Shown here piece after piece: positions 1-64,000 of a DNA stretch of 64,000 bases. Origin of the DNA: Celeribacter baekdonensis (GTDB taxonomy: Bacteria; Pseudomonadota; Alphaproteobacteria; Rhodobacterales; Rhodobacteraceae); assembly GCF_900102315.1 (NCBI RefSeq), contig NZ_FNBL01000001.1, forward strand, positions 261,841 through 325,840. The letters are read 5' to 3'. Made by a program: the position numbers and the translations under genes. The notes below the pieces were generated by a model, which saw only the letters and a program-made list of their open reading frames with translations, ran no database searches and had not been told where the DNA came from. How positions within the stretch are numbered: the stretch's first letter is position 1; each line of letters starts with the position of its first letter.

Positions 1-22
1 GTGTGTTTTCGCGTGATTGGCT

Positions 23-47
23 AAATCGCTCCACTGGAGCGATTTTT
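23..47. terminator. Rho-independent terminator, probably bidirectional
   Basis: A perfect 10-bp stem (AAATCGCTCC / GGAGCGATTT) with a 3-base loop is followed by a T run on the + strand and preceded by an A run, so it could stop transcription from both sides. It lies just past the end of the leftward DUF6456 gene. Confidence 0.7.
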
Positions 48-55
48 AACGCCAA

Positions 56-1228
56 TCACCCAATCAGATTTGAATAGCCCGCTTCGTCATAATGCTTTTT
101 GAGCCGCTGAAGCGCAATGCGCAGCACGATTTTGCCCGAACGCGCCGACCAGCCCATGCGCTTTTCGGCCTGCTCCATCCCTTCCAGATAACAACAACAG
201 CGCAGCGCAACATCCCCAAGCCCCGGCCCAAGATCGGCCAAAGCTGCGGCCACGCGAGCCTTGGCGGACTCAGGGCCAAAGCCCTTGGAATCGCCGGAAA
301 ATTCGCCACGCCCACCGCCGGTGAGAAAGCGATCCCAATTCTGCGCCACACGCGGCCCCATTTGCGCCAGTTCAAAATCCTCGCGCAACCGTTCGGCTGC
401 AGCCACCAGATCGGGCGGCAAAAATGTCTCGCCGCCTTTGTCACGCCGCCGAGACAGAACCATCACCGGGCTTTCAGCCGCGTTGTAGCGGATGCGTTTG
501 GGCTTGTCGTCTGTAAGTGTTGGCTCATCGCGAAACGCCCAATCGCGGTGTTGATCACCAAATTTCATCGGCGCTTCGGCAAAGCCGGCCCGCGCGCTTT
601 CGTCTTCGGCCAAAAACCGGCGCAACGCGGCGCGGCCCGCGGCAGTGATCGTGTAGCGGGTGATTTTACCCTTGGCCTGCGCCGTGATCCAATCCTTGAG
701 CGCCATCGCTTGGGCGATCGGGCGATCCAGGACGGCGGTGCGTGTGGTGCGCCCATCCGGCAGATCCCGCACAACCACGGCCTTTTCCATATCTTGCGCC
801 ACAGCCAGACAGGCCCCCGGCTCAGAGAGGCGGCGCAGGATGCGGCGGGCTTCGCGGGCAATGGTCGCATCATCGGGGGGAGTCTGCCCGTCGGCGTGAT
901 CGAACGGCGTTTGGTCTGTCATCGTGTCCATGTCCTTCGCTGGGGGCTTAGGGCAACCTGCGTCATGAAACGGAACCGTGTCATGCGTGTCTTTCGCAGT
1001 GAGACGGCTGAGAGTGGTCAAGGCTTCGTCGATCAACGGGTCATCGCGTTTTTGTTCCACTTTGCGCACCTGACGCATCACGGTTGAGGGGGCACAGCCC
1101 CCCTTTCGGGCCAATTCGCGAATGGTGTCGCCCGTCTCCGTATGCGCAAGGTATCGTTGCGCCTCCTGAGGCACCCATTTCGGTAAGGGCCGCCCCTGTG
1201 CAGATGGATATTTCCCGTTTTCCAACAT
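56..1228 (-). CDS. DUF6456 domain protein with N-terminal helix-turn-helix
   Basis: About 390 residues. The N-terminal ~70 residues look like a helix-turn-helix (ETGDTIRELARKGGC, then PSTVMRQVRKVE). The C-terminal two thirds match, from memory, the DUF6456 family conserved in Rhodobacteraceae, with the signature stretches LREDFELAQMGPRVAQNW and GDVALRCCCYLEGMEQAEK; the three adjacent cysteines are notable. The reading frame is open up to 1324, but the ATG at 1228 follows a GGGGGAA purine run and starts the family-like MLENGKYPS sequence, so that start is preferred. Divergent from the DUF6477 gene, an arrangement I recall from related genomes. A DNA-binding role is inferred from the HTH; its targets are unknown. 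Confidence 0.8.
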   Translation of the reverse strand: MLENGKYPSAQGRPLPKWVPQEAQRYLAHTETGDTIRELARKGGCAPSTVMRQVRKVEQKRDDPLIDEALTTLSRLTAKDTHDTVPFHDAGCPKPPAKDMDTMTDQTPFDHADGQTPPDDATIAREARRILRRLSEPGACLAVAQDMEKAVVVRDLPDGRTTRTAVLDRPIAQAMALKDWITAQAKGKITRYTITAAGRAALRRFLAEDESARAGFAEAPMKFGDQHRDWAFRDEPTLTDDKPKRIRYNAAESPVMVLSRRRDKGGETFLPPDLVAAAERLREDFELAQMGPRVAQNWDRFLTGGGRGEFSGDSKGFGPESAKARVAAALADLGPGLGDVALRCCCYLEGMEQAEKRMGWSARSGKIVLRIALQRLKKHYDEAGYSNLIG

Positions 1229-1584
1229 CGTTCCCCCAAGTTCACTCTTCAGCATTGTTTCCATTTTAGACACAGTCAGATTTGGAGCCTTCACCAATCC
1301 ACAGGATATCCACTGGCTTTGCACAGGTTATCCCACCAATTGTCCCCGAATCTAACCACAACCATGGGTTGCATTGGTTACCTAAACGTTAATTGTTTCC
1401 TGTTTTGATATTATCGTTTCCAATTCATAAACAACGGAGCAAAGGACCGTTCGCATTGCGGAAACAATGCGCAACACACGTTCAGGTTGTGTCAGAGTGA
1501 TGAAGAACCGCAATACCGGGGCCAAATGTCCAACACCGACATGCCTCAAAAGCGCGGACATTCATGCAACAGGAGACCATGATC
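1229..1584. other. Divergent intergenic region
   Basis: About 350 bases separate the divergent DUF6456 and DUF6477 genes. The stretch at 1380-1440 is AT-rich (GTTAATTG, GATATTATCG) and is the likely site of promoters for both. I see no convincing palindrome, riboswitch or RNA gene in it. Confidence 0.4.
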
Positions 1585-1878
1585 ATGAACGACGTCACAA
1601 CCCTGCTCAACACGCTGCGCCGCCCTCGCCTTTTGATCCGCGCGGCCCGCTTTGGTCTCAATGATTACAACCGAAACCGCGACCTGAAACGGGTCATGCG
1701 CACCGCCAATGCGCCCTCACCAGCGCGCGCCGTGTCCTCTTTGATCGAGGAAGAAGCCAAGATCGAAGAGACCCGCCGATCGGGCGACGCCGCCTATAAT
1801 GTAACACGCCATGTTGAAGTGCTGATCGCGCTGATGGGGGAAGCCCGGCTTTTGCCACGCGAACAAACCGCGGCCTGA
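1585..1878 (+). CDS. DUF6477 family protein
   Basis: A 97-residue basic protein starting MNDVTTLLNTLRRPRLL and rich in Arg (RAARFGLNDYNRNRDLKR), matching by recall the small DUF6477 family of Rhodobacteraceae. Three in-frame ATGs exist (1564, 1579, 1585). AGGAG at 1571-1575 sits 9 bases from the ATG at 1585 but only 3 from 1579, so 1585 is chosen. No enzymatic motif or membrane segment is visible. Divergent from the DUF6456 gene, which suggests, without proof, a shared role. Confidence 0.75.
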   Translation: MNDVTTLLNTLRRPRLLIRAARFGLNDYNRNRDLKRVMRTANAPSPARAVSSLIEEEAKIEETRRSGDAAYNVTRHVEVLIALMGEARLLPREQTAA

Positions 1879-2101
1879 GCCAGATTTGAGCGCCCCGCCC
1901 GGGTGCCAATGCCCCTCGTTTCCGCCTCCTCTCTTTTGAGATCCAGAGGGGCCGAAACGGGGGGCTCTTTTGTGTAAAATGACCCGCGCACCACAGCAAA
2001 GTTCCGCAAGCTGCAAAATCCACACGCATTCCATGTCGATTGGGCACATATGGCGGGAATCCATCTTGCCACAGAGGCGGAGCTGCGGGTAAAGGCATGT
2101 C

Positions 2102-3673
2102 ATGACTCAAGTGATCCATGACCGCCTCCTCATCATCGACTTTGGCTCTCAGGTGACGCAGCTCATTGCGCGTCGTCTGCGTGAGTTGAATGTCTTTTGC
2201 GAAATTCACCCCTATCAAAACGTCACCGAGGCGTTGCTGAAAGAGATTGCGCCGAAAGCGATCATCTTTTCCGGCGGCCCGGATTCGGTGATGCGCGAGG
2301 GCAGCCCGCGACCGCCGAAAGCGGCCTATGATCTGGGCGTGCCGATTTTGGGCATTTGCTATGGCCAGCAGGTGATGATGCATGACCTGGGGGGCCGGGT
2401 CGAAGCGGGCGAACATGCGACCGCCGAATTTGGCCGCGCCTATGTGACGCCGACCGAGACCCGCCCGGAGTTTTTGAACGGCTGGTTTATGGATGGCATG
2501 GGCCGCGAACAGGTTTGGATGTCGCATGGTGACCATGTCGCCGAGATTGCCCCCGGCTTTGAGGTCTTCGGCACCTCCCCCGGCGCGCCCTTTGCGATCA
2601 CCGCCGACCTTGAGCGCCATTTCTACGCGGTGCAATTCCACCCCGAGGTGCATCACACCCCGAACGGCGCAACGCTATATGAGAATTTCGTGCGGCTTGC
2701 GGGCTTTACCGGCGACTGGACCATGGGTGCCTACCGCGAAGAAATGATCGCGAAAATTCGCGAACAGGTTGGAGACAGCCATGTGATTTGCGGCCTTTCC
2801 GGTGGTGTGGACAGTTCGGTCACCGCGATTCTGTTGCACGAAGCCATTGGAGAGCAACTGACCTGTGTGTTCGTCGATCACGGGCTGTTGCGTCTCAACG
2901 AGGCCGAACAAGTCGTGAAAATGTTCCGCGACAATTACAATATCAAACTGATCCATGCCGATGAGTCTGACCTGTTCTTGGGCGAGTTGGAGGGCGTCTC
3001 TGACCCCGAAACCAAGCGCAAGATCATCGGCAAGCTGTTCATCGACGTGTTCCAGAAATACGCCAATGAGATCAAGGATGCGAAATTCTTGGCCCAAGGC
3101 ACGCTCTACCCCGATGTGATCGAATCTGTGTCCTTCTCGGGCGGCCCCTCCGTGACGATCAAATCGCACCACAATGTCGGCGGTCTGCCGGAAAAAATGG
3201 GGTTGAAACTGGTCGAACCGCTGCGCGAATTGTTCAAGGACGAGGTGCGCGCGCTGGGTCATGAACTGGGCCTTCCGGCATCGTTCATCGGTCGCCACCC
3301 TTTCCCCGGTCCGGGTCTTGCGATCCGCTGCCCCGGCGAGATCACCCGCGAAAAACTGGCGATTCTGCAAAAGGCCGATGCGGTTTACATCGACCAGATT
3401 CGCAAACACGGGCTCTATGACGAAATTTGGCAGGCCTTCGCCGCAATCTTGCCGATGCGCACCGTTGGCGTGATGGGCGACGGGCGCACCTATGATTTCG
3501 CGCTTGCCTTGCGTGCCGTGACCTCGGTCGATGGCATGACTGCGGATTATTATCCGTTTACCCATGATTTTCTGGGCGAAACCTCGACCCGGATCATCAA
3601 CGAGGTCAAAGGCATCAACCGCGTGTTTTATGACTGCACATCGAAGCCGCCGGGCACGATTGAGCTGGAGTAA
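2102..3673 (+). CDS. guaA: GMP synthase (glutamine-hydrolysing)
   Basis: Converts XMP to GMP using glutamine and ATP, the last step of GMP synthesis; the preceding enzyme, guaB, is also in this window at 33.8-35.3 kb. The 523-residue length is normal for bacterial GuaA. The N-terminal class I glutamine amidotransferase has its nucleophile Cys86 in GICYGQQ and the downstream His-Glu pair in FHPEVHH. The ATP-pyrophosphatase domain carries the PP-loop LSGGVDSS near residue 230, and the C-terminal dimerisation domain ends in KPPGTIELE. The gene stands alone after a 220-base intergenic region in which I could not identify a riboswitch. Confidence 0.98.
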
Positions 3674-3746
3674 CACCTCAGACTTCTGGGGCGGCGATAT
3701 CCTTGTGGTATGACATCAACATGTGTTGATCGGTTTGGGGAAATGA

Positions 3747-4721
3747 ATGAAAAAAACATTTCAGAGCCCCAAACCTCACAGCAGCAAAGGCCATGTTTTT
3801 GCGCATGCGATGTGGCGCACGGGCAGCACAGCTATTGCCAGATGTTTTCTTGCGTCTGACAACTATCTGGTCTTTTACGAGCCATTTCACGAATCCTGTG
3901 GCTCGCTCACACGGATCAATCAGATGCGGCAGGACCAATCCAGGCAGACACAAGAGCTGCGGCATCCGGCATGGACAGGGGGCTATTTCGACACATATCT
4001 CCTGAAAGACCCATTGACGGGCAAACCGCTTTGGACACTCTTCGACAGATCAAGCACACTCTCGACAACCTACCGGACACGCCCCCATCCGCGCGCGCTG
4101 GCTTATTTAGACGCCTGTAAACGTGTCGCAGAAGATCAAGGAAAACGTGCCTTTTTCGGGTTTTGCCGGTCAGGTCAACATGCACAGGGCATCCCCATTG
4201 GCCCTGACGAGAGTGGTTTTTACCTTTACCGCGATCCGCACAGCCAATTCCTCTCCTATGACTGGCCCAAAAATGAGTATTTTCTCCCCTGCACCCTGAT
4301 CCAATTGCTGTCCTCAAAGGCCACGCGCAAGGTTGTCTTGGACCTTTTGCCCAATGACACGTCTCGCGTAAGGCTCTTTACCTTTTTGATGCGGCGGCCA
4401 AGTTTTGAACGGCAGATTGCACTGGGCAGAACTTTGGCAAAACAGCTGACGCCTCGCTCGGCCTATCAAATGTTCTACCTCAGCCACTGCATCACATTGC
4501 ATGCAGCGCGTCAGGCGGGTTTGCCCTGTGTGACGATGGACGATTTTAACCTCCGGCGCGCCGAGATCCAAGCCCAGTATGGCGTCGATTTTACCCTGCT
4601 GCGGCCCACAAGGCCCGCTCATGACGACGTGGATCAATTTGACGCCTGGGAAAAAGAATTACAGGAGCGTTTTGGCGCCCAAATCCCAGCGCTAAGTATC
4701 ACATTCCACAGCAAAGCATGA
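3747..4721 (+). CDS. Sulfotransferase-like protein
   Basis: 324 residues. Near the N-terminus, residues 20-35 read HAMWRTGSTAIARCF, which resembles the 5'-phosphosulfate-binding loop (RSGST type) of PAPS-dependent sulfotransferases; a later region around residues 155-170 (YLYRDPHSQFLSY) resembles the 3'-phosphate-binding RDPxxxxxS motif. Those two motifs in the right order are the whole basis of the call; the acceptor substrate cannot be told. No signal peptide is seen, so it is probably cytoplasmic. It ends with an ATGA junction to the next reading frame, but the downstream ABM gene probably starts further in. Confidence 0.6.
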   Translation: MKKTFQSPKPHSSKGHVFAHAMWRTGSTAIARCFLASDNYLVFYEPFHESCGSLTRINQMRQDQSRQTQELRHPAWTGGYFDTYLLKDPLTGKPLWTLFDRSSTLSTTYRTRPHPRALAYLDACKRVAEDQGKRAFFGFCRSGQHAQGIPIGPDESGFYLYRDPHSQFLSYDWPKNEYFLPCTLIQLLSSKATRKVVLDLLPNDTSRVRLFTFLMRRPSFERQIALGRTLAKQLTPRSAYQMFYLSHCITLHAARQAGLPCVTMDDFNLRRAEIQAQYGVDFTLLRPTRPAHDDVDQFDAWEKELQERFGAQIPALSITFHSKA

Positions 4722-4858
4722 CCCGTTTCAAAAGACCACCTGTGCACGGATGCCCCTGTGATCACAGCACTTTTTCTTTGGAATCTGCTCTGGTTCAAAC
4801 TAAGCAGTCAAAAGGGAAACGGCTGCCACTGGGGGGTCAGTCGACGGGAGGGCGCGAT

Positions 4859-5137
4859 TTGGCAAAAGTCATGCTGACAGGAACGATGCGCTGTGAGCCG
4901 CATGAGGTCGACAGTGTCGTGGCGCTTTTGCCCCGGCACCACCGTCTGAGCGAGGCCGAACCGGGCTGTTTGTCCTTTGAGCTTTGGCAGGATGAATTGG
5001 ACCCGTGTTGTTTTCATGTCAGCGAAGTGTTTCGCAGCGAGACCGATTTTGCCGCCCATCAAGACCGCACCCACAGCTCAGATTGGGGTCGCGTCACCAA
5101 ACATATGACCCGAGATTTCAATAAGAGAGTGCTATGA
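4859..5137 (+). CDS. ABM-domain (antibiotic biosynthesis monooxygenase-like) protein
   Basis: About 92 residues beginning MAKVMLTGTMRCEPHEVDSV, with the small ferredoxin-like ABM pattern: an early strand, a helix, a PGCLSFELWQDELDP strand-turn-strand and a VSEVFRSETDFAAHQ segment. The frame stays open back to 4718, but the TTG at 4859 is preceded 6 bases upstream by GGGAGGG (4846-4852) and begins exactly at the domain, so this start is chosen; ATG 4871 is the alternative. Its stop overlaps the start of the EamA gene (ATGA), so the two are probably translationally coupled. Proteins of this family oxidise quinone-like compounds or degrade haem; the substrate here is unknown. Confidence 0.65.
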   Translation: MAKVMLTGTMRCEPHEVDSVVALLPRHHRLSEAEPGCLSFELWQDELDPCCFHVSEVFRSETDFAAHQDRTHSSDWGRVTKHMTRDFNKRVL

Positions 5138-6030
5138 CCAACGCGCAAACGCACCCGATCCGCGCCGCCTTTTGGATGATGGGCGCGGTGTTCGGGTTTT
5201 CCTCCATGGCGGTGGCCGGGCGCATGGTGTCCGCCAACCTCGATACGTTCGAAATTCTGGGATATCGTTCGCTGTTCGGCCTGATGATCGTACTGCCCGT
5301 CGCGATATTTCAGGGCCGCCTGTCCGAACTCAGACCACGGTCTCTGCCGCTCCACATCGGTCGAAATCTGGGCCATTTTGCCGGTCAAAACCTTTGGCTC
5401 TTCGCCCTGACATTGATCCCATTGGCGCAGCTTTTCGCGCTCGAATTCTCCTATCCCATTCTCGTGGGTTTAGGTGCCACCGTGTTTTTGGGCGAAAAAA
5501 TGACCCCGACCCGCGCCTTGGCAGCCCTGATGGGGTTTGCCGGCATCCTGATCGTGGCCCGTCCGTTTGGCGCGGACGGTCTGTCCATCGGCTTGCTCGC
5601 CGCCATGGCCTGTGCCCTTGGATTTGCCACCTCGGCCCTGTTCACCAAACAACTCACCCGCACCGCAAACGTGTCGATTCTTGCCATCATGTTCTGGATG
5701 GTGACGCTGCAACTTTTGTTTGGATGTGTCTGCGCCATGATGGATGGCTCCGCCGCCTGGCTCACACTCACGGATCTGCCTTGGGTCATCTGGATCGCTC
5801 TGGCCGGGCTGGGCGCGCATTTTTGCCTGACCAAAGCGCTCAGCCTCGCCCCCGCCTCGATTGTCACGCCCATAGACTTTCTACGCCTGCCGGTGATCGG
5901 CGTGGTCGGGATGCTGCTCTATGGGGAAAGCCTTGATATTTTTGTTTTTATCGGCGCAGGCATCATTTTTGTCGCCAATTACATCAACATCCTCTCCGAG
6001 TCCCGTCGCACAGCGGCATGGCCCGCGTGA
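5134..6030 (+). CDS. EamA/DMT family transporter
   Basis: 298 residues, almost entirely hydrophobic, with about ten predicted membrane helices arranged as two EamA repeats (repeat 1 about residues 8-140, repeat 2 about 150-290). The end of the first repeat has the family-typical LEFSYPILVGLGATVFLGEK pattern and the second has ASIVTPIDFLRLPVIGVVG. Inner-membrane drug/metabolite transporter; the substrate cannot be predicted. Its ATG overlaps the stop of the ABM gene by 4 bases, so the two form an operon. A second, only distantly similar EamA gene lies at 7595-8518. Confidence 0.88.
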   Translation: MTNAQTHPIRAAFWMMGAVFGFSSMAVAGRMVSANLDTFEILGYRSLFGLMIVLPVAIFQGRLSELRPRSLPLHIGRNLGHFAGQNLWLFALTLIPLAQLFALEFSYPILVGLGATVFLGEKMTPTRALAALMGFAGILIVARPFGADGLSIGLLAAMACALGFATSALFTKQLTRTANVSILAIMFWMVTLQLLFGCVCAMMDGSAAWLTLTDLPWVIWIALAGLGAHFCLTKALSLAPASIVTPIDFLRLPVIGVVGMLLYGESLDIFVFIGAGIIFVANYINILSESRRTAAWPA

Positions 6031-6070
6031 TCACGCTGTTGCCGCACCGCAAGGAGTCATTTTAAAACTA

Positions 6071-6083
6071 TGACGCGGCGTCA
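6071..6083. promoter_or_regulatory. 13-bp palindrome upstream of the outer-membrane protein gene
   Basis: TGACGCGGCGTCA is a perfect odd palindrome (TGACGC-G-GCGTCA) about 190 bases upstream of the FadL-type gene, in an otherwise AT-rich stretch. It could be an operator; no regulator is assigned. Confidence 0.35.
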
Positions 6084-6269
6084 GAATTGCTTGAAATTTC
6101 GCACAGGCTTAGGCTCAAATCACAACATGTGCGGCAAATCGCGCAACACCAACACATCTCAGTGACAACACCGCTGAATCACCACCGAACCACCAGATCG
6201 ACAAAATAAAACCGTGTCGGCACCACTAATAAAGGAAACGCGCCCAGGGCTCGTTTAGGGATGGAGACT

Positions 6270-7394
6270 ATGAAAAACACATCAATTTTGGCATTGGCCT
6301 GTGCGGTCACCGCGACAGGCGCATTTGCAGGTGGGATCGACCGATCCGGCCAATCCATCGCGCCGATCTTTGAAGATGGCAGCTATTTGGAATTCTCGTT
6401 TGGGAGCGTGAACCCAACGGTATCGGGCGTTCAGACCGGCACCTATAATGATGGCACGACTGTCGTTCCCGGCTTGGGTCAGTCCTCTGGCAACATGGTA
6501 GAGTCATACACATCCGTCGGTGCCGCCTATAAAACCGACCTAAATGACAAATTCAGCGTTGCGTTGATTTTTGACCAGCCTTTCGGAGCTGACGTCAATT
6601 ATTCCTTCGCGGACTCACCCGCGCCCTACGCCTATACTGGTTCCACAGCCTCGATCGATTCCAACAGCCTGACCGCAGTGCTGCGCTACAAAATCAACGA
6701 CCGCATTTCGGTTCTTGGTGGTGTGCGTGAAGTGACCTCTAAGGGCAAAGTTGCGCTGTCCAACGGCTATACGATGAACACCACCACAGAAACCGATTGG
6801 GGCTATGTGATTGGCGCGGCCTACGAGATCCCCGACATCGCCCTGCGCGCGGCTCTGACCTATAACTCTGAAATCACCCATGATTTCACCACGACCGAGA
6901 ACGGCATTTTTGACAGCCCGATGGAAACCCGCCTGCCGCAATCGGTCAATCTCGATTTTCAAACCGGGATTGCCGCAGATACGCTGTTGATGGCCTCTGT
7001 GCGTTGGGCCGAATGGACCGCGTTCGACATTTCGCCAACCGCCTATGTCGCCAATGCGGGCGATGCGCTTGTCGATTACGACGATGACACGATCTCCTAC
7101 AGCTTGGGTGTCGGGCGCCGGTTCAATGACAAACTGAGCGGTTCCATCATGGTCGGTTATGAAAAATCAACCGGCGGCTATTCCGGCAACCTCGGCCCAA
7201 CCGATGGCTACGCCTCGCTGGGTCTTGGCCTGAAATACCAGATCACCGAGCAAACCGCGATTTCGGGTGGCGTGCGCTACGTTTGGATCGGCGATGCCGA
7301 AACCGAAAACCCAACGTTACCGGGCACCACATTCGGTGAGTTCACAGGCAATGACGCCACCGCGTTTGGCATCAAAGTTTCGCACTCGTTCTAA
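6270..7394 (+). CDS. Outer membrane protein, FadL/TodX (OmpP1) family
   Basis: 374 residues from the second ATG (6270); an ATG at 6261 is also in frame. A clear signal peptide ends in ATGAFA before GGIDRSGQ. After it the protein shows the alternating strands and Tyr/Gly/Asn-rich turns of a beta-barrel (YEKSTGGYSGNLG, YQITEQTAISGGVRYVW) and ends in Phe (KVSHSF), as outer-membrane barrels do. The IAPIFEDGSYLEFSFG opening and overall layout fit the FadL long-chain fatty acid/hydrophobic compound channel family. A strong terminator follows, so it is probably transcribed alone. Confidence 0.85.
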   Translation: MKNTSILALACAVTATGAFAGGIDRSGQSIAPIFEDGSYLEFSFGSVNPTVSGVQTGTYNDGTTVVPGLGQSSGNMVESYTSVGAAYKTDLNDKFSVALIFDQPFGADVNYSFADSPAPYAYTGSTASIDSNSLTAVLRYKINDRISVLGGVREVTSKGKVALSNGYTMNTTTETDWGYVIGAAYEIPDIALRAALTYNSEITHDFTTTENGIFDSPMETRLPQSVNLDFQTGIAADTLLMASVRWAEWTAFDISPTAYVANAGDALVDYDDDTISYSLGVGRRFNDKLSGSIMVGYEKSTGGYSGNLGPTDGYASLGLGLKYQITEQTAISGGVRYVWIGDAETENPTLPGTTFGEFTGNDATAFGIKVSHSF

Positions 7395-7430
7395 TCTACG
7401 GGTCAAACGACCTGTAAAGATGGATGTTTC

Positions 7431-7460
7431 AAAGGCCCCGCCCCTCTGCGGGGCCTTTTC
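7431..7460 (+). terminator. Rho-independent terminator
   Basis: AAAGGCCCCG and CGGGGCCTTT pair across a short CCCCTCTG loop region, followed by TTC. It sits 37 bases after the outer-membrane protein gene. Confidence 0.85.
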
Positions 7461-7594
7461 ATATGTATCTAATGCTTCTGATCACATTTCGTGATCCTCT
7501 TTTGCACAAATTCCGGTTTGCCTGCGCACCTGCCCTCCGCCATGGTCCGCACAGATCGACACCGTCCCGACGGGACATTCACAGGACACATCTC

Positions 7595-8518
7595 ATGGCC
7601 CCGCAAAAAACCATTTCCGCCGCCGCATGGCTTGGTCTGGCCGCCATGGGATTGCTCTGGGGCGGGTCTTTCCTGTCTGTCGCGCTGTTGATCCGCGAGT
7701 TGCCAATCTATTGGGTCGTCGCCGGGCGCGTCACCATCGCGGCACTGGTGTTGTGGTCCTATGTCTTGATCAAAGGCCTGCCGGTCCCGCCAATGCGCCA
7801 CTATCTGTGGCGCTTCATCGTGGTCGGCTGCCTGACCTCCGCCCTGCCGTTTCTGTTGATCACCTGGGCGCAGCACCGCATTCCCTCGGGACTTGCGGGC
7901 ATTCTCAACGCCTCCACCGCGATTTTCGGCGTGCTCTTTGCAGCGCTGTTTTTTGCCGATGAAAAGCTTGGTCTGCGCAAAGGTGCGGGCGTGATTTTGG
8001 GCGTTTTAGGCATCGTCACGGTGATCGGCCCGGACGCGCTTCATGCCTTTGATCTGACCTCTCTGAGCCAATTGGCGATGATCGCGGCGACGATTTCCTA
8101 TGGTCTGTCCAATGTCATTGGCCGCAGGCTTTTGGCCGATCTCAAACCACAAGTTGCCGCCGCCGGGATGCTGTCGGGTGCCGCCGTTTTTGCCCTGCCC
8201 GTGGCGATTGTCACCTCCGGTCCGCCGCCGATGTCGCTGATGCCCTCCACATGGGGGGCATTGTTGTACCTCTCGGTGATGGCCACAGGTGTGACCTATT
8301 TGATCTACTACCGCGTGCTCAAATCGGCGGGTGCGGGCAACACCTCGCTGACCACATTGATCGTCGCCCCGGTGTCGATCGCGCTCGGAGCCGTGGTTTT
8401 GGGCGAAAGCCTCTCCCCCTCGGCCTATGCCGGGTTTGGCCTGATCGCGTTGGGGCTTTTGGTCATTGATGGTCGGATTTTGGCGCGGCTCAAGCGCATC
8501 AAACCGGTGCAAACATAA
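7595..8518 (+). CDS. EamA/DMT family transporter
   Basis: 307 residues with about ten hydrophobic helices in two EamA repeats; the opening GLLWGGSFLSVALLIRELP and the IPSGLAGILNASTAIFGVLF segment are typical of the family. The frame is open back to 7424, but that extension is non-hydrophobic and runs from the preceding terminator region, so ATG 7595 (MAPQKTISAAAWLG) is chosen. The C-terminus is basic (ARLKRIKPVQT), consistent with a cytoplasmic end. Substrate unknown. Confidence 0.87.
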   Translation: MAPQKTISAAAWLGLAAMGLLWGGSFLSVALLIRELPIYWVVAGRVTIAALVLWSYVLIKGLPVPPMRHYLWRFIVVGCLTSALPFLLITWAQHRIPSGLAGILNASTAIFGVLFAALFFADEKLGLRKGAGVILGVLGIVTVIGPDALHAFDLTSLSQLAMIAATISYGLSNVIGRRLLADLKPQVAAAGMLSGAAVFALPVAIVTSGPPPMSLMPSTWGALLYLSVMATGVTYLIYYRVLKSAGAGNTSLTTLIVAPVSIALGAVVLGESLSPSAYAGFGLIALGLLVIDGRILARLKRIKPVQT

Positions 8519-8593
8519 CACAGCCCTGGCCAAAACCCCTTGCTCCAGCCGCGCCCACATGGCACCCAAGGGTGGATCAACAAAGGATGCGAG

Positions 8594-9466
8594 ATGCGTT
8601 ACACCTCGGGCAAAGACTGGCACGGCTGCACCGCCAAAAGAGTCATTCTCTTTGGCATGTCAGGTCTTGGAAAAACTCATATTTCCAATATGTTGCGGGA
8701 CACCAAAGCCTGGTATCATTACTCGGTCGATTACCGGATCGGCACGCGCTACCTGGGCGAGGCGATTGACGACAACCTCAAAAAGGTGGCGATGCGCGAT
8801 CCGTTTTTGCGCGATCAATTCCTGTCCGACAGCATCTATATCAAATCCAACATCACCTTTAACAATCTGACCCCTGTCTCCTATTTCCTCGGCAAACCCG
8901 GCGCGCCGGAGTTGGGCGGCATCCCGATGGTCGAATTTCAACGCCGTCAGGCGCTGTTTCGCGCCGCCGAAGAGGCCGCATTGATGGACACGGGTCATTT
9001 CATCAGCCGCGCCCAAGACCTCTACGGCTATCCGCATTTCGTCTGCGACACGGGTGGGTCGATCTGTGAATGGGTCGATGCCGAAGACCCGAGCGATCCG
9101 ATCCTGAAAGCGCTCTCAAAAGACGCGCTTTTGGTCTGGATCAAGGGCTCGGAGGCTCATACCGAAGAGTTGATCCGCCGCTTTGATCGTGCGCCCAAAC
9201 CGATGGCCTATCAGCCGGAATTTTTGGCAGCAATCTGGGACGAATATCTCGCGGAAAAACGCGTGGGCGAAGCCGAGGTCAACCCCGACGATTTCATCCG
9301 CTACACCTATGCCCGCGCCCTCGCCCACCGCCAGCCGCGCTATGCCGCCATGGCCGAAAACTGGGGCGTGACCGTGAGCGCCGAAGACGTGGCGGCGGCC
9401 AAAACGCCCGAAGGCTTTGACGCACTGATCGGTGCGGCGCTTGATTTTCGGGCCTCGCACGCCTAA
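8594..9466 (+). CDS. P-loop ATPase of unknown role, next to metA
   Basis: About 290 residues with an early Walker A loop FGMSGLGKTHIS (residues 19-30) and a possible Walker B near the DALLVWIKGS strand. The body is acidic and soluble, with no membrane segment. The ATG at 8594 follows a purine-rich stretch and starts MRYTSGKDWHG; the frame is open to 8540. It lies 30 bases before the homoserine acyltransferase gene and is probably cotranscribed with it. I recall similar unnamed ATPases in this place in other Rhodobacteraceae; a link to methionine synthesis is inference from position only. Confidence 0.7.
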   Translation: MRYTSGKDWHGCTAKRVILFGMSGLGKTHISNMLRDTKAWYHYSVDYRIGTRYLGEAIDDNLKKVAMRDPFLRDQFLSDSIYIKSNITFNNLTPVSYFLGKPGAPELGGIPMVEFQRRQALFRAAEEAALMDTGHFISRAQDLYGYPHFVCDTGGSICEWVDAEDPSDPILKALSKDALLVWIKGSEAHTEELIRRFDRAPKPMAYQPEFLAAIWDEYLAEKRVGEAEVNPDDFIRYTYARALAHRQPRYAAMAENWGVTVSAEDVAAAKTPEGFDALIGAALDFRASHA

Positions 9467-9496
9467 ATGACTTTCCCACCACGAAGGACCTGAAAG

Positions 9497-10420
9497 ATGC
9501 CCATCACCTTGCCCGAAAACCTGCCTGCCTATGACGTGCTCTCGGCTGAGGGGGTGATGGTCATGGGCGAAGGCCGGGCCGCATCACAGGAAATCCGCCC
9601 CATCCGCATCGCGCTTTTGAACCTGATGCCAAAGAAAATTCAGACCGAAAATCAGTTTGCCCGTTTGATCGGCGCGACGCCGTTGCAGATTGATTTCAAA
9701 CTGATCCGGATGAGCGAACATCAGACCAAAAACACCGCCGCCGAACATATGGAAGAGTTTTATCGACCCTTTGACGAGGTCAAAGCCTCGGGTGAGAAAT
9801 TCGACGGTCTGATCATCACCGGCGCGCCGATTGAACATCTGCCGTTTGAAGAGGTGACCTATTGGGACGAGCTCAAAGAGGTGTTTGAGTGGACCCAAAC
9901 CCATGTGCATTCGACCTTTGGCGTCTGTTGGGGCGGCATGGCGATGATCAATTATTTCCACGGGGTGAAAAAGCACGTTTTGGAAGAAAAGGCCTTTGGT
10001 CTGTTTCGTCAAAACAACCTTGCCCCGGCCTCGCCCTACCTGCGCGGCTTCTCGGACGAATGTTACATTCCTGTGAGCCGCTGGACCGAAATGCGCCAAG
10101 CGGAAATCGACGCGGTTCCGGCGCTGATCCCATTGCTGGGCTCGGATGAAACCGGACCGTGTCTGGTACAAGACCCGGATCATCGCGCGCTCTATATTTT
10201 CAACCATTTCGAATATGACACCGGCACGTTGAACGAAGAATACCGCCGCGATGTCGATGCCGGAAAACCGATTGTGCCGCCGCTGCATTACTTTCAGAAT
10301 GACAACCCGTCCTTGCGTCCGGTGAACCGCTGGCGCTCACATGCGCATTTGCTCTACGGCAACTGGATCAACGAGATTTATCAAACCACACCCTACGATT
10401 TGGCAAAAATCGGTGAGTAA
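9497..10420 (+). CDS. metA: Homoserine O-acyltransferase, MetA type (probably acetyl-specific)
   Basis: Activates homoserine in methionine synthesis. 307 residues, the normal length of MetA. The catalytic Cys144 is in [10 protein letters not shown], and a His-Glu pair follows in FNHFEYD. Published work on this family ties acyl-donor choice to one residue 31 positions before the Cys: Gly for succinyl-CoA (E. coli) and Glu for acetyl-CoA (B. cereus). Here that residue is Glu113 in [10 protein letters not shown], so the sequence predicts homoserine O-acetyltransferase although annotation pipelines often write succinyl. AAGGACC lies before the ATG. The start of the following hydrolase overlaps its end. 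Confidence 0.93.
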
Positions 10421-11363
10421 AGCTCTGATCATTGTCTCCCTTTTCCTTGCGCTGATCGCAGCCACGGTTTTGATCGCCCAAAAACGCGGTCAAACGGCGC
10501 TGCGAAACGCGCCGCAAAACGGGGAATTGATCACCACGTCTTCTGGGCAGATTGTCCATGTCGCGCACTACGGACCCGAGGATGCGCCCCCCATCGTGTT
10601 GATCCACGGTGCATCCGGGTCAACCTATGACATGACATTCCGTCTCGCCCCGGCGCTTGCGGATCGCTACCGCGTCTATGTTGTCGATCGCCCCGGCTTT
10701 GGACATTCGCCTGCGCCCATAGACGAAAGCGTGGCGGCCCAAGCGCAAACCCTGCGCGAGGCGATTGCCACGTCAGAGCCGCGCAAAGTGATGGTTTTGG
10801 GTCATTCTTACGGCGGCGCAGTGGCACTTGAGTGGGCTTTGCAGGATCAGGAAACGTTGGTCGGTTTGGTGCTGGTCTCCGCCGCGTCGCATGAGTGGGC
10901 GGGTGAACCGTCGTTGTTTTACCGCACGCTCGCGACCCCGGTGATCGGCGACATCTTTGCCTGGATGCTCATGGCTTATGTGCCCTCCCCCGTCTTGGCC
11001 GCGGAAATAGACGCGGTGTTTGCGCCGCAACATGCGCCTGAGGGCTATACCGCCTCGTTCCAACCGCGCCTGTCCCTGCGCCCCAAAACCCAGACCTTAA
11101 ACGCCCGGCAACGCGTGACGCTCAAGGCGCAACTGCGCGACATGACGCCAGATTATCCCTCCCTCACGCTGCCGATCGAAGCTGTGCATGGTACGGCGGA
11201 TACCACCGTGGGCCTTGACATACACGCCGCTCGATTGGACCGCGACGTCGCCTCCGATCATCTGGTGCGGCTTGAGGGGCTGGGCCATATGCCGCATCAG
11301 GTGGCGACACAGGATGTTGTGGCCGCTGTCGACCGACTGACCGCACGTCTTGCGGGCCGCTAA
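10413..11363 (+). CDS. Membrane-anchored alpha/beta hydrolase
   Basis: About 316 residues from GTG 10413, which overlaps the last 8 bases of metA; the frame extends back to 10341 but inside metA coding sequence. A single hydrophobic N-terminal helix ([20 protein letters not shown]) anchors it. The hydrolase core has the oxyanion segment LIHGASGS, the nucleophile elbow GHSYGG (Ser), an Asp in HGTADTTV and a His in [10 protein letters not shown], the full catalytic triad in order. Probably an esterase or lipase-like enzyme facing the periplasm; substrate unknown. Overlap with metA suggests cotranscription rather than a methionine role. Confidence 0.82.
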
Positions 11364-11435
11364 CCCGCGCAGTTGCATTGCACTCGCGTGCCAAAAGCCC
11401 CATATTGTTAAGAGTATTAACACGAAAGCCGTGAC

Positions 11436-12323
11436 ATGACCGACCTGCCCTTTGATGGCGCGATTTCTCGCTACTATTCAGACGAAGCCCCCAAAAGCAT
11501 CCGCAAAGCCATCGCGGAAGGCAGTAAAAAGGACATTCTGTCCGACACTTACCCCTATTCCTCTTGGATGAAGAAATCCGACTACCAAGACGAAATGGAC
11601 GCTTTGCAGCGCGAATTGGCCAAGCTGCTGGCCGATATTCGTGCGACCGGCAAGCGGATTGTCGTCGTGTTTGAGGGCCGTGACGCGGCGGGCAAAGGCG
11701 GGACGATCAAACGCTTTCGTGAAAACCTCAACCCGCGGTCGGCGCGCGTTGTCGCACTCTCGAAACCGACCGAGCGCGAAGTCGGGCAATGGTATTTCCA
11801 ACGCTATGTCGAACACCTGCCGACCAAGGGCGAATTGGTGCTGTTTGACCGCTCGTGGTACAACCGCGCCGTGGTGGAAAAGGTGTTTGGCTTTTGCACT
11901 GATGATCAGCGCGACAAATTTTTTCACCAACTTCCAGAATTCGAGGACATGTTGGTGTCGGAAGGCATCCAGCTTTTCAAAATTTGGCTCAATGTCGGGC
12001 GTGCCGAACAATTGCGCCGCTTTTTGGCCCGCGAAGGCGATTTGTTGAAACAATGGAAACTGTCCTCGATTGATGTTGAGGGGCTCAAACGCTGGGACGC
12101 GTATACTGTGGCGATTTCAGAGACGATGGAGCGCAGCCACAGCGAAATCGCGCCTTGGACGGTAATCCGATCGGATGACAAATACCGCGCGCGCCTCAAT
12201 GCGATCCGCGCTGTGCTCAGCCAGATTGAGTATAAAGGCAAAGACGAAAAAGGGTTGGGCGCAATTGACGATAAGATCGTTGATGGCCCGGCCTTGCTGA
12301 CCACGGGTGACGTGGACGAATGA
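11436..12323 (+). CDS. ppk2: Polyphosphate kinase 2
   Basis: 295 residues with the PPK2 core: Walker A loop [16 protein letters not shown] (residues about 79-94), then [18 protein letters not shown], then Walker B with lid [13 protein letters not shown]. These motifs define the single-domain PPK2 family that transfers phosphate between polyphosphate and nucleotides. The motif set fits class I (nucleoside diphosphate phosphorylation), but class cannot be proven by eye. The TetR-family gene begins 10 bases downstream, probably in the same transcript. Confidence 0.93.
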
Positions 12324-12333
12324 GCGGCATCGC

Positions 12334-12954
12334 ATGACCAAAAAGCGCGGCTATCATCACGGCAATCTGCGTCAGGCTTTGGTCGATGCGGCTCTGAGCC
12401 TGATTGAGGAAAAGGGCCCGACCGGCTTTTCCTTATCCGAGGCGGCCAAAACTGCGGGGGTCACCCCCGCCGCCGTCTATCGCCATTTCGAGGGCCGCGA
12501 GGACCTGATCGCCGAGATCGCGCGGCAAGGCTACGAGGTCTTCGCCGATCTGTTGGATTACGCCTATGAGACCGGACAGCCTTCGGCCTTGGCGAGTTTC
12601 GAAGCCGTGGGACGTGCCTATCTGGCCTTTGCGCGCAAATATCCGGGGCATTATGTGGCGATGTTCGAGAGCGGCATTTCGGTGCAACGCACACCCGATC
12701 TGTATCAGGTCGCGACGCGCGCTTTGGGCGTGATGGAACAGGCCGCCGTCAACCTGTCTGAACATATCCCGGCCGAGAACCGCCCGCCGCCGCAAATGGT
12801 TTCGGCGCATATCTGGGCGATGTCGCATGGCGTGGTCGAGTTGTTCGCCCGTGGCTCCCCCGGCACCAAAAGCCCGTTTCCGCCCGAGGATCTGTTGGAA
12901 ACCGGCATCGGAATTTACCTGCGGGGGCTTGGGCTGATCCCTCAGGACAAATAG
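12334..12954 (+). CDS. TetR/AcrR family transcriptional regulator
   Basis: 206 residues. The N-terminal helix-turn-helix (residues about 12-58: LRQALVDAALSLIEEKG ... GVTPAAVYRHFEGREDLIAEI) is a textbook TetR domain, and the C-terminal ~140 residues form a variable ligand domain of the TetR_C type. It follows PPK2 by 10 bases on the same strand, so it may be cotranscribed with it; the targets are unknown. A perfect 14-bp stem-loop terminator follows. Confidence 0.9.
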   Translation: MTKKRGYHHGNLRQALVDAALSLIEEKGPTGFSLSEAAKTAGVTPAAVYRHFEGREDLIAEIARQGYEVFADLLDYAYETGQPSALASFEAVGRAYLAFARKYPGHYVAMFESGISVQRTPDLYQVATRALGVMEQAAVNLSEHIPAENRPPPQMVSAHIWAMSHGVVELFARGSPGTKSPFPPEDLLETGIGIYLRGLGLIPQDK

Positions 12955-12992
12955 GTAAACCTGTTCACTTTGAGGCATAAAACGTGAGACAT

Positions 12993-13029
12993 AAAACGGG
13001 CTTTGGAGACGATAACCAAAGCCCGTTTT
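12993..13029. terminator. Bidirectional rho-independent terminator
   Basis: A perfect 14-bp stem (AAAACGGGCTTTGG / CCAAAGCCCGTTTT) with a 9-base loop lies between the convergent TetR gene and the polyamine-type ABC operon, with T runs at the ends on both strands. Confidence 0.92.
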
Positions 13030-13045
13030 CTTGTTTGGGTGGGCT

Positions 13046-14152
13046 TTAGCCAAACACAACCAAAGCGCCGGGGGACCAGCTGATGCGGGCGCGGGTGCCG
13101 ACCTCAAGCACGTCACGACCAAACAGGTTGCGCATCGACAGGCGTACCGGCGTGTCCACCCCGTCGAATTTCACGTCGTAATAGGTCATGTCGCCATAAT
13201 AGACGACCTCTTCGATCATCGCGGGCGCTTCGCGGTGGGTCGGCGTTTGCGTGTCGTAAAGGATGGTCAAGGTTTCCGGGCGAAACCCGACCGTGGCCGC
13301 ACCTTCGGGGAAGCCTTCGGGGCATTGCTCCTCGGTGATTTCGGTCTCGCCCAGGCCGACGATATTGACGATTTTCTTGCCGCCCTCATTGCGACAGGTC
13401 GCGGGCAGAAAGTTCATCACGCCAATAAAATCCGCCACGCGTTTGGTTTTGGGACACCGATAAAGCACTTCGGGATCATCGCATTGTGCAATCTCGCCCT
13501 CAAACATCACCGCGATCCGGTCGGACATGACCAGCGCCTCTTCTTGGTCATGGGTGACGAGGATAAAGGTGATGCCAACCTCACGTTGCAGCTTGATCAA
13601 CTCCACCTGCATTTGTTCGCGCATCTTGCGGTCAAGGGCGGAGAGCGGCTCGTCGAGCAACAGCACTTTCGGTTTGAGCACCAAGGCGCGCGCCAGAGCG
13701 ACCCGTTGCCGTTGCCCACCAGACAGCGCATGAGCGGCGCGGGTGCCATACCCTGAGAGACCCACCATGTTGAGCGCAGCCTCGGCGGCTTCGGCCTTTT
13801 CCGCCTTTGACATTGGCGATTTGCGCAGACCAAAGGCGACGTTTTCGGCCACGGTCAGATGCGGGAAAATCGCGTAGGATTGGAACACCATATTGGTCGG
13901 ACGCTTGTTGGCCGGAACCCCCATCATGTCCTTGCCCGCCAGCATGACAGAGCCGGAATCAATGTCCTCAAACCCTGCGATGGTGCGCAAAAGCGTGGTC
14001 TTGCCACAGCCCGACGGGCCTAAAAGGGAAAAGAATTCGCCCTCGCCGATCTCAAGGTTGATCCCACGCAGCGCGTGATACTCACCATAGTGTTTTTGGA
14101 TATTCTGAAGCGAAATAAGTGGCTTACGTTCAGGTTTTGCTTTGATCGTCAT
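13046..14152 (-). CDS. potA: ABC transporter ATP-binding protein, polyamine type
   Basis: 368 residues. The nucleotide-binding domain has Walker A GPSGCGKTTLLRTIAGF, the Q-loop FQSYAIFPHLTV, signature LSGGQRQRVALARAL and Walker B VLLLDEPLSALD; a TOBE-type C-terminal domain follows (FRPETLTILYD ... VDTPVRLSMRNLFG). Together these match PotA-like ATPases energising spermidine/putrescine importers. Its ATG overlaps the stop of the potC-type permease (TAATG). It is the last gene of a three-gene leftward operon with no solute-binding protein. Confidence 0.88.
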   Translation of the reverse strand: MTIKAKPERKPLISLQNIQKHYGEYHALRGINLEIGEGEFFSLLGPSGCGKTTLLRTIAGFEDIDSGSVMLAGKDMMGVPANKRPTNMVFQSYAIFPHLTVAENVAFGLRKSPMSKAEKAEAAEAALNMVGLSGYGTRAAHALSGGQRQRVALARALVLKPKVLLLDEPLSALDRKMREQMQVELIKLQREVGITFILVTHDQEEALVMSDRIAVMFEGEIAQCDDPEVLYRCPKTKRVADFIGVMNFLPATCRNEGGKKIVNIVGLGETEITEEQCPEGFPEGAATVGFRPETLTILYDTQTPTHREAPAMIEEVVYYGDMTYYDVKFDGVDTPVRLSMRNLFGRDVLEVGTRARISWSPGALVVFG

Positions 14153-14952
14153 TAGAGGAAGCCCCCGGTGTCTTTGAGGCCTGCGCGCTTGGCGCCACGG
14201 CGACGGAAAATTTCAGCAATAGTGATGAGCAGGATCGAGAGAACCACAAGGATCGTCCCAAGCGCCATCACGGCGGGCAACAGTTTCGGAAACCGCAGCA
14301 TGGAAAAAAGATAGACCGGCAGCGTCGGATCAGCGCCGGTGAGGAAGAAGGCGATGATGAATTCATCCATCGAAATGGTGAAGGAGATCAACAGCGCCGA
14401 CACGATCCCCGGCATGACCAAAGGCAAGGTCACACGGCGAAAGGTCGAAGCGCGGGTTTCGCCCAGATCATAAGCCGCCTCTTCCAGTGACGGATCAAGG
14501 GCGGCAAAGGCGGAATTGAGAATGGCGATGGCAAAGGGTGTACAGATCAACGTATGCCCGGCGATCACCGACCAGGAACCGGTGGACATGCCCAGTTTCA
14601 GGATCACCACCAAGAGCGACACCGCGACGATGATTTCGGGCAGCACCAAGGGCAGCATGATAAAGCCCATGATGCCCTTTTGGCCCGGAAAGTGATAGCG
14701 GGTCGAGGCCATGGCACCAAAGATGCCAAAAATCGTCGCCAACACGGCTGACGTCACTGCGATCTTGAAGGAGTTGAACAAAGCATTGTGCATTTCCGTG
14801 ATGTCCAACAGCGCCGTGAACCATTCGGTGGTGAACCCTGTCAGCGGAAAGGCGATGATGGTCGAGGTGTTAAATGCAAACAGCGGCAACAGGAAGATCG
14901 GCGCGTAAAGAAACACCAGATAGAGAATGGCATAGGTTTTGAGCGTTTTCAT
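14152..14952 (-). CDS. potC: ABC transporter permease, PotC type
   Basis: 266 residues, six hydrophobic segments, and the inner-membrane permease EAA loop EEAAYDLGETRASTFRRVTL that docks to the ATPase. The first helix (TYAILYLVFLYAPIFLLPLF) and the FNTSTIIAFPLTGFTTEWF segment are typical of PotC-like subunits. The start overlaps the potB stop (TGATG) and its own stop overlaps the ATPase start, so the three genes are translationally coupled. Confidence 0.87.
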   Translation of the reverse strand: MKTLKTYAILYLVFLYAPIFLLPLFAFNTSTIIAFPLTGFTTEWFTALLDITEMHNALFNSFKIAVTSAVLATIFGIFGAMASTRYHFPGQKGIMGFIMLPLVLPEIIVAVSLLVVILKLGMSTGSWSVIAGHTLICTPFAIAILNSAFAALDPSLEEAAYDLGETRASTFRRVTLPLVMPGIVSALLISFTISMDEFIIAFFLTGADPTLPVYLFSMLRFPKLLPAVMALGTILVVLSILLITIAEIFRRRGAKRAGLKDTGGFL

Positions 14953-15860
14953 CAGCCGCGCCCTCCTTTTTTACCGCCGCCTGCGGCCCGGTAGCCCACA
15001 ATCAGGAACACGATCGCGATCACGGCGACGATCAACATCGCCAAGACCGCCAAAGTGGCTCCCAAAGGGGCGTTGTTGAGGCGCAGGAATTGGGTTTGGA
15101 TCATATTGGCGATCATGGTCCCGCCCGGACCGCCCACCAGTTTCGGCGTGACGTAATCCCCAATTGTGGGGATAAAGACGATCAGTACAGCGGCGACCAC
15201 ACCGGGGGCTGCCAAAGGCAGGGTCACGCGCAGAAAGGTCATGGTGCGGCTTTCCCCCAAATCGCGCGACGCCTCAAGATAAGAGCGGTCGATTTTTTCA
15301 AGTGCCACAAAGATCGGCAGGATCGCAAAAGGCGCATAGGCATGGGCCAATGTGATGATCACGGCGTTGACATTATATAGGATGAAAGTCAGCGGTTCGT
15401 CGATGATACCGACAAGTTTCAGCCCGGAGTTCAACACGCCATTGTAGCCCAAGATCACTTTCCACAGGAACACGCGGATCAGGTAGGAGGTCCAAAACGG
15501 GATGGTGATGAGGAAAATCCACAGCGATTTTTGCTCTGGCTTGACCCCGAAAGAGACGAAATAGGCGATGGGAAAGGCCAAGAGAACGGTGACCACCGTC
15601 ACCGAGCCCGACACCATCAAAGAGCGCAGCATCAATTCGCGATAGAGCGGATCTGACAGCGCCTCTTTGTAATTGACCAATGACAGGCCGGGGGCAAAAT
15701 CTCGTACCCCTGTCTGGGTCAAGAACGAAATGACAACAATCGCAATCAAAGGCACCGCCAAAAGCAACAGCGCATAAAGTGCCGTGGGCGAGACGAGCAA
15801 AAGCCCGACCCCTTGATCTGTCCTGAAAAATCGTCGCAATTTTTCCCCAGTTGTCATCAT
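14952..15860 (-). CDS. potB: ABC transporter permease, PotB type
   Basis: About 302 residues from ATG 15860 (MMTTGEKLRRFFRTD), which follows AAGGGGAAT; the frame is open to 15899. Six hydrophobic segments and the EAA loop EASRDLGESRTMTFLRVTL place it as the PotB partner of the neighbouring PotC. First gene of the operon; its promoter should lie in 15861-15960. The expected periplasmic binding protein (PotD) is absent on either side. Confidence 0.86.
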   Translation of the reverse strand: MMTTGEKLRRFFRTDQGVGLLLVSPTALYALLLLAVPLIAIVVISFLTQTGVRDFAPGLSLVNYKEALSDPLYRELMLRSLMVSGSVTVVTVLLAFPIAYFVSFGVKPEQKSLWIFLITIPFWTSYLIRVFLWKVILGYNGVLNSGLKLVGIIDEPLTFILYNVNAVIITLAHAYAPFAILPIFVALEKIDRSYLEASRDLGESRTMTFLRVTLPLAAPGVVAAVLIVFIPTIGDYVTPKLVGGPGGTMIANMIQTQFLRLNNAPLGATLAVLAMLIVAVIAIVFLIVGYRAAGGGKKGGRG

Positions 15861-16315
15861 ATTCCCCTTCGTGCGTGGTATTGCCCTTACGCTCCGCAAA
15901 TTTGATCAAATTTGCAAGAAGTTTTATTTCAGGCCTGTTCCATGACCGACAATTTCAATGCATTTGCCACTTTGTCTAGCATCAAACACGCGCAATTCGC
16001 GTTTGCATGACGCACTTCTTCTTTTTCACACCCCGGCGCAACGCATCATAAAACGGGCCGATGTGTTGGCAAAACAGCTTAGGGCAATGGCGACAGCGGC
16101 ACTACGGGGATTTGAACCTTCGAATGATATAAATCGGACCCTTGGTCGCGGACCGCCGCAACCACCCCCTGCGCCAAAATCCGTGAGGGGGCGTATCCGC
16201 GTCAGGATGGGTCACAGGCGCTCCATGAGATAGGGCTTGATCGCCACTATCGCCCGGACGTTTTGAGCGGCCAAGAGCATGTGCCGCAGTCCCAGAAAAA
16301 GGACGTGAAAAGACC
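15861..16315. other. Long intergenic region between the pot operon and rpsI
   Basis: About 455 bases with no convincing gene. Two open frames cross it (15958-16233 on +, 16102-16332 on -), but neither has a ribosome site or recognisable product. The stretch at 16106-16118 is the complement of a tRNA T-loop consensus (GGTTCAAATCCCC on the - strand) without a tRNA body around it. AT-rich sequence near 15900-15960 probably carries the pot promoter. Confidence 0.4.
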
Positions 16316-16357
16316 ATAAAAAAGGCCGCCAACAGAACCCTCTGCGGCGACCTTTTG
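16316..16357 (-). terminator. Rho-independent terminator of rplM-rpsI
   Basis: On the - strand AAAGGTCGCC pairs with GGCGGCCTTT (one G-U pair) across a 15-base loop and is followed by six T. It begins about 20 bases after the rpsI stop. Confidence 0.85.
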
Positions 16358-16376
16358 CGATATATATCCAGCGAAA

Positions 16377-16856
16377 TTAACGCTTGGAGAACTGGAAGCT
16401 CTTACGGGCTTTGGCTTTACCGAACTTCTTACGTTCCACAACGCGCGAGTCGCGGGTCAGGAAGCCAGCCGCTTTCAAAGCGGCGCGCAAGGAGGGATCG
16501 TAAAGCTGGAGGGCTTTGGAAATGCCGTGCTTCACAGCACCGGCCTGACCCGAAAGACCACCGCCTTTGACGGTTGCGACAACGTCGAACTCGCCTTCGC
16601 GGCCAGCAACGGTAAACGGCTGACGCAGGATCATCTGAAGCACGGGACGTGCGAAATAGACGTTCTGTTCTTTGCCGTTCACGGTGACCTTGCCGGAGCC
16701 CGGTTTGATCCAGACGCGAGCGACCGCGTCTTTACGTTTGCCGGTTGCATAGGCACGACCCAACGCGTCACGCATCGGTTCAACAGGAGCGGCAACAACA
16801 GCGGTTTCACCAACAGCAGCGTTCAGCGCGTCCAAGGATTTGATTTCTTCAACCAT
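16377..16856 (-). CDS. rpsI: 30S ribosomal protein S9
   Basis: 159 residues; the usual ~130-residue S9 plus an alphaproteobacterial N-terminal extension. Diagnostic segments are [30 protein letters not shown]-type sequence ([16 protein letters not shown]) and the basic tail ending [11 protein letters not shown], whose terminal Lys/Arg reaches the ribosomal P site. It follows rplM by 2 bases, the conserved L13-S9 operon. Confidence 0.98.
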
Positions 16857-16858
16857 GA

Positions 16859-17323
16859 TTATGCGCTCCGAGTGTTTTTCTTGTTCATGGACTTAACGTC
16901 CAGAACTTCGGGATTCTGAGCTTCGTGCGGGTGCTCTGCCCCTGCGTAAACGCGCAGGTTGGTCATTTGCTGACGGGACAGTTTGCCGCCCGGCAACATG
17001 CGCTGAACCGCTTTGGTCACGACGCGCTCGGGGAATTTGCCCTCAAGGATCTGACCGATGGTGCGGGATTTGATGCCGCCCGGATGGCCCGTGTGCCAGT
17101 AGAAACGCTCGTCTGTGCGTTTTTTGCCGGTCAACTGGATTTTGTCAGCATTGATGATGATGACATTGTCACCCATGTCCATGGACGGGGTGAAGGTGGC
17201 TTTGTGTTTGCCACGAAGACGCATAGCGACGATCGAAGCAAGACGGCCCAGAACAACGCCTTCAGCGTCGATCAGGATCCATTTCTTGTCGATGTCCGCC
17301 GGTGTTGCGGAGAAAGTTTTCAT
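16859..17323 (-). CDS. rplM: 50S ribosomal protein L13
   Basis: 154 residues with L13 signatures [27 protein letters not shown] and [20 protein letters not shown]. First gene of the L13-S9 operon, which reads leftward and ends at the terminator at 16316-16357. Promoter expected in 17324-17420, where the sequence becomes AT-rich. Confidence 0.98.
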
Positions 17324-17663
17324 TTGTCTTGCCCTTTAGGGTGGGAATTTGATTGGGCGACTTCTAACGGTTTCGCGCGCCGCGTCAAGCGCAGTATTTC
17401 TTAATTTATAAAGCAAATTCAGCATGTTACAAAATAGGTATTATTATACCCCACATTTCCCTGTCTATTTCACTCCAAAACCTCCATTTGCCTGCGCCTC
17501 TGTGCGCTCCTATACTTTATCACCTCGGCTGTGACCACACACAGGTGCCTTTGCCCACACACAATTCATCTTGGTATACATTGGTATACCCCACTTCCCT
17601 TTCACCGTTCAATGCGCTATGAAAAGGCGACTCCCCACCCTCCTCCGTTCCAAGGACATTCCC
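17324..17663. promoter_or_regulatory. Divergent rplM / icd regulatory region with two GGTAT palindromes
   Basis: About 340 bases without a gene. Two inverted repeats built on GGTAT/ATACC lie here: GGTATTATTATACC at 17437-17450 and GGTATACATTGGTATACC at 17573-17590 (74 bases before the icd ATG). Both are followed directly by similar sequence (CCACATTTCCCT and CCACTTCCCT), so a short block appears twice. They are good operator candidates for icd control; the regulator is unknown. Confidence 0.55.
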
Positions 17664-18878
17664 ATGACCAAGATCAAGGTAGACAACCCCATCGTTGAGA
17701 TGGACGGCGATGAAATGACCCGCATCATTTGGGATTTCATCAAGAAAAAATTGATCCTGCCCTACCTCGATATTGATTTGCTTTATTATGACCTCGGGAT
17801 CGAGGAACGTGACCGCACCGAAGATCAGATCACCATCGACGCCGCGATGAAAACCCGCGAGGTCGGTGTCGCGGTCAAATGCGCCACCATCACCCCCGAC
17901 GAGCAGCGCGTCGAAGAATTCGGCCTCAAACAAATGTGGAAATCGCCCAACGGCACGATCCGCAACATCCTTGGCGGCACAATCTTTCGCCAGCCGATCA
18001 TTTGTAAAAACGTGCCGCGCCTTGTGCCGGGGTGGACCTCGCCCATCGTGGTCGGGCGTCACGCCTTTGGCGATCAATATAAAGCCACCGATTTCCGGTT
18101 CCCCGGCAAGGGTCAGTTGACGATGAAATTCGTCGGCGACGATGGCACCGTCATCGAGAAAGTCGTCTACGACGCCCCCTCCGCCGGTGTGTATCAGGCG
18201 ATGTACAACTTGGACGACAGCATCCGCGACTTTGCCCGCGCCTCGTTGAACTACGGCCTCAACCTCGGCTGGCCCGTGTATCTGTCGACCAAAAACACCA
18301 TCCTCAAAGCCTATGACGGCCGGTTCAAAGATATTTTCGAAGAGGTCTATGAGGCCGAATTTGCCGAAGAGTTCAAAAAGGCCGGCATCTGGTACGAACA
18401 CCGCCTGATCGACGACATGGTCGCCTGTGCGATGAAATGGTCGGGCAAATTCGTCTGGGCCTGTAAAAACTACGACGGTGACGTGCAATCGGACACCGTG
18501 GCTCAGGGCTTTGGCTCTTTGGGCCTGATGACCTCGCAATTGATGACGCCAGATGGCAAGATCGTCGAAGCAGAAGCCGCCCACGGCACCGTCACCCGCC
18601 ATTACCGCCAACACCAAGCGGGAGAGGCCACCTCGACCAACTCCATCGCCTCGATCTTTGCCTGGACTGGCGGCCTCAAACACCGCGCCAAACTGGACAG
18701 CAACGATCAATTGATGCGCTTTGCCACCACTTTGGAAAAGGTCATCGTCGACACGGTCGAAAGTGGCTTTATGACCAAAGACCTCGCGCTTTTGGTCGGC
18801 CCGGACCAAGGCTGGCTGACCACCATGGGCTTCTTGGAAAAAATCGACGAGAACCTGAACAAGGCTTTGGTGGGCTAA
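17664..18878 (+). CDS. icd: Isocitrate dehydrogenase, NADP-dependent
   Basis: 404 residues from ATG 17664 ([20 protein letters not shown]); an upstream in-frame extension to 17571 overlaps the palindromic site and is rejected. TCA-cycle enzyme converting isocitrate to 2-oxoglutarate. The eukaryote-like dimeric type is shown by the [18 protein letters not shown] opening, [19 protein letters not shown] (substrate loop) and the [19 protein letters not shown] region that contacts NADP. Flanked by the palindromic upstream region and a terminator, so transcribed alone. Confidence 0.97.
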
Positions 18879-18900
18879 GCCGCACTCTCGCTGTGAAATC

Positions 18901-18933
18901 AGGGCCGGGGCCGAAATGCTCCGGCCTTTTGTG
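18901..18933 (+). terminator. Rho-independent terminator of icd
   Basis: GGCCGG and CCGGCC pair across a GGCCGAAATGCT-type loop and are followed by TTTTG, 22 bases past the icd stop. Confidence 0.8.
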
Positions 18934-19041
18934 TCTGTGATGTGCCCCGACACAGTCTTGCACCTCCCCCCTCCCTTTGACAGACTGCACCACGACGCGA
19001 CCCATGTCGGGGCGTCGATGTTGACCTCAAAAGGAACAGTT

Positions 19042-19608
19042 ATGAAATACCTCCCCCTTGCGACCCTGATCGCCCTCACCGCCACCCCTGCCTTCGCGCA
19101 TTTGCCGCCCGAAGAGCATGGCTCATTTCTGGCCGGGGCCTCGCATCCCTTGTTCGGGTTGGACCATGTTCTGGCGATGCTGGCGGTCGGCGTTTGGGCG
19201 CTTCAGATCGGCGGGCGCGCAATTTGGGCCGTGCCTGCGGGCTTTGTTGGCGCGATGACGCTGGGCTATATTGGCGCGCGGATGGGGATGGCGTTGCCCT
19301 TTGTCGAACCGATGATCCTCGCCTCCTCAATCCTCTTTGGCGTCCTTGTGATGTTGGCGCTCAAACCCGGCCTTTGGGGCGGTGTCGCTGTGGCGGCGTT
19401 TTTTGGCCTGTTTCACGGTCATGCCCATGGTGCCGAACTGGGGGCCGCCACCGCATGGTCCTTTGGCGCGGGCTTCATCCTTGTGACCGCCGCGCTGCAT
19501 GGCTCTGGTGTCATTTTGGCCCAATATATGGCCCGCGCACATCCTTTTGCGCCGCGCGCTTTGGGGGCGGCATCCGCGCTTTTGGGCCTGTCGCTCGTCT
19601 TCGGGTAA
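19042..19608 (+). CDS. HupE/UreJ family protein
   Basis: 188 residues. A signal sequence ends TPAFA before HLPPEEHG. The HPLFGLDHVLAMLAVGVW segment is the HupE/UreJ hallmark (HPxxGxDH), and FFGLFHGHAHGAELG later supplies further histidines; about six membrane helices. Members are thought to be nickel/cobalt permeases or hydrogenase/urease accessory proteins. No urease or hydrogenase gene lies nearby, so the metal role is inferred from family alone. ATG 19042 follows AAAAGGAACAG. Confidence 0.88.
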   Translation: MKYLPLATLIALTATPAFAHLPPEEHGSFLAGASHPLFGLDHVLAMLAVGVWALQIGGRAIWAVPAGFVGAMTLGYIGARMGMALPFVEPMILASSILFGVLVMLALKPGLWGGVAVAAFFGLFHGHAHGAELGAATAWSFGAGFILVTAALHGSGVILAQYMARAHPFAPRALGAASALLGLSLVFG

Positions 19609-19701
19609 GGCGCTAAATTTCCGCACAATTTTAGATGTTAGCGGCCTCTTAAGCCTGTGTGTCTAAACCCTGTCTCAAACGGAGAACAGAAGGTTTCCGA
19701 C

Positions 19702-20394
19702 ATGCAGTTGGCATCTGCCTATACATCTGCGGCCCTCATCGGTCGCACGCAAGAGCAACAGGCGCTCCGTTCGCCCTCCGCGCTGCCGGAGGGGAACGGG
19801 GCCACTGGCGCGCCTGACAGCACGGCCAAAATTGCGGCCCCAACACAAGATCAAAAGACCCGTGGGCCATCCCAAACCGGCACATCTATAGCTGCAAAAA
19901 GCGCCACCGACAGCACGGCTGAAAACGCGGCCGAAAAATCGGCAGAGACCGCCAAAACCGCCGCAAAGTCCAAAACCGCGGGCGCGAATGCGGTGTTTGC
20001 CCGTTATGACCTGACCCGTATTTCGGCGACAGAGGTCGATCACATGACCTCCGAACTGAAATCGGCGGGGTTTGACGATCTTGGCTTTCTTTTGGGGTTG
20101 GAACGGCAGGGCGCGGCCTACCGAACCGAGATGGAAACCCGCGCCAATGTGCCGGGTTATAAGACGGACAGCGGCTTTGACGCGTCTGCGCCGATGGATC
20201 TTTTGGCCAAAACCCGCTCCGAACGCGATTTAGCCCATCGCTATGGCCAAACCACCGAACGGCTCGACAGCCAGTTGGCCAAATTGGAGGTGGCGCATAT
20301 GAACCGCCCCTCTGCCGCAGCACCCGCCGGGCCTTCGGCGCAGATGGCCGAAACCCTTGTGTTGTTTCAGGCCCAGCGACTTTGGATTGAATGA
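19702..20394 (+). CDS. Unknown protein, first of a tandem paralogous pair
   Basis: About 230 residues, not recognised. The first ~95 residues are low-complexity Ala/Thr/Ser/Lys-rich sequence (AAPTQDQKTRGPSQTG, then repeated AEKSAETAKTAAKSKTA). A compact segment follows (YDLTRISATEVDHMTSELKSAG) that reappears in the next gene as YDLTDMSPDEIDDMTDRLREAG, so the two are paralogues. Then comes a Pro/Ala linker and a short final helix. No signal peptide or membrane helix is seen. A flexible N-terminus ahead of a conserved helical domain recalls exported or surface-associated proteins, but that is only a guess. Confidence 0.65.
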   Translation: MQLASAYTSAALIGRTQEQQALRSPSALPEGNGATGAPDSTAKIAAPTQDQKTRGPSQTGTSIAAKSATDSTAENAAEKSAETAKTAAKSKTAGANAVFARYDLTRISATEVDHMTSELKSAGFDDLGFLLGLERQGAAYRTEMETRANVPGYKTDSGFDASAPMDLLAKTRSERDLAHRYGQTTERLDSQLAKLEVAHMNRPSAAAPAGPSAQMAETLVLFQAQRLWIE

Positions 20395-20428
20395 CCCCTG
20401 TTGAATGACCCCTCTTGACGAACCCCTG
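20387..20428 (+). repeat. Three tandem copies of a 14-bp unit between the paralogues
   Basis: TTGAATGACCCCTG (20387-20400), TTGAATGACCCCTC (20401-20414) and TTGACGAACCCCTG (20415-20428) follow without gaps. The first copy contains the stop of the upstream gene; the array fills most of the spacer before the downstream start at 20443. Confidence 0.85.
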
Positions 20429-20442
20429 CAGAAAGGCAGCCC

Positions 20443-21009
20443 ATGTTGATCGCCGCCAATATCCCCCAAACCAGCCTCACCACACAAACGGCCAGTGCCA
20501 CATCAGAGGCGCGGGCTCCAACCTCTCAGACAGGGTTCACCATCCAAACGTCTGCGCCCACTTCTGCGCCCATGGCTGAGGCGATCTATGCCGACTATGA
20601 TTTGACCGATATGTCGCCCGATGAGATCGACGACATGACCGACCGGCTGCGCGAGGCCGGGGTCTATGAATTTAGCGACATGATGATGCTCGAAACCCGT
20701 GGCACGCGGTTTCAACAACATCTGTGCGACGGCCTGTATGAGGCCGGAATCCTTGAGAGCCCGTCTTTTGATGGCACGCGAAAAAGCGACATCCTCGAGT
20801 CGTTCAAAATTCAAATCGAAATGTCGCGCCGCGCCAGTGATCCCGCCGGTGATCCCATCGACTATGCCCAGAAAAACCTGGATCGGCTTGAGGACATCCA
20901 TGCGCAGGCCCAGGCGGATCGGGCCAAAGCACAGAGCGTGCCGTCCCGCGCCGCGCCGCCGCCCGCCTTGGCGCAATCTCTGCTTGGGTTTATGGCGCAG
21001 TCTGGATGA
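20443..21009 (+). CDS. Unknown protein, second of a tandem paralogous pair
   Basis: 188 residues, not recognised. It has the same layout as the gene before it: a Thr/Ser/Ala-rich first ~40 residues, the conserved block YDLTDMSPDEIDDMTDRLREAG followed by a LETRGTRFQQ helix (compare LERQGAAYRT in the partner), a Pro/Ala linker and a last short helix (LAQSLLGFMAQSG). The conserved block has a regular acidic pattern but no complete EF-hand. Preceded by AAAGG. Probably cotranscribed with its partner; function unknown. Confidence 0.65.
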   Translation: MLIAANIPQTSLTTQTASATSEARAPTSQTGFTIQTSAPTSAPMAEAIYADYDLTDMSPDEIDDMTDRLREAGVYEFSDMMMLETRGTRFQQHLCDGLYEAGILESPSFDGTRKSDILESFKIQIEMSRRASDPAGDPIDYAQKNLDRLEDIHAQAQADRAKAQSVPSRAAPPPALAQSLLGFMAQSG

Positions 21010-21102
21010 TCTGCTGCTTTTTAGGGCAGCCTCCCTGCCCCGTCTCGTTGGGTCACTGCGGGCGAGCATTTTACGCTAGACAGGTCAGCATTCCTGTCCT
21101 AC

Positions 21103-21735
21103 ATGTCACCTATGCCCGCACCTTTTCCCATTCCGCAAAACCCGGCGAAACACACGCTGTTCGAGGACCTCCAAGGGTTCTCCATTGCGCTGATCACCAC
21201 CGCCATCGGTTTGACCATCATCGCCCAGCTCGGGTTCATCACCGGCCAGACGGCGGGTTTGGCTTTGGTCATCTCCTATCTCACCGGCTATTCCTTTTCC
21301 TGGGTGTTTTGGCTGATCAATATCCCGTTTTATGCCCTCGCCTGGTTTCGCATGGGCAAGGAATTCACCATCAAATCGGCGCTTTGCGTCACGGCGCTGT
21401 CGATCCTTGTTGCGGTCATTCCGAAATGGATGTCATTCGACACGCTCAACCCGGTGTTTGGAACCATCGCCTTTGGCATCCTGACCGGGTACGGGCTTTT
21501 GGGCACGTTTCGCCACAAGGGCTCGTTGGGCGGATTGGGCGTGGTCGCGCTTTATGTACAAGATACATACGGCATCCGCGCCGGGATTGTGCAACTTTGT
21601 TTTGATGCTGTGCTGTTTACCGTGGCTTTCTTCCTTTTCGAACCGTCCCGCGTGCTCTATTCCCTCTTGGGCGCGGTGATCCTCAATGGTGTGATCGCCT
21701 TTAATCACCGCCGCGACAGATATATCGCCAGTTGA
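21103..21735 (+). CDS. YitT family membrane protein (first copy)
   Basis: 210 residues with about five membrane helices. The FITGQTAGLALVISYLTGY, INIPFYALAWFRMGKEF and RHKGSLGGLGVVALYVQD segments are those of the YitT (DUF161) family. The C-terminus ends in the basic NHRRDRYIAS, on the cytoplasmic side. Function of this family is unknown. A paralogue follows within 40 bases, with matching segments at every position, so a tandem duplication is clear. Confidence 0.85.
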   Translation: MSPMPAPFPIPQNPAKHTLFEDLQGFSIALITTAIGLTIIAQLGFITGQTAGLALVISYLTGYSFSWVFWLINIPFYALAWFRMGKEFTIKSALCVTALSILVAVIPKWMSFDTLNPVFGTIAFGILTGYGLLGTFRHKGSLGGLGVVALYVQDTYGIRAGIVQLCFDAVLFTVAFFLFEPSRVLYSLLGAVILNGVIAFNHRRDRYIAS

Positions 21736-21773
21736 GGTCCGCATCAGGGCCATCAAAAAGCCCCGAGGACCAT

Positions 21774-22388
21774 ATGCAAACCGCCGACCCAAAAGCCGAC
21801 ACACACAGCCTGCTCGAAGATGCGCAGGGGTTTATTTTCGGCACGGCCATGTGCGCCTTTGCCCTTGTGATGCTGCGCGATCTGGGGCTGGTGACCGGGC
21901 AGACCGCCGGTCTGGCGCTGTTGATCTCCTATATGTTCAAACTGCCCTTTGGCTGGGTGTTCTTTGCGGTGAACCTGCCGTTCTATTGGTTTGGCTACAA
22001 ACGCATGGGGCTGAAATTCGTTCTTAAAACCTTTGCCTGTGTGGCGCTGATCTCGGTCTTTTCCGAGGTCTTCCCACATTTCGTCTCCTTTGAAACGCTC
22101 AACCCGGTGTTTGGGGCGATCATGCTGGGATTCATGACCGGCGCGGGGCTGATGGCGATTTTCCGGCATGGCGGGTCTCTGGGCGGGATCGGCATTTTGG
22201 CGCTCTACCTGCAAGACGCGACCAAATTCAAAGCGGGCTATGTGCAACTGGCCTTTGACGCCTGCCTCTTTGCCGTTGCCGCCTTCATCTTGCCGTTACC
22301 GCAGGTGCTCTATTCCTTGCTCGGCGCGGTCGTCGTCAACCTTGTGATCGCGATCAACCACCGCCGCGACCGTTATATTGCAATGTAA
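21774..22388 (+). CDS. YitT family membrane protein (second copy)
   Basis: 204 residues from ATG 21774 (MQTADPKADTHSLLED). Helix by helix it parallels the preceding gene: LVTGQTAGLALLISYMFK, VNLPFYWFGYKRMGLKF, FETLNPVFGAIMLGFMTG, RHGGSLGGIGILALYLQD and the same NHRRDRYIAM end. The frame is open to 21732 but that overlaps the first copy. Followed by the SMR gene after 12 bases, probably one operon. Confidence 0.85.
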   Translation: MQTADPKADTHSLLEDAQGFIFGTAMCAFALVMLRDLGLVTGQTAGLALLISYMFKLPFGWVFFAVNLPFYWFGYKRMGLKFVLKTFACVALISVFSEVFPHFVSFETLNPVFGAIMLGFMTGAGLMAIFRHGGSLGGIGILALYLQDATKFKAGYVQLAFDACLFAVAAFILPLPQVLYSLLGAVVVNLVIAINHRRDRYIAM

Positions 22389-22400
22389 GGGGGGACCAAG

Positions 22401-22736
22401 ATGCCCAAACATTATCTCTTTCTCTTGGCGGCCATCGTCTCCGAAGTCATCGGCACAACCGCGCTCAATGCCTCGCATCAGTTTACCAAACTCGTGCCCT
22501 CGGTCATCGTGGTCATCGGCTATGGCCTGTCGTTCTATTTCCTGTCGCACACACTCAAAGTCATGCCCGTCGGCATCGTGTACGCCATCTGGTCCGGGCT
22601 GGGCATCGTCCTGATCACCCTCATCGGCCTTGTCGCCTTTGGTCAAAAAATTGACCTCCCCGCCCTCCTTGGCATGGCTCTCATCCTCGCCGGGGTTCTC
22701 GTGATCAATGTGTTCTCAAAAACTGTGACCCATTGA
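22401..22736 (+). CDS. Small multidrug resistance (SMR) family transporter
   Basis: 111 residues and four hydrophobic helices, the standard SMR size. Helix 1 carries the essential Glu in AAIVSEVIGTTALNAS (equivalent of EmrE Glu14), and GIVYAIWSGLGIVLIT is the conserved helix 3 pattern. Works as an antiparallel dimer that exchanges protons for cationic compounds. It follows the two YitT genes closely on the same strand; whether it exports drugs or a metabolite such as guanidinium cannot be told. Confidence 0.9.
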   Translation: MPKHYLFLLAAIVSEVIGTTALNASHQFTKLVPSVIVVIGYGLSFYFLSHTLKVMPVGIVYAIWSGLGIVLITLIGLVAFGQKIDLPALLGMALILAGVLVINVFSKTVTH

Positions 22737-22869
22737 CCCCTCCCACCCCATGAGCATTTTACGCGCCAAATGCGGGTTTTTCGCCGCTCTGGTGCTTTAA
22801 AGCTGGTGTTTTGCCGCCGGGCCGGGTAGGCCCCCGCGCAAGACATACCTCACACGGAAACCGCACCCT

Positions 22870-24690
22870 ATGGATCTTCGCAATATCGCCATCATCGCCC
22901 ACGTTGACCACGGCAAAACGACACTCGTCGATGAGCTCCTGAAACAGTCGGGCACCTACCGCGAAAATCAGGCCACCACTGAACGCGCCATGGACAGCAA
23001 CGACCTCGAGCGCGAGCGCGGGATCACCATTCTCGCCAAAGCCACCTCGGTCGAGTGGAAAGGCCATCGCATCAACATCGTCGACACGCCCGGCCACGCC
23101 GACTTTGGCGGCGAAGTCGAACGCATCCTGTCCATGGTGGACGGGGTTGTGTTGCTGGTCGATGCCGCCGAAGGCCCGATGCCGCAAACCAAATTCGTGA
23201 CCTCGAAAGCGCTGGCTCTTGGCCTGCGTCCGATCGTGGTTCTCAACAAAGTCGACAAACCGGACGCCGAGCCGGATCGCGCGCTTGATGAGTGTTTCGA
23301 TCTCTTCGCCTCGCTTGATGCCGATGACGATCAGCTCGACTTCCCGCATCTGTATGCCTCTGGCCGCTCTGGCTGGTGTGACGCCGAACTCGACGGGCCG
23401 CGCAAAAATCTGGACGCGCTGTTCAACCTCGTGCTCAACCACGTCCCTGCCCCGCGTCAGCTCAAGCATCAGCACGAGCCGTTCAAAATGCTCGCCACCA
23501 CCTTGGGCGCCGACCCGTTTTTGGGCCGCATCCTGACCGGTCGCGTGGAAAGCGGCACGCTCAAAACCGGCGCGACCATTCAGGCGCTGACCCGTAACGG
23601 TCAAAAGATCGAACAATTCCAGGTCAAGAAAATTCAGGCCTTCCGCGGTCTTGGCATGCAGGAAATCCCTGAAGCCATCGCCGGCGACATCGTGTCCATC
23701 GCGGGCATGTCGAAAGCCACCGTGTCCGACACGCTCTGCGCCCTCGAAGTCGATACCCCGCTCGAAGCCCAGCCGATTGACCCGCCGACCATCACCGTCA
23801 CCTTTGGCATCAACGACAGCCCGCTTGCCGGTCGCGATGGCAAAAAGGTGCAATCGCGTGTCATCCGTGATCGTTTGATGAAAGAAGCCGAAGTCAACGT
23901 GGCGATCAAAGTCACCGACACCCCCGGCGGCGAAGCCTTTGAGGTTGCCGGTCGTGGCGAGCTTCAGATGGGCGTTTTGATCGAAAACATGCGCCGCGAA
24001 GGGTTCGAACTGTCGATCTCCCGCCCGCAGGTTTTGATGCGCGAACTGGACGGCGTCAAAGTTGAGCCGATCGAAGAAGTCACCATCGACGTCGATGACG
24101 AATACTCGGGTGCTGTGATCGAAAAGCTGACCGGCGCACGCAAAGGCGAACTGACCGAGATGAAGCAACAAAACGGCAAAACGCGCATCATCGCGCATGT
24201 GCCGTCGCGTGGTCTCATCGGCTATCACGGCGAATTCCTCACCGACACCCGCGGCACTGGCGTTTTGAACCGCGTGTTCCACGATTGGGCCCCTTATAAA
24301 GGTCACATTCCGGGCCGTCGCCAAGGCGTTTTGATCTCCATGGACAGCGGTCAGGCCGTGTCCTACGCTTTGTGGAAACTCGAAGATCGCGGTCACTTCT
24401 TTATCGGCGCTCAGGCCGATGTCTATCAGGGCATGATCATTGGCGAGCATAGCCGTGACAATGACCTCGAAGTGAACCCGCTCAAGGGCAAACAACTGAC
24501 CAACGTCCGTGCGTCGGGCACCGATGAGGCCGTGCGCCTCACCACCCCGGTGACACTGACCTTGGAACAGGCGATTGCCTATATCGACGATGACGAGCTG
24601 GTCGAAGTGACGCCGAAAGCGATCCGTTTGCGCAAGCGTTACCTCGATCCGAACGAACGCAAACGCCACGCGAAATCGTCCAAAGCCTAA
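22870..24690 (+). CDS. typA: Ribosome-associated GTPase TypA/BipA
   Basis: 606 residues, typical for BipA. GTPase motifs are in order: G1 [16 protein letters not shown]2 RGITI, G3 [17 protein letters not shown]4 NKVD. The later domains include the EF-G-like IV/V region and the BipA-specific C-terminal domain ([20 protein letters not shown]). Binds ribosomes and influences assembly and stress responses. Alone in its transcript, ending at the terminator at 24718-24745. Confidence 0.97.
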
Positions 24691-24717
24691 GGCTCAGACG
24701 TTTCAGAATGAGTATAT

Positions 24718-24745
24718 AAAGGCCCGTGTGAAAACGCGGGCCTTT
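24718..24745 (+). terminator. Rho-independent terminator of typA
   Basis: AAAGGCCCG pairs with CGGGCCTTT across TGTGAAAACG-type loop sequence; a pyrimidine-rich tail follows. Confidence 0.88.
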
Positions 24746-24832
24746 CGCTTTGGCGCGCAGACTCTGTGCGGCCACAGGGACTGCGCCCAAATCCAAAGTT
24801 TCCTATATAATGGGCAAACGGAGGATCATCAG

Positions 24833-25420
24833 ATGAAAAAAATCCAAACCCAAGGTGTGCATCACATCACCATCACCGGTGCGGACCGGCAAAGCTCGAT
24901 TGACTTTTGGGAGGGTGTGTTGGGCATGCCCTTTGTCTTTGAACAGCCCAATCTCGATGATGCAAAACAAGGCCATTTGTATTTCGATCCGGGCGACGGG
25001 CGGTTGATCACCGTCTTCACCTCAGAGGATCGCAGACCGGGCCGCCACCGCATCGACCAAGGCCCCGGCTCCTTGCATCACTTGGCGTTCAATGTCTCAA
25101 AAGTCAGTTTCGATCACATCGTTGCGCGGCTCAATGCGCGCAGGATCACACATTCCGGGCCGAAAGACCGCGGTTTTATGGACAGCATTTATTTCCGCGA
25201 ACCGAATGGGATGTTGGTGGAATTGGCCAGCTACCGCTTTGAGCCGCCATTGGGGTTCACCCACACGGACGTGTTGCATCGCGCCCATCTGATCCGCGTG
25301 GCGGCGGGTGACGATCACATCGACACCGAACATCTGGCCGATGCGATTGAGGCCTTGGTGACCGAGCGCACAAACACGCTTTCTGAGGATCGCGGGCCGA
25401 AAAATCCGTATTCCACATAA
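24833..25420 (+). CDS. VOC family protein (glyoxalase/dioxygenase fold)
   Basis: 195 residues from ATG 24833 with GGAGG at 24821-24825. Two betaalphabetabetabeta modules are visible: the first starts GVHHITITGADRQSSIDFWE and has the metal-ligand-type His early, the second has SLHHLAFNVSKVSFDHI and YFREPNGMLVELASY, where the Glu is a typical metal ligand. This is the ring-cleaving dioxygenase-like branch of the vicinal oxygen chelate superfamily. The catalysed reaction is not predictable. The C-terminal ~50 residues are an extra helical tail. Confidence 0.82.
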   Translation: MKKIQTQGVHHITITGADRQSSIDFWEGVLGMPFVFEQPNLDDAKQGHLYFDPGDGRLITVFTSEDRRPGRHRIDQGPGSLHHLAFNVSKVSFDHIVARLNARRITHSGPKDRGFMDSIYFREPNGMLVELASYRFEPPLGFTHTDVLHRAHLIRVAAGDDHIDTEHLADAIEALVTERTNTLSEDRGPKNPYST

Positions 25421-25423
25421 AAC

Positions 25424-25445
25424 GGCGCGGGATCTCTCCCGCGCC
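25424..25445 (-). terminator. Stem-loop terminator of the alaS-DUF1330 operon
   Basis: A perfect 9-bp stem (GGCGCGGGA / TCCCGCGCC) with a 4-base loop; on the - strand it is followed by GTTTTA. It lies between convergent genes, 21 bases after the DUF1330 stop. Confidence 0.8.
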
Positions 25446-25466
25446 ACCTCATAGGCTGTGATCCGA

Positions 25467-25754
25467 TTACTCTTCGGTCTCAACCACCAAAAGCTCGCGT
25501 TCGGATGCGCCTTTGGCGTGGCTCAAGGCCTCTTGGTAGTCGGGCGAATGGTAACAGGCGACCGCCGCTTCCAACGTGTCGAATTTTGCCACCACATTGC
25601 GCGGACGATCTTTGCCCTCAAGCTGCACATAGCGCGCCGCACGGGCGATGAATTTGCCACCGTGTTTGGCAATGGCAGGACCGGCGAGTTTGGCATATTT
25701 GCCATAAGCCTCCTCATCGGTGACGGTCACATGGGCGATCCAAAGGGCGGGCAT
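25467..25754 (-). CDS. DUF1330 domain protein
   Basis: 95 residues starting MPALWIAHVTVTDEEAYGKY, with the dimeric ferredoxin-like DUF1330 pattern including HGGKFIARAARYVQLEG and the CYHSPDYQEALSHAKG segment. Function unknown for the family. Its start lies 3 bases past the alaS stop, so it is translated from the same message and ends at the stem-loop at 25424-25445. Confidence 0.88.
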   Translation of the reverse strand: MPALWIAHVTVTDEEAYGKYAKLAGPAIAKHGGKFIARAARYVQLEGKDRPRNVVAKFDTLEAAVACYHSPDYQEALSHAKGASERELLVVETEE

Positions 25755-25757
25755 ATC

Positions 25758-28409
25758 TTATCCTTTCAACAGGGTTTCAGCGGCGGCAATAGCGGCGTCG
25801 GCACCGGAGAAATCCTTGCCCCCGCCCTGCGCCATATCCGGTCGACCACCGCCACCTTGGCCACCTACGGCAGGCACCGCGGCCTTGAGCACGTCGACCG
25901 CAGAGACTTTTGCGGTCAGATCATCGGTGACGCCACAGGCCACCGCGACCTTGCCATCCTCTTCGGTGATCAACAAGATCACGCCGGAGCCGAGGTTGGT
26001 TTTATGGGCGTCAATCAACGCGCGCAGGTCTTTGCCCGACACGCCTTCGAGCGCTTGCGCGAGGAAGGGGATGCCGTTGATCATTTTGGCCGGGGTTGCG
26101 CCTTTGGCCCCGCCGCCCATGGCCAATTCGCGTTTGAGATTGGCCACCTCTTGTTCCAGTTTCTTGCGTTCCTCGGCCAGCGTTTTGACCCGCTCCACGA
26201 CCTCCCCCACCGGGGTTTTCAGCGCCGCTGCGATCACTTCCGCGCGGTTCGCGGCCTCGGCCAGATGGTCAAGTGCGGCTTGGCCCGTCAACGCCTCGAT
26301 CCGGCGCACGCCCGCGCTTGACGCGCTGTCACCCAAAATCACGCACAGGCCGATGTCGCCGGTGCGTTTGACATGGGTGCCACCACACAGTTCGAGCGAA
26401 TAGGTCATGCCATCCGCACCCTTGCCGGTGTCGGCGCGACCCATGGAGACCACGCGCACTTCGTCGCCGTATTTCTCGCCAAACAAAGCCTGTGCCCCAA
26501 TCGCGCGGGCGTCATCGGGCGTCATGATCCGGGTTTCGACCGGGGTGTTTTGGCGGATGTAGCCGTTCACATCCTCTTCAACCTTGCGCAGTTCTTCGGC
26601 GCTCAGGCCTTTGGTGTGGCTAAAGTCAAACCGCAACCGATCCGGCGCATTCAGAGACCCGCGCTGTGCCACATGCGAGCCCAGCGTTTCGCGCAACGCC
26701 TCATGCAACAAATGCGTGGCGGAGTGGTTGGCGCGGATCGCGGTCCGGCGGGCATGATCGACGATCAGCTCGGCCGCCTGCCCGGTTTTGATCATGCCGG
26801 TGGTGACTTTGCCGATGTGAATGAACACACCAGCCACCTTTTTCGTGTCGGTCACGTCCACCGCGCCGCCGTCAACGCGGATCAACCCCATGTCACCAAC
26901 TTGGCCACCACTTTCGCCATAAAACGGCGTTTGGTTGACCACGACCATGACCTCTTCGCCAGCCGTCGCAGACGCGACGGAGCCTCCCCCTTTGACCAGA
27001 GCCATCACCTGACCTTCGGCGGTCTCGGTGTCATAGCCCAAAAATTCAGTCACGCCATGCTCTTCGGCAATGTCGTACCACACGGTCGCATCCGCCGTCT
27101 CACCCGACCCGGACCAGGCCGCGCGGGCCTTGGCTTTTTGTTCGGCCATGGCGGCGTCAAAGCCTGCGGTGTCGACGGCACGGCCCTGTTCGCGCAGCGC
27201 GTCCTGGGTCAAATCGAGTGGGAAACCATAGGTGTCATAGAGTTTGAACGCCGCTTCGCCCGGCAGGTTGGCACCCTCTTCAAGGCCGGACAATTCTTCG
27301 TCCAAAAGTTTCAGACCGCGATCCAACGTATTGATAAAGCGCGTTTCTTCAAGCTTCAAAGTCTCTTCGATCATCGACTGACCTTGACGCAATTCCGGGT
27401 AGGCCTCGCCCATTTGGCGCACCAGTTCGGGCACCAGCTTGTACATGATCGGGTCTTTCGCGCCCAACAGATGCGCGTGGCGCATGGCGCGGCGCATGAT
27501 CCGGCGCAGCACATACCCACGGCCCTCATTGGACGGCATCACGCCATCAGCGATCAGGAAAGAGGTCGAACGCAAATGGTCGGCAATCACCCGGTGATGG
27601 ACGTTTTTGTCGCCATAGGGATCGACCGAGGTCGCATGGGCCGAAGCCTCGATCAGTGCCTTCATCAGGTCGGTGTCATAGTTGTCGTGGCTGCCCTGCA
27701 ACAGGGCCGCGATGCGCTCCAACCCCATGCCGGTGTCGATCGACTGCATATCGAGTTCGGTCATCGTGCCATCGGCAAATTTCTCGTTTTGCATGAACAC
27801 GACGTTCCAGATTTCAATGAACCGGTCGCCATCTTCCTCAGGGCTGCCCGGAGGACCGCCCCAGATGTGATCGCCGTGGTCATAGAAAATCTCTGTACAC
27901 GGCCCGCACGGCCCCGTGTCGCCCATCTGCCAAAAGTTGTCAGAGGTGGCGATGCGGATGATCCGCTCTTCCGGCACACCAACCTTTTTCCAGATCTCAA
28001 ACGCCTCGTCATCGGTGTGATAGACGGTGGTGTAGAGTTTGTCCTTGGGGATACCAAAATCCTTGGTGATCAACTCCCAGGCAAAGGGAATGGCGTCGTC
28101 TTTAAAGTAGTCGCCAAAGGAAAAGTTACCCAGCATCTCAAAGAATGTGTGGTGGCGCGCGGTGTAGCCGACGTTGTCGAGATCGTTGTGTTTGCCGCCG
28201 GCGCGCACACATTTTTGTGCCGTGGTTGCGCGGACATAATCGCGTTTCTCCACCCCGGTGAAACAGTTTTTAAACTGCACCATGCCGGAGTTGGTGAACA
28301 TCAACGTCGGATCGTTGCGCGGCACAAGCGGCGAACTGTCCACAACCTTATGACCGTTGCGTTCGAAATAGTTGAGAAAGGTGGAGCGGATATCGTTCAC
28401 GCTGGGCAT
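25758..28409 (-). CDS. alaS: Alanyl-tRNA synthetase
   Basis: 883 residues from ATG 28409 ([20 protein letters not shown]), the canonical AlaRS start; the open frame reaches 28700 but the extra ~97 residues cross the recA terminator and are not family sequence. Catalytic class II core near the N-terminus ([20 protein letters not shown]), editing domain with [11 protein letters not shown] and CGGTHV zinc-type ligands, then a C-terminal oligomerisation domain. Essential. Cotranscribed with the DUF1330 gene. Confidence 0.97.
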
Positions 28410-28505
28410 GTTGGGCTCATCCTTACAGGCGTTTTTGGGCCGCCAGATTTGGCGTTCAGGACGGTTTACCGCCCCTGTGCGATCCTGTCCATAACCGCGC
28501 ATAGG

Positions 28506-28536
28506 AAAAGGGCCGAAACGCGATGGTTCCGGCCCC
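28506..28536 (-). terminator. Rho-independent terminator of recA
   Basis: On the - strand GGGCCG pairs with CGGCCC and is followed by TTTTCC; it lies 55 bases after the recA stop and before the alaS start. Confidence 0.8.
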
Positions 28537-28590
28537 TCTTCACTTGAAAACCTTTGGGTCCTTTGGCGGCCTAAGCCCGATCTCGCATTC

Positions 28591-29670
28591 TTATGCCTCG
28601 TCAGCCTCGTCATCGACGATGTCGTCATGGGAAAATTCCGCGCCCAGATCAAAATCCAACCCATGCGCCGCACGGATTTTATCTTCGATCTCAAGTGCAA
28701 TTTGCGGGTTTTCTTTCAAGTACCGTTTGGCGTTTTCACGCCCCTGCCCCACGCGCTCATCACCGTAGGAGAACCACGCGCCGGATTTATCAACCACGCC
28801 CGCTTTGACGCCAAGGTCCAAAAGCTCGCCGGTTTTGGAGATGCCTTCTCCATACATGATGTCGAATTCCACCTGTTTGAACGGCGGCGCAACTTTGTTT
28901 TTGACGACTTTGACACGGGTTTCAGAGCCGACCACCTCGTCGCGATCCTTGATCGCGCCGATGCGGCGAATGTCCAGACGCACCGAAGAGTAGAATTTCA
29001 ACGCATTGCCACCGGTCGTGGTTTCGGGCGAGCCGAACATGACGCCGATTTTCATCCGAATTTGGTTGATGAAGATCACGGTGCATTTGGAGCGTGAAAT
29101 CGAGCCGGTGAGTTTGCGCATCGCCTGCGACATCAAACGCGCGTGTACACCGACCGAGCTGTCGCCCATGTCGCCTTCAAGCTCGGATTTCGGCGTCAAG
29201 GCCGCAACCGAGTCGACCACCACAAGGTTCACCGCGCCGGAGCGCACCAAAGTGTCCACGATTTCAAGCGCTTGCTCGCCGGTGTCGGGTTGGGAAATCA
29301 ACAGCTCATCCAAATTCACACCCAGTTTGCGGGCATAGATCGGATCAAGCGCATGTTCGGCATCGACAAAGGCGCAAACGCCGTTTTTCTTTTGCTCTTC
29401 AGCGACGCAATGCAGCGTCAGCGTGGTTTTACCGGAGCTCTCCGGGCCGTAAATTTCAACGATCCGGCCTTTCGGAATGCCGCCAATGCCAAGCGCGATG
29501 TCGAGACCAAGCGAGCCTGTCGAGGTGGATTCAATCTCTTGCACCGGGTTGTCCGCGCCAAGGCGCATGATCGAGCCCTTGCCAAATTGCCGCTCAATTT
29601 GCGCCAGCGCACTGTCGAGCGCCTTTTGCTTTTCGCCATCTTTTTTGGTCATGTTCGCCGCCGTAGCCAT
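28591..29670 (-). CDS. recA: Recombinase RecA
   Basis: 359 residues with Walker [14 protein letters not shown], the LexA/ssDNA loop segments ([20 protein letters not shown]) and [20 protein letters not shown], all standard RecA. Homologous recombination and SOS co-protease. An SOS box of the alphaproteobacterial kind lies 86-100 bases upstream (29756-29770), so LexA control is expected. Acidic C-terminal tail ([11 protein letters not shown]), as usual. Confidence 0.99.
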
Positions 29671-29967
29671 TGTTCACTTCCTTATTTCACACCAAATCTC
29701 GCGCGGCAACGGGTGCAAATAAGTCACCTCATGCGGCGGTCTGGGGACTGTTCTTGTTCGCCTCTTGTTCTCACGGATCTTTATGGGGACAAAAAGAGAA
29801 CATTTCAACTCAATTCTTAACATTCCAATTTAAAGATAAATTGCACTGCTAATATTTAACAAATCGTTTACCGCGAAAGAACTGCTTAAAAATAATTTTA
29901 TAGACAGATATATCTTTGTTTATGTACGGAAATTTTCCGGTAGACCAAAGGAAACACCGTCTCATCT
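29671..29967. other. recA upstream region, AT-rich, no gene
   Basis: About 300 bases between the cckA stop and the recA start. It contains the SOS box and, at 29800-29940, an unusually AT-rich stretch (ATATTTAACAAATCG, AATAATTTTATAGAC) ending in a 13-bp palindrome CGGAAATTTTCCG at 29927-29939 that might act as a cckA 3' stem. No reading frame or RNA gene was recognised. Confidence 0.4.
29756..29770 (-). promoter_or_regulatory. SOS (LexA) box upstream of recA
   Basis: GTTCGCCTCTTGTTC matches the alphaproteobacterial LexA operator GTTC-N7-GTTC exactly (GAAC-N7-GAAC on the - strand). A further GTTC lies 6 bases to its left. Distance to the recA ATG is 86 bases. Confidence 0.85.
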
Positions 29968-32277
29968 TTAATAAAACTGCGCCTGAACCGTGGCCGTCAA
30001 TTCCGACAGGGAAAACGGTTTGGGCAGGAACACCGAATTGGGGATGCGCGCCTGTTGTTCCGTGAAATGATCCTCGGCATAGCCCGAGACAAACACCACT
30101 TTCACATCGGGCCGGGTTTTAAGGGCCTCCGAGACCCAGCTTGGCCCATCCATCCCCGGCATGATCACGTCAGAGACAAACACATCAATATGCAGGCTGC
30201 TGTCTTCGAGCGTTTCCAAAGCCTCTTCGGCATTTTCCGCCTCGATCACCGTGTAGCCCCGCAACCGCAAGGCGCGCGAGGCAAAGGCACGCACAGGCGC
30301 CTCGTCTTCGACCAAAAGAATCACCCCGGAGCCGCGCTCCGTGGGCACAGATGCATCAGGAATCGGTTTGGTTGCCGCCTCAACCACCGCCTCAGCCCGC
30401 GCGGTATGCGCAGGCAGAAAGATGGTAAAGGCGGTGCCAGACCCGACCACGGAGTCCAAAAAGATAAAGCCCCCGGTTTGTTTGATGATCCCATATGCCG
30501 TCGATAGGCCAAGGCCCGTGCCCTCGCCCGTCCGTTTGGTGGTGAAAAACGGCTCGAACACTTTTTGCAACCGCTCAGGCGGAATGCCAACCCCCTGATC
30601 TGAGACGCTGACCACGACATATTCGCCCGCAGGCACCGTGGCCCGATCTCTGGTAAAGGCTTGGCGCAGCACTTCGTTACGGGTTTCGACCTTGATCTCT
30701 CCGCCCGTCGGCATGGCGTCACGGGCGTTCACCACAAGGTTCATGATCACCTGTTCAAGCTGGCGTTTGTCGACCCGGATTGGCAACAGACCCGCGTCAT
30801 GGCTGAGGGTAAGGGTCACTTTCTCCCCGACCAGCCTGTTCAGCAAATGGGTCAGATCAGACAGGGTATCGCGCAGGTCGATGACCTCGGGCTTGAGGGT
30901 CTGTTTGCGTGAAAAGGCCAACAATTGACCAACAAGCGACGCGGCACGGTTGGCGTTTTGATGGATTTGGACAAGATCGCCATAATCCGGGTCGGACTTG
31001 TCATGACGCAACAGCAACAGGTCACAATGGCCGGAAATGGCCGTCAAAAGGTTGTTAAAATCATGCGCCACGCCGCCGGCCAACTGACCGATGGCCTGCA
31101 TTTTCTGGCTTTGAACAAATTGCGCCTCAAGCGATTTGAGCTCGGTTGCATCTGAGAGCACCGCGATCAATTCGATCTCATCCCCCTTGCCTTCGACCCG
31201 GCTCAGGGTGATTTGCAGGAATGTGTCGTTTTGCGGCCGCGCCGCGCGGACAAATTCCGGCTTGCGCGCCCGCGCCATGGCCACATCCGTCACCCAATCC
31301 TGCACAGGTCGCCCCAGCCCTTCGACCAAATCGCCGAGTCTGAGTTGATCATGGGCCATGATCGACAAAAGTTCGCGCGCGGGTCGGTTGGATTGTAAAA
31401 TCCGACCATCGACAGACACTTTCAAAAGCGCCACAGGCAACGCATCAAAGGCGTCCCATTCACCCAAAGAGGGGGTTTTTTCTGGCAAGAAATACACTTC
31501 CTTGCGCCCAGAGCCGCCCGTTTCAAACTGGGCCACACGGGCATAGACGCGCCCTTCGGCACCCGACAAAACATGCACATCACCATGGCGGAGCGGCAGG
31601 TCGGTCACCACCCGATCCAAGGTCTTTTCGCGATGACCGATCAAGCGGCGCATGGCCTCATTCATAAACAGCACCGCATTATTTTTGCTCAGGGTCATCA
31701 TCGGCAATGCCAAAGCCTCGCCGTCCAGGGTGCTGCCCTTTTCGACCATATCGTCCAAGCGCCATAGAAACCCGTCCTCCCCGATCATATGCACACCAAG
31801 GCGCACATGACCGTGGCGCATCACCACATCTTCGCGCGCGCCGCCCTTGGCCAAAGCCCGCGATTGCAGCCGCGCCAAAGTGGTGGCTGGAGCGGCAAAA
31901 AGATCCTCAAGGGCCGCCAAGAGCGTCTCTCCGCCCCGCCCGCCAAACCGACCGATGGCCGCCCGGTTTTCATAGCCGATCACACCATCAAGATCCGTGG
32001 TGAAACAGGGCGCCGCATCATTGGCCACAAATTGGGCAAGGGCGTTGTGCACACGTTTGCGCGCGGTTTTGCGCAGATGGGTCAGCAGGCGCACCAGAAT
32101 GGCAGCCCAAAGCAAGACCGCCCCAGTGCCAAAAGCCAAAAGACCAAATCGCGGCAGCGGCAACACCAGAGCCGCGCCACAGAGCAAAAGCCCGCCAATG
32201 GCAATGGTCATACTATAAGGAGCAAGGCGCTCGGCCTGTTTAGACAATGGGCCCGCTGTCATGCTGACGCTCGTCAC
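29968..32277 (-). CDS. cckA: Hybrid sensor kinase CckA
   Basis: About 769 residues from GTG 32277, which has GAGGGGGG 5-6 bases upstream; a 24-residue longer frame to 32349 crosses a repeat array and is rejected. Two N-terminal membrane helices (residues about 21-64), PAS-like sensor region, then the HisKA phosphoacceptor in GGVAHDFNNLLTAISGHCDL, an ATPase domain with VSDQGVGIPPERL and TGLGLSTAYGI, and a receiver with Asp in VSDVIMPGMDG. That order and the AHDFNNLLTAI motif are CckA, which feeds phosphate via ChpT to CtrA. A CtrA-type box and a palindrome array precede the gene. Confidence 0.92.
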   Translation of the reverse strand: MTSVSMTAGPLSKQAERLAPYSMTIAIGGLLLCGAALVLPLPRFGLLAFGTGAVLLWAAILVRLLTHLRKTARKRVHNALAQFVANDAAPCFTTDLDGVIGYENRAAIGRFGGRGGETLLAALEDLFAAPATTLARLQSRALAKGGAREDVVMRHGHVRLGVHMIGEDGFLWRLDDMVEKGSTLDGEALALPMMTLSKNNAVLFMNEAMRRLIGHREKTLDRVVTDLPLRHGDVHVLSGAEGRVYARVAQFETGGSGRKEVYFLPEKTPSLGEWDAFDALPVALLKVSVDGRILQSNRPARELLSIMAHDQLRLGDLVEGLGRPVQDWVTDVAMARARKPEFVRAARPQNDTFLQITLSRVEGKGDEIELIAVLSDATELKSLEAQFVQSQKMQAIGQLAGGVAHDFNNLLTAISGHCDLLLLRHDKSDPDYGDLVQIHQNANRAASLVGQLLAFSRKQTLKPEVIDLRDTLSDLTHLLNRLVGEKVTLTLSHDAGLLPIRVDKRQLEQVIMNLVVNARDAMPTGGEIKVETRNEVLRQAFTRDRATVPAGEYVVVSVSDQGVGIPPERLQKVFEPFFTTKRTGEGTGLGLSTAYGIIKQTGGFIFLDSVVGSGTAFTIFLPAHTARAEAVVEAATKPIPDASVPTERGSGVILLVEDEAPVRAFASRALRLRGYTVIEAENAEEALETLEDSSLHIDVFVSDVIMPGMDGPSWVSEALKTRPDVKVVFVSGYAEDHFTEQQARIPNSVFLPKPFSLSELTATVQAQFY

Positions 32278-32291
32278 ATATCCCCCCTCGT

Positions 32292-32350
32292 CGTGCAGTG
32301 CACGCAATTCTAAACGTGCAGTGCACGCAATTCTAAACGTGCGATGCACG
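32292..32350 (-). repeat. Three palindromes in a 23-bp tandem array just upstream of cckA
   Basis: CGTGCAGTGCACG, a perfect odd palindrome, occurs at 32292-32304 and 32315-32327, each followed by the same CAATTCTAAA, giving two exact 23-bp repeats. A degenerate third copy (CGTGCGATGCACG) is at 32338-32350. The spacing is close to two helical turns, so all sites would face one side of DNA. It starts 15 bases from the cckA start. Confidence 0.85.
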
Positions 32351-32431
32351 CGGCTTTGGGAGCAGAATGCCCCAGACTGTCCGGTGAATCGGGTCGATCC
32401 CGATCCGTTCCTCTCTTGTGCGATGATTTGG

Positions 32432-32446
32432 TTAATGACGCTTTAA
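32432..32446 (-). promoter_or_regulatory. Candidate CtrA box upstream of cckA
   Basis: On the - strand TTAA-AGCGTCA-TTAAC, an exact match to the CtrA consensus TTAA-N7-TTAAC, 155 bases before the cckA GTG. Function inferred from the motif and from CckA being the kinase at the head of the CtrA pathway. Confidence 0.6.
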
Positions 32447-32559
32447 GAGCGGAGGTTGGAAGGAGGATAGACACCGAAAAACTATCGGTAAAGTTGTATT
32501 GTTAACCTTTATTGCCCCTAATGAGGGTTTTAAACGTCACCTCAGAGCACAACAGCGCG

Positions 32560-33744
32560 TCAGAGCACAACCGCGCGCTGAAACACCGCGATGAAAAATC
32601 CGTCACCACCCTCAAGCGGGCTGACATGGCGGCTCATGCGCAGGGAGAATTCGGGGTGGCGCGCGGCGAATTTGGCCACTTGATCGTCGTTTTCGACTTT
32701 GAAAAGCGAACAGGTGGCATAGGCCAGATGGCCGCCGGGACGCACACGCGGCGCAACTTCGTCCAGAATATTCGCCTGAATTTGCACCAAATGCGACAGC
32801 CGGTTTTCGGTCAGCGCCCATTTGCCCTGTGGGCTGCGTGAAAACGCCCCCGAGCCACTACAGGGCACATCGCAGAGGATCAGATCATAGGCCTTGGCCA
32901 ATTCAGAGGTGCGGGCCAAAGTGATGTCAATCCCGGCGCGAGACGCACGTGGGGCGATGTCCTGCATCCGGGCGGGATCAATGTCATGGGCGGTCAATTT
33001 CACATCCGCGCGCGCGCCGATGGCCAAGGCTTTGCCCCCGCCCCCGGCACAATAATCCAACACCGATTGTCCGGGTTCCAGCGGCAAAACATCAAGGATC
33101 GCCTGAGATCCAACATCCTGAATCTCAACCAACCCCGTGAGATAGGCCTGAGACCGGGCCACAGCACGGGCATTGCGGGTGACTTTGAGCGCGGTGTCGC
33201 ACAGAGGATGCGGCACCGCGTCAATGTCGTCTTTGTGCAAGGCCTCACGGGCCGTGTCCAAAGTTGCCTTGCGCGGATTCACCCGCAAAAACACCTCGGA
33301 GCGGTGGCGCAACAGCTCAAGTACGGCATCCGCATCGGCGCCCAAACTGGCGTCATAAAGTGGCAAAAGCCAGTCCGGACAATCCAATCGCACACCGCGC
33401 GGCGCGGTTTCAAGCGGCGCGGGAAGCTCGCGTTCACCTTCGTGCAAGGGGCGCGGAGCAAAGCGGTCGGTGCAAAAAAGCGTGTCGGGATCGGTGCCCG
33501 CCGCGCGCAACGCGCCCAGGATCAATTGCCGACCTGAGGGGCGTTCCCCGGCCCCACCGAGCCAAGCATAAGAGCGCAGACAGCGGATCGCATCAAAGAC
33601 CAGATCGCGGATCGCGGCGCGGTCTTTCGAGCCGGCATAGCGGTGACCGCGCGCCCATGTTGTCAGCACCCGTTCGGCATTTTCGCCAACGAGAACGTCA
33701 TCCAGAATTTCGATTGCGGCGGAAAGGCGAGCGGCTGGTGTCAT
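32560..33744 (-). CDS. RsmB/NOP family RNA (cytosine-5) methyltransferase
   Basis: 394 residues. SAM-binding motif VLDYCAGGGGKALAIGA, a second motif DPARMQ, the PC motif CDVPCSGSGAFSRSP and the TC motif ATCSLFKVEN with the catalytic Cys, in the order of m5C rRNA methyltransferases. An N-terminal NusB/RsmB-like helical region precedes it. Probably methylates 16S or 23S rRNA; the exact target is unknown. Reads toward cckA; between them lies the array and CtrA-type box. Confidence 0.9.
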   Translation of the reverse strand: MTPAARLSAAIEILDDVLVGENAERVLTTWARGHRYAGSKDRAAIRDLVFDAIRCLRSYAWLGGAGERPSGRQLILGALRAAGTDPDTLFCTDRFAPRPLHEGERELPAPLETAPRGVRLDCPDWLLPLYDASLGADADAVLELLRHRSEVFLRVNPRKATLDTAREALHKDDIDAVPHPLCDTALKVTRNARAVARSQAYLTGLVEIQDVGSQAILDVLPLEPGQSVLDYCAGGGGKALAIGARADVKLTAHDIDPARMQDIAPRASRAGIDITLARTSELAKAYDLILCDVPCSGSGAFSRSPQGKWALTENRLSHLVQIQANILDEVAPRVRPGGHLAYATCSLFKVENDDQVAKFAARHPEFSLRMSRHVSPLEGGDGFFIAVFQRAVVL

Positions 33745-33769
33745 GATGTAGCGAAAACAGGTTCCATAT

Positions 33770-33814
33770 GAAAAAGCAACGGGGACTTACCGCGATCTGC
33801 GCCAAGCCCCCGTT
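33770..33814 (-). terminator. Rho-independent terminator of guaB
   Basis: On the - strand AACGGGGGCTT pairs with AAGTCCCCGTT (one G-U pair) and is followed by GCTTTTTC, about 20 bases after the guaB stop. Confidence 0.8.
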
Positions 33815-33833
33815 TGATTTGGTCAAAACCACC

Positions 33834-35318
<1,485 letters not shown>

Positions 35319-35386
35319 CTATTACATGGATGCCCCCCTATGGAAAGGGCGTTTTGCCGTTTTTCGTGACGCATCACGCAATATTT

Positions 35387-35415
35387 AGGGCCGCACCCCA
35401 GTTGGAAGCGGCCCT
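35387..35415 (-). terminator. Stem-loop after the TDT transporter gene
   Basis: AGGGCCGC and GCGGCCCT form an 8-bp stem with a 13-base loop; the tail on the - strand (AAATATTG) is A/T-rich but has no clean T run, so terminator activity is plausible rather than certain. Confidence 0.5.
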
Positions 35416-35444
35416 ATAGCGTCGATTTCAAAGCCGCTGAGGCC

Positions 35445-36443
35445 TCAGACAGAGGCCGCGTTGGTGGCTTTGGACAGTTTGCCTTTGGTCCAAAGCTGTA
35501 TGATTTTGGCGGCGATATAGACGATCACCAAGGAGGCCGCGACCAAGACCAAACCGCCGATCACGCGAAACGGTGTGGGCGAGAGTGTGGCGGCGGCAAG
35601 CATCAGATTGACAAAGGCCACCAGAGGAAAGGTGAAAGCCCCCCAGAGCGCCGAAAAGTCACCTTTGGTCAAATATCGGATCGCCAAAAGCGCCACGATG
35701 AAAACGGTGAGACCCACCCAGGCAAAGGCCACGGCCAGCGTGGTATAGCCCAAAAGCGTCGCAACGATACCAAAGAGCGAGAGCGGTGACAGGTGAATGG
35801 CCAAGAGCGGGCGCAGCGGCGGCGGCACATCGGATTTGGCGAATTGCACGGCAGAGATCACATAGATCGCGGCGGCTATCGGCAAGGTGGTGGCAAAGAT
35901 GAACTGCGACAGGCCAATCCAGCCCAAAGGCACAGCGGCCAAGGGCGCGATGATGAAGCCGACAAAGGTCAGGTGCCACACTGGCGTGACCCGGCGTTGT
36001 TCGACCGGGCCAAGCGCGAAGGAGCGGATGGTCAAGAGCGCCACGATGACTTGGGCCGCGAGGGCAAGAACCAAGACGGTTTTGGCGAATGCGACCGAAT
36101 AAGGCACAAGCACGGCCGCAAACAAAAACCCGCTCGCCGCCCCGGCGGACAACCCCGCCCGACCCGGCAAAATGCGCAGATCATCGGCGACAACGCCCGG
36201 ACGGCGCACGACTTTGGCGAAATAGGCCACAAGCGCAAAGACGTATAAAAGCGACACCGCCCCCAAGATCATTTCACCGATCCATTCGGGCGCAGGCATG
36301 ACTTTGGCCGCGTTGCGCCAGGCAAGGCCAAGGCCCAAGAGCCCCATGATCGGCGGGAAAATCGCCGGCGGCGTGGCGCGCCAAATGCCTTTTGGCGCGG
36401 TGTTGAACGGTTTGGGCATGATGCGGGGCGGAGTGTGCGACAT
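35445..36443 (-). CDS. TDT/SLAC1 family transporter (TehA-like)
   Basis: 332 residues from ATG 36443 (MSHTPPRIMPKPFNTAPKG); about ten hydrophobic helices. The opening PPAIFPPIMGLLGLGLAWR and the FIIAPLAAVPLG-type region are those of the tellurite-resistance/dicarboxylate transporter (TDT) family related to plant SLAC1 anion channels. The cargo (an anion) is not predictable. The frame reaches 36593, but that extension overlaps the agl terminator. Confidence 0.8.
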   Translation of the reverse strand: MSHTPPRIMPKPFNTAPKGIWRATPPAIFPPIMGLLGLGLAWRNAAKVMPAPEWIGEMILGAVSLLYVFALVAYFAKVVRRPGVVADDLRILPGRAGLSAGAASGFLFAAVLVPYSVAFAKTVLVLALAAQVIVALLTIRSFALGPVEQRRVTPVWHLTFVGFIIAPLAAVPLGWIGLSQFIFATTLPIAAAIYVISAVQFAKSDVPPPLRPLLAIHLSPLSLFGIVATLLGYTTLAVAFAWVGLTVFIVALLAIRYLTKGDFSALWGAFTFPLVAFVNLMLAAATLSPTPFRVIGGLVLVAASLVIVYIAAKIIQLWTKGKLSKATNAASV

Positions 36444-36561
36444 GTTCGAGCCTTTCGCGCAGATATTGCAGGGGTTGAATACCACCCTGCCTAGCTTAGA
36501 GGAAGGCATTGCGCAGCGCCGTGATGTCGCGGGGCATTTGCCTTTGTGAGCGCCCCACACG

Positions 36562-36588
36562 AAAAGGACAGCCCGAGGGCTGTCCTTT
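36562..36588 (-). terminator. Rho-independent terminator of the agl operon
   Basis: A perfect 9-bp stem (GGACAGCCC / GGGCTGTCC) with a 2-base loop, followed on the - strand by TTTTC; it lies 30 bases past the aglK stop. Confidence 0.88.
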
Positions 36589-36617
36589 GTCAAAGGCTCA
36601 ATGGCTGTCTTTGGGGC

Positions 36618-37709
36618 TTAGTCTTTGGGCCGCAGGGTCAGACCATCGGCAAAAAGATGGACCTTTGCGGGATCGGCGGTGAGTTTGACCTCGGTGCCGC
36701 GCAGGTTGTTGTGGATGCCGGGGAGTTTCGCAATCAAAGGATCGTGGCCACGCTCGGGCACGAAATACAACAGCGTCACCTCGCCCAAGGCCTCAACAAT
36801 ATCCACCGTGCCGTTCAGGATGGCCAACTCATCCGTCAGCACCATGTCCTCAGGCCGCACACCGACATTCACCTTGCGCCCCATGTCCGAGGCCTGGGTC
36901 GGGATCGCGGAAATGGCAATGCCTTCACCGTCAAGTTTGACCTTGGTCAGCGCCCCCGTTTCGATGATTTCACCGGGCAACAAATTCATCGCCGGAGAGC
37001 CGATAAATTGCGCCACGAATTCATTGTCAGGACGTTCATAGAGATCAAGCGGGCTGCCGACCTGTGCGATGCCTTTGTTGGCCAAAACCACAATGCGGTC
37101 GGCCAGGGTCATGGCCTCAACCTGATCGTGGGTGACATAAACCATGGTGCTGTCTGGCATCGACTCTTTGAGCTGGGCAATCTCCAAACGGGTGGCCACG
37201 CGCAGGGCGGCGTCCAGGTTGGAGAGCGGTTCGTCAAACAGATAGACTTTCGGGTCACGCACGATGGCACGGCCAATGGCGACCCGTTGACGTTGCCCGC
37301 CCGAGAGCGCCTTGGGCAGGCGGTCGAGATAGTCGTCAAGCTGCAAAATCTTTGCGGCTTTGGTCACCGCCGCGTCGATCTCTTCTTTGGATTTCTTGGC
37401 AATTTTCAACGAAAACGCCATGTTGTCATAGACCGTCATGTGCGGGTAAAGCGCATAGGATTGAAACACCATGGCGATGCCGCGTTGGGCGGGCGGCACA
37501 TCGTTCATCCGCTCGCCATCAATCTCAAACGTGCCGCCAGAGATTTTTTCCAGCCCCGCAATCATCCGCAAAAGCGTGGATTTGCCGCACCCCGACGGGC
37601 CGACGAACACGATCAACTCGCCGGTTTTGATGTCGAGATTGATGTCCTTGAGGACTTCGACTTTGCCGCCATAGGTCTTGGCGACACGTTCCAATTTCAG
37701 ATCTGCCAT
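36618..37709 (-). CDS. aglK: Alpha-glucoside ABC transporter ATP-binding protein
   Basis: 363 residues from ATG 37709 (MADLKLERVAKTYGGKVEVL); upstream extension crosses the aglA end. Walker A GPSGCGKSTLLRMIAGLE, Q-loop FQSYALYPHMTVYDN, signature LSGGQRQRVAIGRAI, Walker B VYLFDEPLSNLD, and a C-terminal regulatory MalK-like domain. Energises the sugar importer formed by AglE, F and G. Last gene of the operon. Confidence 0.93.
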   Translation of the reverse strand: MADLKLERVAKTYGGKVEVLKDINLDIKTGELIVFVGPSGCGKSTLLRMIAGLEKISGGTFEIDGERMNDVPPAQRGIAMVFQSYALYPHMTVYDNMAFSLKIAKKSKEEIDAAVTKAAKILQLDDYLDRLPKALSGGQRQRVAIGRAIVRDPKVYLFDEPLSNLDAALRVATRLEIAQLKESMPDSTMVYVTHDQVEAMTLADRIVVLANKGIAQVGSPLDLYERPDNEFVAQFIGSPAMNLLPGEIIETGALTKVKLDGEGIAISAIPTQASDMGRKVNVGVRPEDMVLTDELAILNGTVDIVEALGEVTLLYFVPERGHDPLIAKLPGIHNNLRGTEVKLTADPAKVHLFADGLTLRPKD

Positions 37710-37729
37710 GGTCTCTCTCCCCTCGCCTC

Positions 37730-39388
37730 TTAGATGTTTTCGCGCAGCATGATTGCCGGTTGCCACGGTCCAAGATGCAGTTTTCCGTCCTCCATCGGCG
37801 AGGCGGAATTCAATTCGCTGCCGACCTGATACCAATCGCCCTTTGGCGTCTCCAACGTGGCCGGTTGATCCGACAGGTTGAAGGCACAAAACAGCTCTTC
37901 TTCGTCATTCTTGCGGGTGAAGATCAAACAGGTGTCCTCAACCCGCATATCCACCATATCCCCGGTTTTGAGCGCCTGATGCGCATGGCGAAAGGCAATC
38001 GCGCGACGGTAGTGATGCAGCAAGGCACCCGGCTCTTCTTCTGATTGCGCCACAGACAATGGCAGATGATCGGCGCTCACCGGCAACCATGTCTGCCCGG
38101 AGTTGGAAAAGCCGCCGTGATGGTTTGAGCGCTCCCACACCATCGGCGTGCGGCAGCCATCGCGGCCTTTGAAATCCGGCCAGAATTGAATGCCATAGGG
38201 GTCTTGCAGGTCTTCAAAGGCCAGTTCGGCCTCCGGCAGACCCAACTCTTCGCCCTGATAGATACAGGCCGAGCCGCGCAGGCACATCATCAAAGTGGTA
38301 AAGGCGCGCGCGCCTGCCGCGTTGAGCTTCCACCGTGTCATGTGGCGCACGACATCGTGGTTGGAATAGGCCCAACAGGCCCAGCCATCCGCAGCCACCG
38401 CGTTGAAATGGTCCATCACGCCTTTGATATAGCTCGGTGACGGGGTGTCGCCCGACAACAGCTCAAACGCGTAGCACATATGCATGAGATCATCGCCCTT
38501 GGTGTATTCGCCAAGGATCTCCATGCCGCGTTGGTCATCGCCCACCTCACCCACGGCCGCCGCATTATGGGGTTCCATCACCGCGCGCAGCTTGCGCAGG
38601 AACACAAGGTTCTCGGGCCGCGATTTGTCGTAGATGTGGTTTTGCCACGTATAGGGATTCACCGCCGGGGCGGTTTTGGCCTGACGCTCTTCGGGTTTAA
38701 GTGGTGGGTTGTCGCGCAGTTCGGCGTCATGGGTGTAAAAGTTGATCGTGTCCAAACGGAACCCGTCCACCCCACGCTGAAGCCAGAATTCGGCGACATC
38801 CAAAAGGGCGTCCTGCACCTGCGGTTCGTGGAAATTCAAATCCGGCTGCGAGGTCAGGAAATTGTGCAGGAAATACTGCATCCGCCCCGCGTCCCATTGC
38901 CAGGCAGAGCCGCCAAAGATCGACAGCCAGTTGTTCGGCGGTGTGCCGTCCGGATTGGCATCGGCCCAGACGTACCAATTGGCCTTGTCATTGTCATGCG
39001 AGCTGCGGCTTTCCTTGAACCACGGGTGTTGATCCGAAGTGTGCGACAGCACGAGGTCGATCAGAACCTTGACGCCATATTGGTGCGCCGTGTCGATCAG
39101 CGCATCGAAATCGGACAGATGACCGAACATCGGGTCCACGTCGCAATAATCCGAGACGTCATAGCCGAAATCCTTCATCGGCGAGGTGAAGAACGGCGAA
39201 ATCCAGATCGCGTCAACACCCAGAGAGGCGATATAGGGCAAGCGTTGGACAATGCCCAACAGGTCGCCAATACCGTCGCCGTTGCTGTCCTGAAAGGAGC
39301 GCGGATAGATCTGATAGATCACCGCGCCGCGCCACCAATCTTTTTCGCGCGTAAAGGGTTTCATGGGGGAGGAGGAGATAACGTTCAT
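37730..39388 (-). CDS. aglA: Alpha-glucosidase (GH13)
   Basis: 552 residues with no signal peptide, so cytoplasmic. GH13 regions in order: DAIWISPFFTSPMKDFGYDV, then DLVLSHTSDQHPWF, nucleophile Asp in GFRLDTINFYTHD, acid/base Glu in AVGEVGDDQRG, and the transition-state pair in YSNHDVVRHMTRW. Sits between the permease and ATPase genes, as in the Sinorhizobium agl operon. Releases glucose from imported sucrose, maltose or trehalose-type sugars; the exact range is not readable. Confidence 0.94.
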   Translation of the reverse strand: MNVISSSPMKPFTREKDWWRGAVIYQIYPRSFQDSNGDGIGDLLGIVQRLPYIASLGVDAIWISPFFTSPMKDFGYDVSDYCDVDPMFGHLSDFDALIDTAHQYGVKVLIDLVLSHTSDQHPWFKESRSSHDNDKANWYVWADANPDGTPPNNWLSIFGGSAWQWDAGRMQYFLHNFLTSQPDLNFHEPQVQDALLDVAEFWLQRGVDGFRLDTINFYTHDAELRDNPPLKPEERQAKTAPAVNPYTWQNHIYDKSRPENLVFLRKLRAVMEPHNAAAVGEVGDDQRGMEILGEYTKGDDLMHMCYAFELLSGDTPSPSYIKGVMDHFNAVAADGWACWAYSNHDVVRHMTRWKLNAAGARAFTTLMMCLRGSACIYQGEELGLPEAELAFEDLQDPYGIQFWPDFKGRDGCRTPMVWERSNHHGGFSNSGQTWLPVSADHLPLSVAQSEEEPGALLHHYRRAIAFRHAHQALKTGDMVDMRVEDTCLIFTRKNDEEELFCAFNLSDQPATLETPKGDWYQVGSELNSASPMEDGKLHLGPWQPAIMLRENI

Positions 39389-39416
39389 GCAAGATGCTCT
39401 TTGATTATTTTGCTGA

Positions 39417-40679
39417 TTATTTCACCGACCCGGCCAGCAGGCCGCGGACGAGGTATTTTTGCATAAAGAAGAAGACGGTCAGCGGCACCGCGATCGACAC
39501 GAACGCCGCCGTGGCCAGGATTTCCCAATTGCCGCCGCGTGTGCCCAGAAGTTCGACGATCTGGCGGGTCATCACCGTGGTGTCGCCGGAACTGTCGATC
39601 AGGAACACCAAAGCGACCAAGAGGTCGTTCCATGTCCACAGGAATTGGAAGATCGCGAAAGACGCCAGCGCCGGGAAGGACAGCGGCAGGATGATTTTGG
39701 TGAAAATCTGAAATTCCGTGGCACCATCGACGCGCGCGTTCTCAATGATGTCTTTCGGCAGACCGACCATATAGTTGCGCAACAGGTAGATCGCCAGCGG
39801 CAGACCAAAGCCCGTATGCGCCATCCAAACGCCAAGATAGCCCTTGGAGGACACGGCCTCGCCCGGTTCAAACCCCAACAGCCGTCCAAGACCGTTGACA
39901 GTGGCAAAGCGGCGCAGGTTGTCGGGGTCTGGCGTGCCTAAAAAGGCGATGGTCGCCTCCACCACCGCGCCGTGGAAACTGAGCAATGGAATGAGCGCCA
40001 GTTGCAAAGGCACGACCAAAAGCGCCACCACAGCCGCAATCAACAGTGCGCGTCCGGGGAAATCCATCCATGCCAACGCATAAGCGGCAAAAGCGGCAAT
40101 CAGGATCGGGATGACCGTGGCCGGGATTGTCACCGTGAACGTGTTGAGGAAGGCCTTGCCCATCTTATCGGTGGCCTGGCCAGAAAACAGCACGGTCTTG
40201 TAGTTTTGCAATGTGAAGGTTGGCGGCGTTTTGGCCGTCAAAAACACCCGTTCGCCGCGCGATCCACTAAATTCCGTGGTTTTAAGCAGGGTGTAATCGC
40301 CATTCTCCGCGATGGTCAATTGCCCATCCTCACCCAGATCGGCAGTGTCGCCGGGCTTGTAGGCATTGATGTCGCGCGAGGAGGTGCCCCAGACGGAAAC
40401 GGTGCCAATCGGCAGGTCATCCTGTTCAAACAGGTTGCCTTCGATCACATAGGCGCCGTCGATCTGTTGCTGAAGCGCGGGGCCTGCGGTGCGGATCATC
40501 ACATTCTGTTCTTGCGGGAACAGGGCTTTCCACCAGCCGGAGCCGGAGATTTGATCCGCTGAGCGGAATGAGGAGACCAAAAGCCCCACGGTCGGGAACA
40601 TCCAAAGAAAGACCAGAACGGCCACAGAAATGTGGACGGCCCAGGTCAAGGAGGACTTTTTGCCGGCAATATTGTCCAT
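39417..40679 (-). CDS. aglG: Alpha-glucoside ABC transporter permease AglG
   Basis: 420 residues, well above the ~280 of usual permeases of this class, because a ~150-residue extracytoplasmic region sits between helix 1 (residues about 14-35) and helix 2 (GNYTLLKTTEFSGSRGERVF within it). The core has five further helices and an EAA loop near the C-terminus (NARVDGATEFQIFTKIILPL). The long insert is a known trait of AglG/MalG-type subunits. Forms the membrane pore with AglF. Confidence 0.93.
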   Translation of the reverse strand: MDNIAGKKSSLTWAVHISVAVLVFLWMFPTVGLLVSSFRSADQISGSGWWKALFPQEQNVMIRTAGPALQQQIDGAYVIEGNLFEQDDLPIGTVSVWGTSSRDINAYKPGDTADLGEDGQLTIAENGDYTLLKTTEFSGSRGERVFLTAKTPPTFTLQNYKTVLFSGQATDKMGKAFLNTFTVTIPATVIPILIAAFAAYALAWMDFPGRALLIAAVVALLVVPLQLALIPLLSFHGAVVEATIAFLGTPDPDNLRRFATVNGLGRLLGFEPGEAVSSKGYLGVWMAHTGFGLPLAIYLLRNYMVGLPKDIIENARVDGATEFQIFTKIILPLSFPALASFAIFQFLWTWNDLLVALVFLIDSSGDTTVMTRQIVELLGTRGGNWEILATAAFVSIAVPLTVFFFMQKYLVRGLLAGSVK

Positions 40680-40691
40680 AGGTCCTGTCCT

Positions 40692-41690
40692 TTACTTCAT
40701 TTCTTTGCGGGCGTTGTAGACGTTCCACACCAAAATCGGCGTGACCAAAAGCATGATCACCATCGCGGCGGCGGAGCCCACGCCCCAGTCATTGGCACGG
40801 AACAATTTGTCATACATGTAATTGGCCAAAACCTGGGTTTCCCATTGGCCGTTGGTCATCGCGAAGACGATGTCAAAGACCTTGAGCACGGTGATGGTGA
40901 TCGTCGTCCAGACCACCACAATCGTGCCCATGATTTGCGGGATTTTGATTTTGAAAAAGATCTGAAACGGGTTGGCGCCATCGACAATTGCGGCCTCAAT
41001 CGTTTCTTCGGGCACACCGCGCAGGGCGGCGGACAGGATGACCATGGCAAAACCGGTTTGAATCCAGATCAGCACCACCATCAGGAAAAAATTGTTCCAA
41101 AACGGCAGGGTCAAAAACGTATGCGGCTCACCGCCCAAAGCGACCAGGATCGCGTTGAGAATGCCGATCTGTTCAGTGCCCAACGGGCGCGCGTCATAGA
41201 CCAGTTTCCAAATCACGGCCGCGCCGACAAAAGAGATTGCCATGGGCATGAAAATCAAAGACTTGGCAATCGCACCCCAGCGGATGCGGTCGGTCAATTG
41301 CGCCACCAAAAGCCCCATCGCAGTGGAGGCGGCAGGCACGACCAAAAGCCACAAGGCGTTGTTGCGCATCGCTTCCCAGAACTTCGGGTCGATCGACATT
41401 TTGCGGTAGTTTTCAAACCCAATAAACGCCCCGCCCATGTCGCGATCTGTAAGCGAGAGGCGCAGCGTCTCAACCACCGGATAGGCCAGATAGAGACCCA
41501 GCGCCGCAATCGCGGGGAACAGAAACAACCAAGGTCGGATCAAATTGGCACGGTTGATGTTTCGGCCAGCGTGTTTGCCACGGGCCGGAAAAATCACTTT
41601 GTCCAAGATGACATTGGAGAAATAGAAATAGCCGATGCAGGCGCTGACGCCGATAGCAATGGTCAAAAGACCTTGTACTGCTGGATGCAT
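40692..41690 (-). CDS. aglF: Alpha-glucoside ABC transporter permease AglF
   Basis: 332 residues from ATG 41690 (MHPAVQGLLTIAIGVSACIG), which has GGAGG 5-6 bases upstream. An extra N-terminal helix precedes the six-helix core; the EAA loop is EAAIVDGANPFQIFFKIKIP. Pairs with AglG; the stop lies 12 bases before the aglG start. The 347-base gap to aglE holds a stable hairpin. Confidence 0.92.
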   Translation of the reverse strand: MHPAVQGLLTIAIGVSACIGYFYFSNVILDKVIFPARGKHAGRNINRANLIRPWLFLFPAIAALGLYLAYPVVETLRLSLTDRDMGGAFIGFENYRKMSIDPKFWEAMRNNALWLLVVPAASTAMGLLVAQLTDRIRWGAIAKSLIFMPMAISFVGAAVIWKLVYDARPLGTEQIGILNAILVALGGEPHTFLTLPFWNNFFLMVVLIWIQTGFAMVILSAALRGVPEETIEAAIVDGANPFQIFFKIKIPQIMGTIVVVWTTITITVLKVFDIVFAMTNGQWETQVLANYMYDKLFRANDWGVGSAAAMVIMLLVTPILVWNVYNARKEMK

Positions 41691-41901
41691 GTGCCCCTCC
41701 TTTTGCTTTGAGAGCCTCTTTGAGCTCCAAATCCGTCGTTTCACAGCACATCGTGGTGCACTGATCTTCGCTTATGTTCCGCCTCAGGGTCGATGGTTCT
41801 CTACGTCCATCGAACACGAAAAGGCGATTTTGCGCAACTGCCGCGCTCCATCTGCTGCGGTGTTTTCAACCGTAACAGGAGTTCTGCATCTTGCGAGGCG
41901 A

Positions 41902-41931
41902 AATCTGTTTCCGGGGCCATGAAAACAGATT
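41902..41931 (-). promoter_or_regulatory. Hairpin between aglE and aglF
   Basis: AATCTGTTT and AAACAGATT form a perfect 9-bp stem with a 12-base loop in the 347-base aglE-aglF spacer; the rest of that spacer shows no gene. Such intercistronic hairpins often protect the binding-protein message; that role is inferred. Confidence 0.5.
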
Positions 41932-42037
41932 GTGGTCTCCCCTGCCCCTGGCCTGAACACACGGACAGCAAAGAGAAATACGCAAGAGCAAAGGCGACCC
42001 GAGAACCAATCTTCCCGGATCGCCCGACATTGTCTGA

Positions 42038-43321
42038 TTATTTCAGGGCATCCCAAGAGGCCTGAATATCGTCCGCCACGTCTTCGGCCGATTTACCGCC
42101 GGCGTAGTTGACCATTTCCGTCCAGAACGAGCCTGCGCCCACGCCACCCGGCATCAGGTCAGACCCGTCAAAGCGGAATGTTGTCGCGTTGAGCAAAATC
42201 TCGTTCATCGCCGCCGTCGGCGCATCGCCAAATTTCGACGCGTCCACGCCTTTGTGCGGCGTCAGGAAGCCACTTTGGGACATCCAGGCTTCGTGAGCTT
42301 CAGGGGTCTCAAGGAACTTGATGAACTCTTGTGCCGCCGGGCTGTCATTGGTGATGGCCCACAAGGTGCCAGCGCCCAAAACAGGCTTGCCGAGGTCTTT
42401 TTCAGCATAGGACGGGAAGTAGAAGAAATCCGCGTCTTCGCCGACAACCGTGCCTTCGGGGAAGAAGGCCGGAATGAAGGACGCCTGACGGTGCATGTAG
42501 CACTGCGGCGGCGAGGTAAAGAGCCCTTTCGGGCTGTCGCGGAAGTCGGTCGAGGCCACGGCCCCTGCTCCGCCAGACACATAAGCGTCATTGCGGGCGA
42601 ACCAGCCGAATTCTGTGATCGCCTCAACGATGCGCGGATCATTGAACGGGATCGAATTGTCGACCCAACCGTCATAGACATCCGGGGTTTGGGTGCGCAG
42701 CAACAGGTCTTCGACCCAATCGGTTGCCGGCCAGCCGGTCGCACCGCCGGACCCCAGACCAATACACCACGGCGTTTCGCCATCGGCGACGATTTGGTCG
42801 GTCAGGGCTTTGAGCTCTTCCATCGAGGTCGGGATGTCGTATCCCGCATCTTCAAAGGTTTCCGGCACATACCAGACCAGTGATTTCAAATCGACCTTGT
42901 AGAAAAAGCCATAAAGCGCGTCGTTGCCGTCAGGGCCCGTGTAAGTGCCCAGATCAATCCAGGATTGACCGGCGGCGTAATTTTCTTTCACCCACTCTTC
43001 GGTGCCTTCGGGCAGCGGTGTGAGAAAGCCACGTTTGGCCATATCTGCCGCAAGACCCGGCTGTGGGAACACAGCGACGTTCGGGGCGGAACCGGATTCG
43101 GCGTCGATCATAATTTGTTGTTCAAAACTGTCAGACCCAACGTAACGCACATCTGCGCCGGTCTTTTCTTCAAAAATCGCGAGCACTTTTTCGACCATCT
43201 CCTGGTCGGCACCGATCCAAGGGCCTGCAATCGTCAATTGTTGGCCAGCAAGGTCTTGTGCCTGCGCCGCGCCCGCGAGCAAAGCCAGAGTAGCTGCCCC
43301 CGTAAGAAGTGTCTTTTTCAT
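42038..43321 (-). CDS. aglE: Alpha-glucoside-binding periplasmic protein
   Basis: 427 residues from ATG 43321 with GGGAGG 7 bases upstream. Signal peptide MKKTLLTGAATLALLAGAAQ with cleavage after AQA. The body is a family 1 sugar-binding protein (LTIAGPWIGADQEMVEKVL, NVAVFPQPGLAADMAKRGFL). First gene of the agl operon, whose promoter region at 43322-43669 holds a perfect 14-bp palindrome proposed as the AglR operator. Confidence 0.94.
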   Translation of the reverse strand: MKKTLLTGAATLALLAGAAQAQDLAGQQLTIAGPWIGADQEMVEKVLAIFEEKTGADVRYVGSDSFEQQIMIDAESGSAPNVAVFPQPGLAADMAKRGFLTPLPEGTEEWVKENYAAGQSWIDLGTYTGPDGNDALYGFFYKVDLKSLVWYVPETFEDAGYDIPTSMEELKALTDQIVADGETPWCIGLGSGGATGWPATDWVEDLLLRTQTPDVYDGWVDNSIPFNDPRIVEAITEFGWFARNDAYVSGGAGAVASTDFRDSPKGLFTSPPQCYMHRQASFIPAFFPEGTVVGEDADFFYFPSYAEKDLGKPVLGAGTLWAITNDSPAAQEFIKFLETPEAHEAWMSQSGFLTPHKGVDASKFGDAPTAAMNEILLNATTFRFDGSDLMPGGVGAGSFWTEMVNYAGGKSAEDVADDIQASWDALK

Positions 43322-43404
43322 GTAAACCTCCCAGTTTTCATACCCCGACATGGGCACACTAAGCCTAGCGTCATCAGGTGAGAAATCAAATGGATTCCAA
43401 ACAC

Positions 43405-43418
43405 CCAAAGCGCTTTGG
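43405..43418. promoter_or_regulatory. Candidate AglR operator 1
   Basis: CCAAAGCGCTTTGG is a perfect 14-bp palindrome 84 bases upstream of aglE. It has the central CG and shape of LacI-family operators and shares a 12-bp core with a second palindrome at 44766. Confidence 0.8.
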
Positions 43419-43630
43419 CATGCCTTAGATTCCCTCATGTTCCCCTAAGAGTCAATGACAACGATCAAACCTTTCGGGGTTCACTGTGTGAAAATACCCC
43501 GTATAAGGTTTCCCTTACGGCAGATCTCTGATGGGACGGCCTAAAATCGGCCAATGTCACATCGAACCACTGCCCAAAGCCGCTTTACCTGTGGCCAAAA
43601 AACCGTCTAGCGTGGCAGTCAGCCAACCAA

Positions 43631-43658
43631 ACACTACGAATAAAACACTACGAATAAA
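43631..43658 (+). repeat. Two tandem copies of a 14-bp unit before aglR
   Basis: ACACTACGAATAAA is repeated exactly at 43631-43644 and 43645-43658, ending 11 bases before the aglR ATG. A purine-rich ribosome site is not obvious here, so the repeat may affect translation. Confidence 0.8.
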
Positions 43659-43669
43659 ATGGATGCCCC

Positions 43670-44701
43670 ATGAACCTCAAACAGCTTTCAGAACTGCTTG
43701 GCCTGTCTCAGACAACCGTGTCACGCGCCCTGAACGGCTATCCAGAGGTGTCGGAAAAAACCCGCAAAAAGGTCGAAGCCGCAGCCAAACAGCACAATTA
43801 CACCCCCAATACGCGCGCCCGCGGTCTGGCCACCGGGCGCAATCATGCGGTGGGGCATGTGATTCCCCTCTCCACCGAACATGAGGTGGTGAACCCGGTC
43901 TTCACCGATTTTATCGCCGGTGCCTCAGAGGTCTATTCGCGCGAAAATTATGACATGCATTTGACGGTTGTGCCCGATGCCTCTGAATCAGATGCCTATC
44001 GCAAAATCGCCGCCAAAGGTTCGGTCGATGGGGTGATCGTGCATGGCCCAAAAGAAAACGACCCGCGCATCAAACTGTTGCGCGAGATCGGGATGCCCTT
44101 TGTCGTGCATGGCCGATCTGGCTCGACGGATGAGCAAGAGTATTCTTGGGTCGACATGAACAACACCCGCGCCTTTGAGCGCGCCACGCAGTTTTTGCTG
44201 GATCTGGGTCATCGTCGCATCGGTCTTTTGAATGGGTTGGAAACGATGGATTTCGCCGCGAAACGGCGCATTGGCTATCGGACAGCCCTTGAACAGGCTG
44301 GCGTGACTGAGGATAATACCCTTTGTTACTCTTCTGAAATGACAGAGGAATATGGGTTTTCAGCGACGACAAAAATGCTCGCTCTGGAACATCCGCCGAC
44401 TGCGCTCCTGGCCTCGTCGATCATCGTCGGTTTTGGCGTGCGCCGGGCACTTGATGCGGCGGATTTGAAAATCGGAAAAGACGTTTCGCTGATCATCCAC
44501 GATGACGATCTCTCCTATTTGCGCAATGGCAACAGCGAGCCGATTTACACCGCCACCCGGTCTTCCGTGCGCCAAGCCGGACGGATTTGTGCCGAAATCT
44601 TGATGGATATGATCGTCAATCCCACCCGTCCGGCGCAGCATGTGCTGTTGGATGCGGAGCTGATTATCGGCCACACCACCGGTCCCGCACCGCAGGGCTG
44701 A
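43670..44701 (+). CDS. aglR: LacI-family regulator of the agl locus
   Basis: 343 residues. The N-terminal LacI helix-turn-helix and hinge are clear (MNLKQLSELLGLSQTTVSRA, then EKTRKKVEAAAKQHNYTPN), and the rest is a periplasmic-binding-type sugar sensor (RATQFLLDLGHRRIGLLNG). Divergent from aglE, and first of a rightward set with a beta-glucosidase and glucokinase. Expected to repress both arms until an alpha-glucoside binds. Start ATG 43670. Confidence 0.92.
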   Translation: MNLKQLSELLGLSQTTVSRALNGYPEVSEKTRKKVEAAAKQHNYTPNTRARGLATGRNHAVGHVIPLSTEHEVVNPVFTDFIAGASEVYSRENYDMHLTVVPDASESDAYRKIAAKGSVDGVIVHGPKENDPRIKLLREIGMPFVVHGRSGSTDEQEYSWVDMNNTRAFERATQFLLDLGHRRIGLLNGLETMDFAAKRRIGYRTALEQAGVTEDNTLCYSSEMTEEYGFSATTKMLALEHPPTALLASSIIVGFGVRRALDAADLKIGKDVSLIIHDDDLSYLRNGNSEPIYTATRSSVRQAGRICAEILMDMIVNPTRPAQHVLLDAELIIGHTTGPAPQG

Positions 44702-44765
44702 GGCCCCACATAACCGCGCCTTTCGCCAAACGCCCCGATCCAGGCAAAGAATCTCAAATAAACCA

Positions 44766-44779
44766 TCAAAGCGCTTTGA
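44766..44779. promoter_or_regulatory. Candidate AglR operator 2
   Basis: TCAAAGCGCTTTGA, a perfect palindrome sharing CAAAGCGCTTTG with operator 1, located 134 bases upstream of the GH1 gene and overlapping a -35 box. Confidence 0.8.
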
Positions 44780-44803
44780 CATCCCGTGAACTCTACCTAA
44801 AAC
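44776..44803 (+). promoter_or_regulatory. Candidate promoter of the beta-glucosidase/glucokinase genes
   Basis: TTGACA at 44776-44781 and TAAAAC at 44798-44803 with a 16-base spacer. The -35 box overlaps the palindromic operator, the classic arrangement for repression by blocking polymerase. Confidence 0.55.
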
Positions 44804-44912
44804 GTTATAGACGCATTGAAATGGCCGCTCGCCGGATCTCAGATTCCCCAAGATTTGAGGCAATCCGGTGCCAGACTGGCCGAAACCAAACAAGACCCCC
44901 GGAGGACTCCCC

Positions 44913-46271
44913 ATGATGGGCCGCACAAAAACGCCGCAGCTTTTGACCCGAAAAGATTTCCCGGACGATTTTATATTCGGGGCCGCCACGGCCGCCTATC
45001 AGGTCGAAGGCCATCAATTCGGCGGCGCGGGCTCGACCCATTGGGACACGTTTGCCGCCACTCCGGGCAATGTGATCAACGCCGAAGATGGCGCAAAAGC
45101 CTGTGATCAATATCATCGCTATGGTGAGGATATGGACCTGTTGCGGGCGGGGCATTTCGACGCTTACCGGTTTTCGACAAGCTGGGCGCGGGTGCTTCCC
45201 GAGGGGCGTGGACAGGTCAACCAAGAGGGCTTGGATTATTACGACCGCCTCACCGACGCCATATTAGAACGTGGGTTGCAACCGCATCAGACGCTTTATC
45301 ATTGGGAAATGCCATCGGCTTTGGCCGATCTGGGCGGCTGGACCCACCCGGATGTACATCATTGGTTTGGTGATTTTGTCGAGATCATCGACGCCAAAAT
45401 CGGCGATCGCATGACCTCGATCGCCACGATCAACGAACCCTGGTGCGTCGCCTACCTGTCGCATTTCATCGGTGCCCATGCGCCCGGAAAACGCGACATC
45501 CGCGCCACCTCCCGTGCCATGCACCATATTCTCAAAGCCCATGGTGAGGCGATGACCCGGCTGCGCGCCAAGGGGCGGGACAATTTGGGGATCGTGTTGA
45601 ATTTCGAATACCCGACCCCGGCCTCCGACGCAGCCGAGGACATCAAAGCCGCAGCCGTGCAGGACGCGATCTACAACCGTTGGTTCATCGAAGCGATCAC
45701 CAAAGGCACCTACCCCGCCGAGGCGCTCGAAGGGTTTGCCCCGCATATGCCAACAGGCTGGGAGGATGATCTCAAGACCCTGATCCATCAGCCGCTCGAC
45801 TGGCTTGGCGTCAATTATTACACCCGCCACATCCACGCCCATGATCCCGAGGCCGCCGCCTGGCCGCACACCAAAGAGATCGCCGGGCACCGCGCCACGA
45901 CCCAAATGGGCTGGGAGATTTACCCGGAGGGGCTGCACCATTTCCTGACTTGGCTCTCGGAGCGCTATGTCGGAGATTTGCCGATTTATGTGACGGAAAA
46001 TGGCATGGCGTGGGAGGATCACGTCCAAAACGGTGTGGTGAATGACCCCGAGCGCTGTGGCTTTGTCCAAGACCACCTTGCCATGATGAAACAGGCGATT
46101 GAGGATGGCACCAACCTCAAAGGCTTTTTCTATTGGTCGCTTTTGGACAATTATGAATGGGCTTTTGGCTATGAAAAACGCTTTGGCATCGTGCATGTGG
46201 ACTTTGAGACATTGCAGCGCACCCCCAAAGCCTCTTATCACATGTTCAAAGACATGCTGACGCGGAGCTGA
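44913..46271 (+). CDS. bgl: Beta-glucosidase (GH1)
   Basis: About 452 residues from ATG 44913 (MMGRTKTPQLLTRKDFP), with GGAGG at 44901-44905; the open frame reaches 44868. GH1 motifs are present: acid/base Glu in TINEPWCVAY and nucleophile Glu in YVTENGMAW, plus SWARVLPEG and LLDNYEWAFGYEKRFGIVHV. No signal peptide. Grouped with aglR and glk, so the operator at 44766 should control it. Substrate may be cellobiose or a related beta-glucoside imported by the same transporter. Confidence 0.95.
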   Translation: MMGRTKTPQLLTRKDFPDDFIFGAATAAYQVEGHQFGGAGSTHWDTFAATPGNVINAEDGAKACDQYHRYGEDMDLLRAGHFDAYRFSTSWARVLPEGRGQVNQEGLDYYDRLTDAILERGLQPHQTLYHWEMPSALADLGGWTHPDVHHWFGDFVEIIDAKIGDRMTSIATINEPWCVAYLSHFIGAHAPGKRDIRATSRAMHHILKAHGEAMTRLRAKGRDNLGIVLNFEYPTPASDAAEDIKAAAVQDAIYNRWFIEAITKGTYPAEALEGFAPHMPTGWEDDLKTLIHQPLDWLGVNYYTRHIHAHDPEAAAWPHTKEIAGHRATTQMGWEIYPEGLHHFLTWLSERYVGDLPIYVTENGMAWEDHVQNGVVNDPERCGFVQDHLAMMKQAIEDGTNLKGFFYWSLLDNYEWAFGYEKRFGIVHVDFETLQRTPKASYHMFKDMLTRS

Positions 46272-46274
46272 CCC

Positions 46275-47249
46275 ATGAGCCGACATCCTGCCGACACCCT
46301 GACCCTTGTGGCCGATATTGGCGGCACCAACACGCGTGTGGCGCTGGCCCATGGGGTCGATCTTTTACCGGACACGATCCGGCGCTATTCCAACCGCAAG
46401 TTTCCGGGTCTGGAAACGGTGTTGCGCCAATATATCGGCGAAGAAGACAGCGTCGATTGCAAAGGCGCCTGTGTGGCTGTGGCCGGCCCTGTGCGCGACG
46501 GCGTTGGCACGATGACCAATCTGGACTGGACGATTGACAGCGACACGTTGCACCGCGCCACCGGGGCGGAACATGTCGCCATTCTCAATGACCTTCAGGC
46601 TCAGGGCCACGCTTTGGGCTTTGTCGATGAGGCCAATATCCGCCCCGTCATCACCGCCGCCCCCGCCGCGCCTCAGGCGGTGCGTCTTGTCGTCGGGGTT
46701 GGCACCGGGTTCAACGCCGCGCCGGTGTTTGAAACCGATACGGGCCGGTTTGTGGCCCCCTCTGAATGCGGTCATGCCAACCTGCCGATCCGCAATGAAC
46801 ATGAGCTTGAACTGTGCCAATTCGTCGAAACCGCACATGGATTCCCGGCCGTTGAGGACGTGTTGTCGGGGCGTGGGCTTGAACGGGTCTATCTGTTTTT
46901 GGGTACGCAGGCGGGCGATGCGCATGAAAAATCTGCCGCCGAAATTATGGCCGGTGTCGAGGATGGCACTGATCCCCGCGCCATTGAGGCCGCGCGGCTC
47001 TTTGTCAAAATCCTTGGCACTGTGGTGGGCAACCTGTCGCTGATCCAATTGCCCTTTGGCGGCGTCTATCTGGTCGGCGGTGTGGCGCGTCACATCGCGC
47101 CCTATCTTGAACCTTTCGGTTTCTCGGATGCCTTCCGCGACAAGGGCCGCTTTGCCGGTTTCATGAAAAACTTTTCGGTTTCCGTGATTGAAGACGACTA
47201 TGCCGCCTTGACCGGATGTGCCTCTCATATGCACAATATCTACCCGTAA
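46275..47249 (+). CDS. glk: Glucokinase
   Basis: 324 residues. Phosphate-binding motif LVADIGGTNTRVALAHG and the active-site Asp region HVAILNDLQAQGHALG followed by GVGTGFNAAP identify the Glk family (E. coli type, not ROK). It starts 3 bases after the GH1 stop, so they are cotranscribed. Phosphorylates glucose released by AglA and the GH1 enzyme. The downstream terminator closes the unit. Confidence 0.94.
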   Translation: MSRHPADTLTLVADIGGTNTRVALAHGVDLLPDTIRRYSNRKFPGLETVLRQYIGEEDSVDCKGACVAVAGPVRDGVGTMTNLDWTIDSDTLHRATGAEHVAILNDLQAQGHALGFVDEANIRPVITAAPAAPQAVRLVVGVGTGFNAAPVFETDTGRFVAPSECGHANLPIRNEHELELCQFVETAHGFPAVEDVLSGRGLERVYLFLGTQAGDAHEKSAAEIMAGVEDGTDPRAIEAARLFVKILGTVVGNLSLIQLPFGGVYLVGGVARHIAPYLEPFGFSDAFRDKGRFAGFMKNFSVSVIEDDYAALTGCASHMHNIYP

Positions 47250-47267
47250 ATACTTGTTAAAATTTAT

Positions 47268-47303
47268 AAAAAGGCTCCGAACGTCAAAATTCGGAGCCTT
47301 TTT
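47268..47303 (+). terminator. Rho-independent terminator after glk
   Basis: AAAAAGGCTCCGAA and TTCGGAGCCTTTTT form a perfect 14-bp stem with an 8-base loop; it separates the agl region from the chemotaxis cluster. Confidence 0.95.
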
Positions 47304-47432
47304 GCGTGATCAAATAAAAATTGAACAACGTAACTTCGTTTTAACTCCCTTGCCCTTACACCAGTCGATGTGACCGCAGATGTAAGGGAATTTTTAGATG
47401 TCTTTCCACTGCCGAAAATTAGGAGCGCCTGC

Positions 47433-47714
47433 ATGACCACGCATGTCCAACTCCACGACCGGCTCGACTATCAATCCGTGGCTCCGCTTTTGAGCGAATT
47501 GAAATCCATCACCGACACTGAGTTGGTGATTGACGCAAGCAACGTGCGCCATCTTGGCAGCCTGCCCCTTCAGGTGATCCTGTCCTGCGTCAAATCCCGT
47601 GCCGCTGAGGGCAAAACCACGCGTTTGGCCAATGCCTCCGACGGCTGTGTCGATATTTTGAGCCTTTTTGGCTTCTCTCCCGAAACCCTGACCCAACCGG
47701 AGGCCTGGACATGA
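47433..47714 (+). CDS. STAS domain protein of the chemotaxis operon
   Basis: 93 residues from ATG 47433 with AGGAG upstream. A single STAS fold with the phospho-site-like segment VIDASNVRHLGSLPLQVIL; in this family a Ser in that loop is often the phosphorylated residue, and here a Ser follows in LGSLP. First gene of the che operon, its end overlapping the cheY start. Role in chemotaxis signalling is inferred from position. Confidence 0.8.
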   Translation: MTTHVQLHDRLDYQSVAPLLSELKSITDTELVIDASNVRHLGSLPLQVILSCVKSRAAEGKTTRLANASDGCVDILSLFGFSPETLTQPEAWT

Positions 47715-48076
47715 GCCTTGAAGTCCTCGCTGTCGATGACAGCCGCACCATGCGAGATATGCTAAATCTCGCCCTCTCCTCTGCCGGCTTTACCGCCCAT
47801 CTCGCCGAAGATGGCGTGCATGGCCTCGAAGTCCTCGAAGACATCGAACCGGATGTCATCATCACCGATATCAACATGCCCCGCATGGATGGGTTTGGTT
47901 TCATCGACGCCGTGCGCTCGGAAGAAAAATGGAGCCGCATTCCCATTCTCGTGCTCACGACCGAAAGCGCCGATGAGCTCAAAGCAAAAGCCCGCGCCGC
48001 AGGGGCGACCGGTTGGATTGTAAAACCATTCGATCCCGCCAAGCTCGTCAAGGCCCTTCAAATGGTTGCTGGTTAA
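47711..48076 (+). CDS. cheY: Chemotaxis response regulator CheY
   Basis: 121 residues, a lone receiver. Acidic pair in VLAVDDSRTMR, phospho-accepting Asp53 in ITDINMPRMDG, Thr/Ser in LTTES and Lys in WIVKPFDP. A stand-alone receiver encoded right before cheA is expected to carry its phosphate to the motor or to act as a sink. Overlaps the STAS stop by 4 bases. Confidence 0.93.
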   Translation: MSLEVLAVDDSRTMRDMLNLALSSAGFTAHLAEDGVHGLEVLEDIEPDVIITDINMPRMDGFGFIDAVRSEEKWSRIPILVLTTESADELKAKARAAGATGWIVKPFDPAKLVKALQMVAG

Positions 48077-48086
48077 GAGGTTCCTC

Positions 48087-50399
48087 ATGTCCGACCCAAT
48101 GGCAGAAATCCGCGCCTCATTCTTCATCGAATGTGAAGAACTCCTGGAAAGCCTTCAGGATGGCCTTCAAATGATGGATGACGGCGATACAGACTCGGAG
48201 ACGATCAACGTCGTCTTCCGCGCCGTACATTCCATCAAAGGCGGTGCGGGTGCCTTTGGACTCGATGACCTCGTGCGGTTTGCACACCGGTTTGAAACAG
48301 CCATGGATGAGGTGCGCACAGGACGTTTCGTCCCCGATGCCGAAGCCATCCGTCTCTTTTTTGCCTGTGCCGATATTCTGGGTGACCTGGTGCGCGCCGC
48401 ACGCGATGAGGAAACCGTCTCAGAAGATATCACCGGACCCGCGCTCGAAAAAATCGACGTGCTGGTCGGCTTGGAAGAGGAAGAGGAAGAGGCGCTTGAT
48501 TTCACCCCGGCCACCCTCTCTTTTGATCTGGATGTTGGTGGTGATCTGGGCGGTTTGCCCAACCTGCCGGACCTCCCTGATCTAAGCACGTTCCCCACCG
48601 CGTTTGAGACAGAAGATGAGATCACGGATCTCTCTCCTGTTGGCGGCGCAAAAGGGTTTCAGGTGATTTTCAAGCCTGAGGATTCCCTTTACGCCTCTGG
48701 CAACGAACCTCTCTACCTGTTCCGCGCCCTTCGCGACTTGGGTGACATCTCCGTCGTCTGTAAATGTGGTGCCCTTCCTGAACTCGATCACCTCAACCCC
48801 GACACAGGGTATCTGTCGTGGATGGTAACGGTTCACACTGAGGAAGCGGAACTCTCTGTGCGCGAAGTCTTCGAATTTGTCGACGGCCTGTGCCTCCTCG
48901 AAATCTCGCCTCTCTCAGGGCCCGCGCCAACAGCGCTTCCAGAGCTGACTCCGGCGGTATCCGCGCCTGTCATTCCCCCCGAGCCGGAACAGGCCGCACC
49001 CACGCCCTTGGTCCCATCGCACCCAATCCTTCCCCCGCTGGCCGACATCGAAATGCCCAACGCACCTGCGGCCCCCGTCGTAAAATCAGCGCCAATCGCT
49101 TCGGTGTCCGACGACGCCGAGGATGAGTTCTCGCTCTCATCACCCAACGCGACAAGCGGCCCAACGAAAACAACCGGCACGCCCACACAACCGCGCGCCA
49201 CTGTTCGGGTCGACCTCGAAAGAATTGATCGCCTTGTCAATCTGGTCGGCGAATTGGTCATCAATCAGGCGATGCTCAGCCAATCTGTCGCAGAAGCAGG
49301 CCTGCCTCCGAACTCTCCGGTTTCAACGGGGTTGGAAGAATTTCTTCAACTGACGCGCGACATCCAAGAATCCGTTATGATGATCCGCGCTCAACCGATC
49401 AAATCGCTCTTTCAACGCATGGGGCGTATCGTACGTGAATCTTCTGCCTCTGTCGGTAAAGAAGTCAGACTTCACACCGATGGAGAAAACACAGAAGTCG
49501 ACAAAACCGTTATCGAACGTCTGGCGGATCCGCTCACCCACATGATCCGCAATGCCGTCGATCATGGTTTGGAAAGCCCGGAAGTGCGCCTCGCAGCAGG
49601 CAAACCGCGCGAAGGCCATGTGACCCTCACCGCTCAGCATCGCTCGGGTCGCATTGTCATTGAGGTGGCCGACGATGGTGCCGGCATCAACCGTGAGCGC
49701 GTGAAAGAAAAAGCGATCGAAAAAGGGCTCGTTCCCGCCGATGCACAGCTTTCAGATTCCGACATTGACAACCTGCTGTTCTTGCCCGGATTCTCGACCG
49801 CCTCAGCCATTTCCAACCTGTCCGGTCGCGGCGTTGGCATGGATGTCGTCAGAAGCTCAATCCAGTCTCTGGGCGGCCGTATCAACATCACCTCTCAGGA
49901 GGGAAAGGGCACGACATTTTCAATCTCCCTCCCTCTCACTCTTGCCGTTCTCGATGGTATGGTCGTGCGCGTGGCCGATGAAACACTTGTCGTTCCCCTA
50001 AATGCCATTCTCGAAACGCTCACCCTGACCGATGGAGATCTGAAAGCGCTCGGCCCAGAAACCCATGTTGTTCAAATCCGTGGCGGCTTTGTTCCTCTTC
50101 TCGATCTCGGTGCAGAACTTGGCTATCGCTCCCCATTAGACAGCTATGTCGGCGGAATTGTCTTGTTGATCGGTCAAGAAGACGGAAACCGGGCAGCGCT
50201 CGCTGTTGATGCAATCGAAGATCAGAGGCAAGTCGTCATCAAAGGCTTGGAGGGAAGCTATGGACGTGTCCCTGGCATCGCCGCCGCAACAATTCTCGGC
50301 GATGGACAAATCGCGTTGATCCTCGATCCCATGGATCTTGTTAGCCAAGCTTCCGGTCGAACCAAAATCCGCCAGCCCCAGCATTCACTTGTAGGATAA
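48087..50399 (+). CDS. cheA: Chemotaxis histidine kinase CheA
   Basis: About 770 residues from ATG 48087. Hpt domain with phospho-His48 in VFRAVHSIKGGAGAFG; a P2-like region (residues about 195-270); a long Pro/Ala linker (about 275-370); dimerisation helix RIDRLVNLVGELVINQA; kinase domain with NAVDHGLESPEVR (N box) and DDGAGINRERVKEKA; and a C-terminal CheW-like domain ending IRQPQHSLVG. Autophosphorylates and passes phosphate to the CheY proteins and CheB. RBS weak; overlap with the neighbouring cheY region is small. Confidence 0.95.
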   Translation: MSDPMAEIRASFFIECEELLESLQDGLQMMDDGDTDSETINVVFRAVHSIKGGAGAFGLDDLVRFAHRFETAMDEVRTGRFVPDAEAIRLFFACADILGDLVRAARDEETVSEDITGPALEKIDVLVGLEEEEEEALDFTPATLSFDLDVGGDLGGLPNLPDLPDLSTFPTAFETEDEITDLSPVGGAKGFQVIFKPEDSLYASGNEPLYLFRALRDLGDISVVCKCGALPELDHLNPDTGYLSWMVTVHTEEAELSVREVFEFVDGLCLLEISPLSGPAPTALPELTPAVSAPVIPPEPEQAAPTPLVPSHPILPPLADIEMPNAPAAPVVKSAPIASVSDDAEDEFSLSSPNATSGPTKTTGTPTQPRATVRVDLERIDRLVNLVGELVINQAMLSQSVAEAGLPPNSPVSTGLEEFLQLTRDIQESVMMIRAQPIKSLFQRMGRIVRESSASVGKEVRLHTDGENTEVDKTVIERLADPLTHMIRNAVDHGLESPEVRLAAGKPREGHVTLTAQHRSGRIVIEVADDGAGINRERVKEKAIEKGLVPADAQLSDSDIDNLLFLPGFSTASAISNLSGRGVGMDVVRSSIQSLGGRINITSQEGKGTTFSISLPLTLAVLDGMVVRVADETLVVPLNAILETLTLTDGDLKALGPETHVVQIRGGFVPLLDLGAELGYRSPLDSYVGGIVLLIGQEDGNRAALAVDAIEDQRQVVIKGLEGSYGRVPGIAAATILGDGQIALILDPMDLVSQASGRTKIRQPQHSLVG

Positions 50400-50403
50400 G
50401 ACA

Positions 50404-50871
50404 ATGACTGACAACGAAAAACAGACTGACGCAACCTCGATCGAACTGTTGTCCTTCCGCGTTGGCGGCCAAGATTACTCTGTCGATATCATGTCCGTTC
50501 GCGAAATTCGAGGATCTGCCAGAGCAACCTCCCTACCGCATGCGCCATTTTTTGTCAAAGGAGTCATAAACTTACGCGGTACAGTTCTCCCAATCATAGA
50601 CCTCGCCGCAAGACTTGGGTTGCAAACCGGTGAAGATACAGAGCGCAACGTGATCATCGTTGTTGACCTCGGAGGTCGCACCGCGGGCTTGATGGTCGAT
50701 GCCGTCTCGGACATCCTTGCGATTCCGTCAGAAGAGATGCAACCGCCGCCAGACTTGGCCGCCGATGACGCGCGCACATTTGTTTCTGCTCTTACGATTG
50801 TTGATGGCCGGATGATCCGCATTCTAGACTTGGAGGCAGTGATGCCGCCCCAAGGAGAGGAGGTCGCTTGA
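50404..50871 (+). CDS. cheW: Chemotaxis coupling protein CheW
   Basis: 155 residues of one CheW domain (SFRVGGQDYSVDIMSVREI, FVKGVINLRGTVLPIIDL, DLGGRTAGLMVDAVSDI). Links receptor tips to CheA. Its last bases overlap the TTG start of cheR. Confidence 0.95.
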   Translation: MTDNEKQTDATSIELLSFRVGGQDYSVDIMSVREIRGSARATSLPHAPFFVKGVINLRGTVLPIIDLAARLGLQTGEDTERNVIIVVDLGGRTAGLMVDAVSDILAIPSEEMQPPPDLAADDARTFVSALTIVDGRMIRILDLEAVMPPQGEEVA

Positions 50872-51785
50872 GCGAGCTATCAATCATAAAAGGCCGCCCG
50901 GCGATCGAAAGCACAATTTCGGATCAAGCTTTTGCTCGAATTGCAAAAATTGCTCTGCGAGAGGCAGGCATTGTGCTTGCTCCCTCGAAAATTTCTATGG
51001 TTAAGTCTCGTTTAACACGACGTTTGCGCGCCCTCGGCATGTCCAGTTTTGATTCATATCTAGACGTTGTCGAAGCAGGAACTGATCAATCCGAGATGGG
51101 CAACTTCATTTCAGCGTTAACAACGAACGTTTCCCATTTTTTCCGGGAAAGTCATCACTTCGATTTCTTGGCAAAAACAATCCTGCCATCGCTGCACCAA
51201 AAACTCGCAAATGGAGGGAAGGTTCGTATTTGGTCCGCCGGGTGTTCAAACGGTCAAGAGCCATATTCAATTGCCATGACATTGCTGAATGCGGACCCAA
51301 GCTTAGCAAAGAAGAACCTTAAAATCCTTGCAACCGATATTGATCCCGAAGTTTTAACTTTGGCAAAATCGGCACAGTACAAAGGCTCACTTACCACGGG
51401 ACTGACAGACGAAATCATCGCGAAACATTTCAGAAAATCCGAACAGGACGGTGAAGTCGTTTTAACTGTGAATTCGGATATCCAAGATATGATTTCATTT
51501 CGCCAACTGAACCTACATGCGGAATGGCCAATGAAAGGAAGGTTTGACGCAATCTTTTGCCGAAATGTTGTGATCTATTTCGATGAGGAAACTCAAGTCC
51601 GTCTTTATCGTCGATATGCACAAGCGCTTGAAGAAGGCGGTTGGCTGATGCTCGGACATTCTGAACGCATTAACGATAGCGTCACCTCTCTTTTCAAGAG
51701 TGCCGGTGTAACCACATATCAAACTGTTCGTACCGAGCCCCCATCCAGCCCTGTTGAGGGTAGAAATAGCAAAGGATCCAACTAA
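50868..51785 (+). CDS. cheR: Chemoreceptor methyltransferase CheR
   Basis: 305 residues starting at TTG 50868, which overlaps the cheW stop and has GGAGAGGAGG upstream. SAM site RIWSAGCSNGQEPYSIAM and the FCRNVVIYF motif are diagnostic. Methylates glutamates of the receptor encoded at 55.6-58.7 kb, whose C-terminus carries a CheR-tether-like peptide. The gene is visibly lower in GC (24 of 60 bases are G or C at 51121-51180) than the agl region (35 of 60 at 45781-45840). Confidence 0.95.
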   Translation: MSELSIIKGRPAIESTISDQAFARIAKIALREAGIVLAPSKISMVKSRLTRRLRALGMSSFDSYLDVVEAGTDQSEMGNFISALTTNVSHFFRESHHFDFLAKTILPSLHQKLANGGKVRIWSAGCSNGQEPYSIAMTLLNADPSLAKKNLKILATDIDPEVLTLAKSAQYKGSLTTGLTDEIIAKHFRKSEQDGEVVLTVNSDIQDMISFRQLNLHAEWPMKGRFDAIFCRNVVIYFDEETQVRLYRRYAQALEEGGWLMLGHSERINDSVTSLFKSAGVTTYQTVRTEPPSSPVEGRNSKGSN

Positions 51786-52171
51786 TGGCACTTCGAGACC
51801 AACTTCGTGTCATTGTCGTGGATGACATGTCCACAAGTAGAGGCCTTATCGCCAATGCACTTGACTCATTTGGCATTCGAAATGTCGCAAGTGCCGCTGA
51901 CGGGCCTTCTGCTTTGCAAAAACTGGCCGTAGCTCCAGTACATCTCGTCATTTCCGACTACAACATGCCTGGAATGGATGGGCTACAATTGCTGCACGCG
52001 CTTCGTTCCAATAGCGCAACGAGAGGTGTCGGTTTTCTTCTTATAACTGGACGCGCAGATCGAGAGATCATTGACATGGGCAAGCGTTTGGGAATGAACA
52101 ATTTCCTCAAAAAGCCCTTCGATCCAGCCGGTTTAAGAGCGGCAATGGAAGCGATTGTGGGGAAACTTTGA
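51785..52171 (+). CDS. cheY: Second CheY-type response regulator
   Basis: 128 residues of one receiver: VIVVDDMSTSRG, phospho-Asp58 in VISDYNMPGMDG, Thr in LLITGRAD and Lys in FLKKPFDPAGL. Its ATG overlaps the cheR stop (TAATG). One of two CheY paralogues in this operon; which drives the motor is unknown. Confidence 0.92.
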   Translation: MALRDQLRVIVVDDMSTSRGLIANALDSFGIRNVASAADGPSALQKLAVAPVHLVISDYNMPGMDGLQLLHALRSNSATRGVGFLLITGRADREIIDMGKRLGMNNFLKKPFDPAGLRAAMEAIVGKL

Positions 52172-52572
52172 TGAAAGCAGTTCAAACAGTCGCTGGCATC
52201 ACTCAAATCGTCGAAGAGGCGGCGGCCATTCCAATGGCGACACTCAATAAGCGCATCCAAGATGAAATGGTTGCTTTGGTTATTCTCGCCGCAGAGGTGC
52301 AGATTGCACTTGGCCCCACATTGGCAGAAGCAAAAACGCTCTCGCCGGCAGTCCAGCGCAGCCTCCAAGCAATCGACCGCCTTCACCAAACTCTGGATGA
52401 CCTCCAGAGAGTCATGGGACATCTCGCATCTGCGAATGGCGAACAAGCCGTAAAAATAGAGCCGTTAAGCGACGTTATACGCCTCCGCCACCTTGCACAT
52501 AAACTATTCGATAACATTGATGCCCCCTTCGCTCTCTCCGAGGATGACTCTGGCGAGATCGCTTGGTTTTGA
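52171..52572 (+). CDS. Unknown helical protein ending the che operon
   Basis: 133 residues from ATG 52171 (MKAVQTVAGITQIVEEAA), overlapping the stop of the second cheY. It is mainly predicted helix with heptad-like spacing (VQRSLQAIDRLHQTLDDLQR) and an acidic C-terminus (EDDSGEIAWF). No recognised family; CheZ- or CheX-like active residues are not seen. Position and overlap say it works with the chemotaxis proteins; a phosphatase or CheY partner role is possible but unsupported by motif. Confidence 0.7.
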   Translation: MKAVQTVAGITQIVEEAAAIPMATLNKRIQDEMVALVILAAEVQIALGPTLAEAKTLSPAVQRSLQAIDRLHQTLDDLQRVMGHLASANGEQAVKIEPLSDVIRLRHLAHKLFDNIDAPFALSEDDSGEIAWF

Positions 52573-52639
52573 AGGCGTTCCAGAAAGGTCGCCCTAGATT
52601 TTCGACCAGTTTGCAACCTGATTAAGGTGGATCATGGTG

Positions 52640-53967
52640 TAAGGCCCCACAGGATATGGCCTTTATCGGCAGGTGCGAGCGTTCGGTTTCGAATGTTGTG
52701 TGGTCGCGCCTTCGTTAATTCCGGTGCGTGCTGGAGAGCGGGTAAAGACAGACCGGCTGGATGCCATTCGCCTGGCTCGGCTATTGCGCGCAGGGGAACT
52801 GACGCCGATCTGGGTTCCTGACGAAACGCACGAGGCAATGCGCGATCTGGTCCGAGCCCGGGAAAGTGCTGCAGAGGACCAGCGCCACAAACGTCAGCTC
52901 GTTTCGGCGTTCATGCTGCGCCACGGACGGCTCTATCACCGGACCAAGCCGTGGACGATGCGGTATCGCCGATGGCTGCAAAGCCAGAGCTTCGATCATC
53001 CGGCGCATCAGATCGCGCTTCAGGAGATGCTGCAGGCCGAGCGCAATGCCACGGAGCGCCTGGACCGGCTGACTGGACATATCGAAGCTCTCGTGCCGGA
53101 ATGGGACCTTGCCCCGGCCGTGAATGCGCTGCAGGCCTTGCGGGGTGTGGCGTTGATAAGTGCCGTCACGTTTATGGCCGAGATCAGGGACGTGCGTCGG
53201 TTTGAAACGCCGGTAAAACTGATGGCTTATCTGGGGCTCGTACCCAGCGAATACTCAACGGGAAAAACGACCAAGCGCGGCGGGATTACCCGGGCGGGCA
53301 ATTCCCGAGTTCGTCATAAGCTGATCGAAGGTGCTTGGACCTATCGTTTGCCAGCACGCCCGGGAGTGAAGAAGCTCTACATCCTCCAGAAACAATCGGC
53401 CGAAGTTCAGGACATTGCCTGGAAAGCACAAGCTCGGCTGACGGCGCGGTATCGCAAACTCAGCCAACGGGGCAAAAAGTCGACAGTCGTCACCACCGCC
53501 ATCGCAAGGGAAATGGCGGCCTTCCTGTGGGTATTGCCCGCCGCACCATGCCCGCTTGATAGATGCGGCCTACATGCGCCCAATGGCGGGCGCGAGGTCA
53601 ACGGTAACCTCGTCGACTTCAGACTGATGCCCGGGCAGGCGCATGACCTGCGCGCCGTTGCGGATTTGATCGAAGGTCTCTGCGCCGACCACCTGCTCGC
53701 CGACCGCGCTTTCGATGCCGACTGGCTGCGATCTGCTCTTGATGAGCAGGAGATAACCCCTGTCATCCCTCCGAAATCGAACCGGCGCTTCCCCGCGAGT
53801 TTCGACAAAGAGACCTACAAATGGCGGCACCTGATCGAAAATTACTTCGGGAAACTCAAAGAATACAGGGGCATCGCAATGCGGTCATGCAAAACAGATC
53901 AGAGCTTCGCCGCTTTCATCTCACTCGCGGCAACAATCATTCAGCTCCGATGAACGTCAACAGGCCC
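52640..53967 (+). mobile_element. Decayed composite: IS110-type piece joined to the end of an IS5/IS427-type piece
   Basis: From about 52640 the DNA encodes IS110 transposase sequence (GPTGYGLYRQ and on) but a TAA stop precedes it, so the ~80 N-terminal residues with the first catalytic Asp are lost. Near 53530-53590 it switches to the C-terminal half of an IS5/IS427 DDE transposase. The right edge carries GTCAACAGGCCC ending at 53967, which looks like an IS427-type terminal repeat (GGGCCTGTTGAC inward). No matching left terminus was found. The element is dead and lies between the convergent che arms. Confidence 0.8.
52673..53953 (+). pseudogene. Chimeric transposase ORF (IS110 fused to IS5/IS427)
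   Basis: A 426-residue open frame. Residues 1 to ~285 are IS110 family: VKTDRLDAIRLARLLRAGEL, then the transposase_20 region (LQALRGVALISAVTFMAEIR, GGITRAGNSRVRHKLIEGAW). After AIAREMAAFLW the sequence changes to the end of an IS5-group DDE enzyme (DFRLMPGQAHDLRAVADLIE, LADRAFDADWLR, SNRRFPASFDKETYKWRHLI with the last catalytic Glu region ENYFGKLKEYRGIAMRSCKT). Both parents lack essential N-terminal parts, so activity is not expected even though the frame is uninterrupted. Confidence 0.8.
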
Positions 53968-54500
53968 TAAAAAAATTCAATATCATTCGTTTTTTCAGGC
54001 TTTGGAACAGCTTCAATCACGCGAGAATCCGCGACGAGCTTTTGCCTCGCCTTACCTAGGGCCGGCATAAATTCAATCCTACGGGCTTGCGCACCTCCGA
54101 GGCTTTGACTGTCGCATGGAATGCCCTCGCGCTGCAGGTAAGAGAGAACAAAAACTCCATTTTCATTCCCCGCATTGGTCAACCCCTTATACATCTCGGC
54201 ACCGCCAAAAACTTTGGCGCGAATACGGCCACGAACTGCGCCGGCTCGCGTAAGAGCATTTATCAAAAGCTCCATAGCATTTGCACCAAATGAGCTGACG
54301 TCACTGCGCGATGACGGACCGTCGGGAAGTAGAAAATGATTCATACCACCAACACCTGCGACTGGATCCCAGAGGCAGGTAGCAACGCACGAACCAAGAA
54401 TCGTCGAAATGACAGTGTCTTCCGTATTGCCAATCGCGTATTCGCCTTGAGCAATATATGTGGATTTCTCTGAGGTCTTTTTTTGAGAAATTGTAGTCAT
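53967..54500 (-). CDS. cheD: Chemoreceptor glutamine deamidase CheD
   Basis: 177 residues. Catalytic Cys in TILGSCVATCLWDP and His in GGMNHFLLPDG, followed by the conserved Thr/Ser region NAMELLINALTRAG. Deamidates receptor glutamines and can bind CheC/CheY partners. Starts with a 4-base overlap with the cheB stop. The TAG stop (53967-53969) is formed at the junction with the IS end: the TA belongs to the gene side and the G is the first base of the GGGCC terminus, so a few native C-terminal residues may be missing. Confidence 0.93.
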   Translation of the reverse strand: MTTISQKKTSEKSTYIAQGEYAIGNTEDTVISTILGSCVATCLWDPVAGVGGMNHFLLPDGPSSRSDVSSFGANAMELLINALTRAGAVRGRIRAKVFGGAEMYKGLTNAGNENGVFVLSYLQREGIPCDSQSLGGAQARRIEFMPALGKARQKLVADSRVIEAVPKPEKTNDIEFF

Positions 54501-55552
54501 TCTGCCCTCACACCAATAGGAGTTTCGGCAAGTTGCAAGATCTCTTGTCCAAACTTGTCAAGGTCGGCCCACTTTTCGACCCCGCCCAATTCTCCGGCAA
54601 CGCGAGGCATTCCAAAGACAACGCATGTCTCTTTGCTCTGACCAATGGTTTTCGCGCCGGCCTCTCGCAGTACGCGCATCCCTTCGGCTCCATCTCGGCC
54701 CATGCCAGTTAAAATGCCCGCGACAACTTTGTGGGCCATGTGACGGGCAGACAGAAACATGGAATCCACGGAAGGTCGGTGTCCAGAAACAAGGGGCCCC
54801 GCAAAAAGATTCACGCGCAAAGTAGAGCTTCCCTCAATATTGAGATGATACGCTCCCCCTGGCGCAATCAGCACTTGTCCAGGGATCAAGGGCATTCCAT
54901 CGACCGCGAGCCTGACTTCTGGAGCGACCAGGGGATTAAGGCGTGCGGCAAAGCTTACCAAAAACGGCTCCGGCATATGTTGAGTGATAAGCGTAGGGGG
55001 GCAATCAGAGGGAAAGCTCTGCAAAGTGCGTTCGATTGCATCAACAGCCCCAGTCGATCCCCCGATCAAACAAATACGGTGAAATGTTCGATTTTGGCGC
55101 GGCGTTATCGTCTGGTTTTTAGGACGTGGTCCGGACACTCTTGCCCTTGCAGCGAGGACAACGGTATCAGCCAGCTTTGAAAACGTATCCTCACTGGCCC
55201 CAACTTTCGGTTTTTCAATACAATCGATTGCTCCCAAAGACATTGCTTCAACCGCAACATCACTTCCTTTTCGGGTCAAGGTAGACACCATTATGACTGG
55301 CATCGGTCGATGCCGCATAAGCCGATCCAAAAACTCAAGCCCGCTCATGTTGGGCATTTCGATATCAAGCGTCATTACATCTGGTCTGTAGGTGTTTACA
55401 GCATCCCGCGCTTCACGCGCGGTTCCGGCTTCCGCGATGACTTCAAGGCGGGGGTCGGCTTCGAGGATAGACCGAATGAGGCGACGCATGGTCACTGAGT
55501 CATCGACAATCAAGACACGTAGCGGTTTCACACATAACTCCCGTTGAACCAA
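54497..55552 (-). CDS. cheB: Chemotaxis methylesterase CheB
   Basis: 351 residues. Receiver domain with phospho-Asp in VMTLDIEMPNMSGLEFLDRL, a linker, then the methylesterase domain with catalytic Ser in IGGSTGAVDAIE, His in LITQHMPEPF and Asp in LTGMGRDGAEGM. Demethylates the neighbouring receptor. Overlaps cheD by 4 bases and follows mcp by 48. Confidence 0.95.
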   Translation of the reverse strand: MVQRELCVKPLRVLIVDDSVTMRRLIRSILEADPRLEVIAEAGTAREARDAVNTYRPDVMTLDIEMPNMSGLEFLDRLMRHRPMPVIMVSTLTRKGSDVAVEAMSLGAIDCIEKPKVGASEDTFSKLADTVVLAARARVSGPRPKNQTITPRQNRTFHRICLIGGSTGAVDAIERTLQSFPSDCPPTLITQHMPEPFLVSFAARLNPLVAPEVRLAVDGMPLIPGQVLIAPGGAYHLNIEGSSTLRVNLFAGPLVSGHRPSVDSMFLSARHMAHKVVAGILTGMGRDGAEGMRVLREAGAKTIGQSKETCVVFGMPRVAGELGGVEKWADLDKFGQEILQLAETPIGVRAE

Positions 55553-55600
55553 TTGTTGAATGCATTGGCGCGTTCTAAGGCGCTATGCCAATCTGCTTGC

Positions 55601-58600
55601 TTAAAAATCTTCCCAGTCGTCTTCGGCCACAGGCTGACTTGGACGTGGTGCGGCATTCACAACCTGCTTCACGGGGACGTCATGTGGCCTTGGCTTTGCG
55701 GTTGGGGTCGGGACAACCTCTTTTCTCTGATCCACACTTTGGGCGCGGACAGTTTTTGCATTTTGGCTCGCTCCAATCGAGAAACGAGATGTTGTCACAA
55801 TCAGGTTTTCGGCTTCGCGTGTCAGCGAATGGCTCGCTGCCGTTGTTTGTTCAAACATGGCAGCGTTTTGTTGCGTCACTTGGTCCAGTTGATTGACGGC
55901 AACGTTAATTTCTGCAAGCCCGGAAGATTGCTCTCGGGAAGAAACTGCGATTTCTGAAACGTTATGTGAAATTTCGGAAACAGAACTCACAATGCCACGC
56001 AAAGCTTCACCTGTTTCACCGACGAGACCAACACCACGTTTCACCAAAGTACCCGACTTAGAAATCAAGTCATTGATTTCCCGCGCGGCTTCAGATGATC
56101 GCTGCGCGAGCGCGCGGACTTCCGAAGCAACCACGGCAAACCCGCGCCCCGCCTCTCCGGCTCTTGCGGCTTCAACCCCCGCATTCAAAGCCAGAAGGTT
56201 GGTTTGGAAGGCAATATCATCAATCACAGATGTGATTTTGGAAATCTGATTGGAAGAACTTTCAATTTGGCTCATCGCTTCAACGGCTTCTTGCACGACC
56301 ACACCTGAAGCTTCCGCATTTGCTTTCGCAGTCTCCACCATGTCACTGGCTTGATTTGCCCCTTCAGCCGCCGAACGAACCGAGGAGGTCAATTGGTCCA
56401 AAGCTGTCGCCGTTTCCTCAAGGGTTGCGGCTTGTTTTTCTGTTCGACGAGACAAATCATCGGCGGCATTAGAGATTTCGGAGGCTTCGCCGCGGATCAT
56501 GTCGGCGTTTTCAACAACACTGCGCATCGCAGTCAGAAGGTTTTCAATGGCTTCATTAAAATCGAAGCGAAGCGTTTCATATTCAGGGGCAAATTTATCA
56601 TCAATGCGAGACGTCAGATCACCACTGGCCAGCTTTTTGAGACCGACGCGCAATCCTTCGACAACGCGATCCTGCTCTGCCTGCATCCGTTCACGTTCGG
56701 CTTCGGCTGCAATGATCGTTGCTTGGCTCTCGGTGATATCTGTGCCGAGAAGAATAATTCGAAACGGGCGGCCTGAGGCGTCAGTGACCGGGCTAAAGGT
56801 ACCGTCGAGAATGGAGGTATGGCCTTCTTGATCCAAGAGTTTGAAACGCCCTTGGACACTTTCACCTTGGATCAAACGATCCCAAACCGCTCCATTTTTT
56901 TCTGCGAGCGCTGCATCAAAGTTGAAGATTGCATCTTGGCCGACACCGACCAAATCATCGACCTCAATACCGACCATGCGGGCGAAATTTTCGTTGGCCT
57001 TCGTGAATTGACCATCAACGCTAAACTCCGCTTTGACTTGGATACTGTCCAAGGCGGAAATCACCGCTTGGTTGGTGCGAATGTCCGTGGCATCTTGCCA
57101 CTCCATAACACACCCTATCTGTTCCCCTTCGAGGCTCACAACTGAGTTTACGACCAAGGAGAAGTGAATATCACCGACCCGCATATCAGTCGAAAAGGGC
57201 ATCTTTGAGGTATCAGACAGAACGGCACGAATGCGGCCAGGCTCTCTGTGGAAAATATCGATATTCGATCCAACAATTGTATCGGCATCGAACTCTCCAA
57301 ACATGACGCGGAAGTTGTCTTCGTTTTCCTTCATTAAGGTACGGGCTGCGCCGTTCATGTAGGTGATGTTGAAATCGGTATCAATCATCATCAGTGCAGC
57401 AGAAGAGCCTTCGAATGCGGCACCTTTAAAGAGGCCATCACGCGTGGCCTGTTCTGCACGCCCCAAAGAGTGACGGAATTCATCGAGGGCGGTCGCAATC
57501 ATGCCGATTTCGTCGCCTCGTTCGGTGCCGGGGACCGTCACGCTATAATCTCCCTCGGATACGGTGCGCATTGCCGTTTCTACGCGGGTGAGAGGTCGCG
57601 CGATTGTACGAGCGATGAAATAGGCAATGAGTGCCACGATCGCGGTCATCATGGCCCCCTGCCATGCCATTGTTTTAGCCAATGCCGCGGCCGGTTCAAG
57701 GATTTCTTCGATTGTTTGCTCTGCAATCAACCCCCATTTCACGCCATGGTAAGTCACAGGAAAATAGGCCGAAATTTGATCGTGAGTGGTGCCGTATTCC
57801 GTAAGAGCGTCAGGTTCACGCAGGTATCCATGCTGACCCAAAAGAGCATTCTTCGCGGATTGAGACGTGACTTTTACCTTTAGAGTTTCATCGCCGGAGC
57901 CGTGAATAGTATCCGTGCGCAAAAGGTAATCCGACCCTACAAGATAAGAGTCACCAGTACGACCAAGACCGGTCAAACGGGTCGTGATTTTATCAATACT
58001 CTCGGCGGGCATTTGAAACGCGATGACACCGCGTTTGACACCACGCCGGTCGAGGACAGGCGCGGCAATGAAGGCGGCAGGCGCGTCATGAGAGGGGGCA
58101 TATGTCGAAAAATCTGAAAAATAGACCTGAGGGCCGGTGGCATCCAGCGCGGCTTTGACCGCGGTTCCAAGGCCGGTATCGGCGTATTCGCCATCAACAA
58201 AATTGGTTGCGAAATCCTGTTCTTTTAAAACAGAGTAAATCAAATCACCTGTCAGCGAAAACACGAAGACATCGGTATAGCCTTTGTCCTCCACCAGCTT
58301 TCGGAAGTAGCTGTGATAGAGCTTATGAACCTGGCTGTAGGCTGATCCATCTTCGGCGTAATCGAGTGCTTGTTTTTGACCGATTTCATTCGGATTGCCC
58401 TCAATATACCATTTTTTCAAATGTTCGGTTTGATCGCCGTCTAATGTCTCCCATGCTTCTCCAAAACCGCGAAGGGCCGAAATCACGGTTGGGTTTTCGG
58501 TCTGACTGCTCAGGTCAATGTCGACACTGTTCAACCATGCTTCTAGTTCGAGCGTGCGCGCTTCAGCCACGGTCACAAGGGCCTCTTCGGCCTCAGTGAG

Positions 58601-58720
58601 CAACGAACTTGATGCGTTGCGATAGGCCACCATATTTGCGATCGCGATGGTGACAATAGTCAGTCCGATCATGATCGCCGGGAGTTTTTTCGCCAGCTTG
58701 ATCCGCATAATATACTTCAT
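55601..58720 (-). CDS. mcp: Methyl-accepting chemotaxis protein with Cache, HAMP and two PAS domains
   Basis: 1039 residues. TM1 about 13-35, a ~310-residue periplasmic Cache-type sensor, TM2 about 350-372, HAMP about 372-425, PAS 1 about 430-560, PAS 2 about 560-685, a second HAMP-like segment, and the cytoplasmic signalling hairpin with the tip region [20 protein letters not shown]. The last residues, DDWEDF, resemble the NWETF-type tether for CheR/CheB. Start ATG 58720 has AGGAG upstream. First gene of the leftward mcp-cheB-cheD unit. Confidence 0.93.
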
Positions 58721-59180
58721 TTCATTTCTCCTGGCCTCGTCTTCACGCCCTTATTCAATGGCAGTGGTCTTGAGCAGATTACGGTCATGAAACGGGCACA
58801 GTTGCCCTACACCCGTTGATGGATGCCTCGAAGAAATGAAGATTCGTTTAAGTCGCCCTGTTTTGCGTCACACAATCCATAGAATTTTATCGGATCACGG
58901 GCATAAGCGCGGGTCAAAATCGTAAAAACCTTTACAGTTCAATGCCAAGGCGCGCGCAACCGCAGTTTGGCCGATATCACCGGCTTTTCGGAGACAGGCG
59001 TACAAAAGTTTTTCGCTGAGTTCCAAAACCTCTGCTTCATTAACCTTTTGATAAAGGTATTAATGGAAAATTAAGCACAGATACTCAGCCACACCCCCCG
59101 CACGCATCACGCAACAGGGCTGGTCCCCGCAAATACATAGGGTTTCCATCGCAAAACCATCCTCTCAAAAAGAAGCCACC
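58721..59180. other. Divergent mcp / GGDEF-EAL regulatory region
   Basis: About 460 bases with no recognised gene or RNA. It is notable for an exact CtrA-type box at 59060-59074, and a near match (TTAA-N7-ATAA) at 59040-59054, in the AT-rich stretch 59030-59080. Both divergent genes could use it. Confidence 0.5.
59060..59074 (+). promoter_or_regulatory. Candidate CtrA box before the GGDEF-EAL gene
   Basis: TTAATGGAAAATTAA fits TTAA-N7-TTAA exactly (N7 = TGGAAAA), 107 bases before the GTG at 59181 and 340 bases before the mcp start. CckA, the first kinase of the CtrA pathway, is encoded 27 kb away in the same window. Confidence 0.55.
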
Positions 59181-62100
59181 GTGAAAAAACATAGTGACGT
59201 GCATGAGACCAAATTGGCCCGGACCAAACAGAGGTGGCGGATCGGCCTGTCACCGTTCGTGCTGTGCCTCGCGGCCGTCCCAGGTGCCATCCTGATCAGC
59301 GAAACCGTGATCCTCTTGGCGCATTTGCCACAAACGGTCCTGCCCGGATGGGGAACCATGCACCCCACCACCCTTGTCATGTTTTATGTCCTCGGTGGCT
59401 CTTTGATCTTGCAAAACCTAAGATGGGAGCGCGGCCAGCCCCCCAAGTCTCGGTTCCTCTATGGAACGGCTGTGCTTTTGGCCCTTTTGATCTTGCGCCT
59501 AGCCGACCTGCAAGGCCGCCCCATCGCAGGAACCCTGCCTTTGATCGGCAGTTTGACGGACCCACGCCATGTCAGTCTGGTCTCCTTGATTGGCTCTGGC
59601 GCACTCTCCATCGTCCCACTTTTAAAACCCGCATCCTGGCTCAGAGCCTGGACCGCTTTGGCCCTGTGCATCACGGTTTTCGGCATGGCCCTTGGCCAAT
59701 TGGCACAACAGAGCATCCCCCTCAAAAACCACGTTTTTCTGGAACTCAACCCGGGCGAAAGCCTCGTGCTTTTGTGCCTTACAGCACTGGCGCTCAACGT
59801 GTCTGCGGCCCGACCGCTGCTGTATCATCCCAAAACTCCGCGCACCAACCTGTTGATGTGGGGGGTGTTTGTGACAATCTGTCTGCGCTTCGTGCTGGAC
59901 CTGAATTTCCTGACCCTCTCCGCCATCCATTTGCCGTTTTTCGTCGTCTCGTCTCTGCTCCTGTGCTTTGTCTGCGAAAGGGGCTTTAGACCGCTCGAAC
60001 TCCAAGGCATCGCCGCCGCGTTGACACCTCCCCAAAAAAGCGCCGGATCGACGTTTCAAAACAACGATACTGCATCAAAAGACACTGCATCGGATGAGGC
60101 TCACGGCCCCACCACCGAGCTGAACCGCAACAGTCGGCTCTATAAAATGACCCTCGAAGAAGGCCCTGCCTTGCTTTTGGTTCAGGACGCCCGCCGTTTG
60201 ACCCTAAACGTGGCCCCCGCCCTGTGTGACAGTCTGGGCTATGACCGAGCGGATTTGATTGGTCACGACATTGCTGATTTGACCTCCCCCAACACCCGCA
60301 GTTTTGTCGATCAGATGCGCGCGCTTGGCGATGGTGTCACACCGCCAGGCAATAAGGTTCTGGAATTGACCACCAAGTCCGGCAAAATTCGTAAAATGAC
60401 GGCGCAACGGCGGATCATCGACCCGAACGCGCAGGGCGATCAGCCCAAATATGTGATCCTGTTGACCGATGTGACCGAACTCGAAGCACAGCGCAGCCTG
60501 ACCGAAACCCTGCTCAACCGAAACGCCGCCATTGTCCTGTCACAGGACCGCGATTGGCGTCTGCTCTCCGTCTCCGATGCATGGAGCGCGCATTTTGGCT
60601 ACACGCGCGAAGAAACCCTCGGACGCGATCTGATCGACTTTATGCCGGCGGAGGATCAAGCGTTGTCCAAATCCTTTAGGCGGCATCTTCTGGCCAATAC
60701 CCGCGACAAGGAAACCATATCCAATACCCTGACTTTGCTTACAAAATCAGGAGAACCCCGGATCGTTGAGCTGCGCAGCGTGATTGAAGAAAACGAAGAT
60801 CGCTGGCTCAACATCATCATGGTGATCGACATCACCGAAATCTCTGTGGCGCGGCAAAAACTGGAGCATTTGGTCGCCCATGACGAATTGACCGGCCTCT
60901 ATTCCCGGCGCGGCTTTAACAGCCGGTTTGCCGACAGCAAGCGCAAACAGGATGTCGATGTGTTTTTGATCGACGTCGATCATTTCAAAAGCGTCAATGA
61001 CGCGTATGGCCACGAGACCGGCGACGAATTGCTGCGCAAAGTGGCCGGGGTTCTCAAAGACAAAACCCGCACACATGGCTGCGCCTCACGGATTGGTGGC
61101 GAAGAATTTGCCGTCATCCGCACGGCCACACAGGGCTGCCCCAACCGTAAATTTGCCGAAGATCTCGCCCGCGCCATCTCTGAGACGGCCGTGACCACCG
61201 CCTCTGGCCCGATCACGCGCACCGTGTCCATCGGCGTGGCTCGGTTGACACAAGACATGCGGTTGGAGGACGGGATGAAATGGGCCGATTGGGCCTTGCG
61301 CGAGGCCAAAGAAGGCGGGCGCAACCGCATTGTGATCGCCGACGAGGGCTTTTCACAAAAGCTGCGTGACGATGGCAAACTGACCACCCACCGTGACATC
61401 ATCAGCGCCCTCGAAGCGGGCGAGATCAACAAATATGTGCAACCGATTTGGAATGTCACGCGCGCAGAGATCGTGGGATTTGAGGCTTTGATGCGCTGGC
61501 AACGGGCCTCGGGCGAGGTGGTGTTGCCGCGTCAATTCCTGCCTCAGTTGCAAAATGTGGTGCTTGCGGAAGAATATGCCCATATTCCATCGCGCATCCG
61601 GCGCAGCCTGTTGAACACGCTCACAGCCTGCCCCGGCACCTATATCTGTTTTAACACGCGATTGGAATCATTGGGCTTTCAAGGCGCGGCGCAGGCGATT
61701 TTACGCGAATTCGAACCGCTCTGCGAGCTGTCGCATAGTATCGTTTTGGAAATCGGCGAACAGGCCATCACCGACCGGATCGACATGGATCAGGTGATGG
61801 TGGAAATCGCCATCCTGCGGGCGCGCGGCATTCGTGTCGCCTTGGATGATTTTGGTAAAGAGGGCTCAAACCTCAACCGCCTCACCCATTTGCCGATCGA
61901 CATCGTCAAAATCGACAAATCTCTCATCGACCGGATCGTCATCGACCGCCGCTCGCGCGAGGCGTTGCGTTCGATCGCCCGGCTCGCAGAGGCGTTGGAA
62001 TTCGAGGTCATTGCCGAGGGCGTCGAAACCGAAGCCCAACGCGATATGTTGCTTGATCTCGGGCTGCATCTGCATCAGGGCTTTCTCTACGCGCGCCCGA

Positions 62101-62183
62101 TGAGCGCCGAGGCCGCCAACGCGCTTTACACCACACACAAATGCAAAAATCAGCCCCCTCAAGACCTGATCTCGACGCTCTAA
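59181..62183 (+). CDS. Membrane PAS-GGDEF-EAL c-di-GMP signalling protein
   Basis: 1000 residues from GTG 59181. The first ~270 residues hold about eight hydrophobic helices (a MASE-like sensor); two PAS domains follow (about 320-560). The GGDEF domain has an intact RIGGEEFAVI motif near residue 640 but the inhibitory I-site RxxD reads RTHG, so product inhibition is probably lost. The EAL domain keeps the key residues (EALMRW, CFNTRLE, LEIGEQ, DDFG, VKIDKSL, EGVET, QGFLY), but the loop after DDFG is KEGSNL instead of TGYSSL. It may make, break or only bind c-di-GMP. Divergent from mcp, behind a CtrA-type box. Confidence 0.92.
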   Translation: MKKHSDVHETKLARTKQRWRIGLSPFVLCLAAVPGAILISETVILLAHLPQTVLPGWGTMHPTTLVMFYVLGGSLILQNLRWERGQPPKSRFLYGTAVLLALLILRLADLQGRPIAGTLPLIGSLTDPRHVSLVSLIGSGALSIVPLLKPASWLRAWTALALCITVFGMALGQLAQQSIPLKNHVFLELNPGESLVLLCLTALALNVSAARPLLYHPKTPRTNLLMWGVFVTICLRFVLDLNFLTLSAIHLPFFVVSSLLLCFVCERGFRPLELQGIAAALTPPQKSAGSTFQNNDTASKDTASDEAHGPTTELNRNSRLYKMTLEEGPALLLVQDARRLTLNVAPALCDSLGYDRADLIGHDIADLTSPNTRSFVDQMRALGDGVTPPGNKVLELTTKSGKIRKMTAQRRIIDPNAQGDQPKYVILLTDVTELEAQRSLTETLLNRNAAIVLSQDRDWRLLSVSDAWSAHFGYTREETLGRDLIDFMPAEDQALSKSFRRHLLANTRDKETISNTLTLLTKSGEPRIVELRSVIEENEDRWLNIIMVIDITEISVARQKLEHLVAHDELTGLYSRRGFNSRFADSKRKQDVDVFLIDVDHFKSVNDAYGHETGDELLRKVAGVLKDKTRTHGCASRIGGEEFAVIRTATQGCPNRKFAEDLARAISETAVTTASGPITRTVSIGVARLTQDMRLEDGMKWADWALREAKEGGRNRIVIADEGFSQKLRDDGKLTTHRDIISALEAGEINKYVQPIWNVTRAEIVGFEALMRWQRASGEVVLPRQFLPQLQNVVLAEEYAHIPSRIRRSLLNTLTACPGTYICFNTRLESLGFQGAAQAILREFEPLCELSHSIVLEIGEQAITDRIDMDQVMVEIAILRARGIRVALDDFGKEGSNLNRLTHLPIDIVKIDKSLIDRIVIDRRSREALRSIARLAEALEFEVIAEGVETEAQRDMLLDLGLHLHQGFLYARPMSAEAANALYTTHKCKNQPPQDLISTL

Positions 62184-62345
62184 AGCGCCGGTCACGGTCC
62201 CGCAAGGCATTGGCGAGATGCGACCAGTTGGCCAGTTGATCTTGTCCGTTCATTCCGCGACGCTGTGCGTACGATTTCTCTTTCCCATCGACGTGGCCCA
62301 CATGCTGCGTCCAAACCGCAGAGACCCATGCGCGCATTTCGGCAC

Positions 62346-62789
62346 ATGTCCACCGCCGTCAAACCGGGCCATCTCGCCCGGACGGTCGCGATGTTTGCCA
62401 TGCTGCTGCAAGTGCTGTTTTTCGCCGAACATGCCGGAGCAAGCGCTGTGCGCGCCATGGGACATGCGGCACCGGGAGAGAAAATCGGCTTTCTCGAAAT
62501 CTGTACCGGAGAAGGTATCGTCTTGATCCCGGTGGGCGCTGTCCCTTCGTCCACCACGGGTCCTGCACAGGGTCAAAGCCATGGCCCATCCGGGTCGTCT
62601 TCCTCCTCAAGCTGCGCGGTTTGCGTCTCTGCCAGCGCATGTGGATTTGACACCCCGGAGCTGACGGTCTCGCTTGCCCTGCCTTTTGCTGCGGTCCATA
62701 ACCTCCCGTCCATTGACGCGCCCGCCGCCATTGTGGTGCTGCGGCTGTTGTCCGACGGGCCGATCCGCGCCCCACCCTTGCTCGCCTGA
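62346..62789 (+). CDS. Small secreted Cys-rich protein, DUF2946-like
   Basis: 147 residues from ATG 62346 (MSTAVKPGHLARTVAMFAML); a longer frame to 62265 is possible. A signal-like helix (VAMFAMLLQVLFFAEHAGAS) is followed by a His/Ser-rich linker and SCAVCVSASACGF with the CxxC pair. That layout recalls the DUF2946 metal-associated family, which I cannot confirm. It reads toward the leftward AraC gene; no partner is evident. Confidence 0.5.
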   Translation: MSTAVKPGHLARTVAMFAMLLQVLFFAEHAGASAVRAMGHAAPGEKIGFLEICTGEGIVLIPVGAVPSSTTGPAQGQSHGPSGSSSSSSCAVCVSASACGFDTPELTVSLALPFAAVHNLPSIDAPAAIVVLRLLSDGPIRAPPLLA

Positions 62790-62957
62790 TCCTTTTGGAT
62801 CTATCGCCTTTGGGGCCGAGCCCACGGTGCTGTCGATCTTCGACCTCTGTGGCGTTGCGGAACTGCCGTGGGTCGAGCAACCGGAGCAGGTGTTCGACTG
62901 AGGGTTAGGCGGTTTTGGACGCGGGCGAATACAGCTAGACCGGGACATGGCCGGGAC

Positions 62958-63848
62958 TTACGCAACAGGTGCCAGCGAACGATCTAGTCGCGGTGAACGG
63001 CCAAACTTACGGGAGTATTCCCGCGAAAACTGCGCCGAGCTTTCATATCCGACACTGAATGCGATCTCCGACACTTTCGCACCGGAGGTCCGAAGCGCAT
63101 TGCGCGCGCTGAGCAGGCGTAGGTCTTTCTGGTACTGCAAAGGAGACGTGCCGGTCACGGCCTTGAATTGCTCGAAGAAGGCCGAACTGCTCATGCCGAC
63201 GCTCCCGGCAAGGTCCGTGACGACGATTGGTTTGGCGAGATGGGTTTGTATGTCACGTGTTGCCTGAAAAATGCGGCTGGCCGTGCTTTCGTGCCAAAGC
63301 AGTCTGTGCAGCGCATCGCCGTGCGGCCCAATCAACAATCGAGCGTGGATTTCACGGGCGGTGATCGGGGCCAACAGCCGCCTCGTCGCGTCGGTTTCGC
63401 ATTGGCTGAAATAGCGCCGCAGAGCGTCTTCGATCTCGGCGTTCGTATCGCACAGGTGAATCGAAAACGGATCTGAGGGCCTGCTGCCCGACAACGGCAA
63501 TACCGACGGCGCCAGAGAGCGGAGCAGGTCAAGATCAAGGGGGAAGACGAGCGCGATGTATGGGGTATCCGGTGCTGCCTCGGAGATCCGCGACAGGACC
63601 GGCAAGGCGTGGCTGATAATCAGGGATTGTCCGGCACGCACGGTCAATGACTTGGCACTTGTCCCGACCTCCTTGGCGCCTTGCAGGACGAGGCACAGCA
63701 GCGGGCGATAGACGGTTGCGTTCTGGCCTGTGGGAACCTCGTGGCGGAGCAGATGCGTCGCGCTGTCCTCATGAAACAGCGCGCCCTGCTGAAGTCTCGA
63801 TTGATCGAGAATAGACGACACGCGGTTCAGCAGTGTTTCAGGTGTCAT
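62958..63848 (-). CDS. AraC-family transcriptional regulator
   Basis: 296 residues from ATG 63848 (MTPETLLNRVSSILDQSRL); the frame extends to 63947. N-terminal AraC_N-type sensor domain (VYRPLLCLVLQGAKEVGTSA ... LDLLRSLAPSV) and two C-terminal helix-turn-helix motifs (VTDLAGSVGMSSSAFFEQFK; VSEIAFSVGYESSAQFSREY) ending FGRSPRLDR. Such regulators often control the divergent neighbour, which would lie beyond the right edge. Confidence 0.9.
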   Translation of the reverse strand: MTPETLLNRVSSILDQSRLQQGALFHEDSATHLLRHEVPTGQNATVYRPLLCLVLQGAKEVGTSAKSLTVRAGQSLIISHALPVLSRISEAAPDTPYIALVFPLDLDLLRSLAPSVLPLSGSRPSDPFSIHLCDTNAEIEDALRRYFSQCETDATRRLLAPITAREIHARLLIGPHGDALHRLLWHESTASRIFQATRDIQTHLAKPIVVTDLAGSVGMSSSAFFEQFKAVTGTSPLQYQKDLRLLSARNALRTSGAKVSEIAFSVGYESSAQFSREYSRKFGRSPRLDRSLAPVA

Positions 63849-64000
63849 GTCCGCCTCCGTTTCTCTGCCCCCGAGCCATAGCACGGATAGGCGGGAAAAT
63901 TTACCAAAAACACGAGAACTGGAGGATCGTGCAAGAAAATAGGACAAATCAGAAATATTTCCGCGATCATCCAGACTATCGTATCCATATTGACATGAAG
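63849..64000. other. Right-edge intergenic sequence
   Basis: 152 bases upstream of the AraC gene. It is AT-rich toward the end (AAATATTTCCGCG, ATATTGACATG) and probably holds promoters for the AraC gene and for a rightward gene outside the window. No complete site could be defined. Confidence 0.35.

Follow-up and report, generated by a model that had tools for sequence, protein, structure and literature searches.

What might a phased-looking series of short palindromes do when it directly precedes the ribosome site of a gene for a master regulator? In the window, the whole 64-kb stretch of Celeribacter DNA analysed here, such an array stands in front of cckA. According to the available parts of four papers on related bacteria, CtrA, which controls motility, gene transfer agents and cell differentiation, receives phosphate from CckA (PMC2877005, PMC3692519, PMC4046655, PMC6473078). 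The initial annotation offered two guesses, an array that binds an unknown repressor or a set of self-complementary hairpins in the 5' untranslated RNA. The second of these fits our results better, while the repressor array fared poorly.

The array and its place before cckA

All elements of the array are read here on the minus strand, in the sense of cckA. Its 23-bp unit consists of two 5-bp arms, a 3-nt loop and a 10-nt spacer. The hairpin copy nearest the start (32292-32304) and the middle copy (32315-32327) both read CGTGC-ACT-GCACG, and we confirmed the two exact 23-bp copies described earlier (32292-32314 and 32315-32337, spacing 23, each with CGTGCA-G-TGCACG). The third, far copy (32338-32350; sense CGTGC-ATC-GCACG, plus strand CGTGCGATGCACG) is also present, but calling it degenerate was an overstatement since it retains both 5-bp arms and only its central three bases are changed. 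Along the minus strand, the three 13-nt cores are split by TTTAGAATTG (far spacer 32328-32337, near spacer 32305-32314) and are followed by ACGAGGGGGG-ATAT-GTG, which comprises the Shine-Dalgarno-like (SD-like) site and the chosen cckA start. The SD-like sequence GAGGGGGG (32282-32289, minus strand) was read from the sequence, and the GTG (32277-32275), picked from SD spacing and from relatives, opens the putative cckA coding sequence (29968-32277, minus strand). The array lies 14 nt from this start, in agreement with the claim that it directly precedes the ribosome site of cckA. In NCBIfam, the product best matches the two models for CckA, with E values of 8e-167 and 1e-135 that fall short of the curated cut-offs, and the gene upstream of cckA matches RsmB models. 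At the 3' end of this rsmB-like gene there is also an 18-bp tandem duplication (32542-32577) that repeats the last codons and the stop; it is present as a single copy in the related genome G001.

The array has the top tandem-repeat score of the window (106, the next being 65), and no other exact repetition of at least 20 nt occurs there within 60 bp. Perfect 5-3-5 inverted repeats by themselves are ordinary, the window having 95 where shuffling gives 80.8 on average. What exceeds chance is the presence of similar ones side by side: three such pairs occur in the window, all from the array, compared with one pair in 40 dinucleotide shuffles.

Two upstream elements on the minus strand might direct transcription of cckA. 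One is a CtrA-box sequence, TTAA-N7-TTAA (32432-32446), 169 nt before the cckA start and the only one in the 330 nt before it; a CtrA site within the array was rejected, as no TTAA-N7-TTAA is found there. The other is a putative promoter-like motif of TTTACC (-35, 32487-32492) and TATCCT (-10, 32464-32469) separated by 17 nt, which lies 215 nt before the cckA start and 46 nt upstream of the CtrA box, and which is absent from the output of a generic promoter scan. Cognate leaders were taken from 19 of the 20 genomes of the genus, since the match in G017 is without a gene start. A motif of the TTTACC-N17-TATCCT form occurs in 17 of these 19 leaders, a count that is descriptive because the pattern was composed after viewing them, and 15 of the 19 have a CtrA box. 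The box lies 143-193 nt before the start in ten of the 15 boxed leaders and 75-99 nt in the other five; in the window, the array occupies the gene-proximal part of this box-to-start stretch. Among 78 of the 80 named loci (all except L052 and L082), the box was found upstream of cckA in 75, including 71 of the 74 outside the genus, where 57 of the 71 boxed loci have it 55-70 nt ahead of the residue-1 position.

CtrA sites at cckA are predicted for Rhodobacterales in the accessible portions of PMC2877005 and PMC4046655 and for Dinoroseobacter in that of PMC6473078. For Ruegeria, the available part of PMC3692519 describes a CtrA site 62 bp upstream of cckA and states that extra ctrA left cckA expression unaltered. 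The window's cckA shares the box with this type of control as outlined in those sections of the four papers (PMC2877005, PMC3692519, PMC4046655, PMC6473078), whereas the array is a separate element between the box and the SD. Since the array is downstream of both the CtrA box and the promoter-like motif, it is probably transcribed, and it would lie in the 5' untranslated RNA of cckA if either element directs transcription.

A further pattern was observed at the boxed cckA loci. In 56 of 75 (L033-L112), the CtrA box is followed within 45 nt by a GANTC sequence (CcrM-type), mostly 25-29 nt past the end of the box, and shuffling of the same stretches gives 15%. No mention of this pattern at cckA is made in the available parts of PMC2877005 and PMC8116508. 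Between -330 and +20, GANTC is absent in G001 and G002, and in the window it is further down, at -113. The position of GANTC after the box suggests methylation-linked control of cckA across the Rhodobacteraceae.

Distribution and turnover of the repeat units

Conservation of the array across the Rhodobacteraceae, which had been proposed as a check, was not found. With a two-unit pattern and at most two mismatches, the array was detected in three of the 20 genomes of the genus (G000, G001 and G002), each time solely at cckA. In a family sample of 394 genomes, 392 of them outside the genus and G001 and G002 not among them, the window's own array is the lone match with fewer than two mismatches; in the 23 other genomes that were hit, every match has two mismatches. 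The CckA protein was matched in all 20 genomes of the genus (one match is partial), with an identity to that of the window of 99% in G001, 96% in G002 and 86% in the next nearest genomes, which are without the array.

There are three copies in G000, three in G001 and four in G002, compared between species with one genome per species, and the 23-bp period is constant. Both spacers are TTTAGAATTG in G000 and TTTAGAATGG in G001, and three loops of G002 are ACC, as opposed to the ACT of the near two copies in both G000 and G001. As these changes are common to the copies within a species, they point to concerted evolution of the copies by homogenisation. The homogenisation is partial: the far copy deviates in each species, and the spacers of G002 are unlike each other (TAGGTCATTG, TTTAGAATTG and TAGGTAATTG). 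The arms are unaltered in eight of the ten copies. Relative to G000, fourfold-degenerate sites of cckA differ by 0.13 in G001 and by 0.35 in G002, and the leader upstream of the array by 0.07 and 0.18, respectively.

Minisatellites (VNTRs) are a known kind of repeat in bacterial gene leaders. The array is like them in its head-to-tail copies, in the changes shared within species and in the copy-number difference between species, and its tandem copies are homogenised within a genome apart from the far copies and the G002 spacers. It differs from them in that the unit is itself an inverted repeat near the SD of a master regulator gene.

Tandem repeats scoring at least 45 occur in five of the 19 cckA leaders of the genus and represent three origins (the array species, G013 and G003). 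In G013 (L010), an unrelated, hairpin-like 21-bp unit is present in 2.8 copies at -82 to -23, the same place before cckA, and the leader of G003 has an 11-bp tandem unit. None of 152 cckA coding pieces reached this score (8 rows, maximum 40), the control being restricted to coding DNA. In G008 and G009, 5-3-5 inverted repeats of a different sequence can also be seen by eye directly against the SD, and one base pair differs between the two in a compensatory way (G-C to A-T). As single hairpins they are no better than shuffled sequence (fractions 0.215 and 0.205), and the fold predicted for the leader of G009 is without its hairpin seen by eye.

The array as a possible protein-binding site

According to the repressor reading, the array is a set of DNA operators for a dimeric protein, near or downstream of the promoter. 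We consider this quite unlikely. In its favour, two of the three copies are perfect 13-bp palindromes adjoining the gene start. In the 4.44-Mb genome, the exact 13-mer is found at just two places, each of them inside the array. Nine CGTGCNNNGCACG sites were found in all: three are those of the array, and the other six lie within stop-to-stop frames of at least 120 codons, although one of the six (in L117) probably precedes the true start of its gene. The search for further palindrome copies thus yielded no regulon-like set, and a palindrome regulon was rejected on the grounds that the six other sites fall in open frames. The site in L117 (1501-1513) is a single CGTGC-TAA-GCACG before a gene whose product starts with MRLICPNCGAQYEVD and was labelled zinc-ribbon by eye. 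It is identical in G000, G001 and G002, that is, in three of the 18 genomes with the upstream region shown (L163-L165); the remaining genomes have other sequence before this gene, some of it self-complementary by eye. We take this shared occurrence as chance.

The resemblance of the array to PhaR sites is the other point in favour of an operator. In the available part of PMC12542648, alphaproteobacterial PhaR sites are given as CTGCNNNGCAG and as YGCRNYGCR with arms, and the R. sphaeroides consensus as CTGC-N3-GCAG half-sites; the array core, TGC-RNY-GCA, is similar to the inner part of these sites. It fits the inner nine bases, and the centre is of the RNY type (ACT, ATC or ACC) in eight of the ten copies, the far copies of G001 and G002 having TAA, while the half-sites of the array are GTGC-N3-GCAC instead of CTGC-N3-GCAG. 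A PhaR N-terminal family is present in 19 of the 20 genomes of the genus, and phasin-family matches in 18, of which 16 are above the cut-off. Upstream of phaP (e.g. L148, L147 and L144), we observed two PhaR-type sites like TTTCTGC-RNY-GCAGCAT, 28-30 bp apart, in all 18 genomes of the genus examined. From these, 36 sites were hand-picked from loose-pattern matches (two per genome, one phaP locus in each of 18 genomes, others omitted). All 36 have the RNY centre, with C at position -5 and G at position +5. What the array shares with them is the central TGC-RNY-GCA core, but it has G and C at these two positions and is without the bases that flank them. Its three copies reach scores of -6.2, -9.0 and -17.2, whereas the 36 training sites reach 16.5-26.4, and a PhaR operator array was rejected on these scores.

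LexA boxes are of the GTTC-N7-GTTC type. No GAAC/GTTC-N7-GAAC/GTTC site was found from -330 to +20 in any of the 19 leaders of the genus, and a LexA operator was therefore rejected. In Rhodobacter capsulatus, LexA acts on the cckA promoter, according to the accessible portion of PMC6473078.

The geometry also speaks against an operator. The initial annotation expected the sites to lie on one face of the helix; 23 bp corresponds to 2.19 turns at 10.5 bp/turn, so that successive centres are turned by about 69 degrees and the period is out of helical phase. In addition, dyad symmetry is lost in two of the ten copies, and the array is positioned downstream of the promoter-like elements. With neither regulon-like sites nor a PhaR, LexA or CtrA match, the array of sites for an unknown repressor found no support.

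The probable leader RNA and the readings of the array

As cckA-sense RNA, all 50 stem pairs of the ten copies can pair, 47 of them as Watson-Crick and three as G-U. The three G-U pairs sit in the far copies of G001 and G002; they are mismatched in the antisense and as double-stranded symmetry, and these are the two copies in which the dyad is broken. This sense-only pairing leans towards an RNA role, although the copies are non-independent and the events few, as the three G-U pairs may represent just two. For the 116-nt array region, predicted folding is only slightly stronger than in shuffles (z -1.45). The 226-nt leader gave z -3.17, but since it begins within the -10 motif, its outer pairs might not form in the cell. 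The predicted folds join neighbouring units, namely the near two of G000 and of G001 and, in G002, two pairs of two.

Between the box and the SD, leaders of the genus have a mean z of -1.54; two coding stretches gave -0.48 and -0.77, and the antisense gave -0.75. Several of the leaders are near 0 (L006, L012) and L017 is positive. From -88 to -12, the 19 cckA leaders have a mean z of -1.98, with ten below -2 and the sense strand more structured than the antisense in 15. For 42 genes of the window, cckA itself included and starts guessed by a script from SD-like motifs, the mean is -0.57, with six below -2 and the sense ahead in 25. Other leaders gave means of -0.89 (the zinc-ribbon-labelled gene, 18 leaders), -1.46 (phaP, 18) and -0.94 (non-genus cckA, 27). 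The cckA leaders of the genus differ from those of the zinc-ribbon-labelled gene (p 0.011) and from non-genus cckA (p 0.004), also when relatives were merged by eye from 19 leaders into 12 groups (0.016 and 0.013), but they are not significantly more structured than phaP leaders of the same genus (p 0.098; 0.11 merged). A family-wide structured cckA leader was rejected on the mean of the non-genus loci, which were 27 of the 28 named loci with a match starting within residue 8 (all except L054). Within the 35 nt that precede the SD, eight of the 19 leaders, which fall in three related groups, have a best hairpin stronger than in shuffles (at most 0.05). We regard leader structure across the genus as a tendency, not as proof.

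Structured 5' leaders can tune translation or mRNA decay. The hairpins of the array likewise lie in probable untranslated RNA beside the SD; they differ from such leaders in that their sequence is unconserved in the genus, that Rfam 15 covariance models gave no match up to E = 1 (32000-32700), and that masking of the SD is not clearly predicted. In the three species, predicted SD openness was 0.34, 0.51 and 0.58 with the array and 0.40, 0.48 and 0.64 without it, and start-codon openness 0.35, 0.29 and 0.20 with the array and 0.38, 0.35 and 0.35 without it. SD sequestration by the array is not favoured, as its removal in silico had no clear effect on the SD; openness around the start codon is predicted to be somewhat lower with the array in all three species. 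The hairpins might instead act on transcription, each hairpin and the TTTA after it slowing RNA polymerase in the leader as a pause or attenuation element. GC-rich 5-bp stems are indeed followed by TTTAGAATT in two of the three copies; however, the copy nearest to the gene is followed by ACGAGG and not by T, and 32250-32650 contains no terminator-like site, which makes this very improbable. An intrinsic terminator (GC stem and T run) was rejected on the same scan, with none in 32250-32650.

We infer that this is a lineage-specific, partly homogenised tandem hairpin array in the cckA 5' leader with a modest effect on translation or mRNA stability, and our confidence in this reading as a whole is about even. 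One 23-bp unit would have been tandemly duplicated in the lineage of the three close species, its copies partly homogenising within each. In the mRNA, each unit may fold singly or pair with its neighbour just upstream of the ribosome site. Provided that the array is transcribed and that the hairpins fold in the cell, they might modestly tune cckA translation or mRNA stability, and a role in tuning CckA output would be plausible. It is also possible, and a serious rival to the functional reading, that the array is a neutral minisatellite, in which slippage or recombination expands and homogenises a unit in an insertion-tolerant leader with no effect on cckA; we think this somewhat improbable yet well worth holding. 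The restriction of the array to three of 20 genomes is consistent with neutrality, as are the variable distance from the CtrA box to the start (the two length classes within the genus and the mostly 55-70 nt outside it), the separate 18-bp duplication in the same rsmB-cckA region, single in G001, and the small shift in predicted SD openness upon removal of the array. Against it are the tendency of leaders across the genus to be structured and the arms that are unaltered in eight of ten copies and pair in the sense RNA in all ten, compared with a 35% fourfold and an 18% flank difference between G000 and G002. This latter argument is weak because the copies are homogenised.

A broader version of the hairpin reading is a fast-evolving, structured cckA leader RNA in which hairpins are needed but their sequence is not, and in which at least two unit duplications (of 23 bp and 21 bp) would let evolution adjust how strongly the CckA-ChpT-CtrA phosphorelay puts out. 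We regard it as speculative and rather unlikely.

The array is unreported in the literature that was searched on cckA leaders, leader repeats or hairpins and post-transcriptional control of CckA, a scope outside which most subscription literature falls; this search also returned nothing on the cckA untranslated region in Rhodobacteraceae or on CckA in Celeribacter. One paper reportedly concerns an RNA that acts on CtrA and GcrA. If the array is neutral, it would be a neat case of concerted evolution, a palindromic minisatellite before a core regulator. If it is true that the number of hairpin copies tunes CckA output, the array would provide a simple way for related species to reset this switch.
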